In this document: positions 1 to 64,000 of the stretch, piece after piece
How positions within the stretch are numbered: position 1 is the first letter of the stretch
Layout: each line of letters starts with the position of its first letter
Assembly (NCBI GenBank): GCA_023248635.1
Contig: JAHFED010000017.1
Span: forward strand, 1-64,000
DNA: 64,000 nt
Origin: Myxococcales bacterium
Lineage (GTDB): Bacteria; Myxococcota; UBA727; VGSZ01
Direction: 5' to 3'
Made by a program: the position numbers and the translations under genes
The notes under the pieces: generated by a model
What the model was told of the DNA's origin: nothing
Database searches by the model: none
What the model saw: only the letters and a program-made list of their open reading frames with translations

Positions 1-510
1 GTCGCCCACGTGCAGCATCTCTTTGACGTCGACACCGAGGCGGTGGGCCGCTCGCTCGAACAAAGCGGCGGCAGGCTTGAGCACCCCTTCGTCGTCGGCC
101 GACACCAGAGCGCCCCAGGGGAGATCCAGTAGGCCCAGAGCGGCAAGCTTGGCCGAGATGCCGCCGCGATCGCTGATGAGAGCGATGGCGAGCCCCGCGT
201 CGACGAGCCCCTGCAGCATCTCCCGCGCGCCGGCCCGCGGCCCCACCCGCGCCAACACCCCCACCAGGCGCACCTGAAAAAGCTCGTGCAGCAGAGCTTG
301 GGTCGACGTCGCGTCCCGCTCGAGGCGCTCGGCGGCGATGCGGGCTTCCTCGCGCAAGAGGGCGCCGCCATCTTTGAAGGTCTGTCCGCGCAGCTCTTCG
401 CGCACCCGTCGTCCAACCCGCAGCGTGCGCCAACGGGGGAAGGTCGCCCACAACATGCGCAGCCGCGTGCTCTCGAGATCGTAGAGGGTGCCGTCGAGAT
501 CGAAGCTCAC
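1..510 (-). CDS. HAD-family hydrolase, C-terminus cut by window edge
   Basis: Haloacid-dehalogenase-like phosphatase, reading on the minus strand off the left edge, so only the N-terminal ~170 residues are present. The protein opens with the nucleophile motif SFDLDGTLYD (the two Asp of DxDGT). The second motif is a hydrophobic strand ending LISDRGG, and the visible end ...LKPAAALFERAAHRLGV..MLHVGD carries motif III (Lys) and the start of the GD motif IV. A helical cap lies between. This is the phosphoglycolate phosphatase-like subclass; the substrate cannot be inferred. GTG at 510 is the best start because it sits just before the first strand and no ATG lies upstream in frame. It lies 86 nt downstream of the GH3-like gene on the same strand and may be cotranscribed with it. 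Confidence 0.85.
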   Translation of the reverse strand, partial: MSFDLDGTLYDLESTRLRMLWATFPRWRTLRVGRRVREELRGQTFKDGGALLREEARIAAERLERDATSTQALLHELFQVRLVGVLARVGPRAGAREMLQGLVDAGLAIALISDRGGISAKLAALGLLDLPWGALVSADDEGVLKPAAALFERAAHRLGVDVKEMLHVGD

Positions 511-596
511 GGCGCGCAGGGCGGGTCCTCTGTGACTGCTGGCTTCCCGCGTCAGTGAGGAGCAGCCCGCAGCGTCCGTGTGGACCGCGCGCAGGC

Positions 597-2291
597 TCAC
601 GCGGGGGATCGTCGGCAAGGGAGGCCAGCGACGACGTCGTCGGCGACGCCCAGATCGACCAGCAAGCCGCCGTCTTTGGAGAGCAAGGGCAACTTCACGT
701 GCGCATCGGGAGCCCCGCGCTCGACCCGCTCCTTGCGCGCCCGCCAGAAAGACCCGGTGGCGACGACGACGACGACGACGGCGGCCAGGCGCAGACTCTT
801 GCGTTTGGCGTCGTACTCCTCGTTGGCGGCGCACAAGCCGGCGTCGAAGGCCGCGGCGTCGAGGGCACCTTCGACGGCGGCGACGTAGCCCGGCGGTCCT
901 TGGTCTCGGTACAGCGGTGCCAGGCAGAGTCCCGCGCCGCCAAAACCCACCGACGCCAAGGCCTGGGCGATGTGCGCTTCGCCCAGCTTCTCACCGGTGA
1001 TCGACGTCATCGTTCCTTCCTTGTGGCGAAAGACGGCCAGGGGAGCGTTGCCTTCTTTGCCGGTGATCTCCACGACGTCGTGCATGCGATAGCGATAGAG
1101 CCCCGCCGACGTCGTCACCACCACGGCGTAGCGCTGGCCCACCTGCGCCTCATCGAGAAACAAGGTCTTGCCGCCGTCATCGCAACCCTCGGGCAAGAGC
1201 TCGATCAAATGGCCGTGGGGCAAGAGCAGGCTGGCGGCGCCGTCGGCGGACAAAGGGGCGCCGAAGCAGCCCTCCGAGGCCGCGTAGCCGTAGTCCAACA
1301 CCGGCTGGGGGCCCCACGAAGGCAGGAGGCGTTGCAGCCACCACGACGACGTCCCCCCCTTCCAGGTAACGAGACCGCAGAGCGCGGGAAAGGCATCTTG
1401 CATGCGGGCCCGGCCGTGCTTCATTGCGCTCTCGCGCAGGCGCCGCGCCGCCGCCGCATCTTTGCGCCACGGCACCGACGCTGGGCCAGGGCCGAGATCG
1501 ACGTCGACGGCGCCGCTGTCCAGGGAGCGGGCCAACTCTTCGGCTTGGTCGGCCAACACTTCGGCAAAGAGGTGCAGAGTGGAGGGGTTCACCGCCGAGG
1601 CCACCGTGATGCGCTCTTGCAACGCGGCGCGCAGCGCGAGTCGATAGCGGGTGGCGAAATCCCCGACGTCAAAGACGCTCGAGGGGACGGCGTCGAAGAC
1701 GTTGTCGCCGTCGAAGCCACCCAGAGCGACGGTGATCGAACCTGCTTCTGCCCGGGGCGAGAGGCGCTCGGTGCGGGGCGAGCGCATCGACAAACGCTTG
1801 CCGCGTACGAGCCCAGGCAGGCACTGCAGCATCGAGCGGTAGAGCAGCCGGTTGGCGTGGCGGCACTCAGCGACGAAGGCCGAGGTCACGGGGATCAGCT
1901 TGCGGCGCCCCGTCGTCCCCGACGTCGTCGCGTAGTAGATGGGGTCTTCGTCGACGAGCACGCCGGTCTCACCCTGCACCATGCGCTCGACCAAGGGACC
2001 GACCTCGTCCCAATCGCACAGCGGCACCTTCGAGCGCCAATCGTGCAGGCTGCCAATGCCAGCAAAGCCGAGGGCCCTGCCGCGCTCGGTGCTGGCGTTG
2101 CGCCCGACGATGTCGAGAAGCCGTCGTGTCTGGGCCGCCCGGGGATCGGCGCAGGCCGCGGCCACCTGACGGGACGTGCGTGAAAAGGCCCAGCGGCCGA
2201 GGGAGCGGATGCCATCGTCAGAGCAACGCGAAACGACGCCTTTGACAAGGCCGGCCAACATCACCGCGTTCTGAGCGGCCGCTCTTTGCAA
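597..2291 (-). CDS. GH3-family acyl-adenylating (acyl-acid amido synthetase-like) enzyme
   Basis: 564-residue member of the GH3 superfamily, the adenylate-forming fold first known from plant auxin/jasmonate-amino acid synthetases and also found in bacteria. The ATP/AMP-binding signature ATTSGTTGRRKLIPVT is at residues 121-136, and a second core motif LDYGYAASEG lies in the middle. YRYRMHDVVEITG and RHKEGTMTSITGEKL match the conserved C-terminal adenylation motifs. A run of six Val (LAAVVVVVVATG) near residue 510 comes from a GTC trinucleotide tract. Family knowledge predicts ATP-dependent activation of a carboxylic acid and possibly amide formation with an amino acid; the acid is unknown. Length (~560) is normal for the family. 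The gene precedes the HAD phosphatase and follows the lipoprotein by 81 nt, all on the minus strand. Confidence 0.9.
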   Translation of the reverse strand: MQRAAAQNAVMLAGLVKGVVSRCSDDGIRSLGRWAFSRTSRQVAAACADPRAAQTRRLLDIVGRNASTERGRALGFAGIGSLHDWRSKVPLCDWDEVGPLVERMVQGETGVLVDEDPIYYATTSGTTGRRKLIPVTSAFVAECRHANRLLYRSMLQCLPGLVRGKRLSMRSPRTERLSPRAEAGSITVALGGFDGDNVFDAVPSSVFDVGDFATRYRLALRAALQERITVASAVNPSTLHLFAEVLADQAEELARSLDSGAVDVDLGPGPASVPWRKDAAAARRLRESAMKHGRARMQDAFPALCGLVTWKGGTSSWWLQRLLPSWGPQPVLDYGYAASEGCFGAPLSADGAASLLLPHGHLIELLPEGCDDGGKTLFLDEAQVGQRYAVVVTTSAGLYRYRMHDVVEITGKEGNAPLAVFRHKEGTMTSITGEKLGEAHIAQALASVGFGGAGLCLAPLYRDQGPPGYVAAVEGALDAAAFDAGLCAANEEYDAKRKSLRLAAVVVVVVATGSFWRARKERVERGAPDAHVKLPLLSKDGGLLVDLGVADDVVAGLPCRRSPA

Positions 2292-2372
2292 AGAAAGGGG
2301 GCAAAGAGCACTGGCTGGCAGCTTCGGACCCCGCGCGTCGGCGTCGAGAGGCCCGAAGCGCCCAGCCGAGGC

Positions 2373-2942
2373 TCAGCGGTCGAGGTCGTCGGCTTTGGGC
2401 ATGCCCCTCATCGCTTCGTCCGGCATCGGCGGCACAGCGCTGGGCGTGGCGGGCGCAGGCGACGTGCTCGAGGGCGGCATCTTGCGGGCGGGCTGCTCCT
2501 TCACCGAGAAGCGCTGCAGGCTGGTGTCGCCGCCGGTGACGGTGATTTCGACGGTGTAGGCACCAGGCTTGAGGCCCTCGGATTTGCTCAAGGCGAAGTG
2601 GGTGCGGTTGGTGCCGCCGTGCTCGACGGCGAAGACGTCCTTCTGAACGACGACGCCGGCAGAGTCCTTCCAGGTGGCCACCACGGTGGCGCCGGGCACC
2701 AATCCCTTCAAGTCCACCGAGGCATACACGGTGTCCATCGGTCGGAAGCTCTTGGTTTTGTCGAGGATGGCGCCGTAGACGTCGACGCTGCGACCCATGT
2801 CGACGTCACGAATGTCGGCCTTGCGAGGGTCGGCGGTTTCAGCGGCGCGGGCTGTCTCTTTGGAGCGGGACTCCTGGTAGTTCCGACACCCGGCCAGCGC
2901 CCCGAGCACGACGAGACCTGTCACAATTGTTCTGCTGTGCAT
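2373..2942 (-). CDS. Lipoprotein, secreted, function unknown
   Basis: 189-residue protein with a clear lipoprotein signal: MHSRT, a hydrophobic stretch, then lipobox LAGC at residues 15-18. The mature part begins with a charged linker. It continues into an Ig-like beta-rich domain (about residues 48-145: VDVYGAILDKTKSF, VVATWKDSAG, LKPGAYTVEITVTG) that looks like a ligand-binding or adhesive sandwich, and ends in a Pro/Ser/Ala-rich tail. The ATG is preceded by GGAGG five bases upstream. Nothing identifies a substrate. It probably sits in the outer or inner membrane facing the periplasm. Confidence 0.8.
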   Translation of the reverse strand: MHSRTIVTGLVVLGALAGCRNYQESRSKETARAAETADPRKADIRDVDMGRSVDVYGAILDKTKSFRPMDTVYASVDLKGLVPGATVVATWKDSAGVVVQKDVFAVEHGGTNRTHFALSKSEGLKPGAYTVEITVTGGDTSLQRFSVKEQPARKMPPSSTSPAPATPSAVPPMPDEAMRGMPKADDLDR

Positions 2943-3017
2943 GACGACCTCCAGTTCTTCCTCCAGGGTCCTAACGGCGCGGCGGCGCCCCGGCAGGTCG
3001 CAACCGACCCGTGGTCG

Positions 3018-3728
3018 CTATCGTTTGACGCGCGCCCCGTCGACGAAGGCCGCGAAGGTGGGCGGCAGACCCGTGTCGAAGCGCAGCAGGGCGGCGGTCC
3101 GGGGATGGGGGAAGGCAAGGAGCTGGGCGTGCAGGCCGAGCCGTCGATCGTCCCAGCGACGGTGCAGGGCAACACCGCCGTAGCGATCGTCGCCGAGGAT
3201 CGGATGCCCCCGCTCGCGCAGGTGCACGCGAATCTGGTTGCGCTTCCCGGTCTGCAGCACCACCGACAAGAGCGTGGCGGAGTCGACCCGCTGAAGCACG
3301 CGAAAGAGCGTGATCGCTTCTTCGCCGGCGTCGGTGCCCGAGGAGCGCCGGGTGAGCGAGCGCGCATCGGTGACCAGACGAGAGCCGATGGTGCCCTCGT
3401 CGTCGATGACGATGCCGGCGACGACGGCGGCGTAGCTGCGCTGGTGTTCGCTCCAGCGTTCGCACAGTCGGTCGCGCGCGCGCGGGCTCTTGCCAAAGAC
3501 CACGAGCCCCGAGGTCTCCCGATCGAGGCGATGCACGATGAAGGCCTCCTTGGTGATGCGCGGGCTGCGCGAGAGGTAACGCGACACTTCGTCGACGAGG
3601 GTGAAGCGCTCTCGGCGCGGCGTCGGGACCGTCAACACCCCGGCGGCTTTGTCGACGACGACGACGTCTTCGTCTTCGAAAACGAGCTGGAAGGCCCGAC
3701 TCTGGTGGCGGCCGCCGCTCGGGCTCAT
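3018..3728 (-). CDS. RluA-family RNA pseudouridine synthase
   Basis: Pseudouridine synthase of the RluA family. The catalytic motif HRLDRETSG is at residues 66-74 (nucleophile Asp69), preceded by the family start VFEDEDVVVVDKAAG and followed by LQTGKRNQIRVHL and GHPILGDDRYGG. There is no N-terminal S4 domain, as in RluA itself rather than RluC/D. It isomerises specific uridines in rRNA or tRNA; the target cannot be assigned. The frame is open to an ATG at 3803, but that start would run into the erpA promoter and adds 25 non-conserved residues, so the ATG at 3728 is preferred. A second, S4-containing paralog lies at 60.3 kb. Confidence 0.88.
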   Translation of the reverse strand: MSPSGGRHQSRAFQLVFEDEDVVVVDKAAGVLTVPTPRRERFTLVDEVSRYLSRSPRITKEAFIVHRLDRETSGLVVFGKSPRARDRLCERWSEHQRSYAAVVAGIVIDDEGTIGSRLVTDARSLTRRSSGTDAGEEAITLFRVLQRVDSATLLSVVLQTGKRNQIRVHLRERGHPILGDDRYGGVALHRRWDDRRLGLHAQLLAFPHPRTAALLRFDTGLPPTFAAFVDGARVKR

Positions 3729-3794
3729 CCAGCGGTCTACCGTGCCTGCGCACCGCCACGAAGGGAGTTCCGCGTCCCGAGGAGGGCCCAAGGC

Positions 3795-3822
3795 TTGACG
3801 CAATCGCCGTCGTCGTTACTCT
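3795..3822 (+). promoter_or_regulatory. Probable sigma-70-type promoter of erpA
   Basis: TTGACG (3795-3800) and TACTCT (3817-3822) are separated by 16 nt. The -10 ends 20 nt before the erpA start, whose Shine-Dalgarno GGAGG is at 3833-3837. It lies in the divergent gap between the pseudouridine synthase and erpA. The -35 is strong and the -10 is weak; the call rests on position and pattern only. Confidence 0.4.
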
Positions 3823-3842
3823 GTAGCGAGTTGGAGGTTTTC

Positions 3843-4259
3843 ATGTCCGAGACCGTTTCCCTCACGCCCTTCGCCGCACCCTCAGCCCCCCCCGCGGGTT
3901 TTCCAGGCGAGCTGGTGGCCCTCGAGGAGTTTCCGCTCCTGTTCACGGCCAAGGCGATCGACATGGTCCGCAGCGCCCTCGAAGAGACCCACGGCGAAGA
4001 CGGCGACTACCTCCGTGTCGGCGTGAAAGGCGGCGGCTGCTCCGGCTTTCAATACAGCCTCAACTTCACCGACGAGGTCGACGACGAAGACCAGATGGTC
4101 GTCGTGCAGGGCGTCAAGATCGTGACCGACGCGTTTTCGGCGAGCTACCTCAAGGGCACTGAGCTCGATTACGTCGAGACCCTGCAAGGTGCTGGCTTCA
4201 AGTTCGTCAACCCCAACGCCAAGCGTACCTGCGGCTGCGGCTCCTCTTTCTCGGCGTAG
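3843..4259 (+). CDS. erpA: ErpA/IscA-type (HesB) iron-sulfur cluster insertion protein
   Basis: 138-residue A-type Fe-S carrier. The three cluster-binding cysteines are present: Cys66 in GGCSGFQY, and Cys130 and Cys132 in TCGCGSSF at the C-terminus. The core (residues 30-138) matches the usual ~107-residue family length; the first ~28 residues are a Pro/Ala-rich extension. It receives a [2Fe-2S] or [4Fe-4S] cluster from a scaffold and passes it to apo-enzymes in the cytoplasm. ATG at 3843 has GGAGG five bases upstream. The gene is monocistronic, with its own promoter-like sequence and an intrinsic terminator. No isc or suf genes are in the window, so ErpA rather than IscA is an inference from the isolated position. 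Confidence 0.9.
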   Translation: MSETVSLTPFAAPSAPPAGFPGELVALEEFPLLFTAKAIDMVRSALEETHGEDGDYLRVGVKGGGCSGFQYSLNFTDEVDDEDQMVVVQGVKIVTDAFSASYLKGTELDYVETLQGAGFKFVNPNAKRTCGCGSSFSA

Positions 4260-4282
4260 CTGCATCGTTGATGCTCTCGAAA

Positions 4283-4308
4283 AGCGCCGCGTTGTCGCGG
4301 CGCTTTTT
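4283..4308 (+). terminator. Rho-independent terminator of erpA
   Basis: Perfect 9-bp stem AGCGCCGCG / CGCGGCGCT with loop TTGT, running into a T5 tract, 23 nt after the erpA stop. Confidence 0.85.
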
Positions 4309-4435
4309 CGTCTCCTCGCTTCGGCAGCGGCACCAGCTGAGCGCGTAGCTCTGCCGGGAGCCTCACTGCCGCTCATTGCCAGCCGAGCGTGCGGAGGCCC
4401 TCGTCTTTCGTCGACGACGACGCTAACGCCGGCAC

Positions 4436-6991
4436 ATGCGTTACAGCCGCGAGACCATCGAGCCTCTCGAGTTGAAGTCCCAGCAGAAGTGGGCGGAGCA
4501 CCACGCCTTTCGCACGCCGACCGACCTCGAGGAGCTCAAGAAGAAGCCGAAGTTCTACGTCCTCGACATGTTCCCCTATCCTTCTGGAGCGGGGCTGCAC
4601 GTTGGACATCCAGAGGGCTACACCGCCACCGACGTCGTCGCTCGCCTCAAGCGCATGCAGGGCTTCTACGTGCTGCACCCCATGGGCTGGGATGCCTTTG
4701 GCCTGCCAGCCGAGCGCGCGGCGGTGCGGGAGAACCTGCACCCTGCATTGATTACGAAGCGCAACACCGACAACTTCAGAAGACAAATCAAGCGGCTTGG
4801 GTTCTCTTACGACTGGGATCGTGAGATCGATACCTCGTCGATTGACTACTACAAGTGGACGCAGTGGATCTTCCTCCAGCTCCACAAGAGGAATCTGGCC
4901 TACCTCGCCGAGGTTCCGGTCAACTGGTGCCCCGCCATGGGGACGGTGTTGGCCAACGAAGAAGTGAAGGACGGCAAATACGTCGAAACTGGTGATCCGG
5001 TCGAACGAAGGCAAATGAAGCAGTGGATGCTGAAGATTCCACTGTATGCTGAAAGATTGCTCGAAGACCTCGACGGCCTCGACTGGCCCGACGGCGTCAA
5101 AGACATGCAGAAGAACTGGATCGGCAAATCCGAGGGCGCCGAAATCGAATTCGTCGTCGACGGTACGGCCAGCCGGTTCACGGTGTTCACCACGCGCCCC
5201 GACACGCTCTTTGGGGCCACCTACGCCGTGCTCGCACCCGAGCACCCCCTCGTTGGCGCCATCACGACGCCCGCGCAGCAGGCCGACGTCGACGTCTATG
5301 TGAAAAAAGCGGGGCAGAAGACCGATTTGGCCCGCACCGATCTGGCCAAGGACAAGACCGGCGCGTTTACGGGCGCCTTCGCCCTCAACCCCGCCAACGG
5401 CGCCAAGATCCCCATCTGGGTCGCCGACTACGTGCTCATGACCTATGGCACCGGCGCAATCATGGCCGTGCCCGGTCACGACGAACGGGATCATGAATTT
5501 GCCCGCGTGATGAAGCTTCCCATCGTACAGGTGGTGAAACAAGACGGCGTCGGCTTCGACATCAACGCCGCCGCCTTCGTTGACGACGGCCTCGCGGTAA
5601 ATTCGGGCTTTCTCGATGGCAAGAACACCGAGGATGCCAAGCGCACGATGAGTGATTGGCTCGAGCAGAAGGGGCAGGGCAAAAAGCGCGTGACCTACAA
5701 GCTGCGCGACTGGCTCTTCTCGCGCCAACGCTATTGGGGCGAGCCCTTCCCCATCCTGCACGCCGACGACGGAGAGATCGTGGCCGTCGACGAAGCTGAG
5801 CTGCCCGTCGCCCTGCCAGCCATCGATGAATACAAGCCCACCGCCGACGGCAAGCCCCCCCTCGGCCGCGCATCGCAGGACTGGCTGCGCGTGCGGCTCA
5901 AAGACGGGCGCATGGCCACCCGCGAGCTCAACACGATGCCCCAGTGGGCTGGCTCCTGCTGGTACTATTTGCGGTATATTGATCCGACCAACGGCAAACA
6001 AGCCTGGGACCGCGATCTCGAGCGGCACTGGATGCCCGTCGACCTCTATGTCGGCGGCGTCGAGCACGCGGTGCTGCACCTGCTTTACGCGCGCTTCTGG
6101 CACAAGGTGCTCTTTGATTGTGGATTGGTGTCGACGAAAGAGCCATTTCAGAAGCTCTTCAATCAGGGCATGATTCTGTCTTATTCTTATCGAGACGACG
6201 CCGGGAGGTACTACCACCCCGCTGACGTCGAGGAGAAAGACGGCGGCTTCGTCGGCAAGGCCACGGGCGTGCACGTGAGCACGCAGATCGAGAAGATGTC
6301 GAAAGGCAAAAACAACGTCGTCGACCCCCTCGATGTCATCGCCGACTACGGCGCCGACGCCCTGCGCCTCTACGAGCTCTTCATGGGACCTCTCGAGCAG
6401 GTCAAGCCCTGGCAAATGGCCGGCGTCGAAGGCGTCTACCGCTTCTTGGCCCGCACTTGGCGCCTGGTCGTCGACGAGGAGAGCGATGGCCTGAGCAAGA
6501 AGGTCTGCGACGCGCCGTCGTCGTCGGAGCCTGCGCTCGAGCGCTTGCTGCACAAGACCATCAAGAAGGTGCTCGAAGACACGACGCATCTGCGCTTCAA
6601 CACCGCCATCGCCCAGATGATGAGCTTCGTGAACGAGGCGACGTCGTCGGCGACGTTGCCGCGCGAGCTGCTGCTCACCTTTTGCCAGGTCCTCTCGCCC
6701 TACGGCAGCCACCTCGCTGAGGAGCTGTGGGAGCGCCTGGGGGGCAAAGGCCTGGTGTGCCAACAGCCCTGGCCCGCGCACGACGAGGCCCTCGTCGTCG
6801 ACGACACCGTCACTTTGGGCGTGCAGGTCAACGGCAAGCGCCGCGCGGAGATCACAGTGGCCAAAGACGCCGCCGACAGCGAGGTGCAAGGGGCCGCGCT
6901 GGCATCGGCCGCGGTGCAGAAGTTCATGGAGGGCAAGCCCGCCAAGAAGGTCATCGTCGTCAAGGGCCGCCTCGTGAACATCGTGGTTTGA
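4436..6991 (+). CDS. leuS: Leucyl-tRNA synthetase
   Basis: 851-residue class I aminoacyl-tRNA synthetase charging tRNA-Leu in the cytoplasm. The HIGH box appears as HVGH (residues 55-58, after [10 protein letters not shown]) and the KMSKS loop as KMSKG (620-624). The CP1 editing insertion (about 225-420) contains [11 protein letters not shown] and the [15 protein letters not shown] motif of the proofreading site. Tail residues [14 protein letters not shown] are typical of bacterial LeuRS. The ATG has no obvious Shine-Dalgarno. The stop TGA shares its A with the ATG of lptE, so the two are translationally coupled. Several stretches (about 4740-5060 and 6110-6210) use AT-ending or rare codons (AGA, ATT, TAT), unlike the rest of the gene. 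Confidence 0.98.
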
Positions 6992-7479
6992 TGTTGCGCG
7001 TTGCTCTCCTCTTGCTGAGCGCTGGGACCTTCGCTTGCGCGACGGTGCCCTCGGTCTCGTCGTCGAGCCCGGCCACCGCTCTGTACGTCGCACCCTTCGT
7101 CGATCAGACACCGGGCATGAGGCTCGGGATGGTGATGACAACGACGATGCAGGATCACCTCTACCGGCGGGCCCCAGGGCGCTTCTTGGTGGTCTTCGAC
7201 GACGCCGCCGTCGCCGTCGATGGCACTGTGCTGGGGATCTCTGAGATCAACGCGCCCTTTTCTCAGCCGCGCAAGCACGACGTCATCGTGCGGGCTTCGG
7301 CAGTTCTCGTCGACAAACGCGGTCGGGTGCGCCACCAGACCGGCATCGTCGAGCGCCGCGCGCGTTACGAGCTCAGCGCCGACCAGAGCGAAAACGAGCG
7401 ACGACGCGACGCCGCCCTGGCCATCGCCACCACCATCGTCGGCCGAGCCCTCGTCGACGCCATCCTGCGGGTGCCCTGA
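6991..7479 (+). CDS. lptE: LptE-like LPS-assembly lipoprotein
   Basis: 162-residue lipoprotein: short hydrophobic signal [12 protein letters not shown] ending at lipobox TFAC (Cys16). The mature domain has the LptE pattern: a first strand ALYVAPFVDQT, a helix, then long strands VAVDGTVLGISE and HDVIVRASAVLVDKRG, and a C-terminal helix with RRRDAALAIATTIVGRALVDAIL. LptE plugs the LptD outer-membrane barrel that delivers lipopolysaccharide to the surface. The leuS-lptE order is conserved in many proteobacteria and supports the call. The start overlaps the leuS stop by one base (TGATG). Sequence conservation of LptE is low, so the assignment leans on both pattern and synteny. Confidence 0.75.
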   Translation: MLRVALLLLSAGTFACATVPSVSSSSPATALYVAPFVDQTPGMRLGMVMTTTMQDHLYRRAPGRFLVVFDDAAVAVDGTVLGISEINAPFSQPRKHDVIVRASAVLVDKRGRVRHQTGIVERRARYELSADQSENERRRDAALAIATTIVGRALVDAILRVP

Positions 7480-8745
7480 ATGGCCACGTTTCAGAAACCA
7501 AAGAAGAAGAACCAAACCGGCACGGCCCAAAGGCCGCTCTCCCAACGCGCGCCTTCGCCGCCGTCGACGCCCGAGGCTGAAAAGCCGGCGCCCCGAGCGC
7601 GCCCCCAGGCGAAGAAGCCCCTGACCGCCGCCCAGCGTCGCATCGGCAAGCGCGCGCTCCAGGCCCAGGCCGAAGCGGCGTCGGTCGCCGAGGTGGTGTC
7701 GTCGGCGAAGCCGGTCCCCCAGCGGACCAAGCCAAGCCCGCAGCCGTCGTCGTCGTCGAAGCAGCGGCCGGCGTCGTCGTCGAAGCCGCCGCCGGCCCCC
7801 GTGCCCCCCGCGCCCCTGCGGCCCACGCGCTGCGGCACCGTCGCCCTCGTCGGACGTCCCAACGTCGGCAAGTCGAGCCTGTTGAACGCCATCTTGGGCC
7901 AGAAGATCGCGGCGACGACCCACAAGCCCCAGACCACGCGCCGCGCCTTGCGCGGGGTCTACAGCGACGACGACACCCAGATCGTCTTCGTCGACACGCC
8001 GGGCCTGCACCAGGCCAAGGGCGGCCTCTTCTCCTTCATGCTCGAGGAAGCCAAAGACAGCGCCGCCGACGTCGACGTCTTGGCCTTTCTCGTCGAGGCC
8101 GACGCGCGGGGAACGGGGATCGCACCCGCCGACGTCAGCGCGCTCAAGGCTCTTGAAGGCAAAATATCGGGCAAACCTGCGTTGTTGATTATCAACAAAA
8201 TCGATGTATTGCGGGACAAGGCCAACCTGCTGCCCCTGCTGCAGGCCTGGTCCGCTGAGCACACCTTCACGGCGTTGGTGCCCGTGTCGGCCCACAAGAA
8301 AGACGGACTGGCGGCCTTCGTCGCCGAGATCAGAAAGCACCTCCCCGAGGCACCTTTCTTGTTGCCCAAAGACAGCATCACCGACCAAAGCGAGCGCGAC
8401 ATCGCCGCCGAGCTGATCCGCGAGAAGGTGATGCTCGAGCTGCAGCAGGAGATCCCCTACCGGGCCGCCGTCGTCATCGAGCTCTTTGACGAGAGCCGTC
8501 GGGACGACGAGCGCAAGCCGCTGGTCCACATCGCCGCCAACATCGTCGTCGAGAAGGACTCCCAAAAGGCCATGGTCATCGGCAAGGGTGGACAACGCAT
8601 CAAGGCCATTGGCCAGCGCGCTCGCGCCGAGCTCGAGCACCTGCTCGATTGCCAGGTGCACCTCGAGCTCTTCGCCAAAGTCGAGCCCGGTTGGACAGAG
8701 ACGGCCCAAGGTCTGCGCAAGCTCGGCTACGTGCACTCGACCTGA
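7480..8745 (+). CDS. era: GTPase Era with long basic/Pro-rich N-terminal extension
   Basis: 421 residues; Era is usually ~300. Residues 1-115 form a low-complexity Lys/Pro/Ser/Ala-rich extension. The GTPase follows: P-loop GRPNVGKS (125-132), switch I HKPQTTRR, Walker B DTPG (172-175) and NKID. The C-terminal KH domain is VVEKDSQKAMVIGKGGQRIKAIG (about 355-385), then LDCQVHLELFAKVEPGW. Era binds the 3' end of 16S rRNA and checkpoints 30S assembly. ATG follows the lptE stop with no gap (TGAATG), implying coupling. The extension is encoded in the same GC-rich style; no internal ATG lies before the G-domain, so it is probably translated. Confidence 0.96.
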   Translation: MATFQKPKKKNQTGTAQRPLSQRAPSPPSTPEAEKPAPRARPQAKKPLTAAQRRIGKRALQAQAEAASVAEVVSSAKPVPQRTKPSPQPSSSSKQRPASSSKPPPAPVPPAPLRPTRCGTVALVGRPNVGKSSLLNAILGQKIAATTHKPQTTRRALRGVYSDDDTQIVFVDTPGLHQAKGGLFSFMLEEAKDSAADVDVLAFLVEADARGTGIAPADVSALKALEGKISGKPALLIINKIDVLRDKANLLPLLQAWSAEHTFTALVPVSAHKKDGLAAFVAEIRKHLPEAPFLLPKDSITDQSERDIAAELIREKVMLELQQEIPYRAAVVIELFDESRRDDERKPLVHIAANIVVEKDSQKAMVIGKGGQRIKAIGQRARAELEHLLDCQVHLELFAKVEPGWTETAQGLRKLGYVHST

Positions 8746-8786
8746 GCCCGCAGAGCACCTTCAGCCGAAGACGGGTACCATGCGCC

Positions 8787-11700
8787 ATGCGCTTGCCTGC
8801 CCTTGCTGCCGTCGTCGTCGTCTTCAACGGCTGCGGACTCATCGGTCCCACCAACTCCTTGGATCCCGATGCGCCGCTGGAGACCCAAGCCCGGGCGGCG
8901 ATCTCAGTGTCGGTCGTCGATGTCGACGGCGCCCTGCTCGTCGATGGAGTCACCGTCGACATCGAAGGGGCCGCCGCTGACTTCGTGGCCGGGCTCGACG
9001 ACGACGTCTTCAAGGCGGTCGATCTGGTGCCCGGCGCCTACGCCGTCGTCGTCCGCCATCCCTCTTTCGTGCCCGCCACCCGCGACGTCGAGCTGACCGC
9101 CGGGGTCACCCGCGTGCTGCAGGTGGCGCTGTCGCCCCTCACCGATGCCACAGCGACTGGCGGCACGGTGTCTGGAACGGCGCGCAAAGAGGGGCAGTTG
9201 ATCGAGGAGACCCCTGACCACAGCGGCATCGTCGTCGAAGTTTTGATCGAGGGCGCGAGCACCGGGGTCCGGACCCTCACCAATGGCAGCGGGCGCTACG
9301 ACCTGACCCTGCTGGCGGGCTCCTACTCCCTGTTGTTCACGGCCCCCGATCACGAAGAGCAGATCCTCAGCGACGTCGTCGTCGCCGTCGGCGGCGCCCT
9401 CGAGCTCGATCCCCTCACGCTGACGGTGAACCCAGGATCCATCGATGGCACCGTGCTGCTCGAAGACCTCGATCCCGCCGATGGACTGACACCCTCGCCT
9501 GCTGCGGTCACCATCAGCCTGGTTGGCGGCACGGCGACGACGACGGCCGCAGCCGATGGAACCTTCCTCCTCACGGGGCTCCCGCCGGGGACGCAGGCGC
9601 TGCGCTTCGCGCTCACCGATCACACCGCCGTCGAGGTGCCGGTCGTCGTGCACGCGGGGGCCACGGCCACGCTCGCCGCCGTGACCCTCGTGCGCGATCG
9701 GGGTGTGATCTTCGGCGTCGTCGACGTCACCGGCGCTCCCGATGTCTCCGGCGTGCTGGTCGAGGCCGAGGGGGCAGGGGTGGCCGATGTCACCGGCGTC
9801 GACGGCAGCTTCTCGCTCACCGTGCCTACGGGCACCTATGACGTCACGGCCTCCAAGCTGGGGGCGCGGCGGGCCCGGGCCGATGCCGTCGTCGTCGTCG
9901 CCGGCGCCGTCGTCGACGCCGGCGTCTTGACCCTCGCTCCCAACATCGGCGTCTTGGTCATCAACGATGGCGCTGCGCTCACCAACGATCCCGAGGTCAC
10001 GCTGGTGCTCGATGAATCCGATGCCGTATCGGTGCGCGCCAGCGAAGATCCGACCTTCATCGACGACGAGTTCGTCGAGTATCCCCTCGATGGCCGCGTT
10101 GCCTTCAGCTTGTCCGACGGTGACGGCGACAAGACCATCTTCGTGCAGGTCAGAGACGACGCCGGCGACGTTCGCCAGCTGCAGGGCGACATCGCGCTCG
10201 ACACCACGGCCCCCGCCCTCGAAAGCGTGGTTGTCGACGACGGCGACGGCCTCACCACCAGCTTGTCGATCACGGTGTCGGTGCTGGGCACGGGTGCTGA
10301 TGAGATGGCGGTGGCCACCGATGGCACCATCGACAGCGAGCTCTTTCAGCCCTTCGCGCCGACGTCCATCGCGCTGCTTCCCTCCGACGATGGCGACAAG
10401 ACGGTTTGCGTCGAGCTGCGCGACAGTGCCGACAACCGCGCCGGACCCGTGTGCGTGACGGTCACGCTCGAGACCGCGGTGCCGGTCGCGCCCCGCATGC
10501 TCATCAACGGCGAGAACGTCGACAGCATCACCGTCACGGCCGTCGACGCCGCTGCTCTACGCGTGGTCTTCGTTCCCTTCGGTGGCCCCAACTCCGACGT
10601 GGCGCAGCTCGAGGGCAGCATCGAGTCTCCGGATCCCGACGTCGGCGGCGTCGGCGTCGCCGTCAACGTGCCCTGCGTCGCGGAGGGCGGCCTGGTGGTC
10701 TGCGACGACGACGACGGCGTTCCTGGCATCCTCTTGGATCTCTTCACGACCGTGGCCCCGGGCGATGTGGTGAGACCAAACCTGGTGCTCTTCCGGGCCC
10801 GCGATGAGGCCGGCAATTTGTCAGGCGAAGCCACGTTGCTCGTCGTCATCGACGAGAAGCTGCCGTCGGCGCCGACCCCGACCAACGCCAGCTGCGCGGC
10901 CGGTCCCGGACCCAGCTGCGCGGGCAACCTCTATCTCGCTCGCACGGTGAACTCCGACTCGTTCACCTTGCGCCTGCGCGAGCAAGCCTTCCAGATCGAT
11001 CGCACCTTCACCGAATACCGCGTGGCCCAGACCATCGCCGACGACGTCACGCCCAGTCCCCTGGCTTTTGAGCCCACCGCCAGCGTCGACAACATCGTCT
11101 TTGCGCTGGTGCAGGGAGCGCCCTTGAACGGTTCGCCGGTAACGGCCACCTGCAACCCGCTCTCCTGCTTGAACCACCTCTTCATCGTCGCCGTCGACGC
11201 GGCCGGCAACCAAGGGCCCACGGTGCGCATCGACCTCGTCGAAGACAGCTCCCCCCCCACCCGGCCCCAGCTGGCGCCCCAGGGCGGGCGGCAACGCGGC
11301 AACACGGCCCTGTTGCGCTTGGCCGAGCCCGCGCGGGACAGGAGCGGCGTCGACGACGACGGCGACGCGGTGCGCGCCTACGAGATCAAAGAGGGCATCG
11401 ACGGCTCCTTCGAAGGTGTGCCCGATGGCCAGCCGACCGCTGGCCCCTGGGAGCTGCGCTTGAAGGAGTCAGCAGGCAATGAAGTTTGTGTCCGCGGCGT
11501 CGACAGCGCCGGCAACGTCGGCATCGAGGACTGCATCGACGTCGAGGAGGCCACCATTCGCCACCCCGTGCGCACCGAGCAGGCGGACGGGAAGGTCGCT
11601 CTCGCTGGCGACCTGATGGTGTCGGGCTTCGACGACGCGGTCTTCCTGCACCGGCTCAGCGCCCCCGATCTCACCGACTCCGGCGACCGAATCGTGCTCG

Positions 11701-13568
11701 CCGACGTCGACGCTGGCCGTTTCCTCAGCGCTCACCGCCTGAACCACGCCACCGGCCTCGACGTCGTCGACCTGCTGCTCGACGCCGACGACGGGCCCGA
11801 CCAGATGCAGGTCTTTCTGGGCCTGATCCTCCCCCCGCCGGGCACGCGCCGCTCGATCTGCGGCCGCGGCGGCGACACCGATGGCTTCTCGTTCGCATTC
11901 AAACGGGGCGCCGACATCGTCGTCGCCACCCGCGCCGAGGTGAGCGCGGTGGTCCCGGAGGCGGATCCGGCGGGCTGCGCCAACGTCGGCACCGCCATCG
12001 CCACGCTCAGTGGCGGTCTGTGTGCCGGGACGGCAGTGCGCGTCGACGGCAACGTCGTCGTCTGGTGCGAAGGAGCCGGGATCATCAAGCGCAGCATCGG
12101 CCGCGCCGCAGCAGTCACGCTCTCCGGCGCTGGAGGAGCCGAACGCGCGGGCCTGCTCTTTGGCAACGCGGATGACTTCCAGCAGCCCCTGGTGACGTCG
12201 ACGGCGACCTTCTTCAATTCGGGCGCGACCTTGCGCCGCGTGCCGCACACATCGACCGTCGCGGTCGACACGGGCATCACCACCGCGCGCCTCGAAGACG
12301 CCGAAGGAGACCGCGTGGCCTATATCGACGTCGACAGCGAGGGCGCCGGCTTTGACGTCTTCGTCGTCGACCTGTCCCGCAGTCCGGTCGCCCAGGTCCG
12401 CATCACCAACGACTTCGCGCCAGAAAGCAACGTCACCCTCGACGGCGACCGCGTGGCCTTCGTCGACTTCGGCAGCCTGAACGACGACATCGGCGTGGCC
12501 GACCTCGCCACCGCGCGCTGGTTGGTCGCCAGCCCTGCGACGGAGTTTCAGCCCTGCGTCGGGACCGATCTGGTCGCCTGGGTGGGCTTCGACGACGGCA
12601 TCGCGGTCTTTGTCCAGACCACCCTCGGCAACGCCGTCGTCGAAGGCGTCGTCGCCCGCCTCGACATCGCCGACGCCGCGGCCGCGCCCTTCAGCTTCAT
12701 CGGCGGTGGCGTCCTCGGCCCCGCTCCGGTCAGCGTCGCCGGACGCAACGTGCTCTTGCTGAAAAGGGACGCAATCAATTTCACCTTGCGCGCCGTCGAC
12801 GTCGACGCCGTGCCGCCGACCCCCATCGTGCTCAGCAGCGATCTCAAGCCCATCGACAACACCCGCGACGACGCCACGGCGGCCTACGCGACCAGTCCGG
12901 ACGGGGCTGCGCTGGTCTTCGTCGATTCCGCTGGAGCCGTGCGCTTCGGCCGCCTGCCAACGAGCTCCCCGCTGTCGACGACGACGCTGGCAACCATCGT
13001 CGGGACGGTCCCATCCATCGACACCGAGCTCGTCGGCAACGTCGGCAATACCGTGCTCCAAGTTGGCAACGCTGGGGGCGATCCGCGCACCGCAGGGTCT
13101 GGGGCGTTGAGCTGCATCGGCCACGACGCCGCCGGTGCCGTCGTGACCCCCGCCGCCACCATCAGACGCGGCGGCGTCGACATGAGCACCCAGCGCGCCC
13201 CGGCGCTCGCCGCGGTCGGCGCCGACCTCTATCTCGCCTACCAGGACGGCGGCGCGACGCGCACCCATGTGTGCGAGCTGGACTGCGCAGTGGTGCCGCC
13301 GGTCTGCTTCAACGACGTCGTCCTCGGCGTCGTCGGCGATCGGGCGCCGCGCATCTCGCGAACAGGGCTCGTGGTGTGGGTCACCTTCGCCCGCTCCGCC
13401 TTTGGCGACGTCGCCGTCTACGACATCGTCACCGATCGAGTCACCCTGCTCACCGGCGTCGACGGAGAAGAGGCGCCCCGCGCCGACGTCGACGTCAACG
13501 ACGACCGGGTGGTGTGGGCCGACGGCCGGCTGGGCGACTTCGACATCTGGGAGAGCCGCGCGCCTTGA
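8787..13568 (+). CDS. Giant lipoprotein: carboxypeptidase-regulatory/Ig-like repeats plus C-terminal propeller-like region
   Basis: 1593-residue exported protein. MRLPALAAVVVVF is followed by NGC (Cys16), a plausible lipobox. Residues ~30-400 hold repeated prealbumin-like beta-sandwiches of the carboxypeptidase-regulatory kind (ISVSVVDVDGALLVDGV, GVIFGVVDVTGAPDVSGV, each with a GSF/GRYDL turn). Residues ~430-900 contain Ig-like 'DTTAPALESV' and 'FRARDEAGNLSGE' modules. The last ~600 residues consist of short blades such as GDRVAFVDFGSLNDD and NDDRVVWADGRLGDFD, suggesting a TolB-like beta-propeller. No catalytic motif is seen; a surface or periplasmic binding role is an inference. The start is ATG 8787 with TACCAT at 8776-8781 and no Shine-Dalgarno, so a leaderless mRNA is possible. 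Confidence 0.8.
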   Translation: MRLPALAAVVVVFNGCGLIGPTNSLDPDAPLETQARAAISVSVVDVDGALLVDGVTVDIEGAAADFVAGLDDDVFKAVDLVPGAYAVVVRHPSFVPATRDVELTAGVTRVLQVALSPLTDATATGGTVSGTARKEGQLIEETPDHSGIVVEVLIEGASTGVRTLTNGSGRYDLTLLAGSYSLLFTAPDHEEQILSDVVVAVGGALELDPLTLTVNPGSIDGTVLLEDLDPADGLTPSPAAVTISLVGGTATTTAAADGTFLLTGLPPGTQALRFALTDHTAVEVPVVVHAGATATLAAVTLVRDRGVIFGVVDVTGAPDVSGVLVEAEGAGVADVTGVDGSFSLTVPTGTYDVTASKLGARRARADAVVVVAGAVVDAGVLTLAPNIGVLVINDGAALTNDPEVTLVLDESDAVSVRASEDPTFIDDEFVEYPLDGRVAFSLSDGDGDKTIFVQVRDDAGDVRQLQGDIALDTTAPALESVVVDDGDGLTTSLSITVSVLGTGADEMAVATDGTIDSELFQPFAPTSIALLPSDDGDKTVCVELRDSADNRAGPVCVTVTLETAVPVAPRMLINGENVDSITVTAVDAAALRVVFVPFGGPNSDVAQLEGSIESPDPDVGGVGVAVNVPCVAEGGLVVCDDDDGVPGILLDLFTTVAPGDVVRPNLVLFRARDEAGNLSGEATLLVVIDEKLPSAPTPTNASCAAGPGPSCAGNLYLARTVNSDSFTLRLREQAFQIDRTFTEYRVAQTIADDVTPSPLAFEPTASVDNIVFALVQGAPLNGSPVTATCNPLSCLNHLFIVAVDAAGNQGPTVRIDLVEDSSPPTRPQLAPQGGRQRGNTALLRLAEPARDRSGVDDDGDAVRAYEIKEGIDGSFEGVPDGQPTAGPWELRLKESAGNEVCVRGVDSAGNVGIEDCIDVEEATIRHPVRTEQADGKVALAGDLMVSGFDDAVFLHRLSAPDLTDSGDRIVLADVDAGRFLSAHRLNHATGLDVVDLLLDADDGPDQMQVFLGLILPPPGTRRSICGRGGDTDGFSFAFKRGADIVVATRAEVSAVVPEADPAGCANVGTAIATLSGGLCAGTAVRVDGNVVVWCEGAGIIKRSIGRAAAVTLSGAGGAERAGLLFGNADDFQQPLVTSTATFFNSGATLRRVPHTSTVAVDTGITTARLEDAEGDRVAYIDVDSEGAGFDVFVVDLSRSPVAQVRITNDFAPESNVTLDGDRVAFVDFGSLNDDIGVADLATARWLVASPATEFQPCVGTDLVAWVGFDDGIAVFVQTTLGNAVVEGVVARLDIADAAAAPFSFIGGGVLGPAPVSVAGRNVLLLKRDAINFTLRAVDVDAVPPTPIVLSSDLKPIDNTRDDATAAYATSPDGAALVFVDSAGAVRFGRLPTSSPLSTTTLATIVGTVPSIDTELVGNVGNTVLQVGNAGGDPRTAGSGALSCIGHDAAGAVVTPAATIRRGGVDMSTQRAPALAAVGADLYLAYQDGGATRTHVCELDCAVVPPVCFNDVVLGVVGDRAPRISRTGLVVWVTFARSAFGDVAVYDIVTDRVTLLTGVDGEEAPRADVDVNDDRVVWADGRLGDFDIWESRAP

Positions 13569-13672
13569 GCTGCTGAGGTTTGAGCTGCGCTCACGGTTCA
13601 GCGCAGCGGCATTTCGGACGCCTTTTCTTGACTTCTCCTCGTCGGGGTGACGAATGTCGCCCCAGGTTTTCT

Positions 13673-16648
<2,976 letters not shown>

Positions 16649-17728
16649 TCAGTCGCCGAGGGCGATGCGATCGGGGGCACACATCTCGACGTTGTTCCAG
16701 GCAATGCCCATCACGCTGCCGTCGATGGCGTCGCAGTTGGTGCCGGCGACGCACTCGGTGACCCCTTCAGTGCAGATGTCCAAACAGATGCCCTCGCGGG
16801 TGGCAAAGGCGCCGGTCTGGTCGACGACGAGCATGCCCAGAAAGTTCTCGTTCACCGGGACATAGCCAAAAGACAGGCCGCCCTGGCAGGCCTCGCCTGG
16901 ATCACAGCTGCCCTGCACGGGTCCGCCGCCGGCCTGTTGCACGACGGTGCAGCGCTTGGCGCAAAAGCCCAGCGCGGTCGGGTCGGCGTCGGCGTTGAAG
17001 AGGTTGGCCTGGTAGCAGGCCCGCCCGGTCTCGCACTGCGACGACGAGGTGCAGGGGGCGCCGTCGCTGCCGGTGCCATTGGTCGCGCTCGCAGCGCACA
17101 AGCCGGTCTGCAGGTCGCAACTGGATTCTCCCGAGAGGTCGCCGAAGAAGAGGCTGGTGGCGATGGCCTGCCCCGTCTGCAGCACGCCGCTGCGCACGCA
17201 ATGGCTCAAGTCAGCCCGACACGGAGACACGCAGAAGCCGATGGTGGCGCCAGCGCCGTCGTCGAGAAAACGCGGATCGCACACCCGATCGGCGCCGCAC
17301 TGGGCGCTGGCGGTGCACGGCTTCAAGCAGGTGGCCGCAAAACCATCGGGCGATCCCGACGACGAAAAGAGCTTGAGGATGGTGCCCACCGGACAGGTCG
17401 GTGGCGCCGTCGCGTTGCCGACAAGGGAGCAGTAGCCGACCTCGCCGCCGTTGTTGGGCCGGGTCACGGTCAGTTGGTCCTCCCAAAAGGGCAAGTTCAT
17501 GCCGAGGGTATTGAAGGCGCCGTCGCTGGTGACGATCACGCACTCGAGGCCCTGCTTGCACTGGTTGGTGGGATTGGTCGCGCCGTCGTAGGCGCAGTCG
17601 ACGCCGATGTCGTCGGCGGTGATGACGTCGTCGTCGGGGGGGCCGGCATCGGGATCGTCGGGCGTGAAGCCAGTGGGTGGGCAGGCGGACAACGCGACCA
17701 GTGGAAGCAGGGCAACAGCACAGCGCAT
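16649..17728 (-). CDS. Cys-rich lipoprotein of unknown function
   Basis: 359 residues. Signal MRCAVALLPLVALSAC gives a lipobox at Cys16, followed by an Asp/Pro-rich linker. The mature part has about two dozen cysteines in repeated CxxxxxC modules such as CLKPCTASAQCGADRVCD, CVSPCRADLSHC and CAKRCTVV, with the 'C..D..C....G.C' spacing of disulfide-rich, EGF-like or tryptophan-synthase-like modules common in myxobacterial surface proteins. No enzyme motif is visible. It lies tail to tail with the response regulator: the two stops lie directly next to each other in the palindrome TGATCA. It is transcribed toward that gene, alone on its strand. Confidence 0.75.
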   Translation of the reverse strand: MRCAVALLPLVALSACPPTGFTPDDPDAGPPDDDVITADDIGVDCAYDGATNPTNQCKQGLECVIVTSDGAFNTLGMNLPFWEDQLTVTRPNNGGEVGYCSLVGNATAPPTCPVGTILKLFSSSGSPDGFAATCLKPCTASAQCGADRVCDPRFLDDGAGATIGFCVSPCRADLSHCVRSGVLQTGQAIATSLFFGDLSGESSCDLQTGLCAASATNGTGSDGAPCTSSSQCETGRACYQANLFNADADPTALGFCAKRCTVVQQAGGGPVQGSCDPGEACQGGLSFGYVPVNENFLGMLVVDQTGAFATREGICLDICTEGVTECVAGTNCDAIDGSVMGIAWNNVEMCAPDRIALGD

Positions 17729-17784
17729 GGGCAGAGCTTCGGCGACGGGCGGGCGTTCGGCCAGTCTCCGCCACTCGTGCTGGA

Positions 17785-19182
17785 TCAGGCTTCGGCCGCC
17801 GGGACCGAGGGCGTCTGGCGCAGGGCCTGCTCGTCGGCGAGGCCTTGCAAGATGCTCCGCGCTTCCTGGCGCCGCTCGGGATCGACGAACACCCGCAGCA
17901 AGAGGGCCGGCGTCTTGTACCGCGCGTACAGCGGCGTGTAGTCCTCGAGGGGCACCGGTCCCTGGGTGCTGCTGACGACGTAGATCGGCTTTTTGCTGGC
18001 GTTGTCGAAGTACTTGGACAGCACGCTGCGCGACCGGGTCGCGATGTGGTCGATGCCGGCGCTGGTCAAGCGAAAGAGCAATTCGTCGTGGGATACGCTG
18101 GTGCGCGCCATCTGGTGACCCTCGTTCTGCTCGTCGAGCAAGACAAAGGGACGTCGTTCGATAATGCGGCGGGCCCAGGGGTTCTTCGACTTGCGCAGGG
18201 CCATCATGAGGTCCATGTCATCGAGCTGTGTGTAGCGATCGACGTCGGCGGGCAAGCTGAACTCGCTCTTGCCCGCCTGCCGGCAGGTCTCGAAAAAGCG
18301 GCTCAGCATCTTTTCGAAGATCACCGGCGTGTAGTGTAAATAAACGGTAGCAAACATGTGATAACGAGACAGTAGAAAGTCCTCAAAGGAGAAGATCGCG
18401 CGACTGCGAATTCCCATGAACATCTGACCATCTTGTTCGACGGCGACGACGTTGTCGATGAGCCAGTCAGCATCGAATTTGCCGTAATTAACACCGGAAT
18501 AGAATGAATCACGCTGTAGGTAATCCATGCGATCGGCGTCGCATTCAGAGGATACGATCTGCCGCAGGGCTGGCGCATAGTCGACGCCGGCGTGGCGGAA
18601 GCGCAGCGAGGCTTCCTGCCAGGTGGTGCCGACGATGAGCTCGGCGACGTCTTTGGCCAAGATGCCGTCGCTGTCGTGGAACTGGCTCTCGATGAGCTGG
18701 CCCAAGGAGCTGTCGAGCACGATCTTCAGCGTGTAGTCCTCGTGGGTGGCGCGGCGCGTGACGTCGTCGCCGGCGAAGGATCCGAGGCCCAGCTCGCCCA
18801 CCGCCGGCATCAGCAGCTCGGTGGTGTGGCTCAGGGGTGCGTGCCCCAGATCGTGAAAGAGCATCGCCAGGCGCACCGTCTGGCGAAAACGGGTGCGCAC
18901 GCGCTCGGGCAGCTCGGGGGTGTCACCGCGGACGCGCTCCGACGCCGTCGGCCGGTCGCCCGCAAAGAGGCGGTCGAAGAGGCGAGTGGCGACGTGCATG
19001 GCGCCGAGGCTGTGGGCATAGCGGGTGTGGGTGGCACCGGGAAAAGACAGGTCGGCGAAGCCCAGCTGCTTGATGTTGCGCAGCCGTTGAAAGGAGGGAT
19101 GGTCGACGAGCTTGATCTCGCGTTGGGACACCAACAACGTGCCGTGGATGGGACAGCGGATCTGAATGTGCTCATCGCGCAT
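17785..19182 (-). CDS. HD-domain phosphohydrolase (dNTPase-like)
   Basis: 465 residues. Metal-binding HD residues: His57 in THTRYAHSLG, His110-Asp111 in LFHDLGHAPLSH, and a downstream Asp in SSECDADRMDYLQRDSFYSG. This spacing is typical of the dGTP triphosphohydrolase/SAMHD1-like branch of the superfamily. Family knowledge suggests hydrolysis of dNTPs or other phosphomonoesters in the cytoplasm; the substrate is not determined. The frame is open to an ATG at 19248, but ATG 19182 has AGAGG a few bases upstream and begins directly before the conserved HIQIRCPIHG, so it is preferred. The stretch 18320-18560 encodes FLLSRYHMFATVYLHYTP with rare codons including TTA and CTA, unlike the flanks. Confidence 0.88.
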   Translation of the reverse strand: MRDEHIQIRCPIHGTLLVSQREIKLVDHPSFQRLRNIKQLGFADLSFPGATHTRYAHSLGAMHVATRLFDRLFAGDRPTASERVRGDTPELPERVRTRFRQTVRLAMLFHDLGHAPLSHTTELLMPAVGELGLGSFAGDDVTRRATHEDYTLKIVLDSSLGQLIESQFHDSDGILAKDVAELIVGTTWQEASLRFRHAGVDYAPALRQIVSSECDADRMDYLQRDSFYSGVNYGKFDADWLIDNVVAVEQDGQMFMGIRSRAIFSFEDFLLSRYHMFATVYLHYTPVIFEKMLSRFFETCRQAGKSEFSLPADVDRYTQLDDMDLMMALRKSKNPWARRIIERRPFVLLDEQNEGHQMARTSVSHDELLFRLTSAGIDHIATRSRSVLSKYFDNASKKPIYVVSSTQGPVPLEDYTPLYARYKTPALLLRVFVDPERRQEARSILQGLADEQALRQTPSVPAAEA

Positions 19183-19414
19183 ACACGCCTCTTCCCCCGT
19201 TCCGGCGCGCAGGGCAAAGCCCAGGGGCCGACCGCAAGCCCGCTCCACAGCGCCCGACGAGCACCAGCACCGACGGCCGAAGCCAAACGCTTCTGCGTCG
19301 CTAGACTTCGGCCGTGGTCATCGTCGGCGATCAACAGCACCATCGGGGTGGCACGTCGCCGCGGCAGGGCCGTCGCCGGCGGGGCCTTGCGTCGACGCCG
19401 GGGCGGGTGTCGCC

Positions 19415-21049
19415 GTGTCCTTAGGCCCAACCTTGAGGACGGTGTTCGCCGCATTCCTCGGCCTGGTCATCGTGGTGGCCGCCCTCCTCCTGTGGCCGCG
19501 GCCTGCGGTCGTCGCGCTCGTGCCCGAGCCGATCATCGATCCCCGCATCGAGGCCCAGGACGTCGACGCTGGCGCCTTCGCCGTCGACGAACGCTTCGCT
19601 GCCGCCCTCACCGGGCATCGGGGCCACGTCTATTTCGGCGACCTCGACGACGTTCGCTCCCGCGGGGTGCTGCGGGTGCTGAGCCGCAACAGCGCGAGCG
19701 GCTATTTCCTCTACCGCGGCGTCGAACGGGGCTTCGACTTCGAAGTGGCCCAGCAGTTCGCCGATGGGCTCGGGGTGCGGCTGGAGATGGTGGTGGCCCC
19801 CACGCGCCGCGACCTGATCCCCTGGCTGCTCGAGGGGCGTGGCGACCTCGTCATTGCCGGGATGTCCGTGCAGAGTCCGCGTGCCGACCGGGTGCGCTTC
19901 TCCATCCCCTATCAGCAGGGCCCATGGGTCGTCGTCGTGCCCCGCTCCGGGCCCGCGGCTTTGGACATGCCCAAGCTGAGCTCCACCGACGACCTCGGCA
20001 CGGTGGCCCTGCTGGTGCGACCGTCGTCGTCGGCGTTGGCGCGCCTGCGGGCTTTGGGGGTCCCCGGCGGGCTCACCCTGGTCGCAGCTCTCGAGACCCT
20101 CGAAAGCGAGGACCTCCTCGACGAGATCCGCCTCAAGCACAAGACCGCTGCCGTCGTCGAAGAACGCGTGGCCCGGCTCGAGCTCCTGCACCGCAGCGAT
20201 CTGCAAATCGCCCTGACCCTCGAGGGCGACGACGACGCCGGCATGGCCCTGCGCAAAGAGGACACCGCCCTCGCCGCCGCCGTCGACGCCTTCATCGCCG
20301 CCCACAAGGGCACCCCAGATTGGATCGCCCTCTATCGGCGCTACCACGAGGATCGCCGCACGACGGCAGCGGGGGCCGACGATCGTCGTCGCGCGGACAA
20401 AGAGGGTCGGCTCACGCCCTACGACGAGATCTTTCGCAGCGCCGCCGCTCACGTCGACGTCAAGGGCCCCGGCGCCGACGACGTGCCGCTGGATTGGCGC
20501 TTGCTCGCCGCCGTGGCCGTACAGGAATCGCAGCTCGATCCCCAGGCCGAGAGCGGCTTTGGACCTCTTGGCTTGATGCAGCTCTTGCCCTCGACCGCGA
20601 CGGAGAACGGCTGCGACGATCCCCTCGAGCCCGCCTGCGCCGTGAACGCCGCCGCCCGCTACCTGGCGCGTTTGGCCCGACAGGAATCTGCACCCTGGCG
20701 CGCGCTCCTCCCCCGCAGTGACGTCGCCGGCGTCGTCGATGCCGGCTTCGTGCGCGTGCCCGCCGATCCCACGCGCTCGGTGGCCCTGCAGGACCGGGTC
20801 CGCTTCGCGCTCGCCTCCTACAACGTCGGCGCCGGCCACGTCGACGACGCCCGCGACCTCGCTGCCCAAGAGGGCCTCAATCCCGATCGCTGGTTCGGCC
20901 ACGTCGAACAGGCCCTGCTGCTGCTCGAAAAGCCGCGCTACTACACGACCACCCAACACGGCTACGCCCGGGCCAGTGAAACCGTCGCCTACGTGTCAGA
21001 GATCCAATCCCGCTTCGACGCCTACGTCGCCCTCACCGACCGCAGGTAA
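19415..21049 (+). CDS. mltF: MltF-type membrane-bound lytic murein transglycosylase
   Basis: 544 residues from GTG 19415, which places a signal anchor (TVFAAFLGLVIVVAALLLW) at residues 9-27. The central domain is a periplasmic solute-binding fold (SBP_bac_3): RGVLRVLSRNSASGYFLYRGVERGFDFEVAQQ, then DLVIAGMSVQSPRADRVRFSIPY. The C-terminal SLT domain starts LDWRLLAAVAVQESQLDP with catalytic Glu371, then GPLGLMQLLPSTA and SYNVGAGHV. This order is diagnostic of MltF. It cleaves the glycan strand of peptidoglycan to 1,6-anhydro products; the binding domain in E. coli MltF senses muropeptides. The divergent HD gene begins 232 nt away. The upstream open frame is not conserved. Confidence 0.92.
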   Translation: MSLGPTLRTVFAAFLGLVIVVAALLLWPRPAVVALVPEPIIDPRIEAQDVDAGAFAVDERFAAALTGHRGHVYFGDLDDVRSRGVLRVLSRNSASGYFLYRGVERGFDFEVAQQFADGLGVRLEMVVAPTRRDLIPWLLEGRGDLVIAGMSVQSPRADRVRFSIPYQQGPWVVVVPRSGPAALDMPKLSSTDDLGTVALLVRPSSSALARLRALGVPGGLTLVAALETLESEDLLDEIRLKHKTAAVVEERVARLELLHRSDLQIALTLEGDDDAGMALRKEDTALAAAVDAFIAAHKGTPDWIALYRRYHEDRRTTAAGADDRRRADKEGRLTPYDEIFRSAAAHVDVKGPGADDVPLDWRLLAAVAVQESQLDPQAESGFGPLGLMQLLPSTATENGCDDPLEPACAVNAAARYLARLARQESAPWRALLPRSDVAGVVDAGFVRVPADPTRSVALQDRVRFALASYNVGAGHVDDARDLAAQEGLNPDRWFGHVEQALLLLEKPRYYTTTQHGYARASETVAYVSEIQSRFDAYVALTDRR

Positions 21050-21092
21050 CCCGGTTTGGATGCGCAGGTTGGAACCCGCTTGTGCCAAGCAA

Positions 21093-21122
21093 ATTGGCCG
21101 CCCGGCCTGAGGGCAGAGAATT
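21093..21122. repeat. Inverted repeat copy 1 (30 nt), GGCCGCCCGGCC core
   Basis: Contains the palindrome GGCCGCCCGGCC (21096-21107) followed by TGAGGGCAGAGAATT. Its exact reverse complement, 30 of 30 bases, is at 27560-27589. It sits 30 nt upstream of the small lipoprotein start. TTGGCC (21094) and AGAATT (21117) are 17 nt apart, so this copy could also act as a promoter. Confidence 0.8.
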
Positions 21123-21152
21123 CATGGGAGCTTTCAGACCGCGGAGGTGTCC

Positions 21153-21353
21153 ATGAGCCGATTCGTCGTCACGCTTTGTTTCCTGAGCCTCTTCTGCGTC
21201 GCGGCCTGCGACCCGTCGCAACAGGACGGGGAAGGTCAAGACGGGCAACAGGACGAGCAAGGCCAAGATGGCGCGGGCATCGCGGCGGATCCCAACACCA
21301 CCACCGCCGACTTCGACAGCTTCACGGCCTTTCAAGACGCGCCAGCGCCTTGA
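21153..21353 (+). CDS. Small lipoprotein
   Basis: 66-residue lipoprotein: MSRFVVTLCFLSLFCVAAC gives a canonical lipobox (VAAC, Cys19 or so). The ~47-residue mature part is acidic and Gln/Gly/Asp-rich (EGQDGQQDEQGQDGAG), hence disordered. GGAGG lies five bases before the ATG at 21153; a GTG two codons earlier (21147) overlaps the Shine-Dalgarno and is unlikely. It is the first gene of the block bounded by the 30-nt inverted repeats. Function unknown. Confidence 0.75.
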   Translation: MSRFVVTLCFLSLFCVAACDPSQQDGEGQDGQQDEQGQDGAGIAADPNTTTADFDSFTAFQDAPAP

Positions 21354-21527
21354 ACATCAAAACTTCAACGCGCAACCCACTTTGGCTCCCGCCTCGACCG
21401 TTCCCAGCAGCCCATCCTGTACACGGCGACCAGGGAGTAGCCGCGCGTCCCGAGGACTTGCGGACCATCATCGACGACGGAATGTTCGCCTGCCTTCCAC
21501 CGTCGCGATGATCGCCGAGGTCTTTCC

Positions 21528-22982
21528 ATGCGCCTGCGTACCCTCCTTGCTCTGTTCCTCGCCCTGCCCGTCTTGGGCGGCCCCCCCGTCGTCGGCACGG
21601 CAGCGCTGCCCGCGGGCGTGTCGGCTGCAGCCAACACCGTGCTCTTCGAGCAGAGCCTGGTCGTGAACCTGGCCGGCGAGGACGTCGGCACCATGTCCTC
21701 GCGCGATGTGAAGACGGCGACGGGCACCTTCTTGCTCGAGCGCAAGAGCGACCTGACCATCCGCCGCGGCACCACCGTCACCAAGCTGCAGACGACGACC
21801 TTGGTGACCCTGGCCAAAGACGGTGCGCCGCTGTCGTACCGCTTCGAAAAAACCGATCCCGGCGGTTCCCTCGTCGTCGACGCTGTGGTCATCGATGGCG
21901 GCAAGAACCTGAGGCTCACCAGCAAGCAAAACGGTGCGTCGGTCGAAAACAAGGTCGCTCTCCCCGCCGACACGACCTTCGCGGTGGCCTTGGAGCACCA
22001 GGTTCGTTCCGCTCCCAAAGACGGCACCAAGATCACGCGATCGGTGGTGCTAGAGGAGCTGGGCGCGGTGGTGCCGATGACGACGACGGTGACCCAGACC
22101 GCGACGGGCACCTTCATGGTGTCGGCGACCTTCTCGGGCATCACCACCGACGAAGAAATCGACGCCAAAGGCCGCACCCTCGTCGCCCGCACTCCCGCGG
22201 TGGGCCTGGTCGCTTATCCCTGGGGCAAGGCCCCCAAAGACATCGAGGCAGCACTCAAAGGCAACAAGAAGGCCGATCTCTTGGCGGTGTCGACGTGGAA
22301 GGTGAAGACGGTGCCCCTGCCGGCCCACCGCGTCGTCTATCGCATCACCACCCCCGACGCCGACCTCTTCGCCGTGCCCGAAGACCTGCGCCAGAAGGTC
22401 ATCGCCCGCACCAAGGACCACGTCGACGTCGAAGTGAAGGCAGGCCTCACCACCGCGGGCCCATTGGTGGGCGAGGTGAAAAAGCGCGCGCTCTCGGCGA
22501 CGCCCTACGAAGCCGTGGCCGACCCCCGCATCCAAAAGGCCGCCCAAGACGCCGTCGTCGGCGCCGCCAGCGACGCTGACAAAGTGAAGATGCTGGCCGC
22601 CTTCGTCTTTCACCACGTCGAGAAAAAGGGGCTCGATCGCGGCTACGCGCCGGCCATCGCCACCCTTGAAAGCAAGGCCGGCGACTGCACCGAGCACAGC
22701 GTGCTGCTCTCGGCCCTGTTGAAGAGCCAGGGCCTGCCCACCCGCATCGTCGACGGCGTCGTCGTCGACGGCGGCAACGCGGGCTATCACGAGTGGGTCG
22801 AGGTCAACCTCGGCGCGGGCTTCATCCCCGTCGACCCCACCTTCAACGCCTGGCCCGCCGGCCCGGAGCGTCTCAAGCTCGCCGAAGGCAGCACCTTGCC
22901 CGACGAACACCTGGGGCTGAGCCTGGCTGCAGCTCGTTTGCTGAAGAGCGGCGTGAAGCTCGAGGTTCTGAGCGCCGAGTAG
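21528..22982 (+). CDS. Exported transglutaminase-like protein
   Basis: 484 residues. N-terminal signal peptide MRLRTLLALFLALPVLGG. Residues ~35-300 form a beta-rich region without clear family. The transglutaminase/protease-like core follows: catalytic Cys387 (AGDCTEHS), His421 (YHEWVEV) and Asp436 (IPVDPTFN), in the order and spacing of the papain-like transglutaminase superfamily. It probably acts in the periplasm or at the surface as a peptidase or cross-linking enzyme; the substrate is unknown. ATG 21528 has GAGG upstream. The 174-nt gap before it holds no gene. The TonB-like gene follows after 24 nt. Confidence 0.85.
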   Translation: MRLRTLLALFLALPVLGGPPVVGTAALPAGVSAAANTVLFEQSLVVNLAGEDVGTMSSRDVKTATGTFLLERKSDLTIRRGTTVTKLQTTTLVTLAKDGAPLSYRFEKTDPGGSLVVDAVVIDGGKNLRLTSKQNGASVENKVALPADTTFAVALEHQVRSAPKDGTKITRSVVLEELGAVVPMTTTVTQTATGTFMVSATFSGITTDEEIDAKGRTLVARTPAVGLVAYPWGKAPKDIEAALKGNKKADLLAVSTWKVKTVPLPAHRVVYRITTPDADLFAVPEDLRQKVIARTKDHVDVEVKAGLTTAGPLVGEVKKRALSATPYEAVADPRIQKAAQDAVVGAASDADKVKMLAAFVFHHVEKKGLDRGYAPAIATLESKAGDCTEHSVLLSALLKSQGLPTRIVDGVVVDGGNAGYHEWVEVNLGAGFIPVDPTFNAWPAGPERLKLAEGSTLPDEHLGLSLAAARLLKSGVKLEVLSAE

Positions 22983-23006
22983 GGCCGTCTGGTTGCCCCG
23001 AAGTGT

Positions 23007-24233
23007 GTGGTGGTTAGCGTGGGCTCCGCCGTGGAGGATTCCCAGCTCACCCAAGGTGTTGGCCGTCCTCGTCGAAGGTCGATGCGCGGTCTTGCTGCGC
23101 TGCTGGGCGCCTTGGTCGTGCACGGGCTGGTGCCGCTCGTCGTCGAACATTCCGACGTGCGGGTGCTCTTTCCCCCCCACGAGCGCGTTGCGATCACCGT
23201 CGTGCCCCCGCCCCCTCTGCCCCCTCCTCCTGCCCCGGAGCCGCTGCTCCCATCGCCGGAGCCCCGGCTGCCCCGCGACGTCCCTCCGCCCACCTCGACG
23301 CCCCTGGTGGAGCCGCCGGCAGATCCGATGCCAGCGGCTCCGACGAGCGCCTCGCCACCAGCTGGGACGCCGCTGCCTGAGCCTGCTCCACGCAGCGTCA
23401 TGCGCCTGCCCCGGGGACCGTCGACGATGGATCGGGTGCTCGGTGCCGGTGATCCCCTCGCGCCCTCGCGGGCCAGCCTCGAGCGGGCCCTCGATCTCCA
23501 AGTCGACAAGCCGGTCAGCGATAAAGAGGCAGCGGGCCGCGCGGCGGTGCAAGCACTCCAAGCCGACCTCGCCGACGACGCCGTCAGCGCCGGGCTCGCT
23601 GATGACTATTTCCGCACCCTCAAGGGGCATGTCGAAACGCAGTGGCACCCAGAGATGGCCCACCTCAACGACGGCGGCGCCAGCACCACGCAGCTGGGCA
23701 TGATGCGCGGCCTCGTCGAGGACACCGCGGCCTGGGGCGAGATGTGGCAGGCCTACATGGACCTCGCCAAGCAGTACGCCAACGGCGAGCAACCACGGCT
23801 CGAGATCGCGCGCCGCGAACGACTGCGGGAGCTCATGCGCAGCCGCAAGGGAGCCTTTCGCGTGCACGCCATCTCCGAGCTGAAGCTGACCCAGGACCCC
23901 GAGGGCAAGCTGCTGCTGCTCGAGCTGCCACTGCCTTCAGGACATCCCAACATCGACGAAGGCATGCGCGAGGCGGTGGTGCAGGCTCTGCGCGCCATGG
24001 TCGATCCGCCCCCGTCGCGCGTGCACCACGGCCGCAGCTTCTCGTCGTGGTGGAGGCTGCGGGCCACCTGGACCATGGTGCCGCCGACGGCCTTCCTGAC
24101 CGGCGCCGGCTTCGACATGACGCCCAAGGGCTTCACTGTCGACGTCCCCTTCGAGATCAAGCTCACGACCAACGTGATCCTCCTGCGCACCGACGCGCGC
24201 ACCAGCATCAACGCCGAAGGCTCACCGGAGTGA
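23007..24233 (+). CDS. TonB-like periplasm-spanning protein
   Basis: Up to 408 residues. An Arg-rich cytoplasmic segment (RPRRRSMRG) precedes a single N-terminal transmembrane helix (LAALLGALVVHGLVPLVV). A long Pro-rich segment follows (PPPPLPPPPAPEPLLPSPEPRLP), as in TonB, where it spans the periplasm. The C-terminal half has helices (DYFRTLKGHVETQWHPEM) and a beta-rich end (VHAISELKLTQDPEGKLLLL; TPKGFTVDVPFEIKLTTN) recalling a TonB C-terminal domain. Start is uncertain: GTG 23007/23010 keep the basic N-terminus, while ATG 23082 has GAAGG close upstream. No exbB or exbD is in the window. Transfer of proton-motive energy to an outer-membrane partner is a family-based inference. Confidence 0.7.
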   Translation: MVVSVGSAVEDSQLTQGVGRPRRRSMRGLAALLGALVVHGLVPLVVEHSDVRVLFPPHERVAITVVPPPPLPPPPAPEPLLPSPEPRLPRDVPPPTSTPLVEPPADPMPAAPTSASPPAGTPLPEPAPRSVMRLPRGPSTMDRVLGAGDPLAPSRASLERALDLQVDKPVSDKEAAGRAAVQALQADLADDAVSAGLADDYFRTLKGHVETQWHPEMAHLNDGGASTTQLGMMRGLVEDTAAWGEMWQAYMDLAKQYANGEQPRLEIARRERLRELMRSRKGAFRVHAISELKLTQDPEGKLLLLELPLPSGHPNIDEGMREAVVQALRAMVDPPPSRVHHGRSFSSWWRLRATWTMVPPTAFLTGAGFDMTPKGFTVDVPFEIKLTTNVILLRTDARTSINAEGSPE

Positions 24234-24353
24234 CGACGTCGACGCCCTGCGTTGAGCGGGCTCTCCGTCAGCCGACCGATAGACGCTCGCGTTCCCCCGT
24301 TTGACGAGGGCAAGAGCGCGCGAGACACAGGGCTCCTTGCACAGGGGGCCTCC

Positions 24354-27300
24354 ATGCGTTCGTCGTCGGCACAGCCACACCGCATCGCCACCGTCGGGAC
24401 GCGTCGGCGTCTCGAGCTTGGGTACTTCACCGCAGCCATCGCCTTGGCAGGGTTGGGCAGCTGCAACTGCGACGAGCTCGTCGCTCAGATCCCCACACCC
24501 GAGATCGGCATCCTCGACGAGCAGGGCAACCTGCACAGCGACGCCGACCCCTGGATGCTCGTCGCCTTCGGTGACGCCGACAGCGGCCAGAGCGTCCAGC
24601 GCAACTTGAAGGTGAAAAACGTCGGCAGCGCCCGGCTCCACATCTCTCAGGTGTGCCTGGTCAACGCCCACGACGAGGCCAGCGCGCTGAACGCCGACCT
24701 TCCCTGTCTCGGCAACGGTGCCGCGCCCTTCGTGTTTCCGCTGCTGCTCGGCACCGAGCTCCAAGCCGAAGAAACCGTCGACCTGCCCGTCACCTTTCGC
24801 CCCACCGCCGGCGGCCCTCAGAGCGTATTTCTGCGCGTGGGCAGCGACGCTGGCGCCGAACCCCTGGCAGCGGTGCAGCTCACCGGACGCGGCACCGATG
24901 GCGCCCTGTGCGCCGATCCCCTGGTGGACTTCGGCGACGTCGTCGTGGGGACCACAGCCACCCGTCAGGTCGTGGTCACCAATTGCGGCGTCAAGCCGGT
25001 CGTCGTCGACACCTTCGCCTTCGCGCGCAACCCCGACAGCGCCTTTGGCGTCAGCATGGCCGCCGCCGACGTCGTCGTACCCCTGGGCCCCCTCGCGGGC
25101 GGCGCGACCTTCACCCTCGACGTGAGCTTCACGCCCACCCAGCCGGTGCCCTACGTCGACGTCCGCAGCGGCGACATCCGCGCGACCACCGCCGCGCCCT
25201 ATGCCGCCATCTACGACATCATCCTCATCGGGCGCGGCACCGAGCTCCCCAGCTGCCGCGTCAACGTCGTCCCCAGCGTCGTCAACTTCGGCGGCGTTGC
25301 CAGCAACAGCACCCAGACCCGCCAGCTCATCGTGCAATCCGTCGGGCAGTGCGCGTGTAACCTCACCGGCTTCACCGGACCCACGCCATCCGACGTCGGC
25401 TTCGCCATCCCCTCGCCGCCCGCGCTCCCCGTCGTGCTCAAGGGCACCACGGGCTGTGCCAGCGATCCCAGCGACGCTGCCAGCGCGCCCTCCTCCCTCG
25501 CCGTCGACGTCACCTACACCTCACCTGACCGGGCCATCCCCGTCGCCGACCGCGCCACCGTCGAGGTCACCACCGACGCACCCATCGATCCCACCCGCAC
25601 GGTCAACCTTGAAGCCAACGGCGGCGGCGCGCCCTTTTGCCAGCTCGACGTCACCCCCCACAGCAGCAGCTCTGGCACCGGCTTCTCCTCCCTCGGAGCC
25701 CAGGGTCGTCACGGCGTCGTCGAATTCGGTCGCGCGTCCATCCACATCGAAAAGCGTCTGCCGATCACGCTGACCAACGTCGGCAACGCGCGCTGCAACG
25801 TGACCCAGGTGGTCTACGACAAAGCCGACAACACGCTGGACAACGAATTCCACCTCGAGGACGACGCCGGCGGCAGCGGTGTGAACCTTCCCGCCTTCGC
25901 CATCGAGCCCGGCCAGAACCGGACCTTCCAGGCGGTGTTTGCCCCCACCCACACCATCGAAGCCGAGAATCCCTTCGACGTGTTTTCCTTCGGCTCCTAC
26001 TCCGGCGCCACCGGCGATCAGGCCATCTTTTGCGGCCTGTTCAGCCCAAACACCCGCTGCAACGGCGTCGCCTTCGTCACCGACGACCTGGTCACCGACA
26101 TGCTGTCGTCGTCGACGGTACCGGGACGCTTCTCCATCGGCTTCTCGGGCACTCCGGTCGAGCCCTCCGTCGACGTCATCCCGGCCGAACTGGACTTCGG
26201 CCTCGTCACCGTCGACTGCGGATCTCCCGAGCGCCGCACCACCCTCTACAACACGGGGGCTGCGGATCTGCTCGTGGGTCAGCCCACCATCGATCCGGCC
26301 ACCACGCCGGCGACCTTCGAGGTGCTGTCGACGTCAAATCCCGGTGATTCTCCGACGAATCTCACGAGTGGTTGGCCCTACACCGTGGCGCCGGGCGCCT
26401 CGATGAGCATCGCGGTTCGCTATTTCGCGCGCTCCGAAGGTGTACAGAACGCGCTGCTGGTCATCCCCACCGTCGAGAGCACGGGCGGCAGCCAGGTCGA
26501 CGGCCCACCTGTGACGGTCCCGCTGCGCGGCGAGGGCACCTTCGAGCGTGAACAGACCGACATTTTCGATCAGGCCAGCGAGCCCACGGTCGACGTGCTC
26601 TTCGTCGTCGACGACTCCGGCTCCATGAGCGACGACCAAGAAGAGCTCGCCGACAACTTCCCGCAGTTCTTCACCGCCTCCAATGTCGACGACGCCAACT
26701 ACCACATCGCCGTGACCACCACGCTCACCGTCGACGAGGGCTGCGTCGACATCACCGGCACGGGCTCTTGCTCCGACGACGAAATGTCGGGCTACTACAC
26801 GGTGGGCCGCAGCGGGAACGATCGCTTCCTCACGCCGGTGTCGACGAACCCTGAGGGGCAGTTCAGCGACAACGTGCATGTCAGCGACACGAAGATCCCC
26901 GACCGCGATGCCTCGGACGCCGGCGAGGGAGGCCTGCGCGCGGCCTACAACTTCTTGTCCGCGCCCAAGATTGGCGATCCGGCGATCAACGGCGGATTCC
27001 TGCGCGATGAGGCCAAGCTCCACGTGATCATCGTGTCCGACGAGCCCGACCAGTCCCGCGGGCCCACCGATCTCTACATCGACTTTTTTCAAAATCTGAA
27101 GGGCTTCCGAAACTCCAGCCTCGTCGCGGTTTCGGCCATCGCCAAGCGCGGCGGCGAGACCTGCACCGCAGACGATCCCGACGTCGGCAGCGGCCGCTAC
27201 GAAGACGTCGTCACCGCCACCAATGGCACCTTCCAGTCCCTGTGCGATCAAGATTGGACCAACGGCATGCGAGCCCTCGGCCTGGACTCGTTGGGCCTGC

Positions 27301-27521
27301 AGGTGGAGTTCTTTCTGACCCGCGCGGCCACCGCCGAGACCCTCGAGGTGTGCGTGCGCTCGGGGTCGCCGACGGCGTCCTGCGTGCCCGTGGCCCAGAC
27401 CAGCGCTGGCAGCGCCAGCGGCTACTTCTATGACGCCGCGGCGAATTCCATCGTCTTCAACGGCCAACCGCCGCCGCGCAGCTCGCGCATCGAAGCCCAC
27501 TACGAATCGTTCTGTTTCTAG
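24354..27521 (+). CDS. Lipoprotein with choice-of-anchor/ASPM-type repeats and a VWA domain
   Basis: 1055 residues. ATG 24354 has AGGGGG upstream and starts an N-region ending in a hydrophobic segment and SCNC (lipobox). Residues ~40-720 contain at least four 'choice-of-anchor D'/abnormal-spindle-like Ig modules, recognisable as 'VDFGDVVVGTTATRQVVVTN', 'VNFGGVASNSTQTRQLIVQS' and 'LDFGLVTVDCGSPERRTTLYN'. A von Willebrand factor A domain follows (~740-1000) with the MIDAS motif DDSGSMSDD and later metal residues. The C-terminus has several Cys. VWA domains bind protein ligands in a metal-dependent way, so a surface adhesin or assembly factor is likely. It is the last gene of the repeat-bounded block. 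Confidence 0.85.
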   Translation: MRSSSAQPHRIATVGTRRRLELGYFTAAIALAGLGSCNCDELVAQIPTPEIGILDEQGNLHSDADPWMLVAFGDADSGQSVQRNLKVKNVGSARLHISQVCLVNAHDEASALNADLPCLGNGAAPFVFPLLLGTELQAEETVDLPVTFRPTAGGPQSVFLRVGSDAGAEPLAAVQLTGRGTDGALCADPLVDFGDVVVGTTATRQVVVTNCGVKPVVVDTFAFARNPDSAFGVSMAAADVVVPLGPLAGGATFTLDVSFTPTQPVPYVDVRSGDIRATTAAPYAAIYDIILIGRGTELPSCRVNVVPSVVNFGGVASNSTQTRQLIVQSVGQCACNLTGFTGPTPSDVGFAIPSPPALPVVLKGTTGCASDPSDAASAPSSLAVDVTYTSPDRAIPVADRATVEVTTDAPIDPTRTVNLEANGGGAPFCQLDVTPHSSSSGTGFSSLGAQGRHGVVEFGRASIHIEKRLPITLTNVGNARCNVTQVVYDKADNTLDNEFHLEDDAGGSGVNLPAFAIEPGQNRTFQAVFAPTHTIEAENPFDVFSFGSYSGATGDQAIFCGLFSPNTRCNGVAFVTDDLVTDMLSSSTVPGRFSIGFSGTPVEPSVDVIPAELDFGLVTVDCGSPERRTTLYNTGAADLLVGQPTIDPATTPATFEVLSTSNPGDSPTNLTSGWPYTVAPGASMSIAVRYFARSEGVQNALLVIPTVESTGGSQVDGPPVTVPLRGEGTFEREQTDIFDQASEPTVDVLFVVDDSGSMSDDQEELADNFPQFFTASNVDDANYHIAVTTTLTVDEGCVDITGTGSCSDDEMSGYYTVGRSGNDRFLTPVSTNPEGQFSDNVHVSDTKIPDRDASDAGEGGLRAAYNFLSAPKIGDPAINGGFLRDEAKLHVIIVSDEPDQSRGPTDLYIDFFQNLKGFRNSSLVAVSAIAKRGGETCTADDPDVGSGRYEDVVTATNGTFQSLCDQDWTNGMRALGLDSLGLQVEFFLTRAATAETLEVCVRSGSPTASCVPVAQTSAGSASGYFYDAAANSIVFNGQPPPRSSRIEAHYESFCF

Positions 27522-27559
27522 CTCGGCCAGGGACGCGACCGGGGAGTCGCTCACCAGCC

Positions 27560-27589
27560 AATTCTCTGCCCTCAGGCCGGGCGGCCAAT
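27560..27589. repeat. Inverted repeat copy 2 (30 nt), reverse complement of 21093-21122
   Basis: Reads AATTCTCTGCCCTCA then GGCCGGGCGGCC on the plus strand, the exact reverse complement of the first copy. It lies between the end of the VWA lipoprotein and the next gene, covering the region where a -35 element of that gene would be. Confidence 0.8.
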
Positions 27590-27604
27590 GGGCTATGACA
27601 GCGT

Positions 27605-28312
27605 GTGACCACCCGCCGCGACCCTCCTGATCTCCGGAGCCACCGGGCCCCCACAGAATCGACGGCCCTGATCGAGCAACCGATGTTCTCCGACGACGGA
27701 GAGGGAGAGCGCCAGGTCTTCGACGACGTCGACGAGCTACGCGACTACGGCGTCACAGCCCCTCCCCTGGCAGCCCCACTGGCTGCCGACGACGCCGCCA
27801 CCGGCCGTTTCGATCTCGCCAGCCTCGACGACTACGACGGCCTGCCTTCGGCTCATATCTCTGAGCTCGACAACGAGGTGCACTCCGGCGGTGCGCCGAC
27901 GGCGATCATGCAGCTGCCACCCGAGATGGACGAGGCCCACGCCAACACCGATACGGCCGAGAGCAATGTCGTCGCCGCCGACAGCGTCGAGATGATGCGC
28001 TGGAGCGCGGGTCAGCCTCAAAACGCAGCCGAAGCGCCGAAGAAAAGCTCGGTCATCAGCACCACGTTGCCGGCCCTTTCCGTGACCGCTGTCCGCGCCG
28101 CCTCCGAGGCGCTGCACGTCGACGCACCGCCGCCGCCGGTGGCCCAGTTGGGCGCGCCACCACTGGTGGAGGTGCGCCGGCTCGCCGAAGAAGCCCTCGC
28201 CGCCGTCCAAGGCGCCCAAGCCTGCGTCCGCGGTCATCCTGACGCGATCCTGCACCGTCAGTTGGACCGAGCGCTGTCCGCCCTCGCCCAGCTCCTGGAT
28301 GAGACGGACTAA
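27605..28312 (+). CDS. Hypothetical acidic protein with C-terminal helices
   Basis: 235 residues, not recognised. Residues 1-150 are Asp/Glu/Ala/Pro-rich and look disordered, without signal peptide or membrane helix. Residues 155-235 form one or two amphipathic helices (LVEVRRLAEEALAAVQGAQACVRG; LHRQLDRALSALAQLLDETD) that could be a helical-bundle interaction module. The start GTG 27605 has no Shine-Dalgarno; TATGAC at 27594-27599 is only 5 nt upstream, which fits a leaderless transcript. The coding style (GC-rich third positions) matches genuine genes. The large hairpin segment begins at its stop codon. Confidence 0.6.
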   Translation: MTTRRDPPDLRSHRAPTESTALIEQPMFSDDGEGERQVFDDVDELRDYGVTAPPLAAPLAADDAATGRFDLASLDDYDGLPSAHISELDNEVHSGGAPTAIMQLPPEMDEAHANTDTAESNVVAADSVEMMRWSAGQPQNAAEAPKKSSVISTTLPALSVTAVRAASEALHVDAPPPPVAQLGAPPLVEVRRLAEEALAAVQGAQACVRGHPDAILHRQLDRALSALAQLLDETD

Positions 28313-28501
28313 TCCCCGATCTCGCTGAACTTCGACCGCGGACCGGTCTCGTTCAGCTCCGTCGGGGATGCTCTTCTGGGAGGTCTGGTGCAGACCTCCC
28401 CCCGCGCCGCCGGAGCCGGACGCGGGGCCCCCCACCAACTCCGCGTTCCGCGGGCGCGCTTCACGCGCATCATCCTGCGTCTTTCCCATCTCGGAACGCG
28501 G
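28312..28501. ncRNA. Candidate structured RNA: at least four consecutive hairpins in a 322-nt gene-free gap
   Basis: The gap 28313-28634 has no credible ORF but is full of inverted repeats. Hairpin A (28312-28369) has three stacked stems: ATCCCCGA/TCGGGGAT, GCTGAAC/GTTCAGC and GACCG/CGGTC, separated by small internal loops and closed by a 5-nt loop. Hairpin B (28378-28400) has a perfect 10-bp stem GGGAGGTCTG/CAGACCTCCC with a 3-nt loop. Hairpin C is CCCGCG 28401-28406 with CGCGGG 28421-28426. Stem D is CCGCGTTCC 28441-28449 with GGAACGCGG 28493-28501, enclosing GCGCG/CGCGC at 28454-28468. No U-tract follows hairpin A or B, so simple terminators are unlikely. The transcribed strand cannot be told; read-through from the gene ending at 28312 would favour plus. 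No known RNA family was matched by eye. The rest of the gap (28502-28634) holds weaker GC-rich repeats and the Shine-Dalgarno of the next gene. Confidence 0.45.
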
Positions 28502-28634
28502 TCGAACATCAAGCGGACGCGGGATAATCCACGGCACCGCGCGCATGCGCTTCTGGTCGGCCGCGCTGCGGTCCCCCCGGCGGATCGGCTCCCAGGGCCT
28601 TCTCGACGACAATTCGCCGTGACAGGGATGAGGA

Positions 28635-29675
28635 ATGTCCGCCCACTTTAGCGTTTTTGTCACCGGCGCCACCGGCTTCATCGGGCGTCACACCGTCGAG
28701 GCGCTGCGGGGTGCTGGGCACCAGGTGCGCGCTCTGTGTCGCTCCGCCGAACCAGGTCTGGCAGCCCTTGGTGCGGACATCGTCCGAGGTGACGTGCTCG
28801 ACCAGCGGCTGGTGCACGAAGCGGTGAAGGGCGTCGACGTCGTAGTCCACGGCGCTGGCTTGGTCTCTCGCAACGTCGACGACGCCAGCACCATGCTGCG
28901 CCTGCATGTGAACGGGACCCGCAACGTCGTTGGCGCCGCTGCCGCCGCTGGGGTGCGCCGGGTCGTGCACCTGTCGACGTCGGGGACGGTGGCGGTCTCT
29001 GACGATGCCAGCCTGGTCCTCAAAGAGAGCGACCGGGTTCCTTTCGAGCAGTTGGCGCGCTTTCCCTACTACTTGTCCAAGTGGCTCGCCGAGCGCACGG
29101 CGGCAGACCTCGTCGACGGCAGCCGCACGGAGCTTGTCACCCTCAACCCTTCTTTGGCTCTGGGACCGGGCGATGTGCGGGGATCCTCGACCGAAGACGT
29201 TCGCCGCTTCCTCAAGCGCGAGTTGCCCATCGTCCCCTCGGGAGGCTTCTCCTTCGTCGACGCCCGCGACGTCGCCGACGTCGTCGTCACAGCTCTTCAC
29301 CGCGGCAAGTCCGGCGAACGCTACCTCTTGGGCGCCCTGAACCTCACCTTCGCCCAGTTCTTTCAACGCCTCGAGCGGGTCAGTGGTGTCAAGGGACCCA
29401 CGCTCTCCTTCGTGCTGCCCAAACAGCTGACCACCTTCGGCATCGGCTTCCTCGAGCGGGCGGCGTCGGCCATCGGCGCCAAGCTCCCTGTGACGTCGAC
29501 GGAAGCCGAGATGGCCTCGGCCTTTTGGTACTGCGACAGCCGCAAGGCCGCCGTCGAGCTGGGCTTTCGGCCCCGCGATCCCATGCACACCTTGCTCGAC
29601 ACCGTGAAGGACATCCGCGGCCAGGGCAAAAAGGAAAAGCTGGTGACGTCGTCGTCGACGCCAGCGGCCGCCTGA
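28635..29675 (+). CDS. NAD(P)-dependent epimerase/dehydratase (extended SDR)
   Basis: 346 residues. Rossmann motif VTGATGFIGRHTVEAL (residues 9-24), Asp in GDVLD, then VHLSTSGTVA with the catalytic Ser/Thr, and the active-site YYLSK (Tyr-x-x-x-Lys) near 136-140. It is closest in pattern to the dihydroflavonol reductase/3-beta-HSD/HpnA-like branch of extended short-chain dehydrogenases, which reduce or epimerise sugars, steroids or hopanoid-linked groups. The C-terminal half carries a long helix pair but no transmembrane segment. ATG 28635 has GAGGA just upstream. It stands alone between the structured gap and nhaA; substrate not inferable. Confidence 0.88.
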   Translation: MSAHFSVFVTGATGFIGRHTVEALRGAGHQVRALCRSAEPGLAALGADIVRGDVLDQRLVHEAVKGVDVVVHGAGLVSRNVDDASTMLRLHVNGTRNVVGAAAAAGVRRVVHLSTSGTVAVSDDASLVLKESDRVPFEQLARFPYYLSKWLAERTAADLVDGSRTELVTLNPSLALGPGDVRGSSTEDVRRFLKRELPIVPSGGFSFVDARDVADVVVTALHRGKSGERYLLGALNLTFAQFFQRLERVSGVKGPTLSFVLPKQLTTFGIGFLERAASAIGAKLPVTSTEAEMASAFWYCDSRKAAVELGFRPRDPMHTLLDTVKDIRGQGKKEKLVTSSSTPAAA

Positions 29676-29760
29676 CTGGGGCTGCCCGCTGCCGCGCCCC
29701 AGAAGCCACCCGGGAGCGACCAAGGGATCGCTCCGCCGCAGCGCTGTATGGTGCGTCGCG

Positions 29761-31131
29761 ATGGAGCCCGAACCGCCCCTGACGACGACGAGCGCTCCGC
29801 CTGCCGGGGCGCGCGCCTTTGACGTGCGCTTGCTCGCACGACTGCTGATTCGCCCGGCTGAAGTGTTCATGCGGGTGGCGGCCACGGGAGGTGGGCTGCT
29901 GCTGCTGGCCCTCATCGCCGGCCTGATGTGGAAAAACAGCCGCTTCGGCGACGACTACGACGCACTTTGGACGGTGCCCGTCGTCATCGGCTTCGGCGGC
30001 GAAGGCCTGTCGCTCACCCTGCTCGAGCTCATCAACGATGGGTTCATGGCCGTGTTCTTCCTCGTCGTCGGCGCGGAGATCAAACACGAGCTCGTGGTCG
30101 GCGAGCTGCGTGGGGGCCGTCGGGCCGCCGTACCGGTGTTGGCGGCGCTGGGGGGGATGTTGGTGCCTGCCCTGCTCTACGTTTTCATCGCGCCCTCCCA
30201 CCGCGAGGGCTTCGGGACGCCCATGGCCACCGACATCGCCTTCGCTCTTGCCGCCATCCGCGTCGTCGGCAGCCGGGTCCCGCCCTTTGTCGTCAAGGTG
30301 TTGATGGGGCTGGCGATCATCGACGACCTCGGCGCCATCGTCGTCATCGCGCTCTTTTATGGCGGCGAGCTGCACCCCTCCTGGCTGGGGGCCGGCGTCG
30401 GGTGCGTCGTCGTCTTGCTGGGCCTGAACCTCGCCGGGGTGGGCCGGCTCACGCCCTATCTCGTGGTCGGGGTGCCGTTGTGGTTGGCCCTGCACCACGG
30501 CGGCGTCCATCCCACCATCGCGGGGGTGCTGGTGGGTTTGTGCCTCCCCACGCGGGGCAGCGTCGGCGTCGACGTCGTCGTCGCTGAGGCGCGCGCGCTG
30601 GTGGGGCTGGCCGCCGACGAAGCCGAGCTGCCCGGCGACGGCCGCGCCGAGGAGGCCCTCAGGGGGCTGCAGGAGCGCCTGCGCCAACACCAAGCGCCCC
30701 TGGAGCTGCTGGTGCACAAGGCCTCACCGCTGGTGGCCTGGTTGATCCTGCCGCTCTTTGCTCTCGCCAACGGCGGCGTGCGCCTGGCAGGCCTCTCGAT
30801 GGGCACCATCATTGCGCCCGTCGCCCTCGGCATCGTCGTCGGCTTGTTCGTGGGCAAGCAGCTCGGCATCTTTGCCACGCTGGTGGCCTGCGTGAAAAGC
30901 GGACTGCTGCGCCTCCCCGACGACGTCACCCTGGCCCACTGCTGGGGCATGTCGATCCTGGCCGGCGTGGGTTTCACCATGTCGCTCTTCGTTGCTGGCC
31001 TCGCCTTCGCCGAAGGCTCGCCCATTCACGCTGAGGCCAAGGCCGGCATCCTTTTGGGATCGACCTTGTCGGCCGTCGTCGGCGTCCTCGTCTTGCGCCT
31101 GCAGCCCCACCGCCGGCCGTCGCCTGCGTGA
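29761..31131 (+). CDS. nhaA: Na+/H+ antiporter NhaA
   Basis: 456 residues with about 11-12 hydrophobic helices. Signature segments are ELINDGFMAVFFLVVGAEIKHE, GTPMATDIAFALAAI and the ion-binding Asp pair in MGLAIIDDLGAIVVIA, all typical of NhaA. A ~50-residue cytoplasmic insertion rich in Glu/Gln/Arg (about residues 275-325) is longer than in E. coli NhaA (388 residues). It exchanges cytoplasmic Na+ for external protons in pH and salt homeostasis. No Shine-Dalgarno precedes ATG; TATGGT lies 9 nt upstream, so the mRNA may be leaderless. Its stop overlaps the next gene's GTG (GTGA). Confidence 0.95.
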   Translation: MEPEPPLTTTSAPPAGARAFDVRLLARLLIRPAEVFMRVAATGGGLLLLALIAGLMWKNSRFGDDYDALWTVPVVIGFGGEGLSLTLLELINDGFMAVFFLVVGAEIKHELVVGELRGGRRAAVPVLAALGGMLVPALLYVFIAPSHREGFGTPMATDIAFALAAIRVVGSRVPPFVVKVLMGLAIIDDLGAIVVIALFYGGELHPSWLGAGVGCVVVLLGLNLAGVGRLTPYLVVGVPLWLALHHGGVHPTIAGVLVGLCLPTRGSVGVDVVVAEARALVGLAADEAELPGDGRAEEALRGLQERLRQHQAPLELLVHKASPLVAWLILPLFALANGGVRLAGLSMGTIIAPVALGIVVGLFVGKQLGIFATLVACVKSGLLRLPDDVTLAHCWGMSILAGVGFTMSLFVAGLAFAEGSPIHAEAKAGILLGSTLSAVVGVLVLRLQPHRRPSPA

Positions 31132-32300
31132 TCCCGCTCTTTCTCTGCCTGATCGCTGCCGGCTCCAACCACGGTTTGGAAGGTCGCCGCGTCGTCGTCG
31201 TGGGCGCGGCGGGCTCTCCCGAGGCCGCCGAGCTGGTGACGGCGGCGCTGCAGGCCCGCGGTTTGGTGCCCGTGGCGGTCGCTGCGCGCGCTGGCATCGA
31301 CGGCGTCGTCGTCGACCTCGCCCGGGGGGATCGCGAGCAGGTGCGCGCGCTGCTGCAATCGGCCCGCCTGCGCTTCCGCGAGCTCGACCTCGAGGCCGCC
31401 GAGCTGGGGGGCCGCCAGGCACTCGACGAAGGCCTGCGCCTGGAGCGCCCCGAAGATCAGCGCGAGCTCTTGGTCGACGTGCTGCTCTTCTTGGCGGCGG
31501 TGCGCTTGTCCATCGCCCACGACGACGACGACGGGGCCCGCTTCCTGCGCCTCGCGAGCCGCCTGGAGCCCGAGCGCCTCGAGCTCAATCCTGGGCTGCA
31601 TGCTCCCAGCGCGGTCGCTGCCTGGACGGGAGCCCGCGAAAAAAATGCCGACGCCGAAAACGCCGTCGTCGTCGTCGCTCCCCGGGTGCTTGGGGCTGCG
31701 ATCCAGGCTGCCGGTGTTGAGATCATCGTCGACGGCACCGCCCGCGCGGCCGGTGGGGGCTTGTTGGTGCTCCCCGCTGGACCCCACCTGATCACCTTGA
31801 GAGCTCGTGGCTGCGAGAGCTCCAGTCGCATCGTCGACGTCAAAGGGACCACGACGCCCCCGCTGAACGACACCCTGGCGCCCCCAGGCGTCGCCGCGCG
31901 GAGAAAGCTGGCAGCCCAAGCACTACAGGCCGGCGACGTCGCCGCCTTCGCCGTGGTGGCGGGCCTCGTCGACGCCGACGTCGTCGTCGCCCTTGCCGCT
32001 GGAGGAGCTGCTCGCGGCTGGCGGGGGCCCGAGCGCGGCGTTGTCGACGTTGATGCCGATCCGGCGGACCCCGCCGCCTTCGCCGCCGCCGTGGTCGAGG
32101 CGCTGGGCGATCGACCGCTGCCACCAAACACCCAGGCACCGGTCGTTGACGACGACCCCGCTCCGCTGTGGGTGGTCGGGGTGTCTTTGGGATCGCTGCT
32201 CGTCGTCGCGACCGCGGCGGTGTTGACGGTGTTCCTCTTGCCCGGCGAGGTCCCCGATCCCCCCCCGCGCCCCGTGCCGGTGACCTGCTGCGCCAACTGA
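31128..32300 (+). CDS. PEGA-like domain membrane protein, unknown function
   Basis: 390 residues starting at a GTG that overlaps the nhaA stop (GTGA), so translationally coupled. N-terminal signal MIPLFLCLIAAG; a mixed alpha/beta region (GRRVVVVGAAGSPEAAELV; helices around residues 65-140); a PEGA-like beta unit VEIIVDGTARAAGGGLLVLPAGPHLITLRARG (about 198-228); and one C-terminal transmembrane helix PLWVVGVSLGSLLVVATAAVLTVFLLPG with a short tail ending TCCAN. This layout resembles myxobacterial accessory proteins encoded near Hanks-type kinases; a kinase with its own PEGA-like tail is encoded convergently 19 nt away. Function not known. Confidence 0.7.
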   Translation: MIPLFLCLIAAGSNHGLEGRRVVVVGAAGSPEAAELVTAALQARGLVPVAVAARAGIDGVVVDLARGDREQVRALLQSARLRFRELDLEAAELGGRQALDEGLRLERPEDQRELLVDVLLFLAAVRLSIAHDDDDGARFLRLASRLEPERLELNPGLHAPSAVAAWTGAREKNADAENAVVVVAPRVLGAAIQAAGVEIIVDGTARAAGGGLLVLPAGPHLITLRARGCESSSRIVDVKGTTTPPLNDTLAPPGVAARRKLAAQALQAGDVAAFAVVAGLVDADVVVALAAGGAARGWRGPERGVVDVDADPADPAAFAAAVVEALGDRPLPPNTQAPVVDDDPAPLWVVGVSLGSLLVVATAAVLTVFLLPGEVPDPPPRPVPVTCCAN

Positions 32301-32319
32301 TCGCTCTTGCCGACAACGA

Positions 32320-33999
32320 CTACTTCGCCGTGAAGTCCTTCTCGAAGACGAAGGTGAGGGTGCCGTCGTCGCCGGCCTTGAAGTCGGCGCGGGTCAGCTC
32401 TTGAACGATGCGGTCCATGTTGCGCGGCTTGATGATCAGGCGGTGGCCTTCGTCGAGGTCGACGTTGGTGATCTTCTTGTTACCGGCGCCGCGGCTCTTG
32501 CCGTCGAGGTCGACGTCTTCGGGGGTGGGGCGCAGCTTGACGACGATGACGCCGAGCTCTTGGGCCTTGCCCGAGAACGCGCGGCCCACCATGGCCGACA
32601 ACTCGTCGCGAAAACCGAACCACACAGCAGCGACGACGACGACGGCGCCGGCGGCCACCAAGGCTGCGCTCCTTTGGCCTTGACCGGGGGCGCTGCCCAT
32701 GGCCCGGGCGATGGCCAGCAGCTCGGCATCGTCACCGACGTGGTTGACCCACGACAAGCGATCGTTCTTCGCCAACACGAGGGTGCGGGGATGAGTGGCC
32801 ATCTCCTTGGCCGACGTCGCCGGCAGCGGTGCCAACTGGCGCATCGGCTCGGTCTTTTCGGCCAGCGAGATCACGAAGCTGTGGTCGGCGTCGGCGACGG
32901 CCGGAGCTGCGGTTTGGGGCATCGGCTGGGTGCGCGGGCTCGAGGGCTTCGACATGGCGGGCTCGGTCGGCGCGGTGAGCGATCGCTGCGGCGCCACCGG
33001 AGCTTCGTCGACCCGCGGCTGGGTGCGGGGTGCTGCTTGCCCCGGGGCGTCGTCGATGGCCTGCACCGCCCGGGCGAGACCCGAGCCCGTGAGCGCGATG
33101 CCGTTCCTGGCGATGACGGTGCGCAGGGCCTCTTCGAAGTCGGCGGCGGTCTGCCAGCGCTCGGGCAGGTTCACCGCGAGGGCCTTCATGATGACGGCGT
33201 CGAGGTCGGCGGGCAGGGCGGGATTCAACGTCGAGGGCGGCGGCACCGGACCGGCCTCAAACACCTGTCTCATCTCGGCGACGTCCCAGACCGGAAAAAG
33301 CCTGCGCAGGGTCAACAGCTCGAAGACCATGATGCCGACGCAGTAGATATCCGAGCGATGATCGATGGATTGACCATACATCTGTTCCGGCGACATATAG
33401 CCGGGCGTTCCTTTGATGACACCCGAGGCCGTCTGGTGGCGCTTCGTCGACGCCCGGGCGATGCCAAAGTCGAGGATCTTCACCTCACCGCCCTTGGTGA
33501 TCACGATGTTGCGGGGGTTGATGTCCCGGTGCACGAGTCCCAGCGGACGGCCGTCGACGTCGGCGCGACCGTGGGCATACGCGAGCCCCTTGCAGACATC
33601 GGCGGCAATGCCGGCGCAGTGGCCCCAAGGGATGGGCACGCGCTTGCTGTGGGCGTCGCGCAAGACGTCGAGCACGGTGCTGCCTTCGACGAATTCCATC
33701 GCGATGTAGTAAGTGCCGTCGAGCTCGCCGAGCTCATAAATGGGCACGATGTTGCCGTGGCTCAAAGATACTGCGATTTTGGCTTCGTCGATCAACATCT
33801 GAACAAAAGATGGATTTCGCGCGTACTTGGGCAGGATGCGCTTGACGACCATGTCCTTCTCGAAGCCCTGGGCACCGAAGATCTTGGCGCGGTAGACCTC
33901 GGCCATGCCGCCGACGGCGATGAGCTGGATCAGCAAGTACTTGCCGAAGGGCGCCGGCAAGATCGCGGCAGAGGAGCCATCAGGAGCCGGGGCAGACAT
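32320..33999 (-). CDS. Hanks-type Ser/Thr protein kinase with TM and PEGA-like tail
   Basis: 559 residues from ATG 33999; a GTG one codon earlier is possible. The kinase domain occupies residues ~19-300: Gly-rich loop AVGGMAEVYRA (28-38), Lys53 in VVKR, Glu72 in DEAK, catalytic loop HRDINPRN (157-164, Asp159), DFGIA (177-181) and GTPGYMSPEQ. A Pro/Thr-rich linker leads to one transmembrane helix (~445-465, AALVAAGAVVVVAAVWFGF) and a periplasmic beta-rich tail (DVDLDGKSRGAGNKKITNVDL) like a PEGA repeat. The intact HRD and DFG motifs predict an active signalling kinase. AT-rich codon patches occur at 33340-33425 and 33720-33830. Confidence 0.95.
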   Translation of the reverse strand: MSAPAPDGSSAAILPAPFGKYLLIQLIAVGGMAEVYRAKIFGAQGFEKDMVVKRILPKYARNPSFVQMLIDEAKIAVSLSHGNIVPIYELGELDGTYYIAMEFVEGSTVLDVLRDAHSKRVPIPWGHCAGIAADVCKGLAYAHGRADVDGRPLGLVHRDINPRNIVITKGGEVKILDFGIARASTKRHQTASGVIKGTPGYMSPEQMYGQSIDHRSDIYCVGIMVFELLTLRRLFPVWDVAEMRQVFEAGPVPPPSTLNPALPADLDAVIMKALAVNLPERWQTAADFEEALRTVIARNGIALTGSGLARAVQAIDDAPGQAAPRTQPRVDEAPVAPQRSLTAPTEPAMSKPSSPRTQPMPQTAAPAVADADHSFVISLAEKTEPMRQLAPLPATSAKEMATHPRTLVLAKNDRLSWVNHVGDDAELLAIARAMGSAPGQGQRSAALVAAGAVVVVAAVWFGFRDELSAMVGRAFSGKAQELGVIVVKLRPTPEDVDLDGKSRGAGNKKITNVDLDEGHRLIIKPRNMDRIVQELTRADFKAGDDGTLTFVFEKDFTAK

Positions 34000-34031
34000 C
34001 ACCCCGGTTTAGCCCAAGCCCGGTCAGCGCA

Positions 34032-34171
34032 TTTGAGCCGTGCCAACGGCTCAAAGCGGGAAGCACTTTGCGCCGTGCCAAGGGCGCAAAGCAGGAAGCC
34101 CTTTGCGCCGTGCCAAGGGCGCAAAGCAGGAAGCACGTTGCGCCGTGCCAAGGGCGCAAAGCAGGACGTGC
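34032..34171. repeat. Four tandem 35-nt hairpin repeats
   Basis: Units start at 34032, 34067, 34102 and 34137. Each unit is an 8-nt arm, 8-nt loop GTGCCAAG (or GTGCCAAC), complementary arm, then GCAGGAAGC or similar. Units 2-3 have arms TTTGCGCC/GGCGCAAA. Unit 1 has TTTGAGCC/GGCTCAAA, with both sides changed so that pairing is kept. Unit 4 has one mismatch (GTTGCGCC). They lie upstream of the kinase start and downstream of the adjacent exported-protein gene's stop. A diverged single copy is at 57852. Confidence 0.9.
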
Positions 34172-34227
34172 CCGCCATTGACGCTCCGGCCGTCGCCCAG
34201 CCGGAGGCGCAAAGAACGGGGACCGGC

Positions 34228-34869
34228 CTACTCGCGACGGGGCGGCGCCGTCCACGGCTTCAGCGCCTTCTTTTTGTGCAGGCCGAGCACTTCGCCAGGG
34301 GCGGGGGCAGCGCCCTCGATGGGCAGCACCAGGGTTTGGCTCGGGACCAAGGCCGGACAGAAGGTGGCGATGTCTTTGGCGAGGGCGTCTTTGGCCTCGA
34401 CAAAGGTCTTGCCCGTCGTCGTGCGCGTCTCGAGGGGTTTGTCGGGAGAGGCGGCCGACTTGCGGCAGGTGGCCGTGACGAAATGCTCGCCCTTCTTGGT
34501 GCCGAAGCGCACCCGCACGCGCCACGAGGCAGCCAGGGCGGCGGCGTCGAAGTAGGCGAGCTGGGCATCCTGAATGGTGGTCTCGGCCGACGACCCCAGC
34601 AGGCGCTTCATTTGCTCGGCGCTCTTGCGCTGGCCTTCGAAGACAACGGCGTCGCTGCCCAGGCGTTTGCGCAAGGCGACCATCAACACCTCGTGGGCCG
34701 ACTGGGCATCGGCGATGCGCAGCCCCACATCCGCTGGGGCGTCGAGGACGACGACGCACTTCTTGGGATCAGGGAGCTGGGGCGCCGCCGACGACTGCGC
34801 CTGGGCGCTCGCGCAGGCGATGCCCACAAGAAAGAAAGTCAGCTCACAGACAGGACTGGATGTGGACAT
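34228..34869 (-). CDS. Exported protein of unknown function
   Basis: 213 residues from ATG 34869. N-terminal signal CELTFFLVGIACASAQAQ with an Ala-x-Ala cleavage site. The mature domain (VVVLDAPADVGLRIADAQSAHEVLMVALRKRLG...VTATC..KTFVEAKDALAKDIATF) has an alternating strand/helix pattern like small periplasmic domains in myxobacteria, without a nameable family. The start overlaps the end of the upstream VWA lipoprotein gene by 26 nt on the same strand, so the two are probably cotranscribed and coupled. GTG 34827, internal to the signal, would spoil the signal peptide. Confidence 0.6.
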   Translation of the reverse strand: MSTSSPVCELTFFLVGIACASAQAQSSAAPQLPDPKKCVVVLDAPADVGLRIADAQSAHEVLMVALRKRLGSDAVVFEGQRKSAEQMKRLLGSSAETTIQDAQLAYFDAAALAASWRVRVRFGTKKGEHFVTATCRKSAASPDKPLETRTTTGKTFVEAKDALAKDIATFCPALVPSQTLVLPIEGAAPAPGEVLGLHKKKALKPWTAPPRRE

Positions 34870-36439
34870 TGGCGGCCTGGGTGGCGTTGTCACAAGCGGA
34901 TCCGAAGAGCTCCACCGTATCGACGTCGACCAGATCGAAGCCATTTACCCGGTTGGTGTCTCTCGCCACGTCGCTGCCGTCGATGTCGACGCTGATCCCG
35001 TCGACGTTGGGGCTGCCGGGCAAGTCGAAGCGGCAGGCGCCCAGGCGGTTGGCGATGTCGCCGAGGGCATCGGCCAAGGCTCCTGACGACGTCGTTTCGT
35101 AGAAGGCACCGGTGCCGCCGGCGACCGCGAGCCCGTTCAAGACGTCGTTGAAATTCTCCGCACCCGGCACCGTCAGCACGAAGGTGGGAAAGCCCAGGGT
35201 GTTGAGCTGGCGGGCCGCGCCGATGGCGTTGACGTCGTCGAGGCAGTTCTCGGCGAAGCCCTGGCAGTCGGCGGGATTCTGCGAGACGCAGCGGCAAGTC
35301 TGGCCGTTGAGCGAGCCGTTGCAGTTGGGTCCGCCGTCGGTGACGAGGACGACGGCGCGCTGTCCGCCTGCGCTGCCCAAGGCCGTGAGCGCGTTGCCCG
35401 CCACGAGCAGGGTCTGGGCCGTTGGGGTGCCACCGCCGGGCCCGGTGTTGAAGAGCGCGCTGGTGATGTCGTCGGCGTTGTTGAGCTCGACGGCTTCGGC
35501 CACGGCGCCGACGCTGCACTGGTCGTCGCTGTCGGCCCCCACCGGATAGAGGAGCAGACCCATCTCCATGGTGCTCTGCAGCTGGTGGGTAACGTCATCG
35601 AGGGTGGCGATGGCGCCGTCCCATTTGCTGCCGAAAAAGCCGTCGGCGTCGAGGTCCATCGACCCCGAGCGATCGACGGTCAACATGATGCGCGGGGGCA
35701 CGGGATCGGCGGGGCTGAAGTTGTCGTCGCGGCAGGCCGGATTCTCGCCTTCGCCTTCGCCTTCGCCTTCGCTGGGGGGCTCGACACAGACCGGATCCGG
35801 CGGGCCCTCGAGGTTGAAGCAGGGATCGCCACCGCTGGGGTTGCCGTCGTTGCCGTCGGGGGTGCCGTCGTTGTCGTCGTCGGGATCGAGGGGGTTCGGC
35901 AGCCCGTCGCCGTCGTCGTCTTCGGCCCCCGATCCGGGAGGCGCGCCGTCGTCGCAGGTGCTCACGCCCCCCTCGAGATCGATGCAGAAGCCGTCGCAGT
36001 CCTGGCTTTCGGGCTCCGCCACGCCATCGCCGTTGCAGTCGTTCTGGCCAAAGACCCCATCGGGAATGCCGTCGTTGTCGTCGTCGGGGTCGTCGATGTT
36101 GGGCTCGCCGTCGCCATCGGGATCGGCCCAGGGTCCATCGAGGCCATCGGGATTGGCACCAAAGGGCGTGTCGTCGTCGGCGTTGTCCTCGCCGTCGCCG
36201 TCAGCGTCGTCATCGATGGGATTGGGAACCAGGTCGCCGTCGGCGTCGAAGTCCGAGACGTTGGGGATGTCGTCGCCGTCGATGTCGCCGTCTTCGTCGT
36301 TGGGCGTGCCGTCGTCATCGAGGTCGGTGGGATCGTTGCCCTTGTCACCCGGGCGGCCCGAGCCGCCTGGGGGGGTGGGCTTGGTGCATCCAGCCAGCGC
36401 GACGACGACGAGGACGCAAGCAGCGTGGCGCACCGACAT
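34844..36439 (-). CDS. VWA-domain lipoprotein with Asp-rich (TSP3-like) calcium-binding repeats
   Basis: 531 residues from ATG 36439, which has GGGAGG five bases upstream. Lipobox LAGC follows MSVRHAACVLVVVA. Residues ~35-215 are thrombospondin-type-3-like repeats of the DxDxDGxxD kind (DGTPNDEDGDIDGDDIPN; DPDDDNDGIPDG), expected to bind many Ca2+. A GEGEGEGE linker (35745-35768) leads to a von Willebrand A domain with MIDAS TVDRSGSMDLD, and Cys pairs in the second half. It is probably surface-anchored and Ca2+-stabilised, with a role in adhesion or complex assembly. It is divergent from the OmpA-family gene. Confidence 0.85.
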   Translation of the reverse strand: MSVRHAACVLVVVALAGCTKPTPPGGSGRPGDKGNDPTDLDDDGTPNDEDGDIDGDDIPNVSDFDADGDLVPNPIDDDADGDGEDNADDDTPFGANPDGLDGPWADPDGDGEPNIDDPDDDNDGIPDGVFGQNDCNGDGVAEPESQDCDGFCIDLEGGVSTCDDGAPPGSGAEDDDGDGLPNPLDPDDDNDGTPDGNDGNPSGGDPCFNLEGPPDPVCVEPPSEGEGEGEGENPACRDDNFSPADPVPPRIMLTVDRSGSMDLDADGFFGSKWDGAIATLDDVTHQLQSTMEMGLLLYPVGADSDDQCSVGAVAEAVELNNADDITSALFNTGPGGGTPTAQTLLVAGNALTALGSAGGQRAVVLVTDGGPNCNGSLNGQTCRCVSQNPADCQGFAENCLDDVNAIGAARQLNTLGFPTFVLTVPGAENFNDVLNGLAVAGGTGAFYETTSSGALADALGDIANRLGACRFDLPGSPNVDGISVDIDGSDVARDTNRVNGFDLVDVDTVELFGSACDNATQAANVHIQSCL

Positions 36440-36635
36440 GAAGCCTCCCGAACTGGTCCGATGATGCGACCGGAACATCTGTAGTGTCGACTCTGAGCTC
36501 GCAGTCCCCCATCGGCCGGACGGCCTAGGAGCGCGTTCCCTACATCGGCCAGCCGGTGCTTCCTTCGGCCCCAAACTGGATGACGGATGCCCGCCGATGG
36601 AGTCTGATGCAGCCGTCGCAGCCGCAGGAGAGCAC
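36440..36635. promoter_or_regulatory. Divergent promoter region between VWA lipoprotein and OmpA-family genes
   Basis: 196 nt without a gene that must hold start signals for both directions. A palindrome-like GGCCGGACGGCC at 36513-36524 resembles the core of the 30-nt repeat but without its flanks. No confident -35/-10 pair was recognised on either strand. AGGAG at 36626-36630 serves the plus-strand GTG start. Confidence 0.4.
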
Positions 36636-38372
36636 GTGATCCGCCCCGTCGTCGTCGTCGCCATTGTTGCAGTGCTCGGGCTTGCTGTTGGCGCGCGAGC
36701 CGGCGGCATCAACCACTTCGAGGCAGCAGCCGGGCCCCACAATTACGTCGTCACCAACCATCCCGCCGTGCTGCCCCATCTGGTGCCGTCGGCGTGGGTG
36801 CTGGTGTCTTACGCCAACGATCCGCTCGTGTTTCGCGACGACACCGGCAAGCAAATCGGAGACGCCATCGTCGCCAACCAAGTCAACGCCGAGATCGCTG
36901 CGGCACTCGGGCTCTTCGACCGCTTCGAGGTCGGCATCGTTGCGCCCGCCTACTTCATGAACGGCGCGGGCTTCGACGGCGCCGGCCTCACGGCCTTTGG
37001 CACCGGCGATCTGCGCGCGCTCGCCAAGGTGCTGTTGACGCCGTGGAACGAGGGTTTCGTCGCCTCCTTTCGCTTGAGCTCGGACCTGATTCCCATCGCC
37101 CAGCTCATCAACAGCGACTCCGTCGCTGGGGCTTTGGCGGGGGATGTGCTGCCCAACGTCACGCCAGCCTTTACGCTGGGCTTCAACAGCGAATACGTGC
37201 GCCTCGGCCTCGACGTCGGCGTGTTGATCCGCGCGCCCCGGGAGATCGCCGGCAACGACCTCGTCGCGGGCTCCCAATTCACCTACGGCGCTGGCCTCGA
37301 GGTCGCCATCGTTCCCACGGCCCTCTTTCTCACCGCCGACGTCAACGGCCGCGCGGCCCCCGCCTTCTTCGGCTCCGACCGCGATCGCTTTCCCCTCGAG
37401 GGCGACCTGGCGCTCAAGTACTTCGCCGGGCCCATCTTGCTCATGGGCGGCGGCGGCACCGGCCTCATCCCCGACTACGGCGCTCCCGACTTCCGCATCT
37501 TCGCCGCCGTCGGCTACTTCGATCGCCCGCCTCCCGAGGACAAAAGGCCACCCGAAGACCGTGATCACGACGGCATCGTCGATCGCCTCGACGAGTGCCC
37601 CGACGATCCCGAAGACAAGGACAACTTCGAAGACGACGACGGCTGCCCCGAACCCGACAACGATCACGACGGCATCTTCGACGCCGACGACGCCTGCCCG
37701 ATGGAGCCCGAAGACAAAGACAACTGGCAAGACGACGACGGCTGCCCCGAAGACGACAACGACGGCGACGGCATCCAAGACGGCGCCGACGAATGTCCGA
37801 ACGATCCCGAGGTGAAAAACGGCTTCGAAGACGAAGACGGTTGCCCCGACGAAGCCGGCAAGAAGAAGACCGTCGTCGTCAAACGCGATCGCATCGAGAT
37901 CACCGACAAGGTGTTCTTCGCCTACGACTCCGACCGCATCTTGCCCAAGAGCTATGAGCTGCTCGACAACGTCGCCCGCGTCGTCAACGAGCACACCGAG
38001 ATCGACCGCATCTTCATTCAGGGGCACACCGACAGCGACGGCAACGACACCTACAACCTCGCGCTCTCGGACAAGCGGGCCAAGAGCGTGATGCGCTACC
38101 TGACCGAGACCGCGCACGTCGACGCCGCCCGCTTGCGCGCCAAGGGCTTTGGCGAGAGCCAGCCCATCGCCGACAACAGCACGGAAGAAGGCAAGCAGAC
38201 CAACCGCCGGGTCGAGTTCCTCATCGACGACGACAAGGGGTCCAAGGACAAAGACGGGTCCAAGGACAAGGAAGGCAAAGGGGACGTCCCACCAGCCGCC
38301 GAAAACCTCAGCGGCAAAGAGCTCAAGGCCCAGGAGCCGAAGGCCTCCGCGAAGGTCGACGGCGCTCCTTGA
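36636..38372 (+). CDS. OmpA-family outer-membrane protein with TSP3 repeats
   Basis: 578 residues. GTG 36636 is chosen because AGGAG lies about 5 nt upstream and it starts the signal VIRPVVVVAIVAVLGLAVGARA. Residues ~30-300 alternate short strands (SAWVLVSYANDPL; FRLSSDLIPIAQL; VRLGLDVGVLIRAP; FRIFAAVGYFD) consistent with an 8-12-strand outer-membrane barrel. Three to four TSP3 repeats follow (DRDHDGIVDRLDECPDDPED and similar). The OmpA/peptidoglycan-binding domain comes next (VFFAYDSDRILPKSYELLDNVA, IQGHTDSDGNDTYNLALSDKRA, NRRVEF), and then a Lys-rich tail. It links outer membrane and peptidoglycan; this arrangement is common in Myxococcota. Confidence 0.92.
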   Translation: MIRPVVVVAIVAVLGLAVGARAGGINHFEAAAGPHNYVVTNHPAVLPHLVPSAWVLVSYANDPLVFRDDTGKQIGDAIVANQVNAEIAAALGLFDRFEVGIVAPAYFMNGAGFDGAGLTAFGTGDLRALAKVLLTPWNEGFVASFRLSSDLIPIAQLINSDSVAGALAGDVLPNVTPAFTLGFNSEYVRLGLDVGVLIRAPREIAGNDLVAGSQFTYGAGLEVAIVPTALFLTADVNGRAAPAFFGSDRDRFPLEGDLALKYFAGPILLMGGGGTGLIPDYGAPDFRIFAAVGYFDRPPPEDKRPPEDRDHDGIVDRLDECPDDPEDKDNFEDDDGCPEPDNDHDGIFDADDACPMEPEDKDNWQDDDGCPEDDNDGDGIQDGADECPNDPEVKNGFEDEDGCPDEAGKKKTVVVKRDRIEITDKVFFAYDSDRILPKSYELLDNVARVVNEHTEIDRIFIQGHTDSDGNDTYNLALSDKRAKSVMRYLTETAHVDAARLRAKGFGESQPIADNSTEEGKQTNRRVEFLIDDDKGSKDKDGSKDKEGKGDVPPAAENLSGKELKAQEPKASAKVDGAP

Positions 38373-38515
38373 GCCCGTGACGCGACCGCTGTGGTCGTGA
38401 CGAGGAAGCCCCGACGCTGTGGCGATGCGCTCGCTCAACTGACCGATAGCGCCTCGCCATCGGGGTGCCACCGTCTGTGCTCGGCGGCACAGCAATCTGA
38501 GCCGTCAGAGAACCC

Positions 38516-38540
38516 GGCCGCTCGGATCCCCGAGCCGGCC
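38516..38540. other. 5' leader hairpin of the MYXO-CTERM protein gene
   Basis: GGCCGCTCGG (38516-38525), loop ATCC, then CCGAG(C)CGGCC (38530-38540): a 10-bp stem with one bulged C, in the 219-nt gap before the 38592 gene. No U-tract follows, so it is not an ordinary terminator of the OmpA-family gene. It could be a leader structure or operator. The rest of the gap shows no gene. Confidence 0.35.
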
Positions 38541-38591
38541 GACCCTCGGTGTGTCATACCTTTCCGCACCGCCAGCCTGAGGCACCTGAAC

Positions 38592-41276
38592 ATGCGTTCC
38601 ACCCTTTCCGTCAGCACAGCCTTCGCCACCCTCTTGCTGTCGGCGACGGCGCAGGCGCAGGACTTCACGCTGGCCGGAGTCCCTCTCGCGCCCATCCTCG
38701 AGCGCCGCGGCCCCTTCAACCACATCGTGGTGGGGGCCTCGGTAGCGGCGTCGTCGGCGACCCTCTTGGCGTCGGCGGGGGGCGTGGTGTCCATCGCGAG
38801 CGATGCGGAGGCGGCCAACGGGTTCCTGTTTTGGTGGGGCTCCGGCGACATCCCCGACCCCTCAGTGGTGCTGCGCCTGCCCGACAATTCCACGGTCGGC
38901 TTGAACGTCGACGCCGTCACGGATTGCTTCACCATCGCCGCCGACGACGTCACGGGACCGGGCGGCAGCTTTTTCTGGCAGTGCTCGGCCGACGTGACCT
39001 CGCAGCTGCGCGAGCTGCCGACGGGGCTCAATGGCGAGTACCGCATCGAGGGCCTCGTCGTCGACCAGAACGCGCCCTACAACGCCCCCTGCCTATCGGG
39101 CAGCCAGGCTTGCTCCGTCTACGTCGGCGCCTTCGCGTTGGTGATCCTCTATGTGAATCCGAGCGACCTCGCACCGCGCGTCGTGCAGATCGCCAACGGA
39201 CTCTTCTTCACGCAGTTCGTCGGCGATGACGCCTCCGAAGCCCTGCTGCCGTTCAAGTTTTTCGCCGGCGCCGGAGGTCGCGCCACCTTGGTGGCCCTCG
39301 AAGGCGACAAGGAGTTCCCCGGCGCCGCCACCTGCACTCAGACCCGAGACGCCAGCGGCCGCTTCGTCGACGTCGACAAGCTCAACGCGTCCGGCCAACC
39401 CCAGTGCGACTACTTCACCTTGTGCGACGACTCCTGCGCCAGCGATCGCGGCATCCTGCAGCTCACCCGGAACGACATCGACACCTTCCTCGAGAACGCC
39501 GCCAACCCCGCCGGCAACGTCTTCAACGAGACGGCGTCGTCGGAATTCGCCGGTCAGCTGACGGGCGTCGTCGGCGAAGAGCTCAACTCCCTCGACATCG
39601 ACGACTACGATCTCACCGGTCGCATCGCCGCCGGGCGCCACGACACCATGCGCGTGGGCGTGCAGTCCGGTGCCGATGCCGTGTTGCAGACTCTGGTGGT
39701 CGTGAACATCAAAGACGGCGACACCGACGACGACGGCCTCTCCGACATCCAGGAAGAAGACCTCGGCACCGACCCCGAAAACCCCGACAGCGACGGCGAC
39801 GGCTTGCTGGATGGGCGCGAGGTCTTTGGCGGCCTGCCGGGCGCCCCAAGCAACAATGTGACCAATCCCCTCGATGTCGACACCGACAACGACGGGCTCT
39901 GCGACGGCGCTCGCGACGCCAGCTTCAACGCCGAGTCCTGCGTCAACGGCGAAGACACCGACGGCAACGGGCTGCGCGAGCCCGAAGAAACGCTGCCCAC
40001 CGATCCCGACAGCGACGACGACGGCCTCAGCGATGGCGTCGAAGTGCTCGCCAACTATCCGGGCCCCATCGACACCTTCGTGGGCCGCGCGGGCGCGCAG
40101 ACCAACCCGCTCAACGCAGACACTGACGGCGACGGGCTGCTCGACGGCATCGAAGACGGCGACGCCTCGGGCACTTTTGAGCCGGCCAACAACGAGACCA
40201 ACCCCACCGACCCCGACACCGACGATGGTGGTGAGCTCGACGGCAGCGAGCGCGCAGCGGGCCGCAATCCGGTGGATTTCCCCGACGACGACTTCGGCGC
40301 CCTCGGTGACGACGACAACGACGGACTGCCCAACGGCGACGAAGACGACCTCGGCACCAATCCGAACGATCCGGACTCCGACGACGACGGCCTTCTCGAC
40401 GGCGTCGAAGTCAACGGCACCAACCACACCGATCCCCTCGATCCCGACACCGACGGCGACGACATCCTCGACGGCACCGAAGACGCCAACCACAATGGGT
40501 CCTCTGAGCCCGATGAATTGAACCCGACCAACCCCGACACCGACGGCGACGGGTTGCGCGACGGCACCGAAGACGCCAACCACGACGGCAACGTCGACGC
40601 CGGCGAGACCAACGGTACCGATCCTGACAGCGACGATGACCAGCTTTGCGACGGAGCCAACACGGTGGGCCCCTGCATTGGCGGCGAGGACAACGACAAC
40701 GACGGGGATCGGGGTGCTGGCGAGACCGATCCCCTCAACCCTGACACCGACGGCGACGGCGTGCGTGATGGTGTCGAAGTGCAGAGCGGCTACCACGGAC
40801 CCATCGACCAAAACCCCCAGCGCGACGACAGCCAGACCGATCCCCTCAATCCCGACAGCGACGGCGACGGCCTGCCCGACGGCAACGAAGACGTCGACGG
40901 CAGCGGCCGCCAAGACTCTGGTGAGACCGATCCCACCGACCCCGACAGCGACGACGGCACCGTCCCCGATGGCGTCGAGGTCGATCGCGGCTCGAACCCT
41001 CTCGATCCAGCCGACGACGTTCCCCCACCTGCCGGCGAAGGCGAAGGCGAAGGCGAAGGCGAAGGCGAAGGCGAAGGCGACGGAACCGGCCAGGGCGGCG
41101 GCGGCGATCCCCTGGTACAGCCCGCACCCCCAGACCCCGCCCCGGACAAACCTGAGATCAAGCTGAACATCGCGGGTTCGGCGGTCTACGCCGCGTGCAG
41201 CAACAGCGCCTTGGCCGACGGCGCTTTGCCCGCCCTGGCCTTGGCTGCGCTGCTGCTGCGTCGTCGTCGTCGCTGA
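38592..41276 (+). CDS. Secreted TSP3-repeat surface protein with MYXO-CTERM-like sorting tail
   Basis: 894 residues from ATG 38592, which has GAGG upstream and begins the signal MRSTLSVSTAFATLLLSATAQAQ. Residues ~25-430 form an N-terminal globular beta-rich region with scattered Cys. Residues ~430-800 contain some 15 Asp-rich repeats of the form DPDSDGDGLxDGxE, a calcium-binding solenoid. A GEGEGE linker (41034-41075) precedes a Pro/Gly linker and the end ACSNSALADGALPALALAALLLRRRRR: Cys, hydrophobic helix and Arg cluster, the MYXO-CTERM pattern processed by myxosortase. Surface display is therefore likely; partner or ligand unknown. Encoded directly downstream of the OmpA/TSP3 gene. Confidence 0.88.
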   Translation: MRSTLSVSTAFATLLLSATAQAQDFTLAGVPLAPILERRGPFNHIVVGASVAASSATLLASAGGVVSIASDAEAANGFLFWWGSGDIPDPSVVLRLPDNSTVGLNVDAVTDCFTIAADDVTGPGGSFFWQCSADVTSQLRELPTGLNGEYRIEGLVVDQNAPYNAPCLSGSQACSVYVGAFALVILYVNPSDLAPRVVQIANGLFFTQFVGDDASEALLPFKFFAGAGGRATLVALEGDKEFPGAATCTQTRDASGRFVDVDKLNASGQPQCDYFTLCDDSCASDRGILQLTRNDIDTFLENAANPAGNVFNETASSEFAGQLTGVVGEELNSLDIDDYDLTGRIAAGRHDTMRVGVQSGADAVLQTLVVVNIKDGDTDDDGLSDIQEEDLGTDPENPDSDGDGLLDGREVFGGLPGAPSNNVTNPLDVDTDNDGLCDGARDASFNAESCVNGEDTDGNGLREPEETLPTDPDSDDDGLSDGVEVLANYPGPIDTFVGRAGAQTNPLNADTDGDGLLDGIEDGDASGTFEPANNETNPTDPDTDDGGELDGSERAAGRNPVDFPDDDFGALGDDDNDGLPNGDEDDLGTNPNDPDSDDDGLLDGVEVNGTNHTDPLDPDTDGDDILDGTEDANHNGSSEPDELNPTNPDTDGDGLRDGTEDANHDGNVDAGETNGTDPDSDDDQLCDGANTVGPCIGGEDNDNDGDRGAGETDPLNPDTDGDGVRDGVEVQSGYHGPIDQNPQRDDSQTDPLNPDSDGDGLPDGNEDVDGSGRQDSGETDPTDPDSDDGTVPDGVEVDRGSNPLDPADDVPPPAGEGEGEGEGEGEGEGDGTGQGGGGDPLVQPAPPDPAPDKPEIKLNIAGSAVYAACSNSALADGALPALALAALLLRRRRR
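41034..41075 (+). repeat. Hexanucleotide tandem repeat (GGCGAA)7 encoding a GE linker
   Basis: Seven perfect GGCGAA units within the 38592 gene give alternating Gly-Glu. A four-unit version (TCGCCT on the plus strand, 35745-35768) encodes the GEGEGE linker of the neighbouring VWA lipoprotein. Confidence 0.95.
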
Positions 41277-41282
41277 GGCGGC

Positions 41283-42916
<1,634 letters not shown>

Positions 42917-42940
42917 TCGTGGTCCCGATCTTCTGGTGGG

Positions 42941-45151
42941 TCAGCGCTCTCGGCGGTTGCCGCCGGCGACTTCGGAATTCGAAAAGAGCTTCAGCACGTA
43001 GCGGGCGCTCAGCTTCTGGGCGGCGCCGGCGTCGACCTTGAGGTGCCAGCGGCGACCGCCCAAGACGACGGCGTCGCGCTCTTCTTGGGTGTAGGCCTCC
43101 CAGGGGGGGCTGACGGCGCGTTCGTCGACCTGCACTTCGGCGCCGGCGACGGGCACGGGCACGCGCTCGCGCACCTCGATCTCGATGGGGCGGCCCAGGT
43201 GGTTGACGATGTCGATGTCGATGTCGTGGCAGAGCTCGACCATGGCGACGACGCCTTCGCCGGTGCGGGTTTCGGTGAAGCGCGCGTTGCGGGCGATTTT
43301 GATCGCCTGTTCGACGCCCAACCCGAGCTTGAGCTCGCCGCGCAGCGACACCGTCGGCAAGGCTGTGGTCAGCACGTAGTCGCCGCCGACGTAGACCTCC
43401 GCCGGTCCTGCCAACAGCGGCGCCGCGAGGGGATTTTGGATGACCGCGGTCCGGTACACGGCCAGCTCTTCGCGCGGCACTGACACGTAGCGCACCGAGG
43501 CTGCTCCCTCGCGCTCGCCCAGGGCCACCGAGTGGTAGCCGCCGTCGCCAGCGACGTCGACGACGCCGTCGGCCTCGTAGACGAAGTCGTAAAACGAGCT
43601 GAGGTCGTTCATGTCCACCGTCATCGGCGGCGGCGCGCTTCCGGCCTCCATGGCTTCGCGCTCGGCGCTTTGCACGGCCGAGAGCACATCGAAGGGCACG
43701 GGGCGGCCGAAGCGGGTCAGCGATTGCGTGTAGAGCGAGCGCAGATCGGCGGGCACCAGGCGTCCCCGCTGCGCTTCGGAGCCGCTGGGCAAGCGCAAGA
43801 GCGGAAAGACCATGGCGGCGACGACGTCGTCGACGCCGGCTGGAGCTTTGGCAGGCCGGCCTTTTGGGCTGGGCGCGCCCGGTGGGGGACCTGCTCCGGC
43901 CGACAGCCGGGCCATCGAGGGCATGGGCGCCATGGAGGGCGGCGGCGGCGGCGCCGGGGCGTCGTCGCTGTCCATCACCATCAGCTCGTCGCCGGCGTCG
44001 AAGGAGCCTTCGGCTGCGGGCAGCGCTTCCTGCATTGCCATGGTCTTGTTGGAGCGCGTGACAGCGTCCTTCACGTTCCTTCTCGCGGGCGGCGGCCGGG
44101 GGGCTTGGCGGTGGACGACGACGGGCGGCACCAGGTCGCCCAGCGGCGCTTCGAGAGGGGGCATATGCCACCCCCGCGGCGGCGGCACCGCGGCGCGCAC
44201 GCGGGTGCTTTCGCTGTCGAAATCGCGAAACAACACCTCACCACCGGCCGGAGGAGGACGAAAGCCCTTCTTCGTCGGCGCCGGCTGGGCCTTGCCGATG
44301 CGGATCGACGAGAGCTCGGGCAATTCGGTGAAGCGCAGCGGCAGCGCCGTCGACAAACGCAGCTTCACCCCCTTCCAGTCTTCACCGCTGCGCTGCGCGA
44401 TGTGGGCGCGGAGCTGGATCGACGCCGTGCTCCCGTCGCGTGCGAGCTTCACCTGGTAGGCAGGTGTCCATCGGGCTCCGGGGACGACGTAGGAGATTTC
44501 GACGACGACCTTCGAGGGACGCTCGCCCTCGCTCCGCAGACTGATCACAGCGGACTTGCTCAGGTCACCCTGGTGGACCTCGACGGCCGACGACGAAGCA
44601 GCGATTCGCTCCCGCTGTTTCTTGAGCTCTTCTTCGAGCTGGTGCAGCTCGGTGGCGAGGACCCGGCGCTCAGCACGCCGGCGCAGGGCAGCGTCGTCGG
44701 CAAACCCCTCGAGGGCCAGGCGCATGTGCAGCGGTGCGGGTGGGGGGGCCCGCCCTTCTTCGGCCATCGGGCGCTCCGGCACGGGGATGGCCTGCAAGAG
44801 AGCGATCTCGCTGTCGATCAGGCGCACCAGCTCTTGTTTGTCGCGCAGTTGCCGCTGGAGTGCGTCGACGAGCTTCTGCTCGGGGGCCACGGGCCGCTCC
44901 CCGCTCCCCCGCACATACAGACCCACTCGCACACCAGCCGCCGTCACAGACGACGACGACGGCTCGACGTCCAGCACGCGCACCTTCACGGTGGGATCGA
45001 GCAGCGCCAGCGGCAAACCCGGCAGCTCGATCTCTGCGGGCAGGCCTGAAGCGAGAGCGTCGCCGTCGACGAGGGCCCGCCGCACGACGGTGGCTCCGCG
45101 TCGGTACACCTGCACGGCCTGTATCTGCGAGGAAACGACGACGGCGGACAT
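42941..45151 (-). CDS. DUF4139 (MuiA-like) protein, paralog 2
   Basis: 736 residues; ATG 45151 has GGGAGG upstream. It starts VSSQIQAVQVYRRGATVVRRALVDGD, the DUF4140 region, and continues into a coiled coil (KLVDALQRQLRDKQELVRLIDSEIALLQ; LATELHQLEEELKKQRERI). DUF4139 opens with VVVEISYVVPGARWTPAYQVKLARDG and IAQRSGEDWKGVKLRLSTALPLR. A Pro/Met-rich insertion (~370-430, APAPPPPPSMAPMPSM) interrupts the domain. The end contains ELKLGLGVEQAIKIARNARFTETRTGEG. It is longer than the usual ~550-residue family member because of the insertion. It is the promoter-proximal partner of the 41283-42914 gene. Confidence 0.85.
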   Translation of the reverse strand: MSAVVVSSQIQAVQVYRRGATVVRRALVDGDALASGLPAEIELPGLPLALLDPTVKVRVLDVEPSSSSVTAAGVRVGLYVRGSGERPVAPEQKLVDALQRQLRDKQELVRLIDSEIALLQAIPVPERPMAEEGRAPPPAPLHMRLALEGFADDAALRRRAERRVLATELHQLEEELKKQRERIAASSSAVEVHQGDLSKSAVISLRSEGERPSKVVVEISYVVPGARWTPAYQVKLARDGSTASIQLRAHIAQRSGEDWKGVKLRLSTALPLRFTELPELSSIRIGKAQPAPTKKGFRPPPAGGEVLFRDFDSESTRVRAAVPPPRGWHMPPLEAPLGDLVPPVVVHRQAPRPPPARRNVKDAVTRSNKTMAMQEALPAAEGSFDAGDELMVMDSDDAPAPPPPPSMAPMPSMARLSAGAGPPPGAPSPKGRPAKAPAGVDDVVAAMVFPLLRLPSGSEAQRGRLVPADLRSLYTQSLTRFGRPVPFDVLSAVQSAEREAMEAGSAPPPMTVDMNDLSSFYDFVYEADGVVDVAGDGGYHSVALGEREGAASVRYVSVPREELAVYRTAVIQNPLAAPLLAGPAEVYVGGDYVLTTALPTVSLRGELKLGLGVEQAIKIARNARFTETRTGEGVVAMVELCHDIDIDIVNHLGRPIEIEVRERVPVPVAGAEVQVDERAVSPPWEAYTQEERDAVVLGGRRWHLKVDAGAAQKLSARYVLKLFSNSEVAGGNRRER

Positions 45152-45205
45152 CTGGCCTCCCGGGCAGCGGAGGGTCGTTCAGGTGTCCCCGCCGCCGCAA
45201 CTCAC

Positions 45206-45231
45206 AAAAAAAGCGGACCCGCAGGCCCGCT
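45206..45231 (-). terminator. Rho-independent terminator of the 45257-46204 gene
   Basis: On the minus strand: AGCGGGCC, loop TGCG, GGTCCGCT (8 bp including one G-U pair), then T7. It begins 26 nt after the stop of the Ala/Gly-rich gene and isolates it from the DUF4139 pair. Confidence 0.85.
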
Positions 45232-45256
45232 CTTTCCAAGGGAGACGAGACGAGGA

Positions 45257-46204
45257 CTACGTCGCCGCCGTGAGGCCCTGCTTCTCGAGGCGCCCCATGA
45301 TGCCGGTGAACTGCGCCAACAGCTTGGTGTCGTTTTCGGTGACGACGACCTTGCCCTGGTCGGGGAGGGCCAGCTTGTTGGCTGCCGACGCCGACAGCTT
45401 GGCGCCGATGACGGCCAGGTCGCGCAGGTCGCGGTTGGCGGCCTCGGTGAGATTGATGGCGCCCTTGGCCACCTCGCCCAGGATCCAGGCCCCGGCCGCG
45501 CGGGCCTCGTAGATTGCAGCGCCGAAGCCTTCGACGGCGGCGAGGCCTTCGAGGGCTCCGGTGGCCGCGAAGTGCCCCAACATCGCAGTGGTGTGGCCCA
45601 GGGCGTTGAGCGCGTTCTTGCCGCTGTCAGCGAGGTCGCCGATGGCGCCGACGTAGCTGGCCCAGGCCATGTTCATGCTGTCGGCAGACAGGTTCAGCTG
45701 CTTGGCGGCTTCGCCGAACATCTTCTTGGAGAAGCGGACGGCGTCGACGTCGCCGGCGAGCTCGCGCACGGTGTAGGTCTTGCCATCGAGGGCCTTCCCG
45801 AAAAAGGTGGCCAGCGCTGCAAAGGCTTCAGAGACGTTCTTGGCGACGAAGCGACCTCCAGCAGCCAGGCCTTCGACGACGAAGCCTGCGGACCCGGCGA
45901 CGGAGAAGCCCGCAGCCGCCCCGAGATGACCGCCCGCCGCCAGCGTGTCGCCGACGCCGGCCAAGACATTCACCGTGGCCGACAGGGCCTGGATGCCAGC
46001 CATGGCCGCGGTGTCGACGGCGGCGGCACCGTGCTCGAATCCGGCGGCGGCGTGCTCACCGGCTCCCTTGAGATCATCGAGAGCCGCTTTGCCGAGGTTC
46101 TTGGCCGTCGTCTGGAGCTGGTCGATTCGTTTCTCCTCGAGGGCACCGATCTTTTGGCGAGCACGGTCGTACACATTGCCATCGCGGGGCGGGATCTTCG
46201 TCAT
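45257..46204 (-). CDS. Ala/Gly-rich helical protein, paralog A of the SCP2 cluster
   Basis: 315 residues, family not recognised. It is clearly paralogous to the 46948-47919 product; shared blocks include AGGRFVAKNVS.AFAALAT, TVREL.GDV.AVRFS..MFG.AA.QLN, MNMAWASY and NRDLRDLAV..AKLSAS.ANKLALPDQGK.VVTE. The N-terminal ~60 residues are a charged amphipathic helix (QLQTTAKNLGKAALDDLKGAGEHAA). Residues 75-130 and 195-260 are weakly hydrophobic Ala/Gly helices without Cys, too polar for ordinary transmembrane helices but suited to lie on a membrane or lipid surface. There is no signal peptide. ATG 46204 has GAGG upstream. It is divergent from the SCP2 gene. Confidence 0.75.
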   Translation of the reverse strand: MTKIPPRDGNVYDRARQKIGALEEKRIDQLQTTAKNLGKAALDDLKGAGEHAAAGFEHGAAAVDTAAMAGIQALSATVNVLAGVGDTLAAGGHLGAAAGFSVAGSAGFVVEGLAAGGRFVAKNVSEAFAALATFFGKALDGKTYTVRELAGDVDAVRFSKKMFGEAAKQLNLSADSMNMAWASYVGAIGDLADSGKNALNALGHTTAMLGHFAATGALEGLAAVEGFGAAIYEARAAGAWILGEVAKGAINLTEAANRDLRDLAVIGAKLSASAANKLALPDQGKVVVTENDTKLLAQFTGIMGRLEKQGLTAAT

Positions 46205-46462
46205 GTGAACCTCGGAAGGGGAAACGGTCGCGCTTTCTACCGCGGCGGCCGGGGGTTTGGCTGGATCGCTGGAAGCAACTGGAAGGACGGTGTTTTCTGG
46301 GTGGCCAGCGGGGACGCTGCGCAGCGCCGGGCTTCGACGCCGTGGAGGGCAGGCGCCACTCGCGGGCTGGGACAATACACGCGCTGATCTCGCCAAGCTG
46401 CGGGCGAGCGGGCTAGAGGGAGCGGGTGCTGCTGGAGTTCCGCTGCACAAGAGGAGTCCGCG
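46205..46462. promoter_or_regulatory. Divergent intergenic region between paralog A and the SCP2 gene
   Basis: 258 nt with no gene seen. It must carry promoters in both directions; ACAATA at about 46372 is the best -10-like string on the plus strand, with no good -35. AGAGGAG near 46450 is the Shine-Dalgarno of the SCP2 gene. Confidence 0.35.
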
Positions 46463-46825
46463 ATGAACATGCGTCTCAAGACCGGCGAGCCCGAGTCGGT
46501 TTCTCCGTCCACCTTTTTCAACGATGTCTGCCCCAAGATCCTGAGCGCTCAGAAAGAAATCTGCGCGAAGATCGGCGGCACCTACGGCATCCAGCTCTTC
46601 GGCGACAAGGGCGGGGCATGGACGCTCGACTTCGCCACCGCCAAGATCGGCGCCGGCGTCGCTCCGAAGGTGGACTTCTACCTCGAGATGCAGGCCGCCG
46701 ACTTCGAGAACATGATGATGGGCAAGCTCGACGTCATTGGCTCGGCCAAAGACGGCAAGATCCGCTTCGAAGGCAACGCCAACATGTTCAACAACCTCGC
46801 CTCCGTGCTGCGGCCAGCCGGCTGA
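46463..46825 (+). CDS. SCP2 sterol-carrier-domain protein
   Basis: 120 residues, almost the whole protein being one SCP2 domain: FFNDVCPKILSAQKEICAKIGGTYGIQLFGDKGGAWTLDFATAKIG...VDFYLEMQAADFENMMMGKLDVIGSAKDGKIRFEGNANMFNNLASVL. This alternates the curved sheet and helices that make a hydrophobic tunnel for sterols or fatty acyl groups. It is cytoplasmic, with no signal. ATG 46463 has AGAGGAG about six bases upstream; the second ATG (residue 3) is possible. It is flanked on both sides by the two Ala/Gly-rich paralogs, one divergent and one downstream on the same strand, suggesting a joint lipid-related role. Confidence 0.88.
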   Translation: MNMRLKTGEPESVSPSTFFNDVCPKILSAQKEICAKIGGTYGIQLFGDKGGAWTLDFATAKIGAGVAPKVDFYLEMQAADFENMMMGKLDVIGSAKDGKIRFEGNANMFNNLASVLRPAG

Positions 46826-46865
46826 GACTGCGTCGCTGGCGCCCCGAGCCAGCAGCCCTGGCCAA

Positions 46866-46888
46866 TTGGCCGCCCGGCCCACAGAATT
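46866..46888. repeat. Partial third copy of the GGCCGCCCGGCC element
   Basis: TTGGCCGCCCGGCC at 46866-46879, then CACAGAATT to 46888. It has the same palindromic core and the same AGAATT end as the 30-nt repeat, but six bases are missing between them. It lies 59 nt upstream of paralog B. Confidence 0.6.
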
Positions 46889-46947
46889 TTCGCCCGTCTG
46901 ACCTCACCGAGGGCGGGCTCAACAACGAACCCAACACCAGGATTCCC

Positions 46948-47919
46948 ATGTCGAACACCATCGGACCCAAGACTCCCAACAGCTACGACCGCGCCCGCGC
47001 CAACGTCGACGCCACCACCGACAAGGCCGCCGGCGCCCTGCGGGACACGGCCAAAGACCTCCACGACGGCGCCAAAAACCTGATCGACGGCGCCGCTCAG
47101 GACCTGAACAAGGCCGGCAACCACGCGAGCTTGGCGGTGGGACACACCCTGGCCGCCGGCGCCAACGCCATCATGGCCACCGCTGACGTCCTCGTCGGCA
47201 CCGCTGACGTCGTCGTCGCTGGGGGTCACACGGCCGCCGCCGGCGCGCTCGGCCTCGCCGGGTCCGCAGGCTGGGTCGCAGAAGGTGTCTTGGCCGGCGG
47301 TCGCTTCGTCGCCAAGAACGTGTCGGCGGCCTTTGCCGCTCTGGCCACGGCCCTGTCTGGGCCCCTCGGCGACAGCAAGACGTGGACGGTTCGCGAGCTC
47401 AAGGGCGACGTCAACGCGGTGCGCTTCTCCGACGAGATGTTCGGCAAGGCCGCGGGCCAGCTGAACAAGGCCGGCGACGCCATGAACATGGCCTGGGCGA
47501 GCTACGCCAACGCCGTCACCGACCTCGCCTACACCGGCGCTCACGCCATCGTCGCGGTCGGCTACGCGGGCGCCGTCGCTGTCAACCTCACCACCGCTGC
47601 TGGCAAGGGCGCTCTCGCAGCCACCGGCGTCGTCGGCGAAGGCCTGCTGCGCGCCGGTGCTGTGGGTGTGGAGCTCGCTGGTGCCGTCGCCAAGGGCGCC
47701 ATCTCTCTGACCGAAGAAGCCAACCGCGACCTGCGCGATCTCGCGGTGGTCACGGCCAAGCTCTCGGCCAGCGTCGCCAACAAGCTTGCGCTGCCGGATC
47801 AAGGCAAGATCGTCGTCACCGAAGGCGAAGACAAGATGCTCAAGCAGCTCAACGACACGTTGAACCGCTTGAACAAGGCCGGGCTCGGTCAGCACTCCGC
47901 CACCCTCGCCGCGGCCTGA
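46948..47919 (+). CDS. Ala/Gly-rich helical protein, paralog B of the SCP2 cluster
   Basis: 323 residues, paralogous to the 45257-46204 product over its whole length (see that entry for shared blocks). The N-terminal 70 residues repeat an 11-residue-like amphipathic pattern rich in Lys/Asp/Ala (DKAAGALRDTAKDLHDGAKNLIDGAAQDLNKAGNHA) similar to LEA, phasin or apolipoprotein helices. Several Ala/Gly/Val-rich helices (AIVAVGYAGAVAVNLTTAAGKGALAATGVV) follow. The C-terminal motif NRDLRDLAVVTAKLSASVANKLALPDQGKIVVTE is the best conserved. ATG 46948 has AGGA upstream. It ends with a clear terminator, so SCP2 plus paralog B form a two-gene unit. Function unknown; a lipid-body coat is one possibility. 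Confidence 0.75.
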   Translation: MSNTIGPKTPNSYDRARANVDATTDKAAGALRDTAKDLHDGAKNLIDGAAQDLNKAGNHASLAVGHTLAAGANAIMATADVLVGTADVVVAGGHTAAAGALGLAGSAGWVAEGVLAGGRFVAKNVSAAFAALATALSGPLGDSKTWTVRELKGDVNAVRFSDEMFGKAAGQLNKAGDAMNMAWASYANAVTDLAYTGAHAIVAVGYAGAVAVNLTTAAGKGALAATGVVGEGLLRAGAVGVELAGAVAKGAISLTEEANRDLRDLAVVTAKLSASVANKLALPDQGKIVVTEGEDKMLKQLNDTLNRLNKAGLGQHSATLAAA

Positions 47920-47943
47920 GCTGCTGCACTGCTTTGGTGAAAG

Positions 47944-47965
47944 AGGCCCCGCGAGGGGCCTTTTT
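47944..47965 (+). terminator. Rho-independent terminator of paralog B
   Basis: AGGCCCC, loop GCGA, GGGGCCT followed by T4; starts 25 nt after the stop. Confidence 0.88.
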
Positions 47966-48078
47966 CATGGATCGCGACCGTCCTCGGCCAGGGATCGGAG
48001 GATTACGCACAGCGGCAAGAAACCGAGCCAAAGGGGCACCGTCGTCGATAGAATGTCGGTCAAGGAGTCGAGCAGCCC

Positions 48079-48609
48079 GTGAGCACCTTCGGACCCAAAG
48101 GCCCCAAAGGCACCACCGATCCCCGGCTGAGCCTCGGGAAGGTCCTGCTCTTGCGCCAGCAGCAGGTCGAAAAGGCCGAAAAAGCCGAAAAAGCCGAAAA
48201 AGCCGAAAAAGCGGAGAAGCTCGAGGCCGAGACGACGACGACGGCGAAGCCCGCTGATGCTTCGGCTCTGTTCGAGGGATCCACGGGCACCTCACAGACC
48301 CTCGCGACTCCCGTCGAAGGCGCTCGTGCCAGTCAGGTGCTCGTGCGCTTGAGGGGTGCCGAGGGCAAAAAGCTCACCAAGACCGCCGAAACGGGACCCC
48401 GCGTCGTCGACACCAGCGAGGGTAAGGTGATGTCGGGCTCCGTGAGCATTGAGTCGCGCAGCGGGCTGCAGAAGCTCGAAGGCGTCGTCCGCGTCGGCGG
48501 CGACCTGACCATTCACGAGGGCGTGCTCAAGAACACCGATTTGCTGGCTCTGAAGACGCTGAAGTTGGTGGAGCGACGGCTGACCTTCGAGGGCCTCTCC
48601 GCATCGTGA
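48079..48609 (+). CDS. Hypothetical protein with EKA repeat and L-domain-like end
   Basis: 176 residues from GTG 48079 (AAGGAG upstream). The N-terminus is MSTFGPKGPKGTTDP. Residues ~30-50 are the charged repeat EKAEKAEKAEKAEKAEK, encoded by a 9-nt tandem repeat, likely one long helix. The C-terminal ~75 residues (VMSGSVSIESRSGLQKLEGVVRVGGDLTIHEGVLKNTDLLALKTLKLVERRLTF) match the strand pattern of receptor-L/leucine-rich-like domains and resemble the next gene's product. No signal peptide. Probably a pair with the 48638 gene; role unknown. Confidence 0.65.
   Translation: MSTFGPKGPKGTTDPRLSLGKVLLLRQQQVEKAEKAEKAEKAEKAEKLEAETTTTAKPADASALFEGSTGTSQTLATPVEGARASQVLVRLRGAEGKKLTKTAETGPRVVDTSEGKVMSGSVSIESRSGLQKLEGVVRVGGDLTIHEGVLKNTDLLALKTLKLVERRLTFEGLSAS
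48166..48219 (+). repeat. Six 9-nt tandem units inside the 48079 gene
   Basis: Period-9 repeat with four perfect GCCGAAAAA units (48175-48210), preceded by GTCGAAAAG and followed by GCGGAGAAG. It encodes EKA repeats and contains A5 runs that could favour slippage in multiples of the unit, which would keep frame. Confidence 0.92.
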
Positions 48610-48637
48610 GTTGGCTGGTTGTGCTAGGGCTCGCCCT

Positions 48638-49027
48638 ATGGGTTTGACCCTCGACCAGGCCACCGAGCTCGAGCACGTGGGCGACACGCTCTACATCGGC
48701 TTCAACGACGATCTGGAGAAGGTGAGCTTTCCCAAGCTCCGCACCGTCGGCGGCGCCTTGATCATCGAGGCCAATGGCGCCCTGAAAGAGATCCATCTGC
48801 CGGCCCTCGAGCGGGTTACCAAATACCTTCACATCCACGACAACGGCAGCCTGGCCGTCGTCGAGCTGCCGAAGCTGCGCGAGGTGGGCGCCGAGCTCTC
48901 GCTGGCGAAATGCCCCGCGCTGGTCCAGCTGCGCGTCGCCACGGCGGCGTCGCCCGCGAAGGCCGCCAAGCTCGAGATCAAGGGGTGCGCGATGCCGGCT
49001 TATCCGGCGGCTCACGTTCGCGCCTAG
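48638..49027 (+). CDS. Receptor-L-domain-like small protein
   Basis: 129 residues from ATG 48638. A strand ladder LEHVGDTLYIGFNDDLEKVSFPKLRTVGGALIIEANGALKEIHLPALERVTKYLHIHDNGSLAVVELPKL has the 'L..VGG.L.I..N..L..I..P.L' periodicity of receptor-L domains. It has no signal peptide, so a cytoplasmic scaffold is more likely than a surface receptor. The start codon lies in an inverted repeat TAGGGC-TC-GCCCTA (48625-48638) and lacks a Shine-Dalgarno. It begins 28 nt after the related 48079 gene; its stop is directly followed by the 62-nt repeats. Confidence 0.72.
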   Translation: MGLTLDQATELEHVGDTLYIGFNDDLEKVSFPKLRTVGGALIIEANGALKEIHLPALERVTKYLHIHDNGSLAVVELPKLREVGAELSLAKCPALVQLRVATAASPAKAAKLEIKGCAMPAYPAAHVRA

Positions 49028-49028
49028 C

Positions 49029-49152
49029 AATTCATCGCCGCCAGGCGATGAACGTGTAGATAATTCACGGGCACGCAAAGCGTGTCGGTGAATTCATCGC
49101 CGCCAGGCGATGAACCTGCAGACAATTCACGGACACGCGAAGCGTGTCGGTG
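49029..49152. repeat. Two tandem 62-nt units, each with two hairpins
   Basis: Unit 1 is 49029-49090, unit 2 is 49091-49152, about 90 percent identical. In each, TTCATCGCC/GGCGATGAA with loop GCCA forms hairpin 1. AATTCAC with the following GTGAATT encloses an inner ACGC/GCGT stem as hairpin 2. The inner stem differs: GGCACGC/GCGTGTC in unit 1 (one G-U) and GGACACGC/GCGTGTC in unit 2, with pairing kept. It fills the gap between two convergent genes. Confidence 0.92.
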
Positions 49153-49158
49153 AATTCG

Positions 49159-50430
49159 TCACCAAGCGGGCGGAATGAAAGTCAGCGCCAGCTGCGTCGT
49201 CGACGGCGTCGCCACCTGTGCTCCCCACGCGCCTGTTGCGTTGCCCTCGGCCCACACTTCGACGTCTTCGTTGGGGGGCAGCCCGTCGAGGAGGAAGCGG
49301 CCTTCGCCGTCGGTGGGGGCTTCGCCTTCGAGCCCGAGCGAGCGCACGCGGTAGTGCACGCCGCTGAACGCCAGGGGGGCGCCCGTCGTCGAAAACACCG
49401 TGCCCGAGACCGTGCGCCCGTTGGTGGCCACCAGGGTCAGGTTCTGGAAGCGGTCGACGTCGTCGACGACGCCAATCAGGGCGCGTCCGATGCGTCCCTC
49501 GCCTCGCGCGGTGAGGGAAAGCTCTTGGCCTTCTTGCACCGGCAGGGAGAAGCGTCCGAGCTCGTCGGTGACGACGCCGCCGGCGCGGGCCCGCGGGTCC
49601 CAGGCGTTGCCCATGGCAACTTCTGCGTTCTTGATCGGATGGCCTTCTTCGTCGACGACGACGCCCCGGACGGCAGGACTGAAGGCGAGGGCGAGCTTCA
49701 CTTTGGTGGCGGCTTGTTCGACGTGCAGGGTGGACTTGCGGGCGACGTGGTCGGTGGCGGCGGCGTAGACGACGTAGTCGCCGACGGGGAGGCGGGCTTT
49801 GAAGTCGCCGTTTTCATCGGTGCGAATGCGGACGGGACCGGCCAGACCGTTGCGGTGGCTGTCGTCTTGGTAGAGCGCGACCGTCGACCAGGGCAGGGGC
49901 GCCTGACGGCGTCCAGAGAGGTGTCCGCTGACCACGCGATCGCTGTCGGCGACGACGACGTCGAAGAAGGCGCGGTGCCCGGCGCCCCCTGCTCCAGGTT
50001 GGCAGTGGAAGGTCGGGGTGCCCTGCAGCGCTTTGCCCGCAACGTCGACGGTGACGTCGTAGAAGCCCGGATTCAGATCGAGCAGGCGGTGGGTGCCTTT
50101 GCGATCGGTGCGCGCTTCGAAGGTGCGGGCCACGCCGCCGTCCTTCAGCTCGACGACCGAGACTTGGGCGCTGTCGACGGCCGCCCCTCGCTCATCGACC
50201 ACGCGCAGCGAGAGCTGGCAGGCAGCGTCGTCGACAGCCGCTCCGCGGGCGACCAGCCAGGGCGACGGAGCGGGTGGAAGCTCGGGCGCCGGGGTGATGC
50301 GCGGGTCGAAGAGCCCGCTCGACGACAACGCAAGCAGCACAGCACCGCCGGGAACGAGGGCTGCCAGGCTCCTGGCCACTGGCGTCGCACGAGCGAAAGA
50401 GAGGAACCGGTCGACGATGAAGTGACTCAT
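49159..50430 (-). CDS. Membrane-anchored carboxypeptidase-regulatory-like domain protein
   Basis: 423 residues from ATG 50430 (GAGG upstream). One N-terminal membrane helix (ARSLAALVPGGAVLLALSSSGL, ~18-40) acts as anchor or signal. Three to four beta-sandwich repeats of the carboxypeptidase-regulatory (transthyretin-like) type follow: CQLSLRVVDERGAAVDSAQVSVVEL, VSGHLSGRRQAPLPWSTVALY, VRGVVVDEEGHPIKNAEVAMG and VSGTVFSTTGAPLAFSGVHY, each with a GRF or GDF turn. There is no peptidase domain. It is periplasmic, probably structural or ligand-binding. The 169-nt gap to the divergent 50600 gene holds no other gene. Confidence 0.82.
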   Translation of the reverse strand: MSHFIVDRFLSFARATPVARSLAALVPGGAVLLALSSSGLFDPRITPAPELPPAPSPWLVARGAAVDDAACQLSLRVVDERGAAVDSAQVSVVELKDGGVARTFEARTDRKGTHRLLDLNPGFYDVTVDVAGKALQGTPTFHCQPGAGGAGHRAFFDVVVADSDRVVSGHLSGRRQAPLPWSTVALYQDDSHRNGLAGPVRIRTDENGDFKARLPVGDYVVYAAATDHVARKSTLHVEQAATKVKLALAFSPAVRGVVVDEEGHPIKNAEVAMGNAWDPRARAGGVVTDELGRFSLPVQEGQELSLTARGEGRIGRALIGVVDDVDRFQNLTLVATNGRTVSGTVFSTTGAPLAFSGVHYRVRSLGLEGEAPTDGEGRFLLDGLPPNEDVEVWAEGNATGAWGAQVATPSTTQLALTFIPPAW

Positions 50431-50599
50431 GCTCGGCCTCGCAAGGAACGCGGAAGAAGCGTGGAGAAGAAGTGCCCGCAAGACCACGCTTGGAAACAGG
50501 GAAGCGAGCAAAGCGTAGCAGTGGTCGACGGCGTCGCTGCTGATCTCGGGCTTGGCCTGTGTCACGGGCACGACCGACATGTGGGCTAAGGTGGAGGTG

Positions 50600-52003
50600 A
50601 TGAGCGATTGGAAACCCAAGCAGCGGGCTGGGTTGCGTTGGGAGTCGCTGAACCTCAGCGCCGAGGAAGGTTTCTTGTTGTCGCGCATCGACGGCAACAC
50701 CTCCGTCGACAGCCTCACCCACCTGACGGGGCTGAGCGCAGCGGCCGTGACCCTGGCCCTGGCCAAGCTGCAGTTGGGCGGGGCCATCGAGGCCCCACCT
50801 GCACGGGATGCGCGCACACCGGCGTCGTCGAATCCCGAACCCACCGGGCCTGTGACGGCCCAGCGCCAACGCCGAACCGGTCCCTTGATCGATGCCACCG
50901 CGGAGCAGCCCCCGCTGTTCAGCGCCGACGAAAGTGGAGACGAAGAGGAGCTCTCTGCTCTCAAGCCGGGCCAATTCGACGACGACGAAGACGCCATTCG
51001 CGCGGCCCTCGCCGAGATGAGCGATGACAACCTGACGCTGCCTGCCCTCGAAGGCGACGACACCGATGAAGGGGCTCCCTTCGCCGACGACGTGCCCTGC
51101 GGCGTCGAACCCGACCTCGCCGCCGGTGCCGATTCCCCCCTCGATGGGGCCGAGCAACAAGAGGTCGAGGGCAAGGCAAGCAACGAGAGCGCCGATGCCG
51201 AGGGCGCCGCCGACGTCGAAGAGCCCCACGAAGACGAAGGCGATGTCGACGAGCCCGACGAAGCAAGGGAGGCGCGCGCCGCCGCCGCCGACGTGGAAGA
51301 GGGCAACCACCGCAAGCTCTTCGAGACCACACTGCACGATCTGCCCCAGGAGGAGCGTGAGCAGCTGGGTCGCGTCGAAGGCGGCCACGTCTTGTGCGCT
51401 CTCTGCTTCGATCCAGTGCCGCAGGTGATCAACGCCATTTTCGAGAACCCGCAGGTGGGCTTTCCCCATGCGCGCCTGATCGCGCGCTACCACCGCACGC
51501 CCCAGGGCATCGACGTTCTGTTCAAGCGCGCCGAGCTCGTGCGCGATGGGCAGGTGCAGCGCTATCTTCTGGGCAATCCGATGTTGCAGGATTCACATCT
51601 AAAGAGAATCCTGCAATCGAAGCGATTGGCGATTGTATACAAGTGGGCGCTGTCGCGGGACATCCCCGAAAAAAATCGGAACAAGGTCCGCCAGATGCTG
51701 CGCAGCAAATGGTCGACGGCGGAGGGTGACGAGCGCGCCAACCTGGTGTTCAGCACCGAGGGGCGGGTGCTGCTGATGCTGGCCGGCTTGCCCTTCGATT
51801 CCCAGACGACGTCGCTGCTGTGCCAGCGGACCTACAATTCGATGGTGCTGATCCAAAACCTCGCGCGCTTCTCAGCGACCCCCCCGCTGCTGATTTCGCA
51901 CCTGATGCGACAAGCCCTGGTCAAGCGCCAAGCTCACTTGCGCACCATGCTCCTGCAGCACGCCAATTGCCCATCGGACCTCAAGCGCAAGGCACAGTCG
52001 TAG
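50600..52003 (+). CDS. Hypothetical protein: N-terminal wHTH-like, acidic linker, helical C-terminus
   Basis: 467 residues from ATG 50600 (AAGGTGGAGG upstream). Residues 1-65 (LRWESLNLSAEEGFLLSRIDGNTSVDSLTHLTGLSAAAVTLALAKLQLGGAIE) have the three-helix pattern of the winged-helix module often found with DUF4388 in Myxococcota. Residues ~65-250 are very acidic and disordered. Residues ~250-467 are helical (LFETTLHDLPQEEREQLGRVEGGHVLCALCFDPVPQVINAIFENPQVGFPHARLIARYHRTP) with HEAT-like spacing. No enzyme motif. The segment 51585-51670 uses AT-rich codons. Confidence 0.65.
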   Translation: MSDWKPKQRAGLRWESLNLSAEEGFLLSRIDGNTSVDSLTHLTGLSAAAVTLALAKLQLGGAIEAPPARDARTPASSNPEPTGPVTAQRQRRTGPLIDATAEQPPLFSADESGDEEELSALKPGQFDDDEDAIRAALAEMSDDNLTLPALEGDDTDEGAPFADDVPCGVEPDLAAGADSPLDGAEQQEVEGKASNESADAEGAADVEEPHEDEGDVDEPDEAREARAAAADVEEGNHRKLFETTLHDLPQEEREQLGRVEGGHVLCALCFDPVPQVINAIFENPQVGFPHARLIARYHRTPQGIDVLFKRAELVRDGQVQRYLLGNPMLQDSHLKRILQSKRLAIVYKWALSRDIPEKNRNKVRQMLRSKWSTAEGDERANLVFSTEGRVLLMLAGLPFDSQTTSLLCQRTYNSMVLIQNLARFSATPPLLISHLMRQALVKRQAHLRTMLLQHANCPSDLKRKAQS

Positions 52004-52040
52004 AAGTTTGACTGCTTTGGCTGCACTTTTCAGTGTCTTG

Positions 52041-52928
52041 TTATTCGGGCAGGTCGTTGAGGTCGAAGGCGACGACGCGGCTGCTCGCACGATCGAGGAC
52101 CAGGGCCTGGCCGTCGGCGACGATCAAGCCGGCGGCGTCCTGCACGTCGAGGGAGGCTTCGGAGATCTTCGCGCCGTCGAGGGTGAAGCGCGCGAGTCGG
52201 TTGGCCGAGACGCCGATCAAGCCGTCGCCGTCGGAGGCCACGCCGGCGAGATCGAGGCCGAGGCCCGTGAGGTCGGCGCTGCCCGTCGGGTTGCCGGTGG
52301 CGACGTCGTAGGTGCGCAGGCTGGCCTCGATCTGTTTGTCCTCCTCGTAGAAGCGGGGCGCGGCGACGATGGCCGCACCCACGAGGGCCAAGGCGTCGTT
52401 GCGCTGGACGATGGGGGTGCCGACGGGATCGGGTTCGTCGGGCTGGGGCTCCGTCGGCGCGGGATCGGCGGGGTCACAGATGCCGTCGCCGTCAGCGTCG
52501 GCCCAATTGCCGTTTGCGTCTGTGCAGTCGGGCCCTGGGTTCCAATCGGGCTCGACGCAGAAGTGTACGCGCTCGGTCTCTACGACCTCGTCGTAGAGGT
52601 AGCCCTCGCTGTCGGCGATGAGCAGGAAGCGTCCGTCGCCGATGACGGCGAGGTCGCGGTAGGGGCGGTCCTTCAGCCCCTTGGTGCCCACGGGTCTTTC
52701 AACGACCAGCACGCCATCGCGATCGAGCTGCAAAATGCCGCGTCCCTCGATCAGCACGTGGAGGTCGGTGCCGATGGGGTCGGTGGCGAGGCCCTGCAGA
52801 CGGCCGCCGTCGACGACGAAGGGGGCAAGATCGATGGTCGGGGTGCCCGCGAGCTCAACGGTGTCAGCGCAGGCCACCAGGGCCAGGGGGAGGGCGGCGA
52901 AGGGCAGCGCGAGCTTGGACAGGGCCAT
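52041..52928 (-). CDS. Lipoprotein with propeller-like repeats
   Basis: 295 residues from ATG 52928, with GAGG eight bases upstream. The lipobox is LVAC after MALSKLALPFAALPLA. The mature part has repeated short strands (LQGLATDPIGTDLHVLIEGRGILQLDRDG; DLAVIGDGRFLLIADSEGYLYDE; LAGVASDGDGLIGVSANRLARFTLDG; AAGLIVADGQALVLDRASSRVVAFDL) typical of beta-propellers of the NHL/YncE kind. An Asp-rich insert DADGDGICDPADPAPTEPQ contains one TSP3 unit. Encoded 107 nt downstream of the glcD-like gene on the same strand; a functional link is not evident. Confidence 0.75.
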   Translation of the reverse strand: MALSKLALPFAALPLALVACADTVELAGTPTIDLAPFVVDGGRLQGLATDPIGTDLHVLIEGRGILQLDRDGVLVVERPVGTKGLKDRPYRDLAVIGDGRFLLIADSEGYLYDEVVETERVHFCVEPDWNPGPDCTDANGNWADADGDGICDPADPAPTEPQPDEPDPVGTPIVQRNDALALVGAAIVAAPRFYEEDKQIEASLRTYDVATGNPTGSADLTGLGLDLAGVASDGDGLIGVSANRLARFTLDGAKISEASLDVQDAAGLIVADGQALVLDRASSRVVAFDLNDLPE

Positions 52929-53035
52929 GTGTTTCACCTCGGCGACGGCATCTACAGGCTTCGTGCCAAGCACCGCGTCGCTTCTGGATGCCCTGGAGAA
53001 GGAGGCGGCTGCGATCCCCACCTCGCAGCCTGCGC

Positions 53036-54472
53036 TCAGGACCCCGCAGCCGCCGCTTTGGCTGCGTGGAGCAGCACCTTGTCTGGCAGGAACTTGCCGG
53101 GGTTCAAGATGCCCCGGGGATCGAAGGCGTCCTTGAGACGCTGTTGGAGGGCGACGACGTCGGCACCGAGCTCTTTGGGCAGGTACTTCTTCTTCGACAG
53201 CCCCACGCCGTGCTCGCCGGTGATGGTGCCGCCCAGCTCGAGCACGGTGTCAAAGAGATCGTCGAGCAGGGACTCGACCCGCGGCAGCTCGCTCTCGTCG
53301 TCGAAGAGGATCTGCGTGTGCAGGTTGCCGTCGCCGGCGTGGCCAAAGGAGCAGGTCATCAGGCGGTGCTTCTCGCCGAGCAGTCCCGTGCGCGCCACCA
53401 TCTCAGGAATCTTGGATCGCGGAACGACGATGTCTTCACTGACCTTTCGTTTCTTGATCTTTCGCGTTGCTTCACTCAGCAGACGGCGGGATTGCCAAAT
53501 GTCGCGTCGCTGCTTGGCATCTTGGGCCAAGAAGGCGTCGACGGCGCCGAATTCCGCCGTGACGTCGAGGCATCGTTCGAGGGCTTCGAGGGTGCCTTGC
53601 TCGCTTTCGCCATCGGTCTCGAGGATGAGCGCTGCGCCAGCATTGGCCGGAAAACGATAAGGTGGATTCATGACCCGCACGGCTTCAATGCTGTCGCGAT
53701 CCATATACTCGAGGGTGCGGGGCAAGATGCCGCGCGCCAGGATCGCGCTCACCGATCGCACGGCCGGCTCCGTCGACGGAAACACGGCCAGGGCCGTCTG
53801 CACGAAGCGCGGGTTGGGCAGCAGCTTCAAGGTGATGCCGGTGATGATCGCCAGCGTGCCCTCGGACCCGGTGATCAAGCTGGTGACGTCGTAGCCGGCG
53901 ACGCCTTTGGTGGTGCTGCGTCCGGTCTTGATCCGCTCGCCCGTGGGCAAGACGGCGTCGACGCCGAGCACATAGGTGCCGGTGACGCCGTACTTGAGGG
54001 CCCGGGGTCCGCCGGCGTTGCAGGCCACGTTGCCACCGAGCGTGCACCACGACAGCGAGGCCGGATCGGGCGGGTAGAACATGCCCTCGCTTTCGACGGT
54101 CTCTTGAAAGGGCTGCAGAATCACGCCGGGCTCGACGCGAGCAAGTTGGTTCTCCTTGTCGATCTCGAGGGTGCGCGTCAGCCGATCGAGCCCCAAGACG
54201 ACGCCGCCGTAGACCGCGACGCAGCCGCCGGCCTTGCCCGATCCGGCTCCACGCGGGGTGACGTAGACGCCGTCTTTGGCGCACAGCTGCATGACCCGCT
54301 GCACCTGATCGACGTCGCCGGGGCGCACGACGACGTCGGGGAGGGAGGGCTTGAGGTTGGGCGTCTCATCGTGCCCGTGGCGCAGCAAGGTCTCTTCGTC
54401 GTCGACCGCAAAGGTCTCGCCGACGATGTCGCGCAAGCGAGAGATGAAATCTTGGGGAAGGGGCTTTCTCAC
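53036..54472 (-). CDS. FAD-binding oxidase, GlcD/D-lactate dehydrogenase type
   Basis: 478 residues from GTG 54472, whose first bases overlap the stop of the upstream hydrolase (GTGA). The FAD-binding type 4 domain has DVVVRPGDVDQVQRVM, TPRGAGSGKAGGC, LGGNVACNAGGPRALKYG and SLITGSEGTLAIIT. The C-terminal cap has the metal/active-site motif FGHAGDGNLH and TGEHGVGLSKKKYL. This is the GlcD subunit/DLD family, oxidising 2-hydroxy acids such as glycolate or D-lactate. glcE and glcF are absent, so a single-subunit D-lactate dehydrogenase is more likely than glycolate oxidase. AT-rich codon patches lie at 53400-53480 and 53640-53710. Confidence 0.93.
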   Translation of the reverse strand: MRKPLPQDFISRLRDIVGETFAVDDEETLLRHGHDETPNLKPSLPDVVVRPGDVDQVQRVMQLCAKDGVYVTPRGAGSGKAGGCVAVYGGVVLGLDRLTRTLEIDKENQLARVEPGVILQPFQETVESEGMFYPPDPASLSWCTLGGNVACNAGGPRALKYGVTGTYVLGVDAVLPTGERIKTGRSTTKGVAGYDVTSLITGSEGTLAIITGITLKLLPNPRFVQTALAVFPSTEPAVRSVSAILARGILPRTLEYMDRDSIEAVRVMNPPYRFPANAGAALILETDGESEQGTLEALERCLDVTAEFGAVDAFLAQDAKQRRDIWQSRRLLSEATRKIKKRKVSEDIVVPRSKIPEMVARTGLLGEKHRLMTCSFGHAGDGNLHTQILFDDESELPRVESLLDDLFDTVLELGGTITGEHGVGLSKKKYLPKELGADVVALQQRLKDAFDPRGILNPGKFLPDKVLLHAAKAAAAGS

Positions 54473-55275
54473 TGGTCTCCCGAGGCACGCGGCGATCTAG
54501 CAGGGGCGAGGGTCTGCACCCACTCGTTGATGCGCGCGCACACCCAGTCTGGCGCGTCGAGGGGCAGGTCGTGACCGGCGGCGTCGGCTCCGGTGCCCTC
54601 ATGCAGCCGCAGGGGCAAGGAGAGCCGCTGCGCCATCGCCGCGCTGCAGCGGTAGGACACGAGCTCGTCGCCGGTGGAGGCCAAAACCAGGGTGGGGACA
54701 TCGACGCGCTCAGGGCTGCGCAGCTTGATGGCGGCGCGCATCTGACCCAAGGCGTTGTGCCGGTGTGGCTTCGTCGACCTCGCAATTTGCGCGTAACGGT
54801 CGGCGTCTTCGTCGAGGTTGCCCTGGTGTCGGGTCATGCCGAGCAGCATGCGCTCACGGGCGCGCGATCCCATGAAGGGCGCGCGAAGGATCTTCGGCCA
54901 GTTGGCCGGACGCATGCGGTGCCACACCGGCGAGAGATCCGAGAGCGAGCTGTTGATGACGACGCCGGCGACGAAGTCTGCGGGGTGCTGGGCCATCCAG
55001 GTCAGGGCCACCATCCCGCCGAGGGAGACGGCCACGATGCCGCAAGGCTCGCCGACGGAAAGCACCGGGCGCAGCCGCTGGCGCAGGTCGTCGACGAAGC
55101 CGGCGACTGTGTCCGGGACCGGGGCTTCGTTTTGGGTGCCGAAGCCCGGCAGATCGGCTGTGACGACGGTGGTGGGCGTCTCGTCGGGTCCCTGCACCCG
55201 CGCTTGGAAAAAGGCGGGGAAACCGAGCCAATGACGCTGTTCGCGAATCAAGCCCCGCAGCAGCAGCCAACGCAT
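54469..55275 (-). CDS. Alpha/beta hydrolase
   Basis: 268 residues from ATG 55275, which has GGGGAG just upstream; the frame stays open further but is unconserved. Nucleophile elbow AVSLGG with Ser84, oxyanion region VTADLPGFGTQN, acid in LVLASTGDELV, and His in AAGHDLPLDAPDW complete the catalytic triad. The pattern matches proline iminopeptidase/esterase-like hydrolases; no substrate can be named. It begins 13 nt after the GH31 stop and overlaps the oxidase by 4 nt, so the three genes are probably one operon. Confidence 0.88.
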   Translation of the reverse strand: MRWLLLRGLIREQRHWLGFPAFFQARVQGPDETPTTVVTADLPGFGTQNEAPVPDTVAGFVDDLRQRLRPVLSVGEPCGIVAVSLGGMVALTWMAQHPADFVAGVVINSSLSDLSPVWHRMRPANWPKILRAPFMGSRARERMLLGMTRHQGNLDEDADRYAQIARSTKPHRHNALGQMRAAIKLRSPERVDVPTLVLASTGDELVSYRCSAAMAQRLSLPLRLHEGTGADAAGHDLPLDAPDWVCARINEWVQTLAPARSPRASGDQ

Positions 55276-55288
55276 AGCTCCCCTTCGG

Positions 55289-57757
55289 TCAGCGAAACAC
55301 CAAGCGCGTGGACCGCGTCGGCGGGTGACCGCGCAGCGTGAGCGTGAACCCCGGGGCGCTGATCGCGAGATCGCCGACGACGTCGAGGCCGCCTTCGTCG
55401 TCGACGCCGGCGGGCAGCGTGCCGTTACCTTCGAGCACATAGCTGGCGCCATCTTCTTCGATGAAGGATCCCGCCGCTCCCAAGGCGACGACCACCGTGC
55501 GATCGCCGCTGGTGGAGGAGAGATCGGCCAGGGCGTCTCCTTCGACCTCGCGCAGCGTTTGGGCCGGCAAAGCGGTCAAGGGAACGAGGCCGCCGGCGGG
55601 GACAAAGATCGGGATTTCGCCAAGGGCTGCGTCGACGTCGAAGTCTGCTGGCCCGCTGAATTCTGCCCGCGAGGAGGCCAAAGAGCCGGGCGCTGCACCG
55701 GGCATCGGGAACGCGACCCAACGTCCCGGTGGCAGATGCACAGAACGAGAGAGGGCGCCTTCGACGACGACGGGAGCCAGCAAGAGCGAGGGCCCGAGCA
55801 TCACTTGATCCTTGATGGCCCAGACCGCGTCGTCGTTGGGAAAGAGCAGCGGCAGCGGCACCCACAGAGGCAGGGGACCCAAGCCGGCGGCGCCGTCGTC
55901 GTCGTCCCGGGTGGCGGCAATCATCAGCGCGCGGAGATAGGGGTAGAGGCGGATGTGGATCTCGGCATAGCGCTTCCAGTGCGCCGTGCTCTCAGCGTCG
56001 GTGCGCAGGTTGTGGTTGAGCGCGGCATGGGTGCCGTGGTGGGAGCGCATCACGGGCGTGAAGGCCCCCAGCTCGGTCCAGCGAAACCACAGCTCTTTGG
56101 TCGTCGGATCGTTGGTCGAGGATTGGTAGCCGCCGATGTCGTGGGTGAAGAAGGGGAAGCCTGTGGTCGCTGTGCCGATGCCGATGGGCAGCACGGTGGG
56201 CAGGCCGTCGTCGTCGGCGAAGCTGGTGCGCTGATCTCCCGCCCACAGCACATCGACCAGGGCAGGGGATCCGAGGTGGCCCGAGCGCACGAACACCACG
56301 CTGTCGTCGGCGACGCCGGCTTCTTGCAGGGCTTCTTGGTTCAGGCTTTGCCAGAGCTCAGGGTAACGGTTGTGCACCAGGGCTGGATCCTCGCCCGACG
56401 CAAGCGCCGTGTCTTCGACCGGCATCCATTCGGCAAAGTCGGCCATCCACCCGCGCGCCCCCATGGTCAGCGCCGGCTTGAGGTGCTCTTCTTTCATGTA
56501 GGTGCGCGCGTTCGGATTTGTCAAATCCAGCAGGGCAGTTGGCGAAAAGGCGCGGTCTGCGCCCGTGAACAAGAGGGACGCCCCCGTCGAGGCGCTGCGC
56601 AGATCGTGGCCGGCCGCGGTGACCTCGTCGAATACGTCGCTGCCTTGGGTTAGGAAGGTATTGAAATACAAATGGCTTACAAAGCCAGACGACGTCAAAG
56701 TATCGCAAAGACCTGGGTAGTCGGGGTATTGCTCGGCGTCGAGGCGCCAATCCTCATCCAAGCGGTAGACGTCGCCACCGAAGCGTCCGCCCCGCCAATC
56801 CTCGCTCCAGATCACGCTCGAGGGGATCTGCTCGGCCCTCAAGAAGGCGGCAAAGGCGGCGACGTCGACGTCGGAGAAGATCGCGTCGTTCCACGGGGCC
56901 AGGGCGTAGGGGGGCAGCACGCGAGGCCGCCCGAGGAAGTGCGTCATCGCTTGCTGGGCGCCCAAGACGTCGTCGCGGGCGAACAGGCGCAGGCGTGCCG
57001 TGGGCTCCCACACCTCGAAGCTGGCCTGGGCACTGTCGGTGGCGCAGAGATCGAAGCGAGCGAAGGCGCTGGTGTCGACGACGACGGCGACGGCATCGCT
57101 GCGCACGAACGCGGGCATCGGCACGTGGGTGGTGTGACGGCGGCCCAGCAGCTGCCAGAGGGTCGGCAGCTCATCGGAGTCGGATTTGCCGACGCCCTGC
57201 TCGCTCACCCACAGCGGAACGACCTGCCCACGATGATCGACGTCGTGGCTCTGGGCACCCAGCCCGAGGAAGTGATCGCCGGCGTTGCAGGTGGTGCCGA
57301 CGACGACGCGGTCGGCCCCCTGTGCGGCTTCGATTTGCAACAAGAGGCCGCCGCCCGAGGCCTGCACCGAGGCCCTGGCCAACACCTCCGGCGTCAGGAC
57401 ATCAGCGCCCCCACCGACGACGTCGAAGGCGATGTGATCGGCGTCGTGTTCGGTGACGCGCAAGGTGCGACCGAAGGTGAAGGCGGCGTCGTCTTCGCGG
57501 ATGTCGAACATGCCGAACTGCATGTCGTAGAAGGCCTCCCCTTTCTTGACGCCGATGTCTGGAGCGCGCACCGACAGGACTTCTCGTCCACCGCGGGCCA
57601 CGGTCAGCCTGTTGTCGGTGACGATGACGTCGTCCCCGTCGAGCTGCGCCTCGGCTGTCTCAGGGGCGGGGCAAGAGGCAACGACACACCACGCTCCAAC
57701 AAGCAAGAGCGCGGGCTCCTTTCTGCCTGGCTGGGGGGTGGGTCGGGAAGGACGCAT
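55289..57757 (-). CDS. GH31 glycosidase lipoprotein, sulfoquinovosidase (YihQ)-like
   Basis: 822 residues from ATG 57757, which gives a short N-region, a hydrophobic LLLVGAWCVVA and SC as lipobox; ATG 57781 is an alternative. The GH31 barrel shows SSVIWSEDWRGGRFGG, DLTNPNARTYMKEEHLKP, nucleophile Asp440 in GWMADFAEWMP, FVRSGHLGSPALVDVLWAGDQRTSFADDDGLP and FFTHDIGGYQS. MADF.E..P and the HDIGGY histidine are features of the YihQ sulfoquinovosidase branch rather than of maltase-like GH31. Retention of the sulfonate-binding residues needs an alignment. Expected reaction: hydrolysis of an alpha-glycoside outside the cytoplasm. It is first in an operon with the hydrolase and oxidase. Confidence 0.85.
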   Translation of the reverse strand: MRPSRPTPQPGRKEPALLLVGAWCVVASCPAPETAEAQLDGDDVIVTDNRLTVARGGREVLSVRAPDIGVKKGEAFYDMQFGMFDIREDDAAFTFGRTLRVTEHDADHIAFDVVGGGADVLTPEVLARASVQASGGGLLLQIEAAQGADRVVVGTTCNAGDHFLGLGAQSHDVDHRGQVVPLWVSEQGVGKSDSDELPTLWQLLGRRHTTHVPMPAFVRSDAVAVVVDTSAFARFDLCATDSAQASFEVWEPTARLRLFARDDVLGAQQAMTHFLGRPRVLPPYALAPWNDAIFSDVDVAAFAAFLRAEQIPSSVIWSEDWRGGRFGGDVYRLDEDWRLDAEQYPDYPGLCDTLTSSGFVSHLYFNTFLTQGSDVFDEVTAAGHDLRSASTGASLLFTGADRAFSPTALLDLTNPNARTYMKEEHLKPALTMGARGWMADFAEWMPVEDTALASGEDPALVHNRYPELWQSLNQEALQEAGVADDSVVFVRSGHLGSPALVDVLWAGDQRTSFADDDGLPTVLPIGIGTATTGFPFFTHDIGGYQSSTNDPTTKELWFRWTELGAFTPVMRSHHGTHAALNHNLRTDAESTAHWKRYAEIHIRLYPYLRALMIAATRDDDDGAAGLGPLPLWVPLPLLFPNDDAVWAIKDQVMLGPSLLLAPVVVEGALSRSVHLPPGRWVAFPMPGAAPGSLASSRAEFSGPADFDVDAALGEIPIFVPAGGLVPLTALPAQTLREVEGDALADLSSTSGDRTVVVALGAAGSFIEEDGASYVLEGNGTLPAGVDDEGGLDVVGDLAISAPGFTLTLRGHPPTRSTRLVFR

Positions 57758-57851
57758 GTCTCTGCTCGTATCAGCACCCATTCTGCTTGTTGATGCCCTC
57801 GTTGTTGTCGGTCATACCGATCGACGTCGAGGTGAACGCACAGTATGGAGC

Positions 57852-57886
57852 TTTGAGCCGTGCGCACGGCCCAAAGCAGGAACTAC
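57852..57886. repeat. Single diverged copy of the 35-nt hairpin repeat
   Basis: TTTGAGCC, GTGCGCAC, GGCCCAAA, then GCAGGAACT. It has the same layout as the tandem units at 34032-34171, with one mismatch in the stem. It lies in the divergent gap upstream of mgtE. Confidence 0.75.
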
Positions 57887-57917
57887 TGCGAGCCGCGGCA
57901 GCGGCTTGGACATCAAC

Positions 57918-57945
57918 GCTGCAAGACGCTGAAGCGTCTTGCAGC
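57918..57945. promoter_or_regulatory. Perfect 13-bp inverted repeat across the mgtE start codon
   Basis: GCTGCAAGACGCT (57918-57930), two bases, AGCGTCTTGCAGC (57933-57945). The TTG start of mgtE (57939-57941) lies inside the right arm, so folding of the mRNA would bury it. It could instead be a protein-binding site. Confidence 0.7.
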
Positions 57946-59327
57946 AGAGCGAGGAAGCCCTGGCGAGCAGCGTCACCAACCTGGACAACGACGACCTCGA
58001 GGCCGTCTTGCTCGCCGACGAGGGGACGGCGTCGGCCTTTCTGCGCCTGCTGCCCCACCCCGCCGACGTCGTCGAAGCCCTGCGGGCCGTGGCGGTCAAA
58101 GAGTGGCCGCGGCTGCTGCGTCTGGTCGGCGACGACTCCGAACGCGCCGAGACTGTGGCCCTGCTCGAAGAAGACGAGCGGGGTCGCTTGCTCGAGCTGC
58201 TGGCGCCCGAAGAGATCGGGCAGCTGATCAAGAACCTCGACTCCGACGACGCCACCGACGTCCTCGAGGATCTCGAGCCCTCCGAACAGAAAGAGGCGCT
58301 CCTCTCGCTCTTGCCCCACGAGCGGGCCCAAGTCGAAGACCTGCTGCGCTACGAGCCCGACACGGCCGGCGGCATCATGCAGGTCGAGCGGGCCCAGGTG
58401 AAGCAGGGCGAGACCGTCGACGACGCCGTCGCCCGCGTACGCGCCCTCGTCGAAGACGACATCCAGGTGCAGGTGGTCTACGTCGTCGATGACGAGGAGC
58501 GCCTCATTGGCGTCGTCGATATCGCCAAGCTGCTCCTTCACCGCAAAGAAAAGAAGATCGCGGATCTGGTCGATCCAGTCATCGCCACCGTGCAACCGGA
58601 CGTCGACCAAGAGCAGGTGGCTCATCTCTTCAAGAAGTACGGGATCTTCTCGCTGCCCGTCGTCGACCGCGAGGGGCGCTTGCTCGGTCGCATCCTGCAC
58701 GACGACGTCATCGACGTGGTCGTCGAAGAAGCGGAAGAAGACGCGCTCAAGCAGGCCGGTACGTCGTCGGAAGAGCTTCTCTATCGTGATCGCGTCTTCG
58801 CCATCGCCCGCGTTCGCCTGCCTTGGCTCATCGTCACCCTCATGGGCTCGATGGTGTCGGCCAAGCTCATCCATCTCTACGCCGGCGTGCTCAACACCGC
58901 CATCGTGCTCGCGGCCTTTGTCCCCGTCGTCACCGCCATGGGGGGCAACGTCGGCACCCAGTCGTCGACCATCTTGACGCGCGGCCTGGCGACCGGGCGC
59001 GTCGACATGCGCGACCTGCTCTCGGTGGTGCTGCGCGAGCTGCGCGTGGGCTTGCTGATGGGGTTGGTGTGCGGCGCCGCCGTCGGTGGCATCGCAATCC
59101 TGTTCTTCTCCGACGGCAAGCTTGCGCTGGGCTTCGTCGTCTTTGCGGCCATGGTGTGTGCGATGACGGTGGCGGCGACGGTGGGCACGCTGGCTCCAGC
59201 GATCATGAAGCGCGCCGGCATCGATCCCGCTATCGCCTCGGGACCCTTTGTGACGACGGCCAACGATTCCATCGGCATCGTCATCTACCTCTCGACGGCG
59301 CTCTTTTTCCTCGAGCGCTTGAAGTGA
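57939..59327 (+). CDS. mgtE: MgtE-family magnesium transporter
   Basis: 462 residues. N-domain (superhelical DLEAVLLADEGT..FLRLLPHPADVVEALRAV; RYEPDTAGGIMQ closes it), then tandem CBS domains (~150-270: YVVDDEERLIGVVDIAKLL; PVVDREGRLLGRILHDDVIDVV), the plug helix, and five transmembrane helices with the channel motifs AFVPVVTAMGGNVGTQSSTI and VTTANDSIGIVIY. CBS/N domains close the pore at high Mg2+. An in-frame TGA lies three codons upstream, so the start is TTG 57939 or a later TTG at 58008. The start lies in an inverted repeat. The stop overlaps rnhA (GTGA). Confidence 0.93.
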   Translation: MQQSEEALASSVTNLDNDDLEAVLLADEGTASAFLRLLPHPADVVEALRAVAVKEWPRLLRLVGDDSERAETVALLEEDERGRLLELLAPEEIGQLIKNLDSDDATDVLEDLEPSEQKEALLSLLPHERAQVEDLLRYEPDTAGGIMQVERAQVKQGETVDDAVARVRALVEDDIQVQVVYVVDDEERLIGVVDIAKLLLHRKEKKIADLVDPVIATVQPDVDQEQVAHLFKKYGIFSLPVVDREGRLLGRILHDDVIDVVVEEAEEDALKQAGTSSEELLYRDRVFAIARVRLPWLIVTLMGSMVSAKLIHLYAGVLNTAIVLAAFVPVVTAMGGNVGTQSSTILTRGLATGRVDMRDLLSVVLRELRVGLLMGLVCGAAVGGIAILFFSDGKLALGFVVFAAMVCAMTVAATVGTLAPAIMKRAGIDPAIASGPFVTTANDSIGIVIYLSTALFFLERLK

Positions 59328-59791
59328 CGTCGACGAAGCCGGCGACGCCGCCCTTGGTCAAGATTTTCTGCGATGGTTCCTGTCTGGGAAATCCCGGCCC
59401 CGGTGGTTGGGCCGCGTTGCTCGTCACCGAGACCCGCAACGGCCCCGCCGAGAAGCTCGTCACCGGCAACGTCAAGGACACGACCAACAACCGCATGGAG
59501 CTGCAAGCCGCCATCGGCGGACTCCAGCTGCTGATCAAACCCTGCGTCGTCGACGTCGTCACGGACTCCAACTACGTGGTGCAGGGCATGAAGAGCTGGA
59601 TTCACAACTGGAAAAAGCAGGGGTGGCGAAACAGCCAGAACAAGCCCGTGGAGAACAAGGACCTGTGGCTGGCGCTCGACGCCGCCGCCGCTCCCCACAC
59701 GGTGCGCTTTCAATGGGTCAAGGGCCACGCCGGCCACGCCGAAAACGAGCGGGTCGATCTCGCCGCCCGGCAAGCCGCCGAGCGCGCGTGA
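59324..59791 (+). CDS. rnhA: Ribonuclease HI
   Basis: 155 residues from GTG 59324, which overlaps the mgtE stop. All catalytic acids are present: Asp in FCDGSCLGNPGPGGW, Glu in NNRMELQAAIGGL, Asp in VVTDSNYVVQG, and Asp in AENERVDLAARQAA, with His in VKGHAGHAENE. The basic handle VQGMKSWIHNWKKQGWRNSQNKPVENKDLW is also seen. It degrades RNA in RNA-DNA hybrids (R-loops, Okazaki primers). Normal length. Its stop overlaps folK by 4 nt, again GTGA. Confidence 0.96.
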   Translation: MTSTKPATPPLVKIFCDGSCLGNPGPGGWAALLVTETRNGPAEKLVTGNVKDTTNNRMELQAAIGGLQLLIKPCVVDVVTDSNYVVQGMKSWIHNWKKQGWRNSQNKPVENKDLWLALDAAAAPHTVRFQWVKGHAGHAENERVDLAARQAAERA

Positions 59792-60288
59792 ACCTCTTCG
59801 TCATCGGGGTTGGGGCGTCCGGTGGCCAGGCGCTGGGTCTGGTCGATGCTGGCATTGCAGCCCTCGGCGAGCCCGACCCGGTTCGTGTGGTCGGTCGAAG
59901 TCGTCGCTACCAAAATCCAGCCTGGGGCGGAGCCACCCGTGCGCCCTTCGTCAACGCCGCCGTCGTCGTCGACACCACTTTGCCCGCGTCATCGCTCTTG
60001 GCGCTCTTGTTCGCCATCGAAGGCGCCCAGGGGCGCGTGCGCAGCGCGAGGAAAAACCAGGCCCGCACCCTCGACCTCGATCTGCTCTGGCAAGTCGCAC
60101 CAGCGGGACCGTCGTCGTCGTCGTCACCGCTGCTCCCCCATCCTCGGCTCTTGGAGCGCAGCTTCGCGCTGGTGCCAGCGGTGGAAGCTCTGCGCTCGGC
60201 CGGCCTCGCGGTGCCCCTGGAGCTCGCCGCCGCCGCACGTCGTCACGCTTTGGCGCCGCTCTTTGCTCTACCGCTACACGCGGGCTGA
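59788..60288 (+). CDS. folK: HPPK, 2-amino-4-hydroxy-6-hydroxymethyldihydropteridine pyrophosphokinase
   Basis: 166 residues from GTG 59788 (overlapping the rnhA stop). Recognised by VIGVGASGG near the N-terminus, PFVNAAVVVDTTLP, the Mg2+/ATP motif RTLDLDLLW and the pterin-side PHPRLLERSFALVPAVE. It transfers pyrophosphate from ATP to the pterin in folate synthesis. Divergences from E. coli FolK include a weakly conserved substrate region (the N in F.N..) but the DLD metal ligands are intact. folP and folB are not nearby. The last 15 nt overlap the convergent pseudouridine synthase gene. Confidence 0.88.
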   Translation: MNLFVIGVGASGGQALGLVDAGIAALGEPDPVRVVGRSRRYQNPAWGGATRAPFVNAAVVVDTTLPASSLLALLFAIEGAQGRVRSARKNQARTLDLDLLWQVAPAGPSSSSSPLLPHPRLLERSFALVPAVEALRSAGLAVPLELAAAARRHALAPLFALPLHAG

Positions 60289-61245
60289 GAGCTCGGCGAC
60301 GCCGACGCGGGCGGCAGCGACGTTGGCGGCGGCTTCGAGCCCCAACATTTTCACGAAGCGCGTGATGCGCTCGGGCCACGGTGCTTCGATGTTGGGGGGC
60401 AGACGCTGTACCTCGCCGCTGTGCCGCAGGCGCCAAGCGTGCAGCAGCAAGCCATCGACGGTGGCGGTGTCGGCATCGCGGCGGGCATCGCCGTAGCGCG
60501 CATCGCCCAGAATCGGATGGCCGATGGCCTTCAGGTGCCGGCGAATCTGGTGCGTGCGCCCGGTGTGCAGCTCACAGACGACGACGGAGGCCCTCTTGCT
60601 TGAGGCCACGGTGACGAAAGAGGTGCGGGCCTCTTCGATGACCCCGGTGCCCTTCAGGCGTGCACGTCGGGCCGCCAGGGGAATCACGATGTTGCCTTCG
60701 GGCGGTGTCTTGCCATGCACGACGACGACGTATTCTTTGCGGACTCTGCCGTTGCGCCACGCCGGCTCGACGTCCCTGAGCGCGTCTTTGGAGAGGGCAA
60801 CGACCACCAGCCCTGAGGTCGGCCGATCCAAGCGTCCGAGAAAGCTCGGGCCCGCGAAGCCTTCTTCGACTGCGAAGCGCTCGAGCAACGAGAGAGTGAG
60901 GACGTCGTCTTCGTCGCCGACGCCGGGGCCCTCGTGCATGGCAACTCCGTCGGTCTTGTCGACGACCACCAAGCCCCGGTCTGCGTGCAGCACCGTGAAG
61001 GCCGGCACCAACATCGGTCCCATGCGCTCAGCGCTGGCATCGACGACGACGATGCTGCCCAGGGCGGCCTTGAGCGCCAGGGTCGCGGTCTTGCCATCGA
61101 TGCGCAGCCGCCCGTCTTTCAAGAGCCTCAGAGCAAAGCCGCGGTCGATGTCGGGGAAGCGGGCGCGCACGGCGTGATCGGCGCGCAGTCCCGTGATCGC
61201 CGGAGCCTTGAGCATGAAGGGCTCGACGACGAAGCGAACGGTCAT
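60274..61245 (-). CDS. RluC/D-type pseudouridine synthase with S4 domain
   Basis: 323 residues. N-terminal S4-like RNA-binding region (ADHAVRARFPDIDRGFALRLLKDGRLRIDGK), then VVVDKTDGVAMHEG, catalytic GRLDRPTSG (Asp140), and CELHTGRTHQIRRHLKAIGHPILGDARYG. It isomerises uridines in 23S rRNA in family members; the site is unknown here. ATG 61245 overlaps the stop of the upstream esterase gene (ATGA), so it is translationally coupled to it. It overlaps the end of folK by 15 nt in the convergent direction. A paralog without S4 lies at 3.0-3.7 kb. Confidence 0.92.
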   Translation of the reverse strand: MTVRFVVEPFMLKAPAITGLRADHAVRARFPDIDRGFALRLLKDGRLRIDGKTATLALKAALGSIVVVDASAERMGPMLVPAFTVLHADRGLVVVDKTDGVAMHEGPGVGDEDDVLTLSLLERFAVEEGFAGPSFLGRLDRPTSGLVVVALSKDALRDVEPAWRNGRVRKEYVVVVHGKTPPEGNIVIPLAARRARLKGTGVIEEARTSFVTVASSKRASVVVCELHTGRTHQIRRHLKAIGHPILGDARYGDARRDADTATVDGLLLHAWRLRHSGEVQRLPPNIEAPWPERITRFVKMLGLEAAANVAAARVGVAELSARV

Positions 61246-63317
61246 CGGTTCTCGATTTCATCCAGGGGCACGAGCTGCGGGCCCTGGGTGCGGTAGGTGG
61301 CTTCAACGTGCTGCACCAGCTCGTAGAAGGCAGATTCATAGCGGCGGTCGTCGCGGGGCAGGCCCTTGAAGTCGGCGAAGAAGTTGCCGGTGAAGCAGTC
61401 GTCGGAGAGGCACTCACCATCGACCCAAATGATGATGGCTCGCTGGAGATCGGTTTTTCCAGACACCACTCGATCGCTGCGCACCGAATCCTTCATTGGT
61501 CCGATGAGGGCCAAGCCCAGCGCCACGAGCCCCTCGGCGTTCATGCCCTGCCCATGGAAGAAATAGAGCACGGGGTAGCGGTTGGCCTGGGCTTCGTCGA
61601 CGAAGTAGTCGGGTGGCAGCAGCACGCCGAACTTGGCGGGACGACCCAGCACCGTCGACGGGTAGCTGTCGAGGAAGGCAAAGTCGGTGAGGTTGTGGGT
61701 GGGGGCGAAGTCGACGACCAGACCGCCGAAGGATTGGTCGCGCCCCTGGGCCGGCATGCGTGCAGACAAGAAGGAAAAGAGCGTGAAAATGCGCGAGACG
61801 ACGTCACCAGCGCCGACGTGGTTGCCCTCTCCTTCGTTTTCGTCGGAACCGGGGCACAGGCTCGTGTTGCCGTACCGCAGGTAGGCCACCTGGCCCATGG
61901 CTTTCCGGGAATAATCAGAAATATAGTAATTATAACGATCCCCACCATCTACATACTTTGGATCGATGGGAAGAGCCGGGAAATCATTGTAGGCCGCCGT
62001 CGTCGGGATGCGACGCTGCAGCTCCGCGAAGAGGGCGTTGCTGGTCTGAGCGGTGTTGAGGAAGTCCCGGACCCCGGCGTCCATCCACACATCGAGGCGA
62101 GCGACCTGGTCGTCGGGGAGGTTCTTGAGCAGCTGGCCGGGTGAGTCGTCGAGCAGGGCCTGCAGCCCTGGAGCGCGATCGAAGAAGCCGTTGGCCTCGC
62201 CAAAGTCCCCGGTGCCCGGAACGCCGTCGACGCCGTCGTCGTCGAAGCTCTCGCCGGTGTCGAGATGGAAGTTGCCTTCGGTGCCCTCGGGGTTGGTGAG
62301 GGGATCCCAGTCGTCGGCGACATCGTCGCCAGCGGCGCCGTCGCAGATGCCGTCTCCGCCGCAGTCCGAGAAGCGTTCTTCGTTGTTGATGATCACGGGC
62401 TCGGCGTAGTCGCGTCGTCCGTTGCCGTTGAGGTCGACGGCGAGCACGAACTCGACGACGTAGTTGCGATCCCGCTGGTCGGGAAAGAAGTCGCCCGCGT
62501 CGTCGTCATCGCCGCCGCGGTTGTTGCCGTCGCAGAAAGTGATGACCGGGTAGCTGCCGTCGGGGTTGAACTCACGGTTGTAGAAATGGTCGAGGACGAT
62601 GGGATGGGCGCACAGGTCGGCGCGCAGCGCCTCTTCGTTTTCGACGCGCGGGGGCACATGCCAGCTGTCGGGGACGCCGGGCGGGAAATAGGGGCTCAGC
62701 TCGTTGGCATAAAAGGGGTTGCCGTTGGCAGCGACGAGGTCGTGCATGACCTCGAGCAGGCTGTTGCGGGAGAAGCTGCCCCCGCGCCCCGCCTTGGGCC
62801 CGCGATACCAATGGTTGAAGTCGCTCGCGAACATGGAGCAGTCCGAGCCTTCGACGGCGGGGAAGTGGCCCGGCTTGGCCTGCTCATCACCATCGAGAGG
62901 GAACACATCGTGGGTGCCGCAGAAGATGGCTGGGTTGTCTTTGTCGTCGAGGTCGACGCCCTGGCGCATGGCCTCCTCGAGCACCTCGAGGGAGCAGAAG
63001 CCGGCCAAGTGGTTGTCTTTCAGCATGCGAAAGAAGAACTCGTTGTCGGCGAAGGGCGTGCCCATGATGCCGACGACGTCCCACAGCTCGGGGTGTCGAA
63101 AGCCCACCCGCCCCGCGGTGCCACCGCCCATGGAAACGCCGGCGACGGCGCGAGAGGTGAAGCAGCGAAAGCCAGGATTCGCGGCCACGGTGGCGTCGTC
63201 GCAGGCCAGCAACCCCTCGGTGGACCCGAAATTGGGGCTGACCGCCGGAGGATCGCCCTCGCTGATCGAGCAGGCGACCGGGAGCAGGGCGACGACGAAG
63301 AGCGAGCCGACGCGCAT
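61242..63317 (-). CDS. Lipoprotein esterase-like alpha/beta hydrolase with permuted motif order
   Basis: 691 residues from ATG 63317 (GAGG upstream). Lipobox PVAC after MRVGSLFVVALL. The nucleophile elbow AVAGVSMGGG (Ser62) with RHPELWDVVGIMG is at residues 56-85. The oxyanion-side block YPVLYFFHGQGMNAEG is at 581-596 and the helix YESAFYELVQHVEATYRT lies near the C-terminus. In ordinary esterase D-like proteins these last two precede the Ser motif, so the fold order is rotated. The middle (~150-560) has Asp/Gly-rich, possibly Ca2+-binding inserts. Triad acid and His are not assigned. Exported and lipid-anchored; substrate unknown. Codons at 61905-61990 are strikingly AT-rich. Confidence 0.8.
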   Translation of the reverse strand: MRVGSLFVVALLPVACSISEGDPPAVSPNFGSTEGLLACDDATVAANPGFRCFTSRAVAGVSMGGGTAGRVGFRHPELWDVVGIMGTPFADNEFFFRMLKDNHLAGFCSLEVLEEAMRQGVDLDDKDNPAIFCGTHDVFPLDGDEQAKPGHFPAVEGSDCSMFASDFNHWYRGPKAGRGGSFSRNSLLEVMHDLVAANGNPFYANELSPYFPPGVPDSWHVPPRVENEEALRADLCAHPIVLDHFYNREFNPDGSYPVITFCDGNNRGGDDDDAGDFFPDQRDRNYVVEFVLAVDLNGNGRRDYAEPVIINNEERFSDCGGDGICDGAAGDDVADDWDPLTNPEGTEGNFHLDTGESFDDDGVDGVPGTGDFGEANGFFDRAPGLQALLDDSPGQLLKNLPDDQVARLDVWMDAGVRDFLNTAQTSNALFAELQRRIPTTAAYNDFPALPIDPKYVDGGDRYNYYISDYSRKAMGQVAYLRYGNTSLCPGSDENEGEGNHVGAGDVVSRIFTLFSFLSARMPAQGRDQSFGGLVVDFAPTHNLTDFAFLDSYPSTVLGRPAKFGVLLPPDYFVDEAQANRYPVLYFFHGQGMNAEGLVALGLALIGPMKDSVRSDRVVSGKTDLQRAIIIWVDGECLSDDCFTGNFFADFKGLPRDDRRYESAFYELVQHVEATYRTQGPQLVPLDEIENR

Positions 63318-63486
63318 GGGCGACCTCACAGCACAGGGGGCGCCGAGGGTACGACCGTCGTTCTCGACGTCAACGGGCCGGGCCAAGACTCTCCAGCGCC
63401 GGTGCTTGCTGCCGGCCGCCATCGGTGCGGCCCAAAGGCGGGGGCCTGCAACAGGCAGCACGTCCCACAGGCAGTATGCTGCTGCG

Positions 63487-64000
63487 GTGTTCACCGACGT
63501 CTCCTTCGCGCGGATTCTCTTGGCAGTGCTGGGGATCGGCTTTCTGATCGCCTTCCACGAGCTCGGGCACTACGCGCTGGCGCGGCTGCTCGGCATGAGG
63601 GTGCTGCGCTATTCCCTCGGCTTTGGGCCGAAGCTCTGTGGCTTCCGGCGCGATGGCATCGAGTACCAGCTCGCCGCTTTGCCTTTCGGGGGCTTTGTGC
63701 AGATCGCGGGCATGTCGTCGATGGACGAAGCCGCCAAAGACGATCCCCGCTCCTATCTCAATGCCCCGCGCTGGAAGCGCTGGCTGGTCTTGGCAGCGGG
63801 TCCAGGCTTCAACTACCTCGCCGCCTTCTTCTTCTTCTTCGTCTACTTCTCGGCCTGGCCGTCGCCGACGTCGGAGGCCGCCCTCGAGATCGTCGAAGTG
63901 CACGAGGGCCCGGCCAAGGCCGCCGGTCTTCAGCGGGGCGAGTTCGTGCTCCAGCTCGACGGGGTGCCGGTCGAGGCCGAGAGCGCCTTTCGCGCCGCCA
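63487..64000 (+). CDS. rseP: Site-2 protease RseP, truncated by window end
   Basis: First 171 residues of an intramembrane metalloprotease. MFTDVSFARILLAVLGIGFLIAFHELGHYALARLLGM has the zinc motif HELGH inside the first transmembrane helix, followed by YQLAALPFGGFVQIAGM, the membrane re-entrant loop, a second helix (WLVLAAGPGFNYLAAFFFFFVYF) and the start of a PDZ domain (VEVHEGPAKAAGLQRGEFVLQLDGVPV). The downstream LDG motif lies outside the window. RseP cleaves anti-sigma factors such as RseA after DegS. GTG 63487 has no Shine-Dalgarno; TATGCT at 63475-63480 lies six bases upstream, which suggests a leaderless mRNA. The preceding 169-nt divergent gap holds no gene. Confidence 0.93.
   Translation, partial: MFTDVSFARILLAVLGIGFLIAFHELGHYALARLLGMRVLRYSLGFGPKLCGFRRDGIEYQLAALPFGGFVQIAGMSSMDEAAKDDPRSYLNAPRWKRWLVLAAGPGFNYLAAFFFFFVYFSAWPSPTSEAALEIVEVHEGPAKAAGLQRGEFVLQLDGVPVEAESAFRAA

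Follow-up and report, generated by a model that had tools for sequence, protein, structure and literature searches.

SCP2 domains are lipid carriers, and phasins, PhaE and apolipoproteins are helical proteins active at the surface of lipid or polymer inclusions. An SCP2-like protein, StkB, and a PhaE-like one, StkC, are encoded together in Myxococcus xanthus, and deletion of stkB or stkC lowers exopolysaccharide by about 50% or 25%, respectively (PMC4319316). By its layout, in which a gene of the SCP2 superfamily is followed within about 20 bp by the gene of a small protein, this pair from the same phylum appears to be the nearest precedent, as an analogue, of the cluster described here. However, StkB is a remote SCP2 that falls below the Pfam cut-off, whereas the SCP2 protein of our cluster (P0003) lies above it, and StkC (89-94 aa, not Ala/Gly-rich) is set apart by length and composition from our much longer helical proteins. 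The stk locus is also preceded by an Hsp70 gene, whereas none adjoins our cluster among the called genes inspected, and the stkABC order (Hsp70, SCP2-like, StkC) is not found there. That stkA-stkB-stkC order is conserved at L115, L118 and L116 (G122, G137 and G077), that is, in three genomes of two genera.

The helical proteins themselves invite comparison with perilipin-4 (Plin4) and alpha-synuclein, with which they share a very long weak amphipathic helix, a nonpolar face of small residues and internal repetition. Their contents of aromatic (2-6%) and charged (15-21%) residues are near the values for alpha-synuclein and Plin4 helices in Table 1 of PMC5889406. On the other hand, the hydrophobic fraction of Plin4 (0.35) is below the 0.42-0.53 of our family, and the repeats of perilipin and synuclein are 11- or 33-mers, whereas two units of ~145 aa are seen here; the family is bacterial and paired with SCP2, and no sequence relation was seen. 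The cluster would pair a lipid carrier with a surface-active helical protein, a kind of pairing already known. Our preferred reading, held tentatively and at somewhat under an even chance, is that its genes specify a cytosolic lipid-handling system of two components, an SCP2 carrier and, working with it, an amphipathic scaffold that would either coat a lipid surface or keep lipid in solution.

The cluster and its surroundings

The window, that is, the whole stretch of DNA analysed, comprises 64,000 nucleotides of a Myxococcales bacterium (contig JAHFED010000017.1). Within it, the unit 45203-47972 is bounded by two terminator-like hairpins and holds three genes, with the following features.

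45203-45243, minus strand: intrinsic terminator after P0001, 14-pair hairpin with a T-rich 3' arm (-21.5 kcal/mol, z -4.1)
45257-46204, minus strand: P0001, helical amphipathic protein of 315 aa, paralogous to P0002 and transcribed divergently from it
46205-46462, no strand: divergent intergenic region of 258 bp, where the gene layout would place the promoters for P0001 on one side and for the SCP2-P0002 pair on the other
46463-46825, plus strand: P0003, SCP2-domain protein of 120 aa (Pfam SCP2, PF02036)
46948-47919, plus strand: P0002, helical amphipathic protein of 323 aa, its gene separated by 122 bp from the co-oriented SCP2 gene upstream
46948-47406, plus strand: putative repeat unit 1 of P0002 (residues 1-153), from profile-profile comparison of N-half and C-half
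47407-47916, plus strand: putative repeat unit 2 of P0002 (residues 154-323), from the same comparison
47934-47972, plus strand: intrinsic terminator after P0002, 14-pair core hairpin with a T-rich 3' arm (-27.1 kcal/mol, z -6.7)

All three genes have their best codon-usage score in the called frame and, by eye, a plausible ribosome-binding site. A sequence-only reading of the window had described two paralogs with an SCP2 gene between them, and this description was borne out in its coordinates, strands and frames: P0001 and P0002 are alike over their full length (52% identity over 309-316 residues, E 9e-77 to 2e-85, or about 1e-80), and the gene between them encodes a true SCP2 domain. The two are sisters in the family tree (100/100 support), and P0001, the divergent upstream copy, is a lineage-specific duplicate. 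They are the only family members in the window genome (6.5 Mb, 135 contigs), where a third match, at E 0.14, is not credible; one other SCP2 gene lies on a separate contig. P0003 matches the Pfam SCP2 model with E 9.2e-12 and 45.6 bits (curated cut-off 21.3), resembles SCP2 and non-specific lipid-transfer chains in the PDB at E 3e-4, and is presumed to be a cytosolic lipid carrier. Its gene has the highest codon adaptation of the 46 in the window, which was not taken as evidence of expression.

Both hairpins were found by reading and folding the sequence, a simple pattern scan having listed neither, and the divergent intergenic region contains no match to the sigma-70 consensus. Beyond the hairpin that follows P0001, two tandem genes occupy 41283-45151 on the minus strand, one of which (42941-45151) encodes DUF4139/DUF4140 domains. 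An operon of P0001 with these genes was considered and rejected, as they are separated from it by a strong terminator-like hairpin and as the DUF4139 pair is kept, at 54-64% identity and without the cluster, in one genome of the same genus (G186) and one of the same family (G184); the cassette therefore appears to have its own history. On the other side, two adjacent plus-strand ORFs in different frames lie at 48079-49027, the first with KAEKAEK repeats (about 48165-48220) and the second with a 61% match in G185; they are possibly one gene split by a frameshift.

Pairing with SCP2 across the Myxococcota

Relatives of the helical proteins were sought in 195 Myxococcota genomes, of which 9 were positive in a single-sequence search and 11 with a 12-sequence profile (E 1e-26 for the best match of the weakest genome); a refined profile returned the identical 11 genomes plus a few weak matches. 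The 11 represent 10 genera and 8 families, and both remaining genomes of the genus to which the window belongs lack the family. Every one of them carries a helical gene that is directly preceded by a co-oriented SCP2 gene, at distances of 122 (the window), 36, 56, 64, 2, 43, 54, 40, 25, 138 and 56 bp. The pair is genuine and conserved, and by gene-neighbourhood survey the association with SCP2 first noticed in the window holds in all genomes with the family. The paralogs had also been described as flanking the SCP2 gene, which is true of the window genome; elsewhere the order is SCP2 and then one or two helical genes on the same strand. A second helical copy is found at the SCP2 locus in four genomes (G000, G103, G109 and G183), that of the window being divergent and upstream. 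Further copies lacking an adjacent SCP2 gene occur in G147 (214 aa, of divergent composition) and G011, both of which also have the full pair. In a twelfth genome, G194, a partner-like SCP2 gene lies at a contig end, where a neighbour would be missing.

As SCP2 genes are present in 176 of the 195 genomes, chance linkage needed testing. As controls, 20 additional SCP2 loci were examined, of which L153 (no gene calling) and L146 (no SCP2 called) dropped out. The 18 with a called SCP2 gene have other neighbours, and neither a family member nor a strongly coherent helical protein stood directly downstream (top coherence 7.8). Distances among partner SCP2s and among helical proteins are correlated over the 11 loci (Mantel r 0.63, p 0.0002), which may partly reflect shared descent, since distances of partner and housekeeping SCP2s likewise correlate.

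Housekeeping SCP2 genes often adjoin a gene that we take, from its sequence, to encode a CaiB/BaiF-like CoA-transferase. These SCP2s share the Pfam domain and a similar size with the partner SCP2s, but they form a clade of their own (99/96 support) in another gene context, with every partner SCP2, P0003 included, outside it. In the SCP2 tree, the partner SCP2s are a group separate from the housekeeping ones; they require three changes and their inner support is weak, and they are not one demonstrated clade. A second SCP2 subfamily (100/97 support) was observed at L016:7559-8894 (G192) and L077:2289-3786 (G193), each SCP2 gene being followed by that of a helical protein, with 100-degree coherence of 10.0 and 15.9. 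By BLAST no relation between these two proteins was detected, and by profile none to the window family; the pairing of SCP2 with amphipathic proteins has perhaps arisen more than once. Other SCP2 genes stand directly before uncharacterised proteins of 280-408 aa (L148:1175-2370, L155:1341-2571, L156:407-1770 and L147:509-2109), a possible further SCP2-partner arrangement.

The patchy occurrence of the SCP2-helical cassette suggests gain and loss. No clean empty insertion site was found in relatives, whose neighbourhoods differ. Plasmid and viral collections gave no relatives of the helical family, and strict-pattern scans of wider genome contigs returned only two genomes, both already among the known positives. 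A weak match to the family profile (E 1.7e-6) was given by an Ala-rich amphipathic protein of G104 (L110, 6407-7108) whose start resembles a signal peptide and whose 10-kb region holds no SCP2 gene; it was rejected as a family member, its likeness being judged probably compositional or convergent.

Architecture of the helical proteins

Member by member against Pfam, NCBIfam, PHROGs, PADLOC and PDB sequences, and also by profile against the PDB, the helical proteins gave matches at chance level only, the best being PADLOC LeoBC at E 0.007 with P0001 alone, and identity with a known family was rejected accordingly. They would constitute a family not described before, made up of long amphipathic proteins with two units; a confident match to an unrelated family was sought and none was obtained.

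When profiles of the N- and C-terminal halves of the family were compared, they were colinear over 117-127 columns with a score of 49.5 (E 1e-7 to 4e-9), whereas reversed profiles reached no more than 25.2 and thirty block-shuffled ones averaged 22.5 with a maximum of 31.8. With the half-profile score of about 49 set against at most 31.8 in these controls, the helical protein most plausibly arose by internal duplication of a ~145-residue unit, and it has a short central hinge that carries the motif GD.K..TVREL.GDP.AKRFS..MF. A stress or desiccation protectant of the LEA kind, for which the SCP2 link would reflect general membrane protection, might share the Ala-rich, low-complexity, cysteine-poor helices and the lack of a convincing fold. 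Yet no LEA family match was obtained among the helical proteins, and a specific upstream partner retained together with a conserved hinge motif is more specific than would be expected of such a protectant, which we regard as highly improbable.

The hydrophobic residues recur with a period of 98.5-101.7 degrees per residue across the family, mostly 99-101, and the power of this signal is 16-24 in 12 of 17 members, compared with a mean of about 6 after shuffling and a 95th percentile of 8.3 among 99 other genes from the same loci. P0002 peaks at 99.9 degrees (power 21.5, shuffles at most 9.9) and P0001 at 100.4 degrees, whereas the 11-mer (3-11) helices of perilipin and synuclein correspond to 98.2 degrees, and no 11-residue repeat of that type is seen in the family. 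The hydrophobic phase is roughly kept inside each half and jumps at the central hinge in several members, so that the stripe makes two arms and not one. Its nonpolar face consists of Ala, Gly, Leu and Val, and Lys, Glu, Asn, Arg, Gln and Asp abound on the polar one. The sequence-only reading had noted amphipathic helices at the N-terminus; this weakly hydrophobic amphipathic character in fact runs along the whole protein, with a mean 33-residue moment of 0.18-0.29 among the members.

AlphaFold2 models of P0002 and one more central member contain essentially only helices, at a mean pLDDT of 55, and a Foldseek search with the low-confidence P0002 model returned nothing at E under 0.5. The modelling that had been advised upheld, for P0002, the helical nature of the protein, at low confidence and with no fold neighbour. 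As the input alignment was shallow (16-17 sequences), the low pLDDT and empty Foldseek result are no evidence for disorder or for a new fold, and a compact soluble bundle remains compatible with both. Such an Ala/Gly-packed bundle or rod would serve as an adaptor, chaperone or oligomeric holder for SCP2 and make no contact with lipid. The inner face would suit it, being Ala/Gly-rich with few large hydrophobics: at its centre, the nonpolar face has close to one half Ala and Gly and only about 31% large aliphatics and Phe, which also fits tight helix-helix packing. The net charge near zero and the C-terminal helices of the P0002 model (residues about 250-310, pLDDT 72-87) point the same way. However, the periodicity is closer to 100 degrees than to the 102.9 of heptad coiled coils and no solved bundle was matched by profile or by fold, and we consider a soluble bundle unlikely, if the most serious competitor to a lipid-bound scaffold.

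Hydropathy bears on another alternative, a membrane-inserted glycine-zipper oligomer or pore to which SCP2 would supply lipid or be linked as a cofactor. The Gly/Ala-rich stretches could be so interpreted, with a mean hydropathy that reaches 1.99 over 19 residues in the highest member (L022). Yet in 12 of 17 members no stretch of 19 residues exceeds 1.6 on the Kyte-Doolittle scale, in line with the earlier remark that the Ala/Gly helices are too polar for membrane spans. The best window is 1.48 in P0001, which has none above 1.6, and 1.63 in P0002, which has only two and passes barely, so that hydrophobic spans of ~19 residues expected of a transmembrane protein or pore are not what was found. 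Charged residues recur throughout, and no hydrophobic signal peptide is seen in P0001 or P0002, again as first read. Such a pore is very unlikely.

A proposed carrier and scaffold for cytosolic lipid

A lipid-droplet, storage-granule or internal-membrane system had been suggested for the cluster; in the storage version the helical protein would coat an inclusion of triacylglycerol, wax ester or PHA and SCP2 would shuttle its lipid. The likeness to Plin4 and similar giant, weakly amphipathic helices speaks for this, as does the occurrence of lipid bodies in Myxococcus xanthus (PMC4048283). The gene content does not agree with it. WS/DGAT (PF03007), the enzyme sought among the routes to triacylglycerol, is found in none of the 11 positive genomes and in 6 of 24 family-negative genomes, the latter hand-picked and not random. 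A strong PhaC_N match is present in 1 of the 11 positive genomes (G011), and the window genome gave no PhaC_N match. Phasin and perilipin models gave no match (E 0.23 for one member with a phasin-related NCBIfam model), and the 11-mer pitch is absent; the family thus differs from phasins, PhaE and apolipoproteins in having no family match and from the PHA-associated ones in that PHA synthase is mostly absent from its genomes. The storage version is therefore disfavoured, although genome evidence of this kind is not final, and we judge it quite unlikely; an internal-membrane or lipid-particle role may still apply.

We return to an SCP2 carrier with an amphipathic scaffold, the most economical model, which is supported by the SCP2 linkage in 11 of 11 genomes and its controls, the periodicity of ~100 degrees, the alpha-synuclein/Plin4-like composition, the all-helix AlphaFold2 models and the Mantel correlation. 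According to this model, the SCP2 protein would be a soluble carrier whose pocket takes an apolar ligand, which might be fatty acyl, sterol-like or hopanoid-like. The helical protein would form a scaffold of two homologous amphipathic units, with its weakly hydrophobic, small-residue face lying on a lipid surface, for which the inner-membrane leaflet, a vesicle or a lipid particle are candidates; alternatively, it might wrap lipid as an apolipoprotein does, through many weak contacts. The SCP2 protein would then load or unload lipid at the scaffold-coated surface. Lipid binding by either protein, the contact between them, the identity of lipid and surface, and the direction of transfer are here what we infer. 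A more specific version, doubtful though not far-fetched, would be a bacterial apolipoprotein-like system in which a dedicated SCP2 charges the two-unit scaffold, and the scaffold makes up or covers a lipid particle or a membrane domain with no part in triacylglycerol or PHA storage, encoded by a small cassette spread among Myxococcota.

SCP2 proteins are common in Myxococcota, yet the partners of most bacterial SCP2s are unknown, and the SCP2-helical pair makes bacterial SCP2 function directly testable. If the carrier and scaffold model is true, two or three genes would provide a small, defined system in which lipid trafficking within bacterial cells could be tested, and the helical family would be an independent evolutionary answer to the recognition of lipid surfaces by weak long helices.
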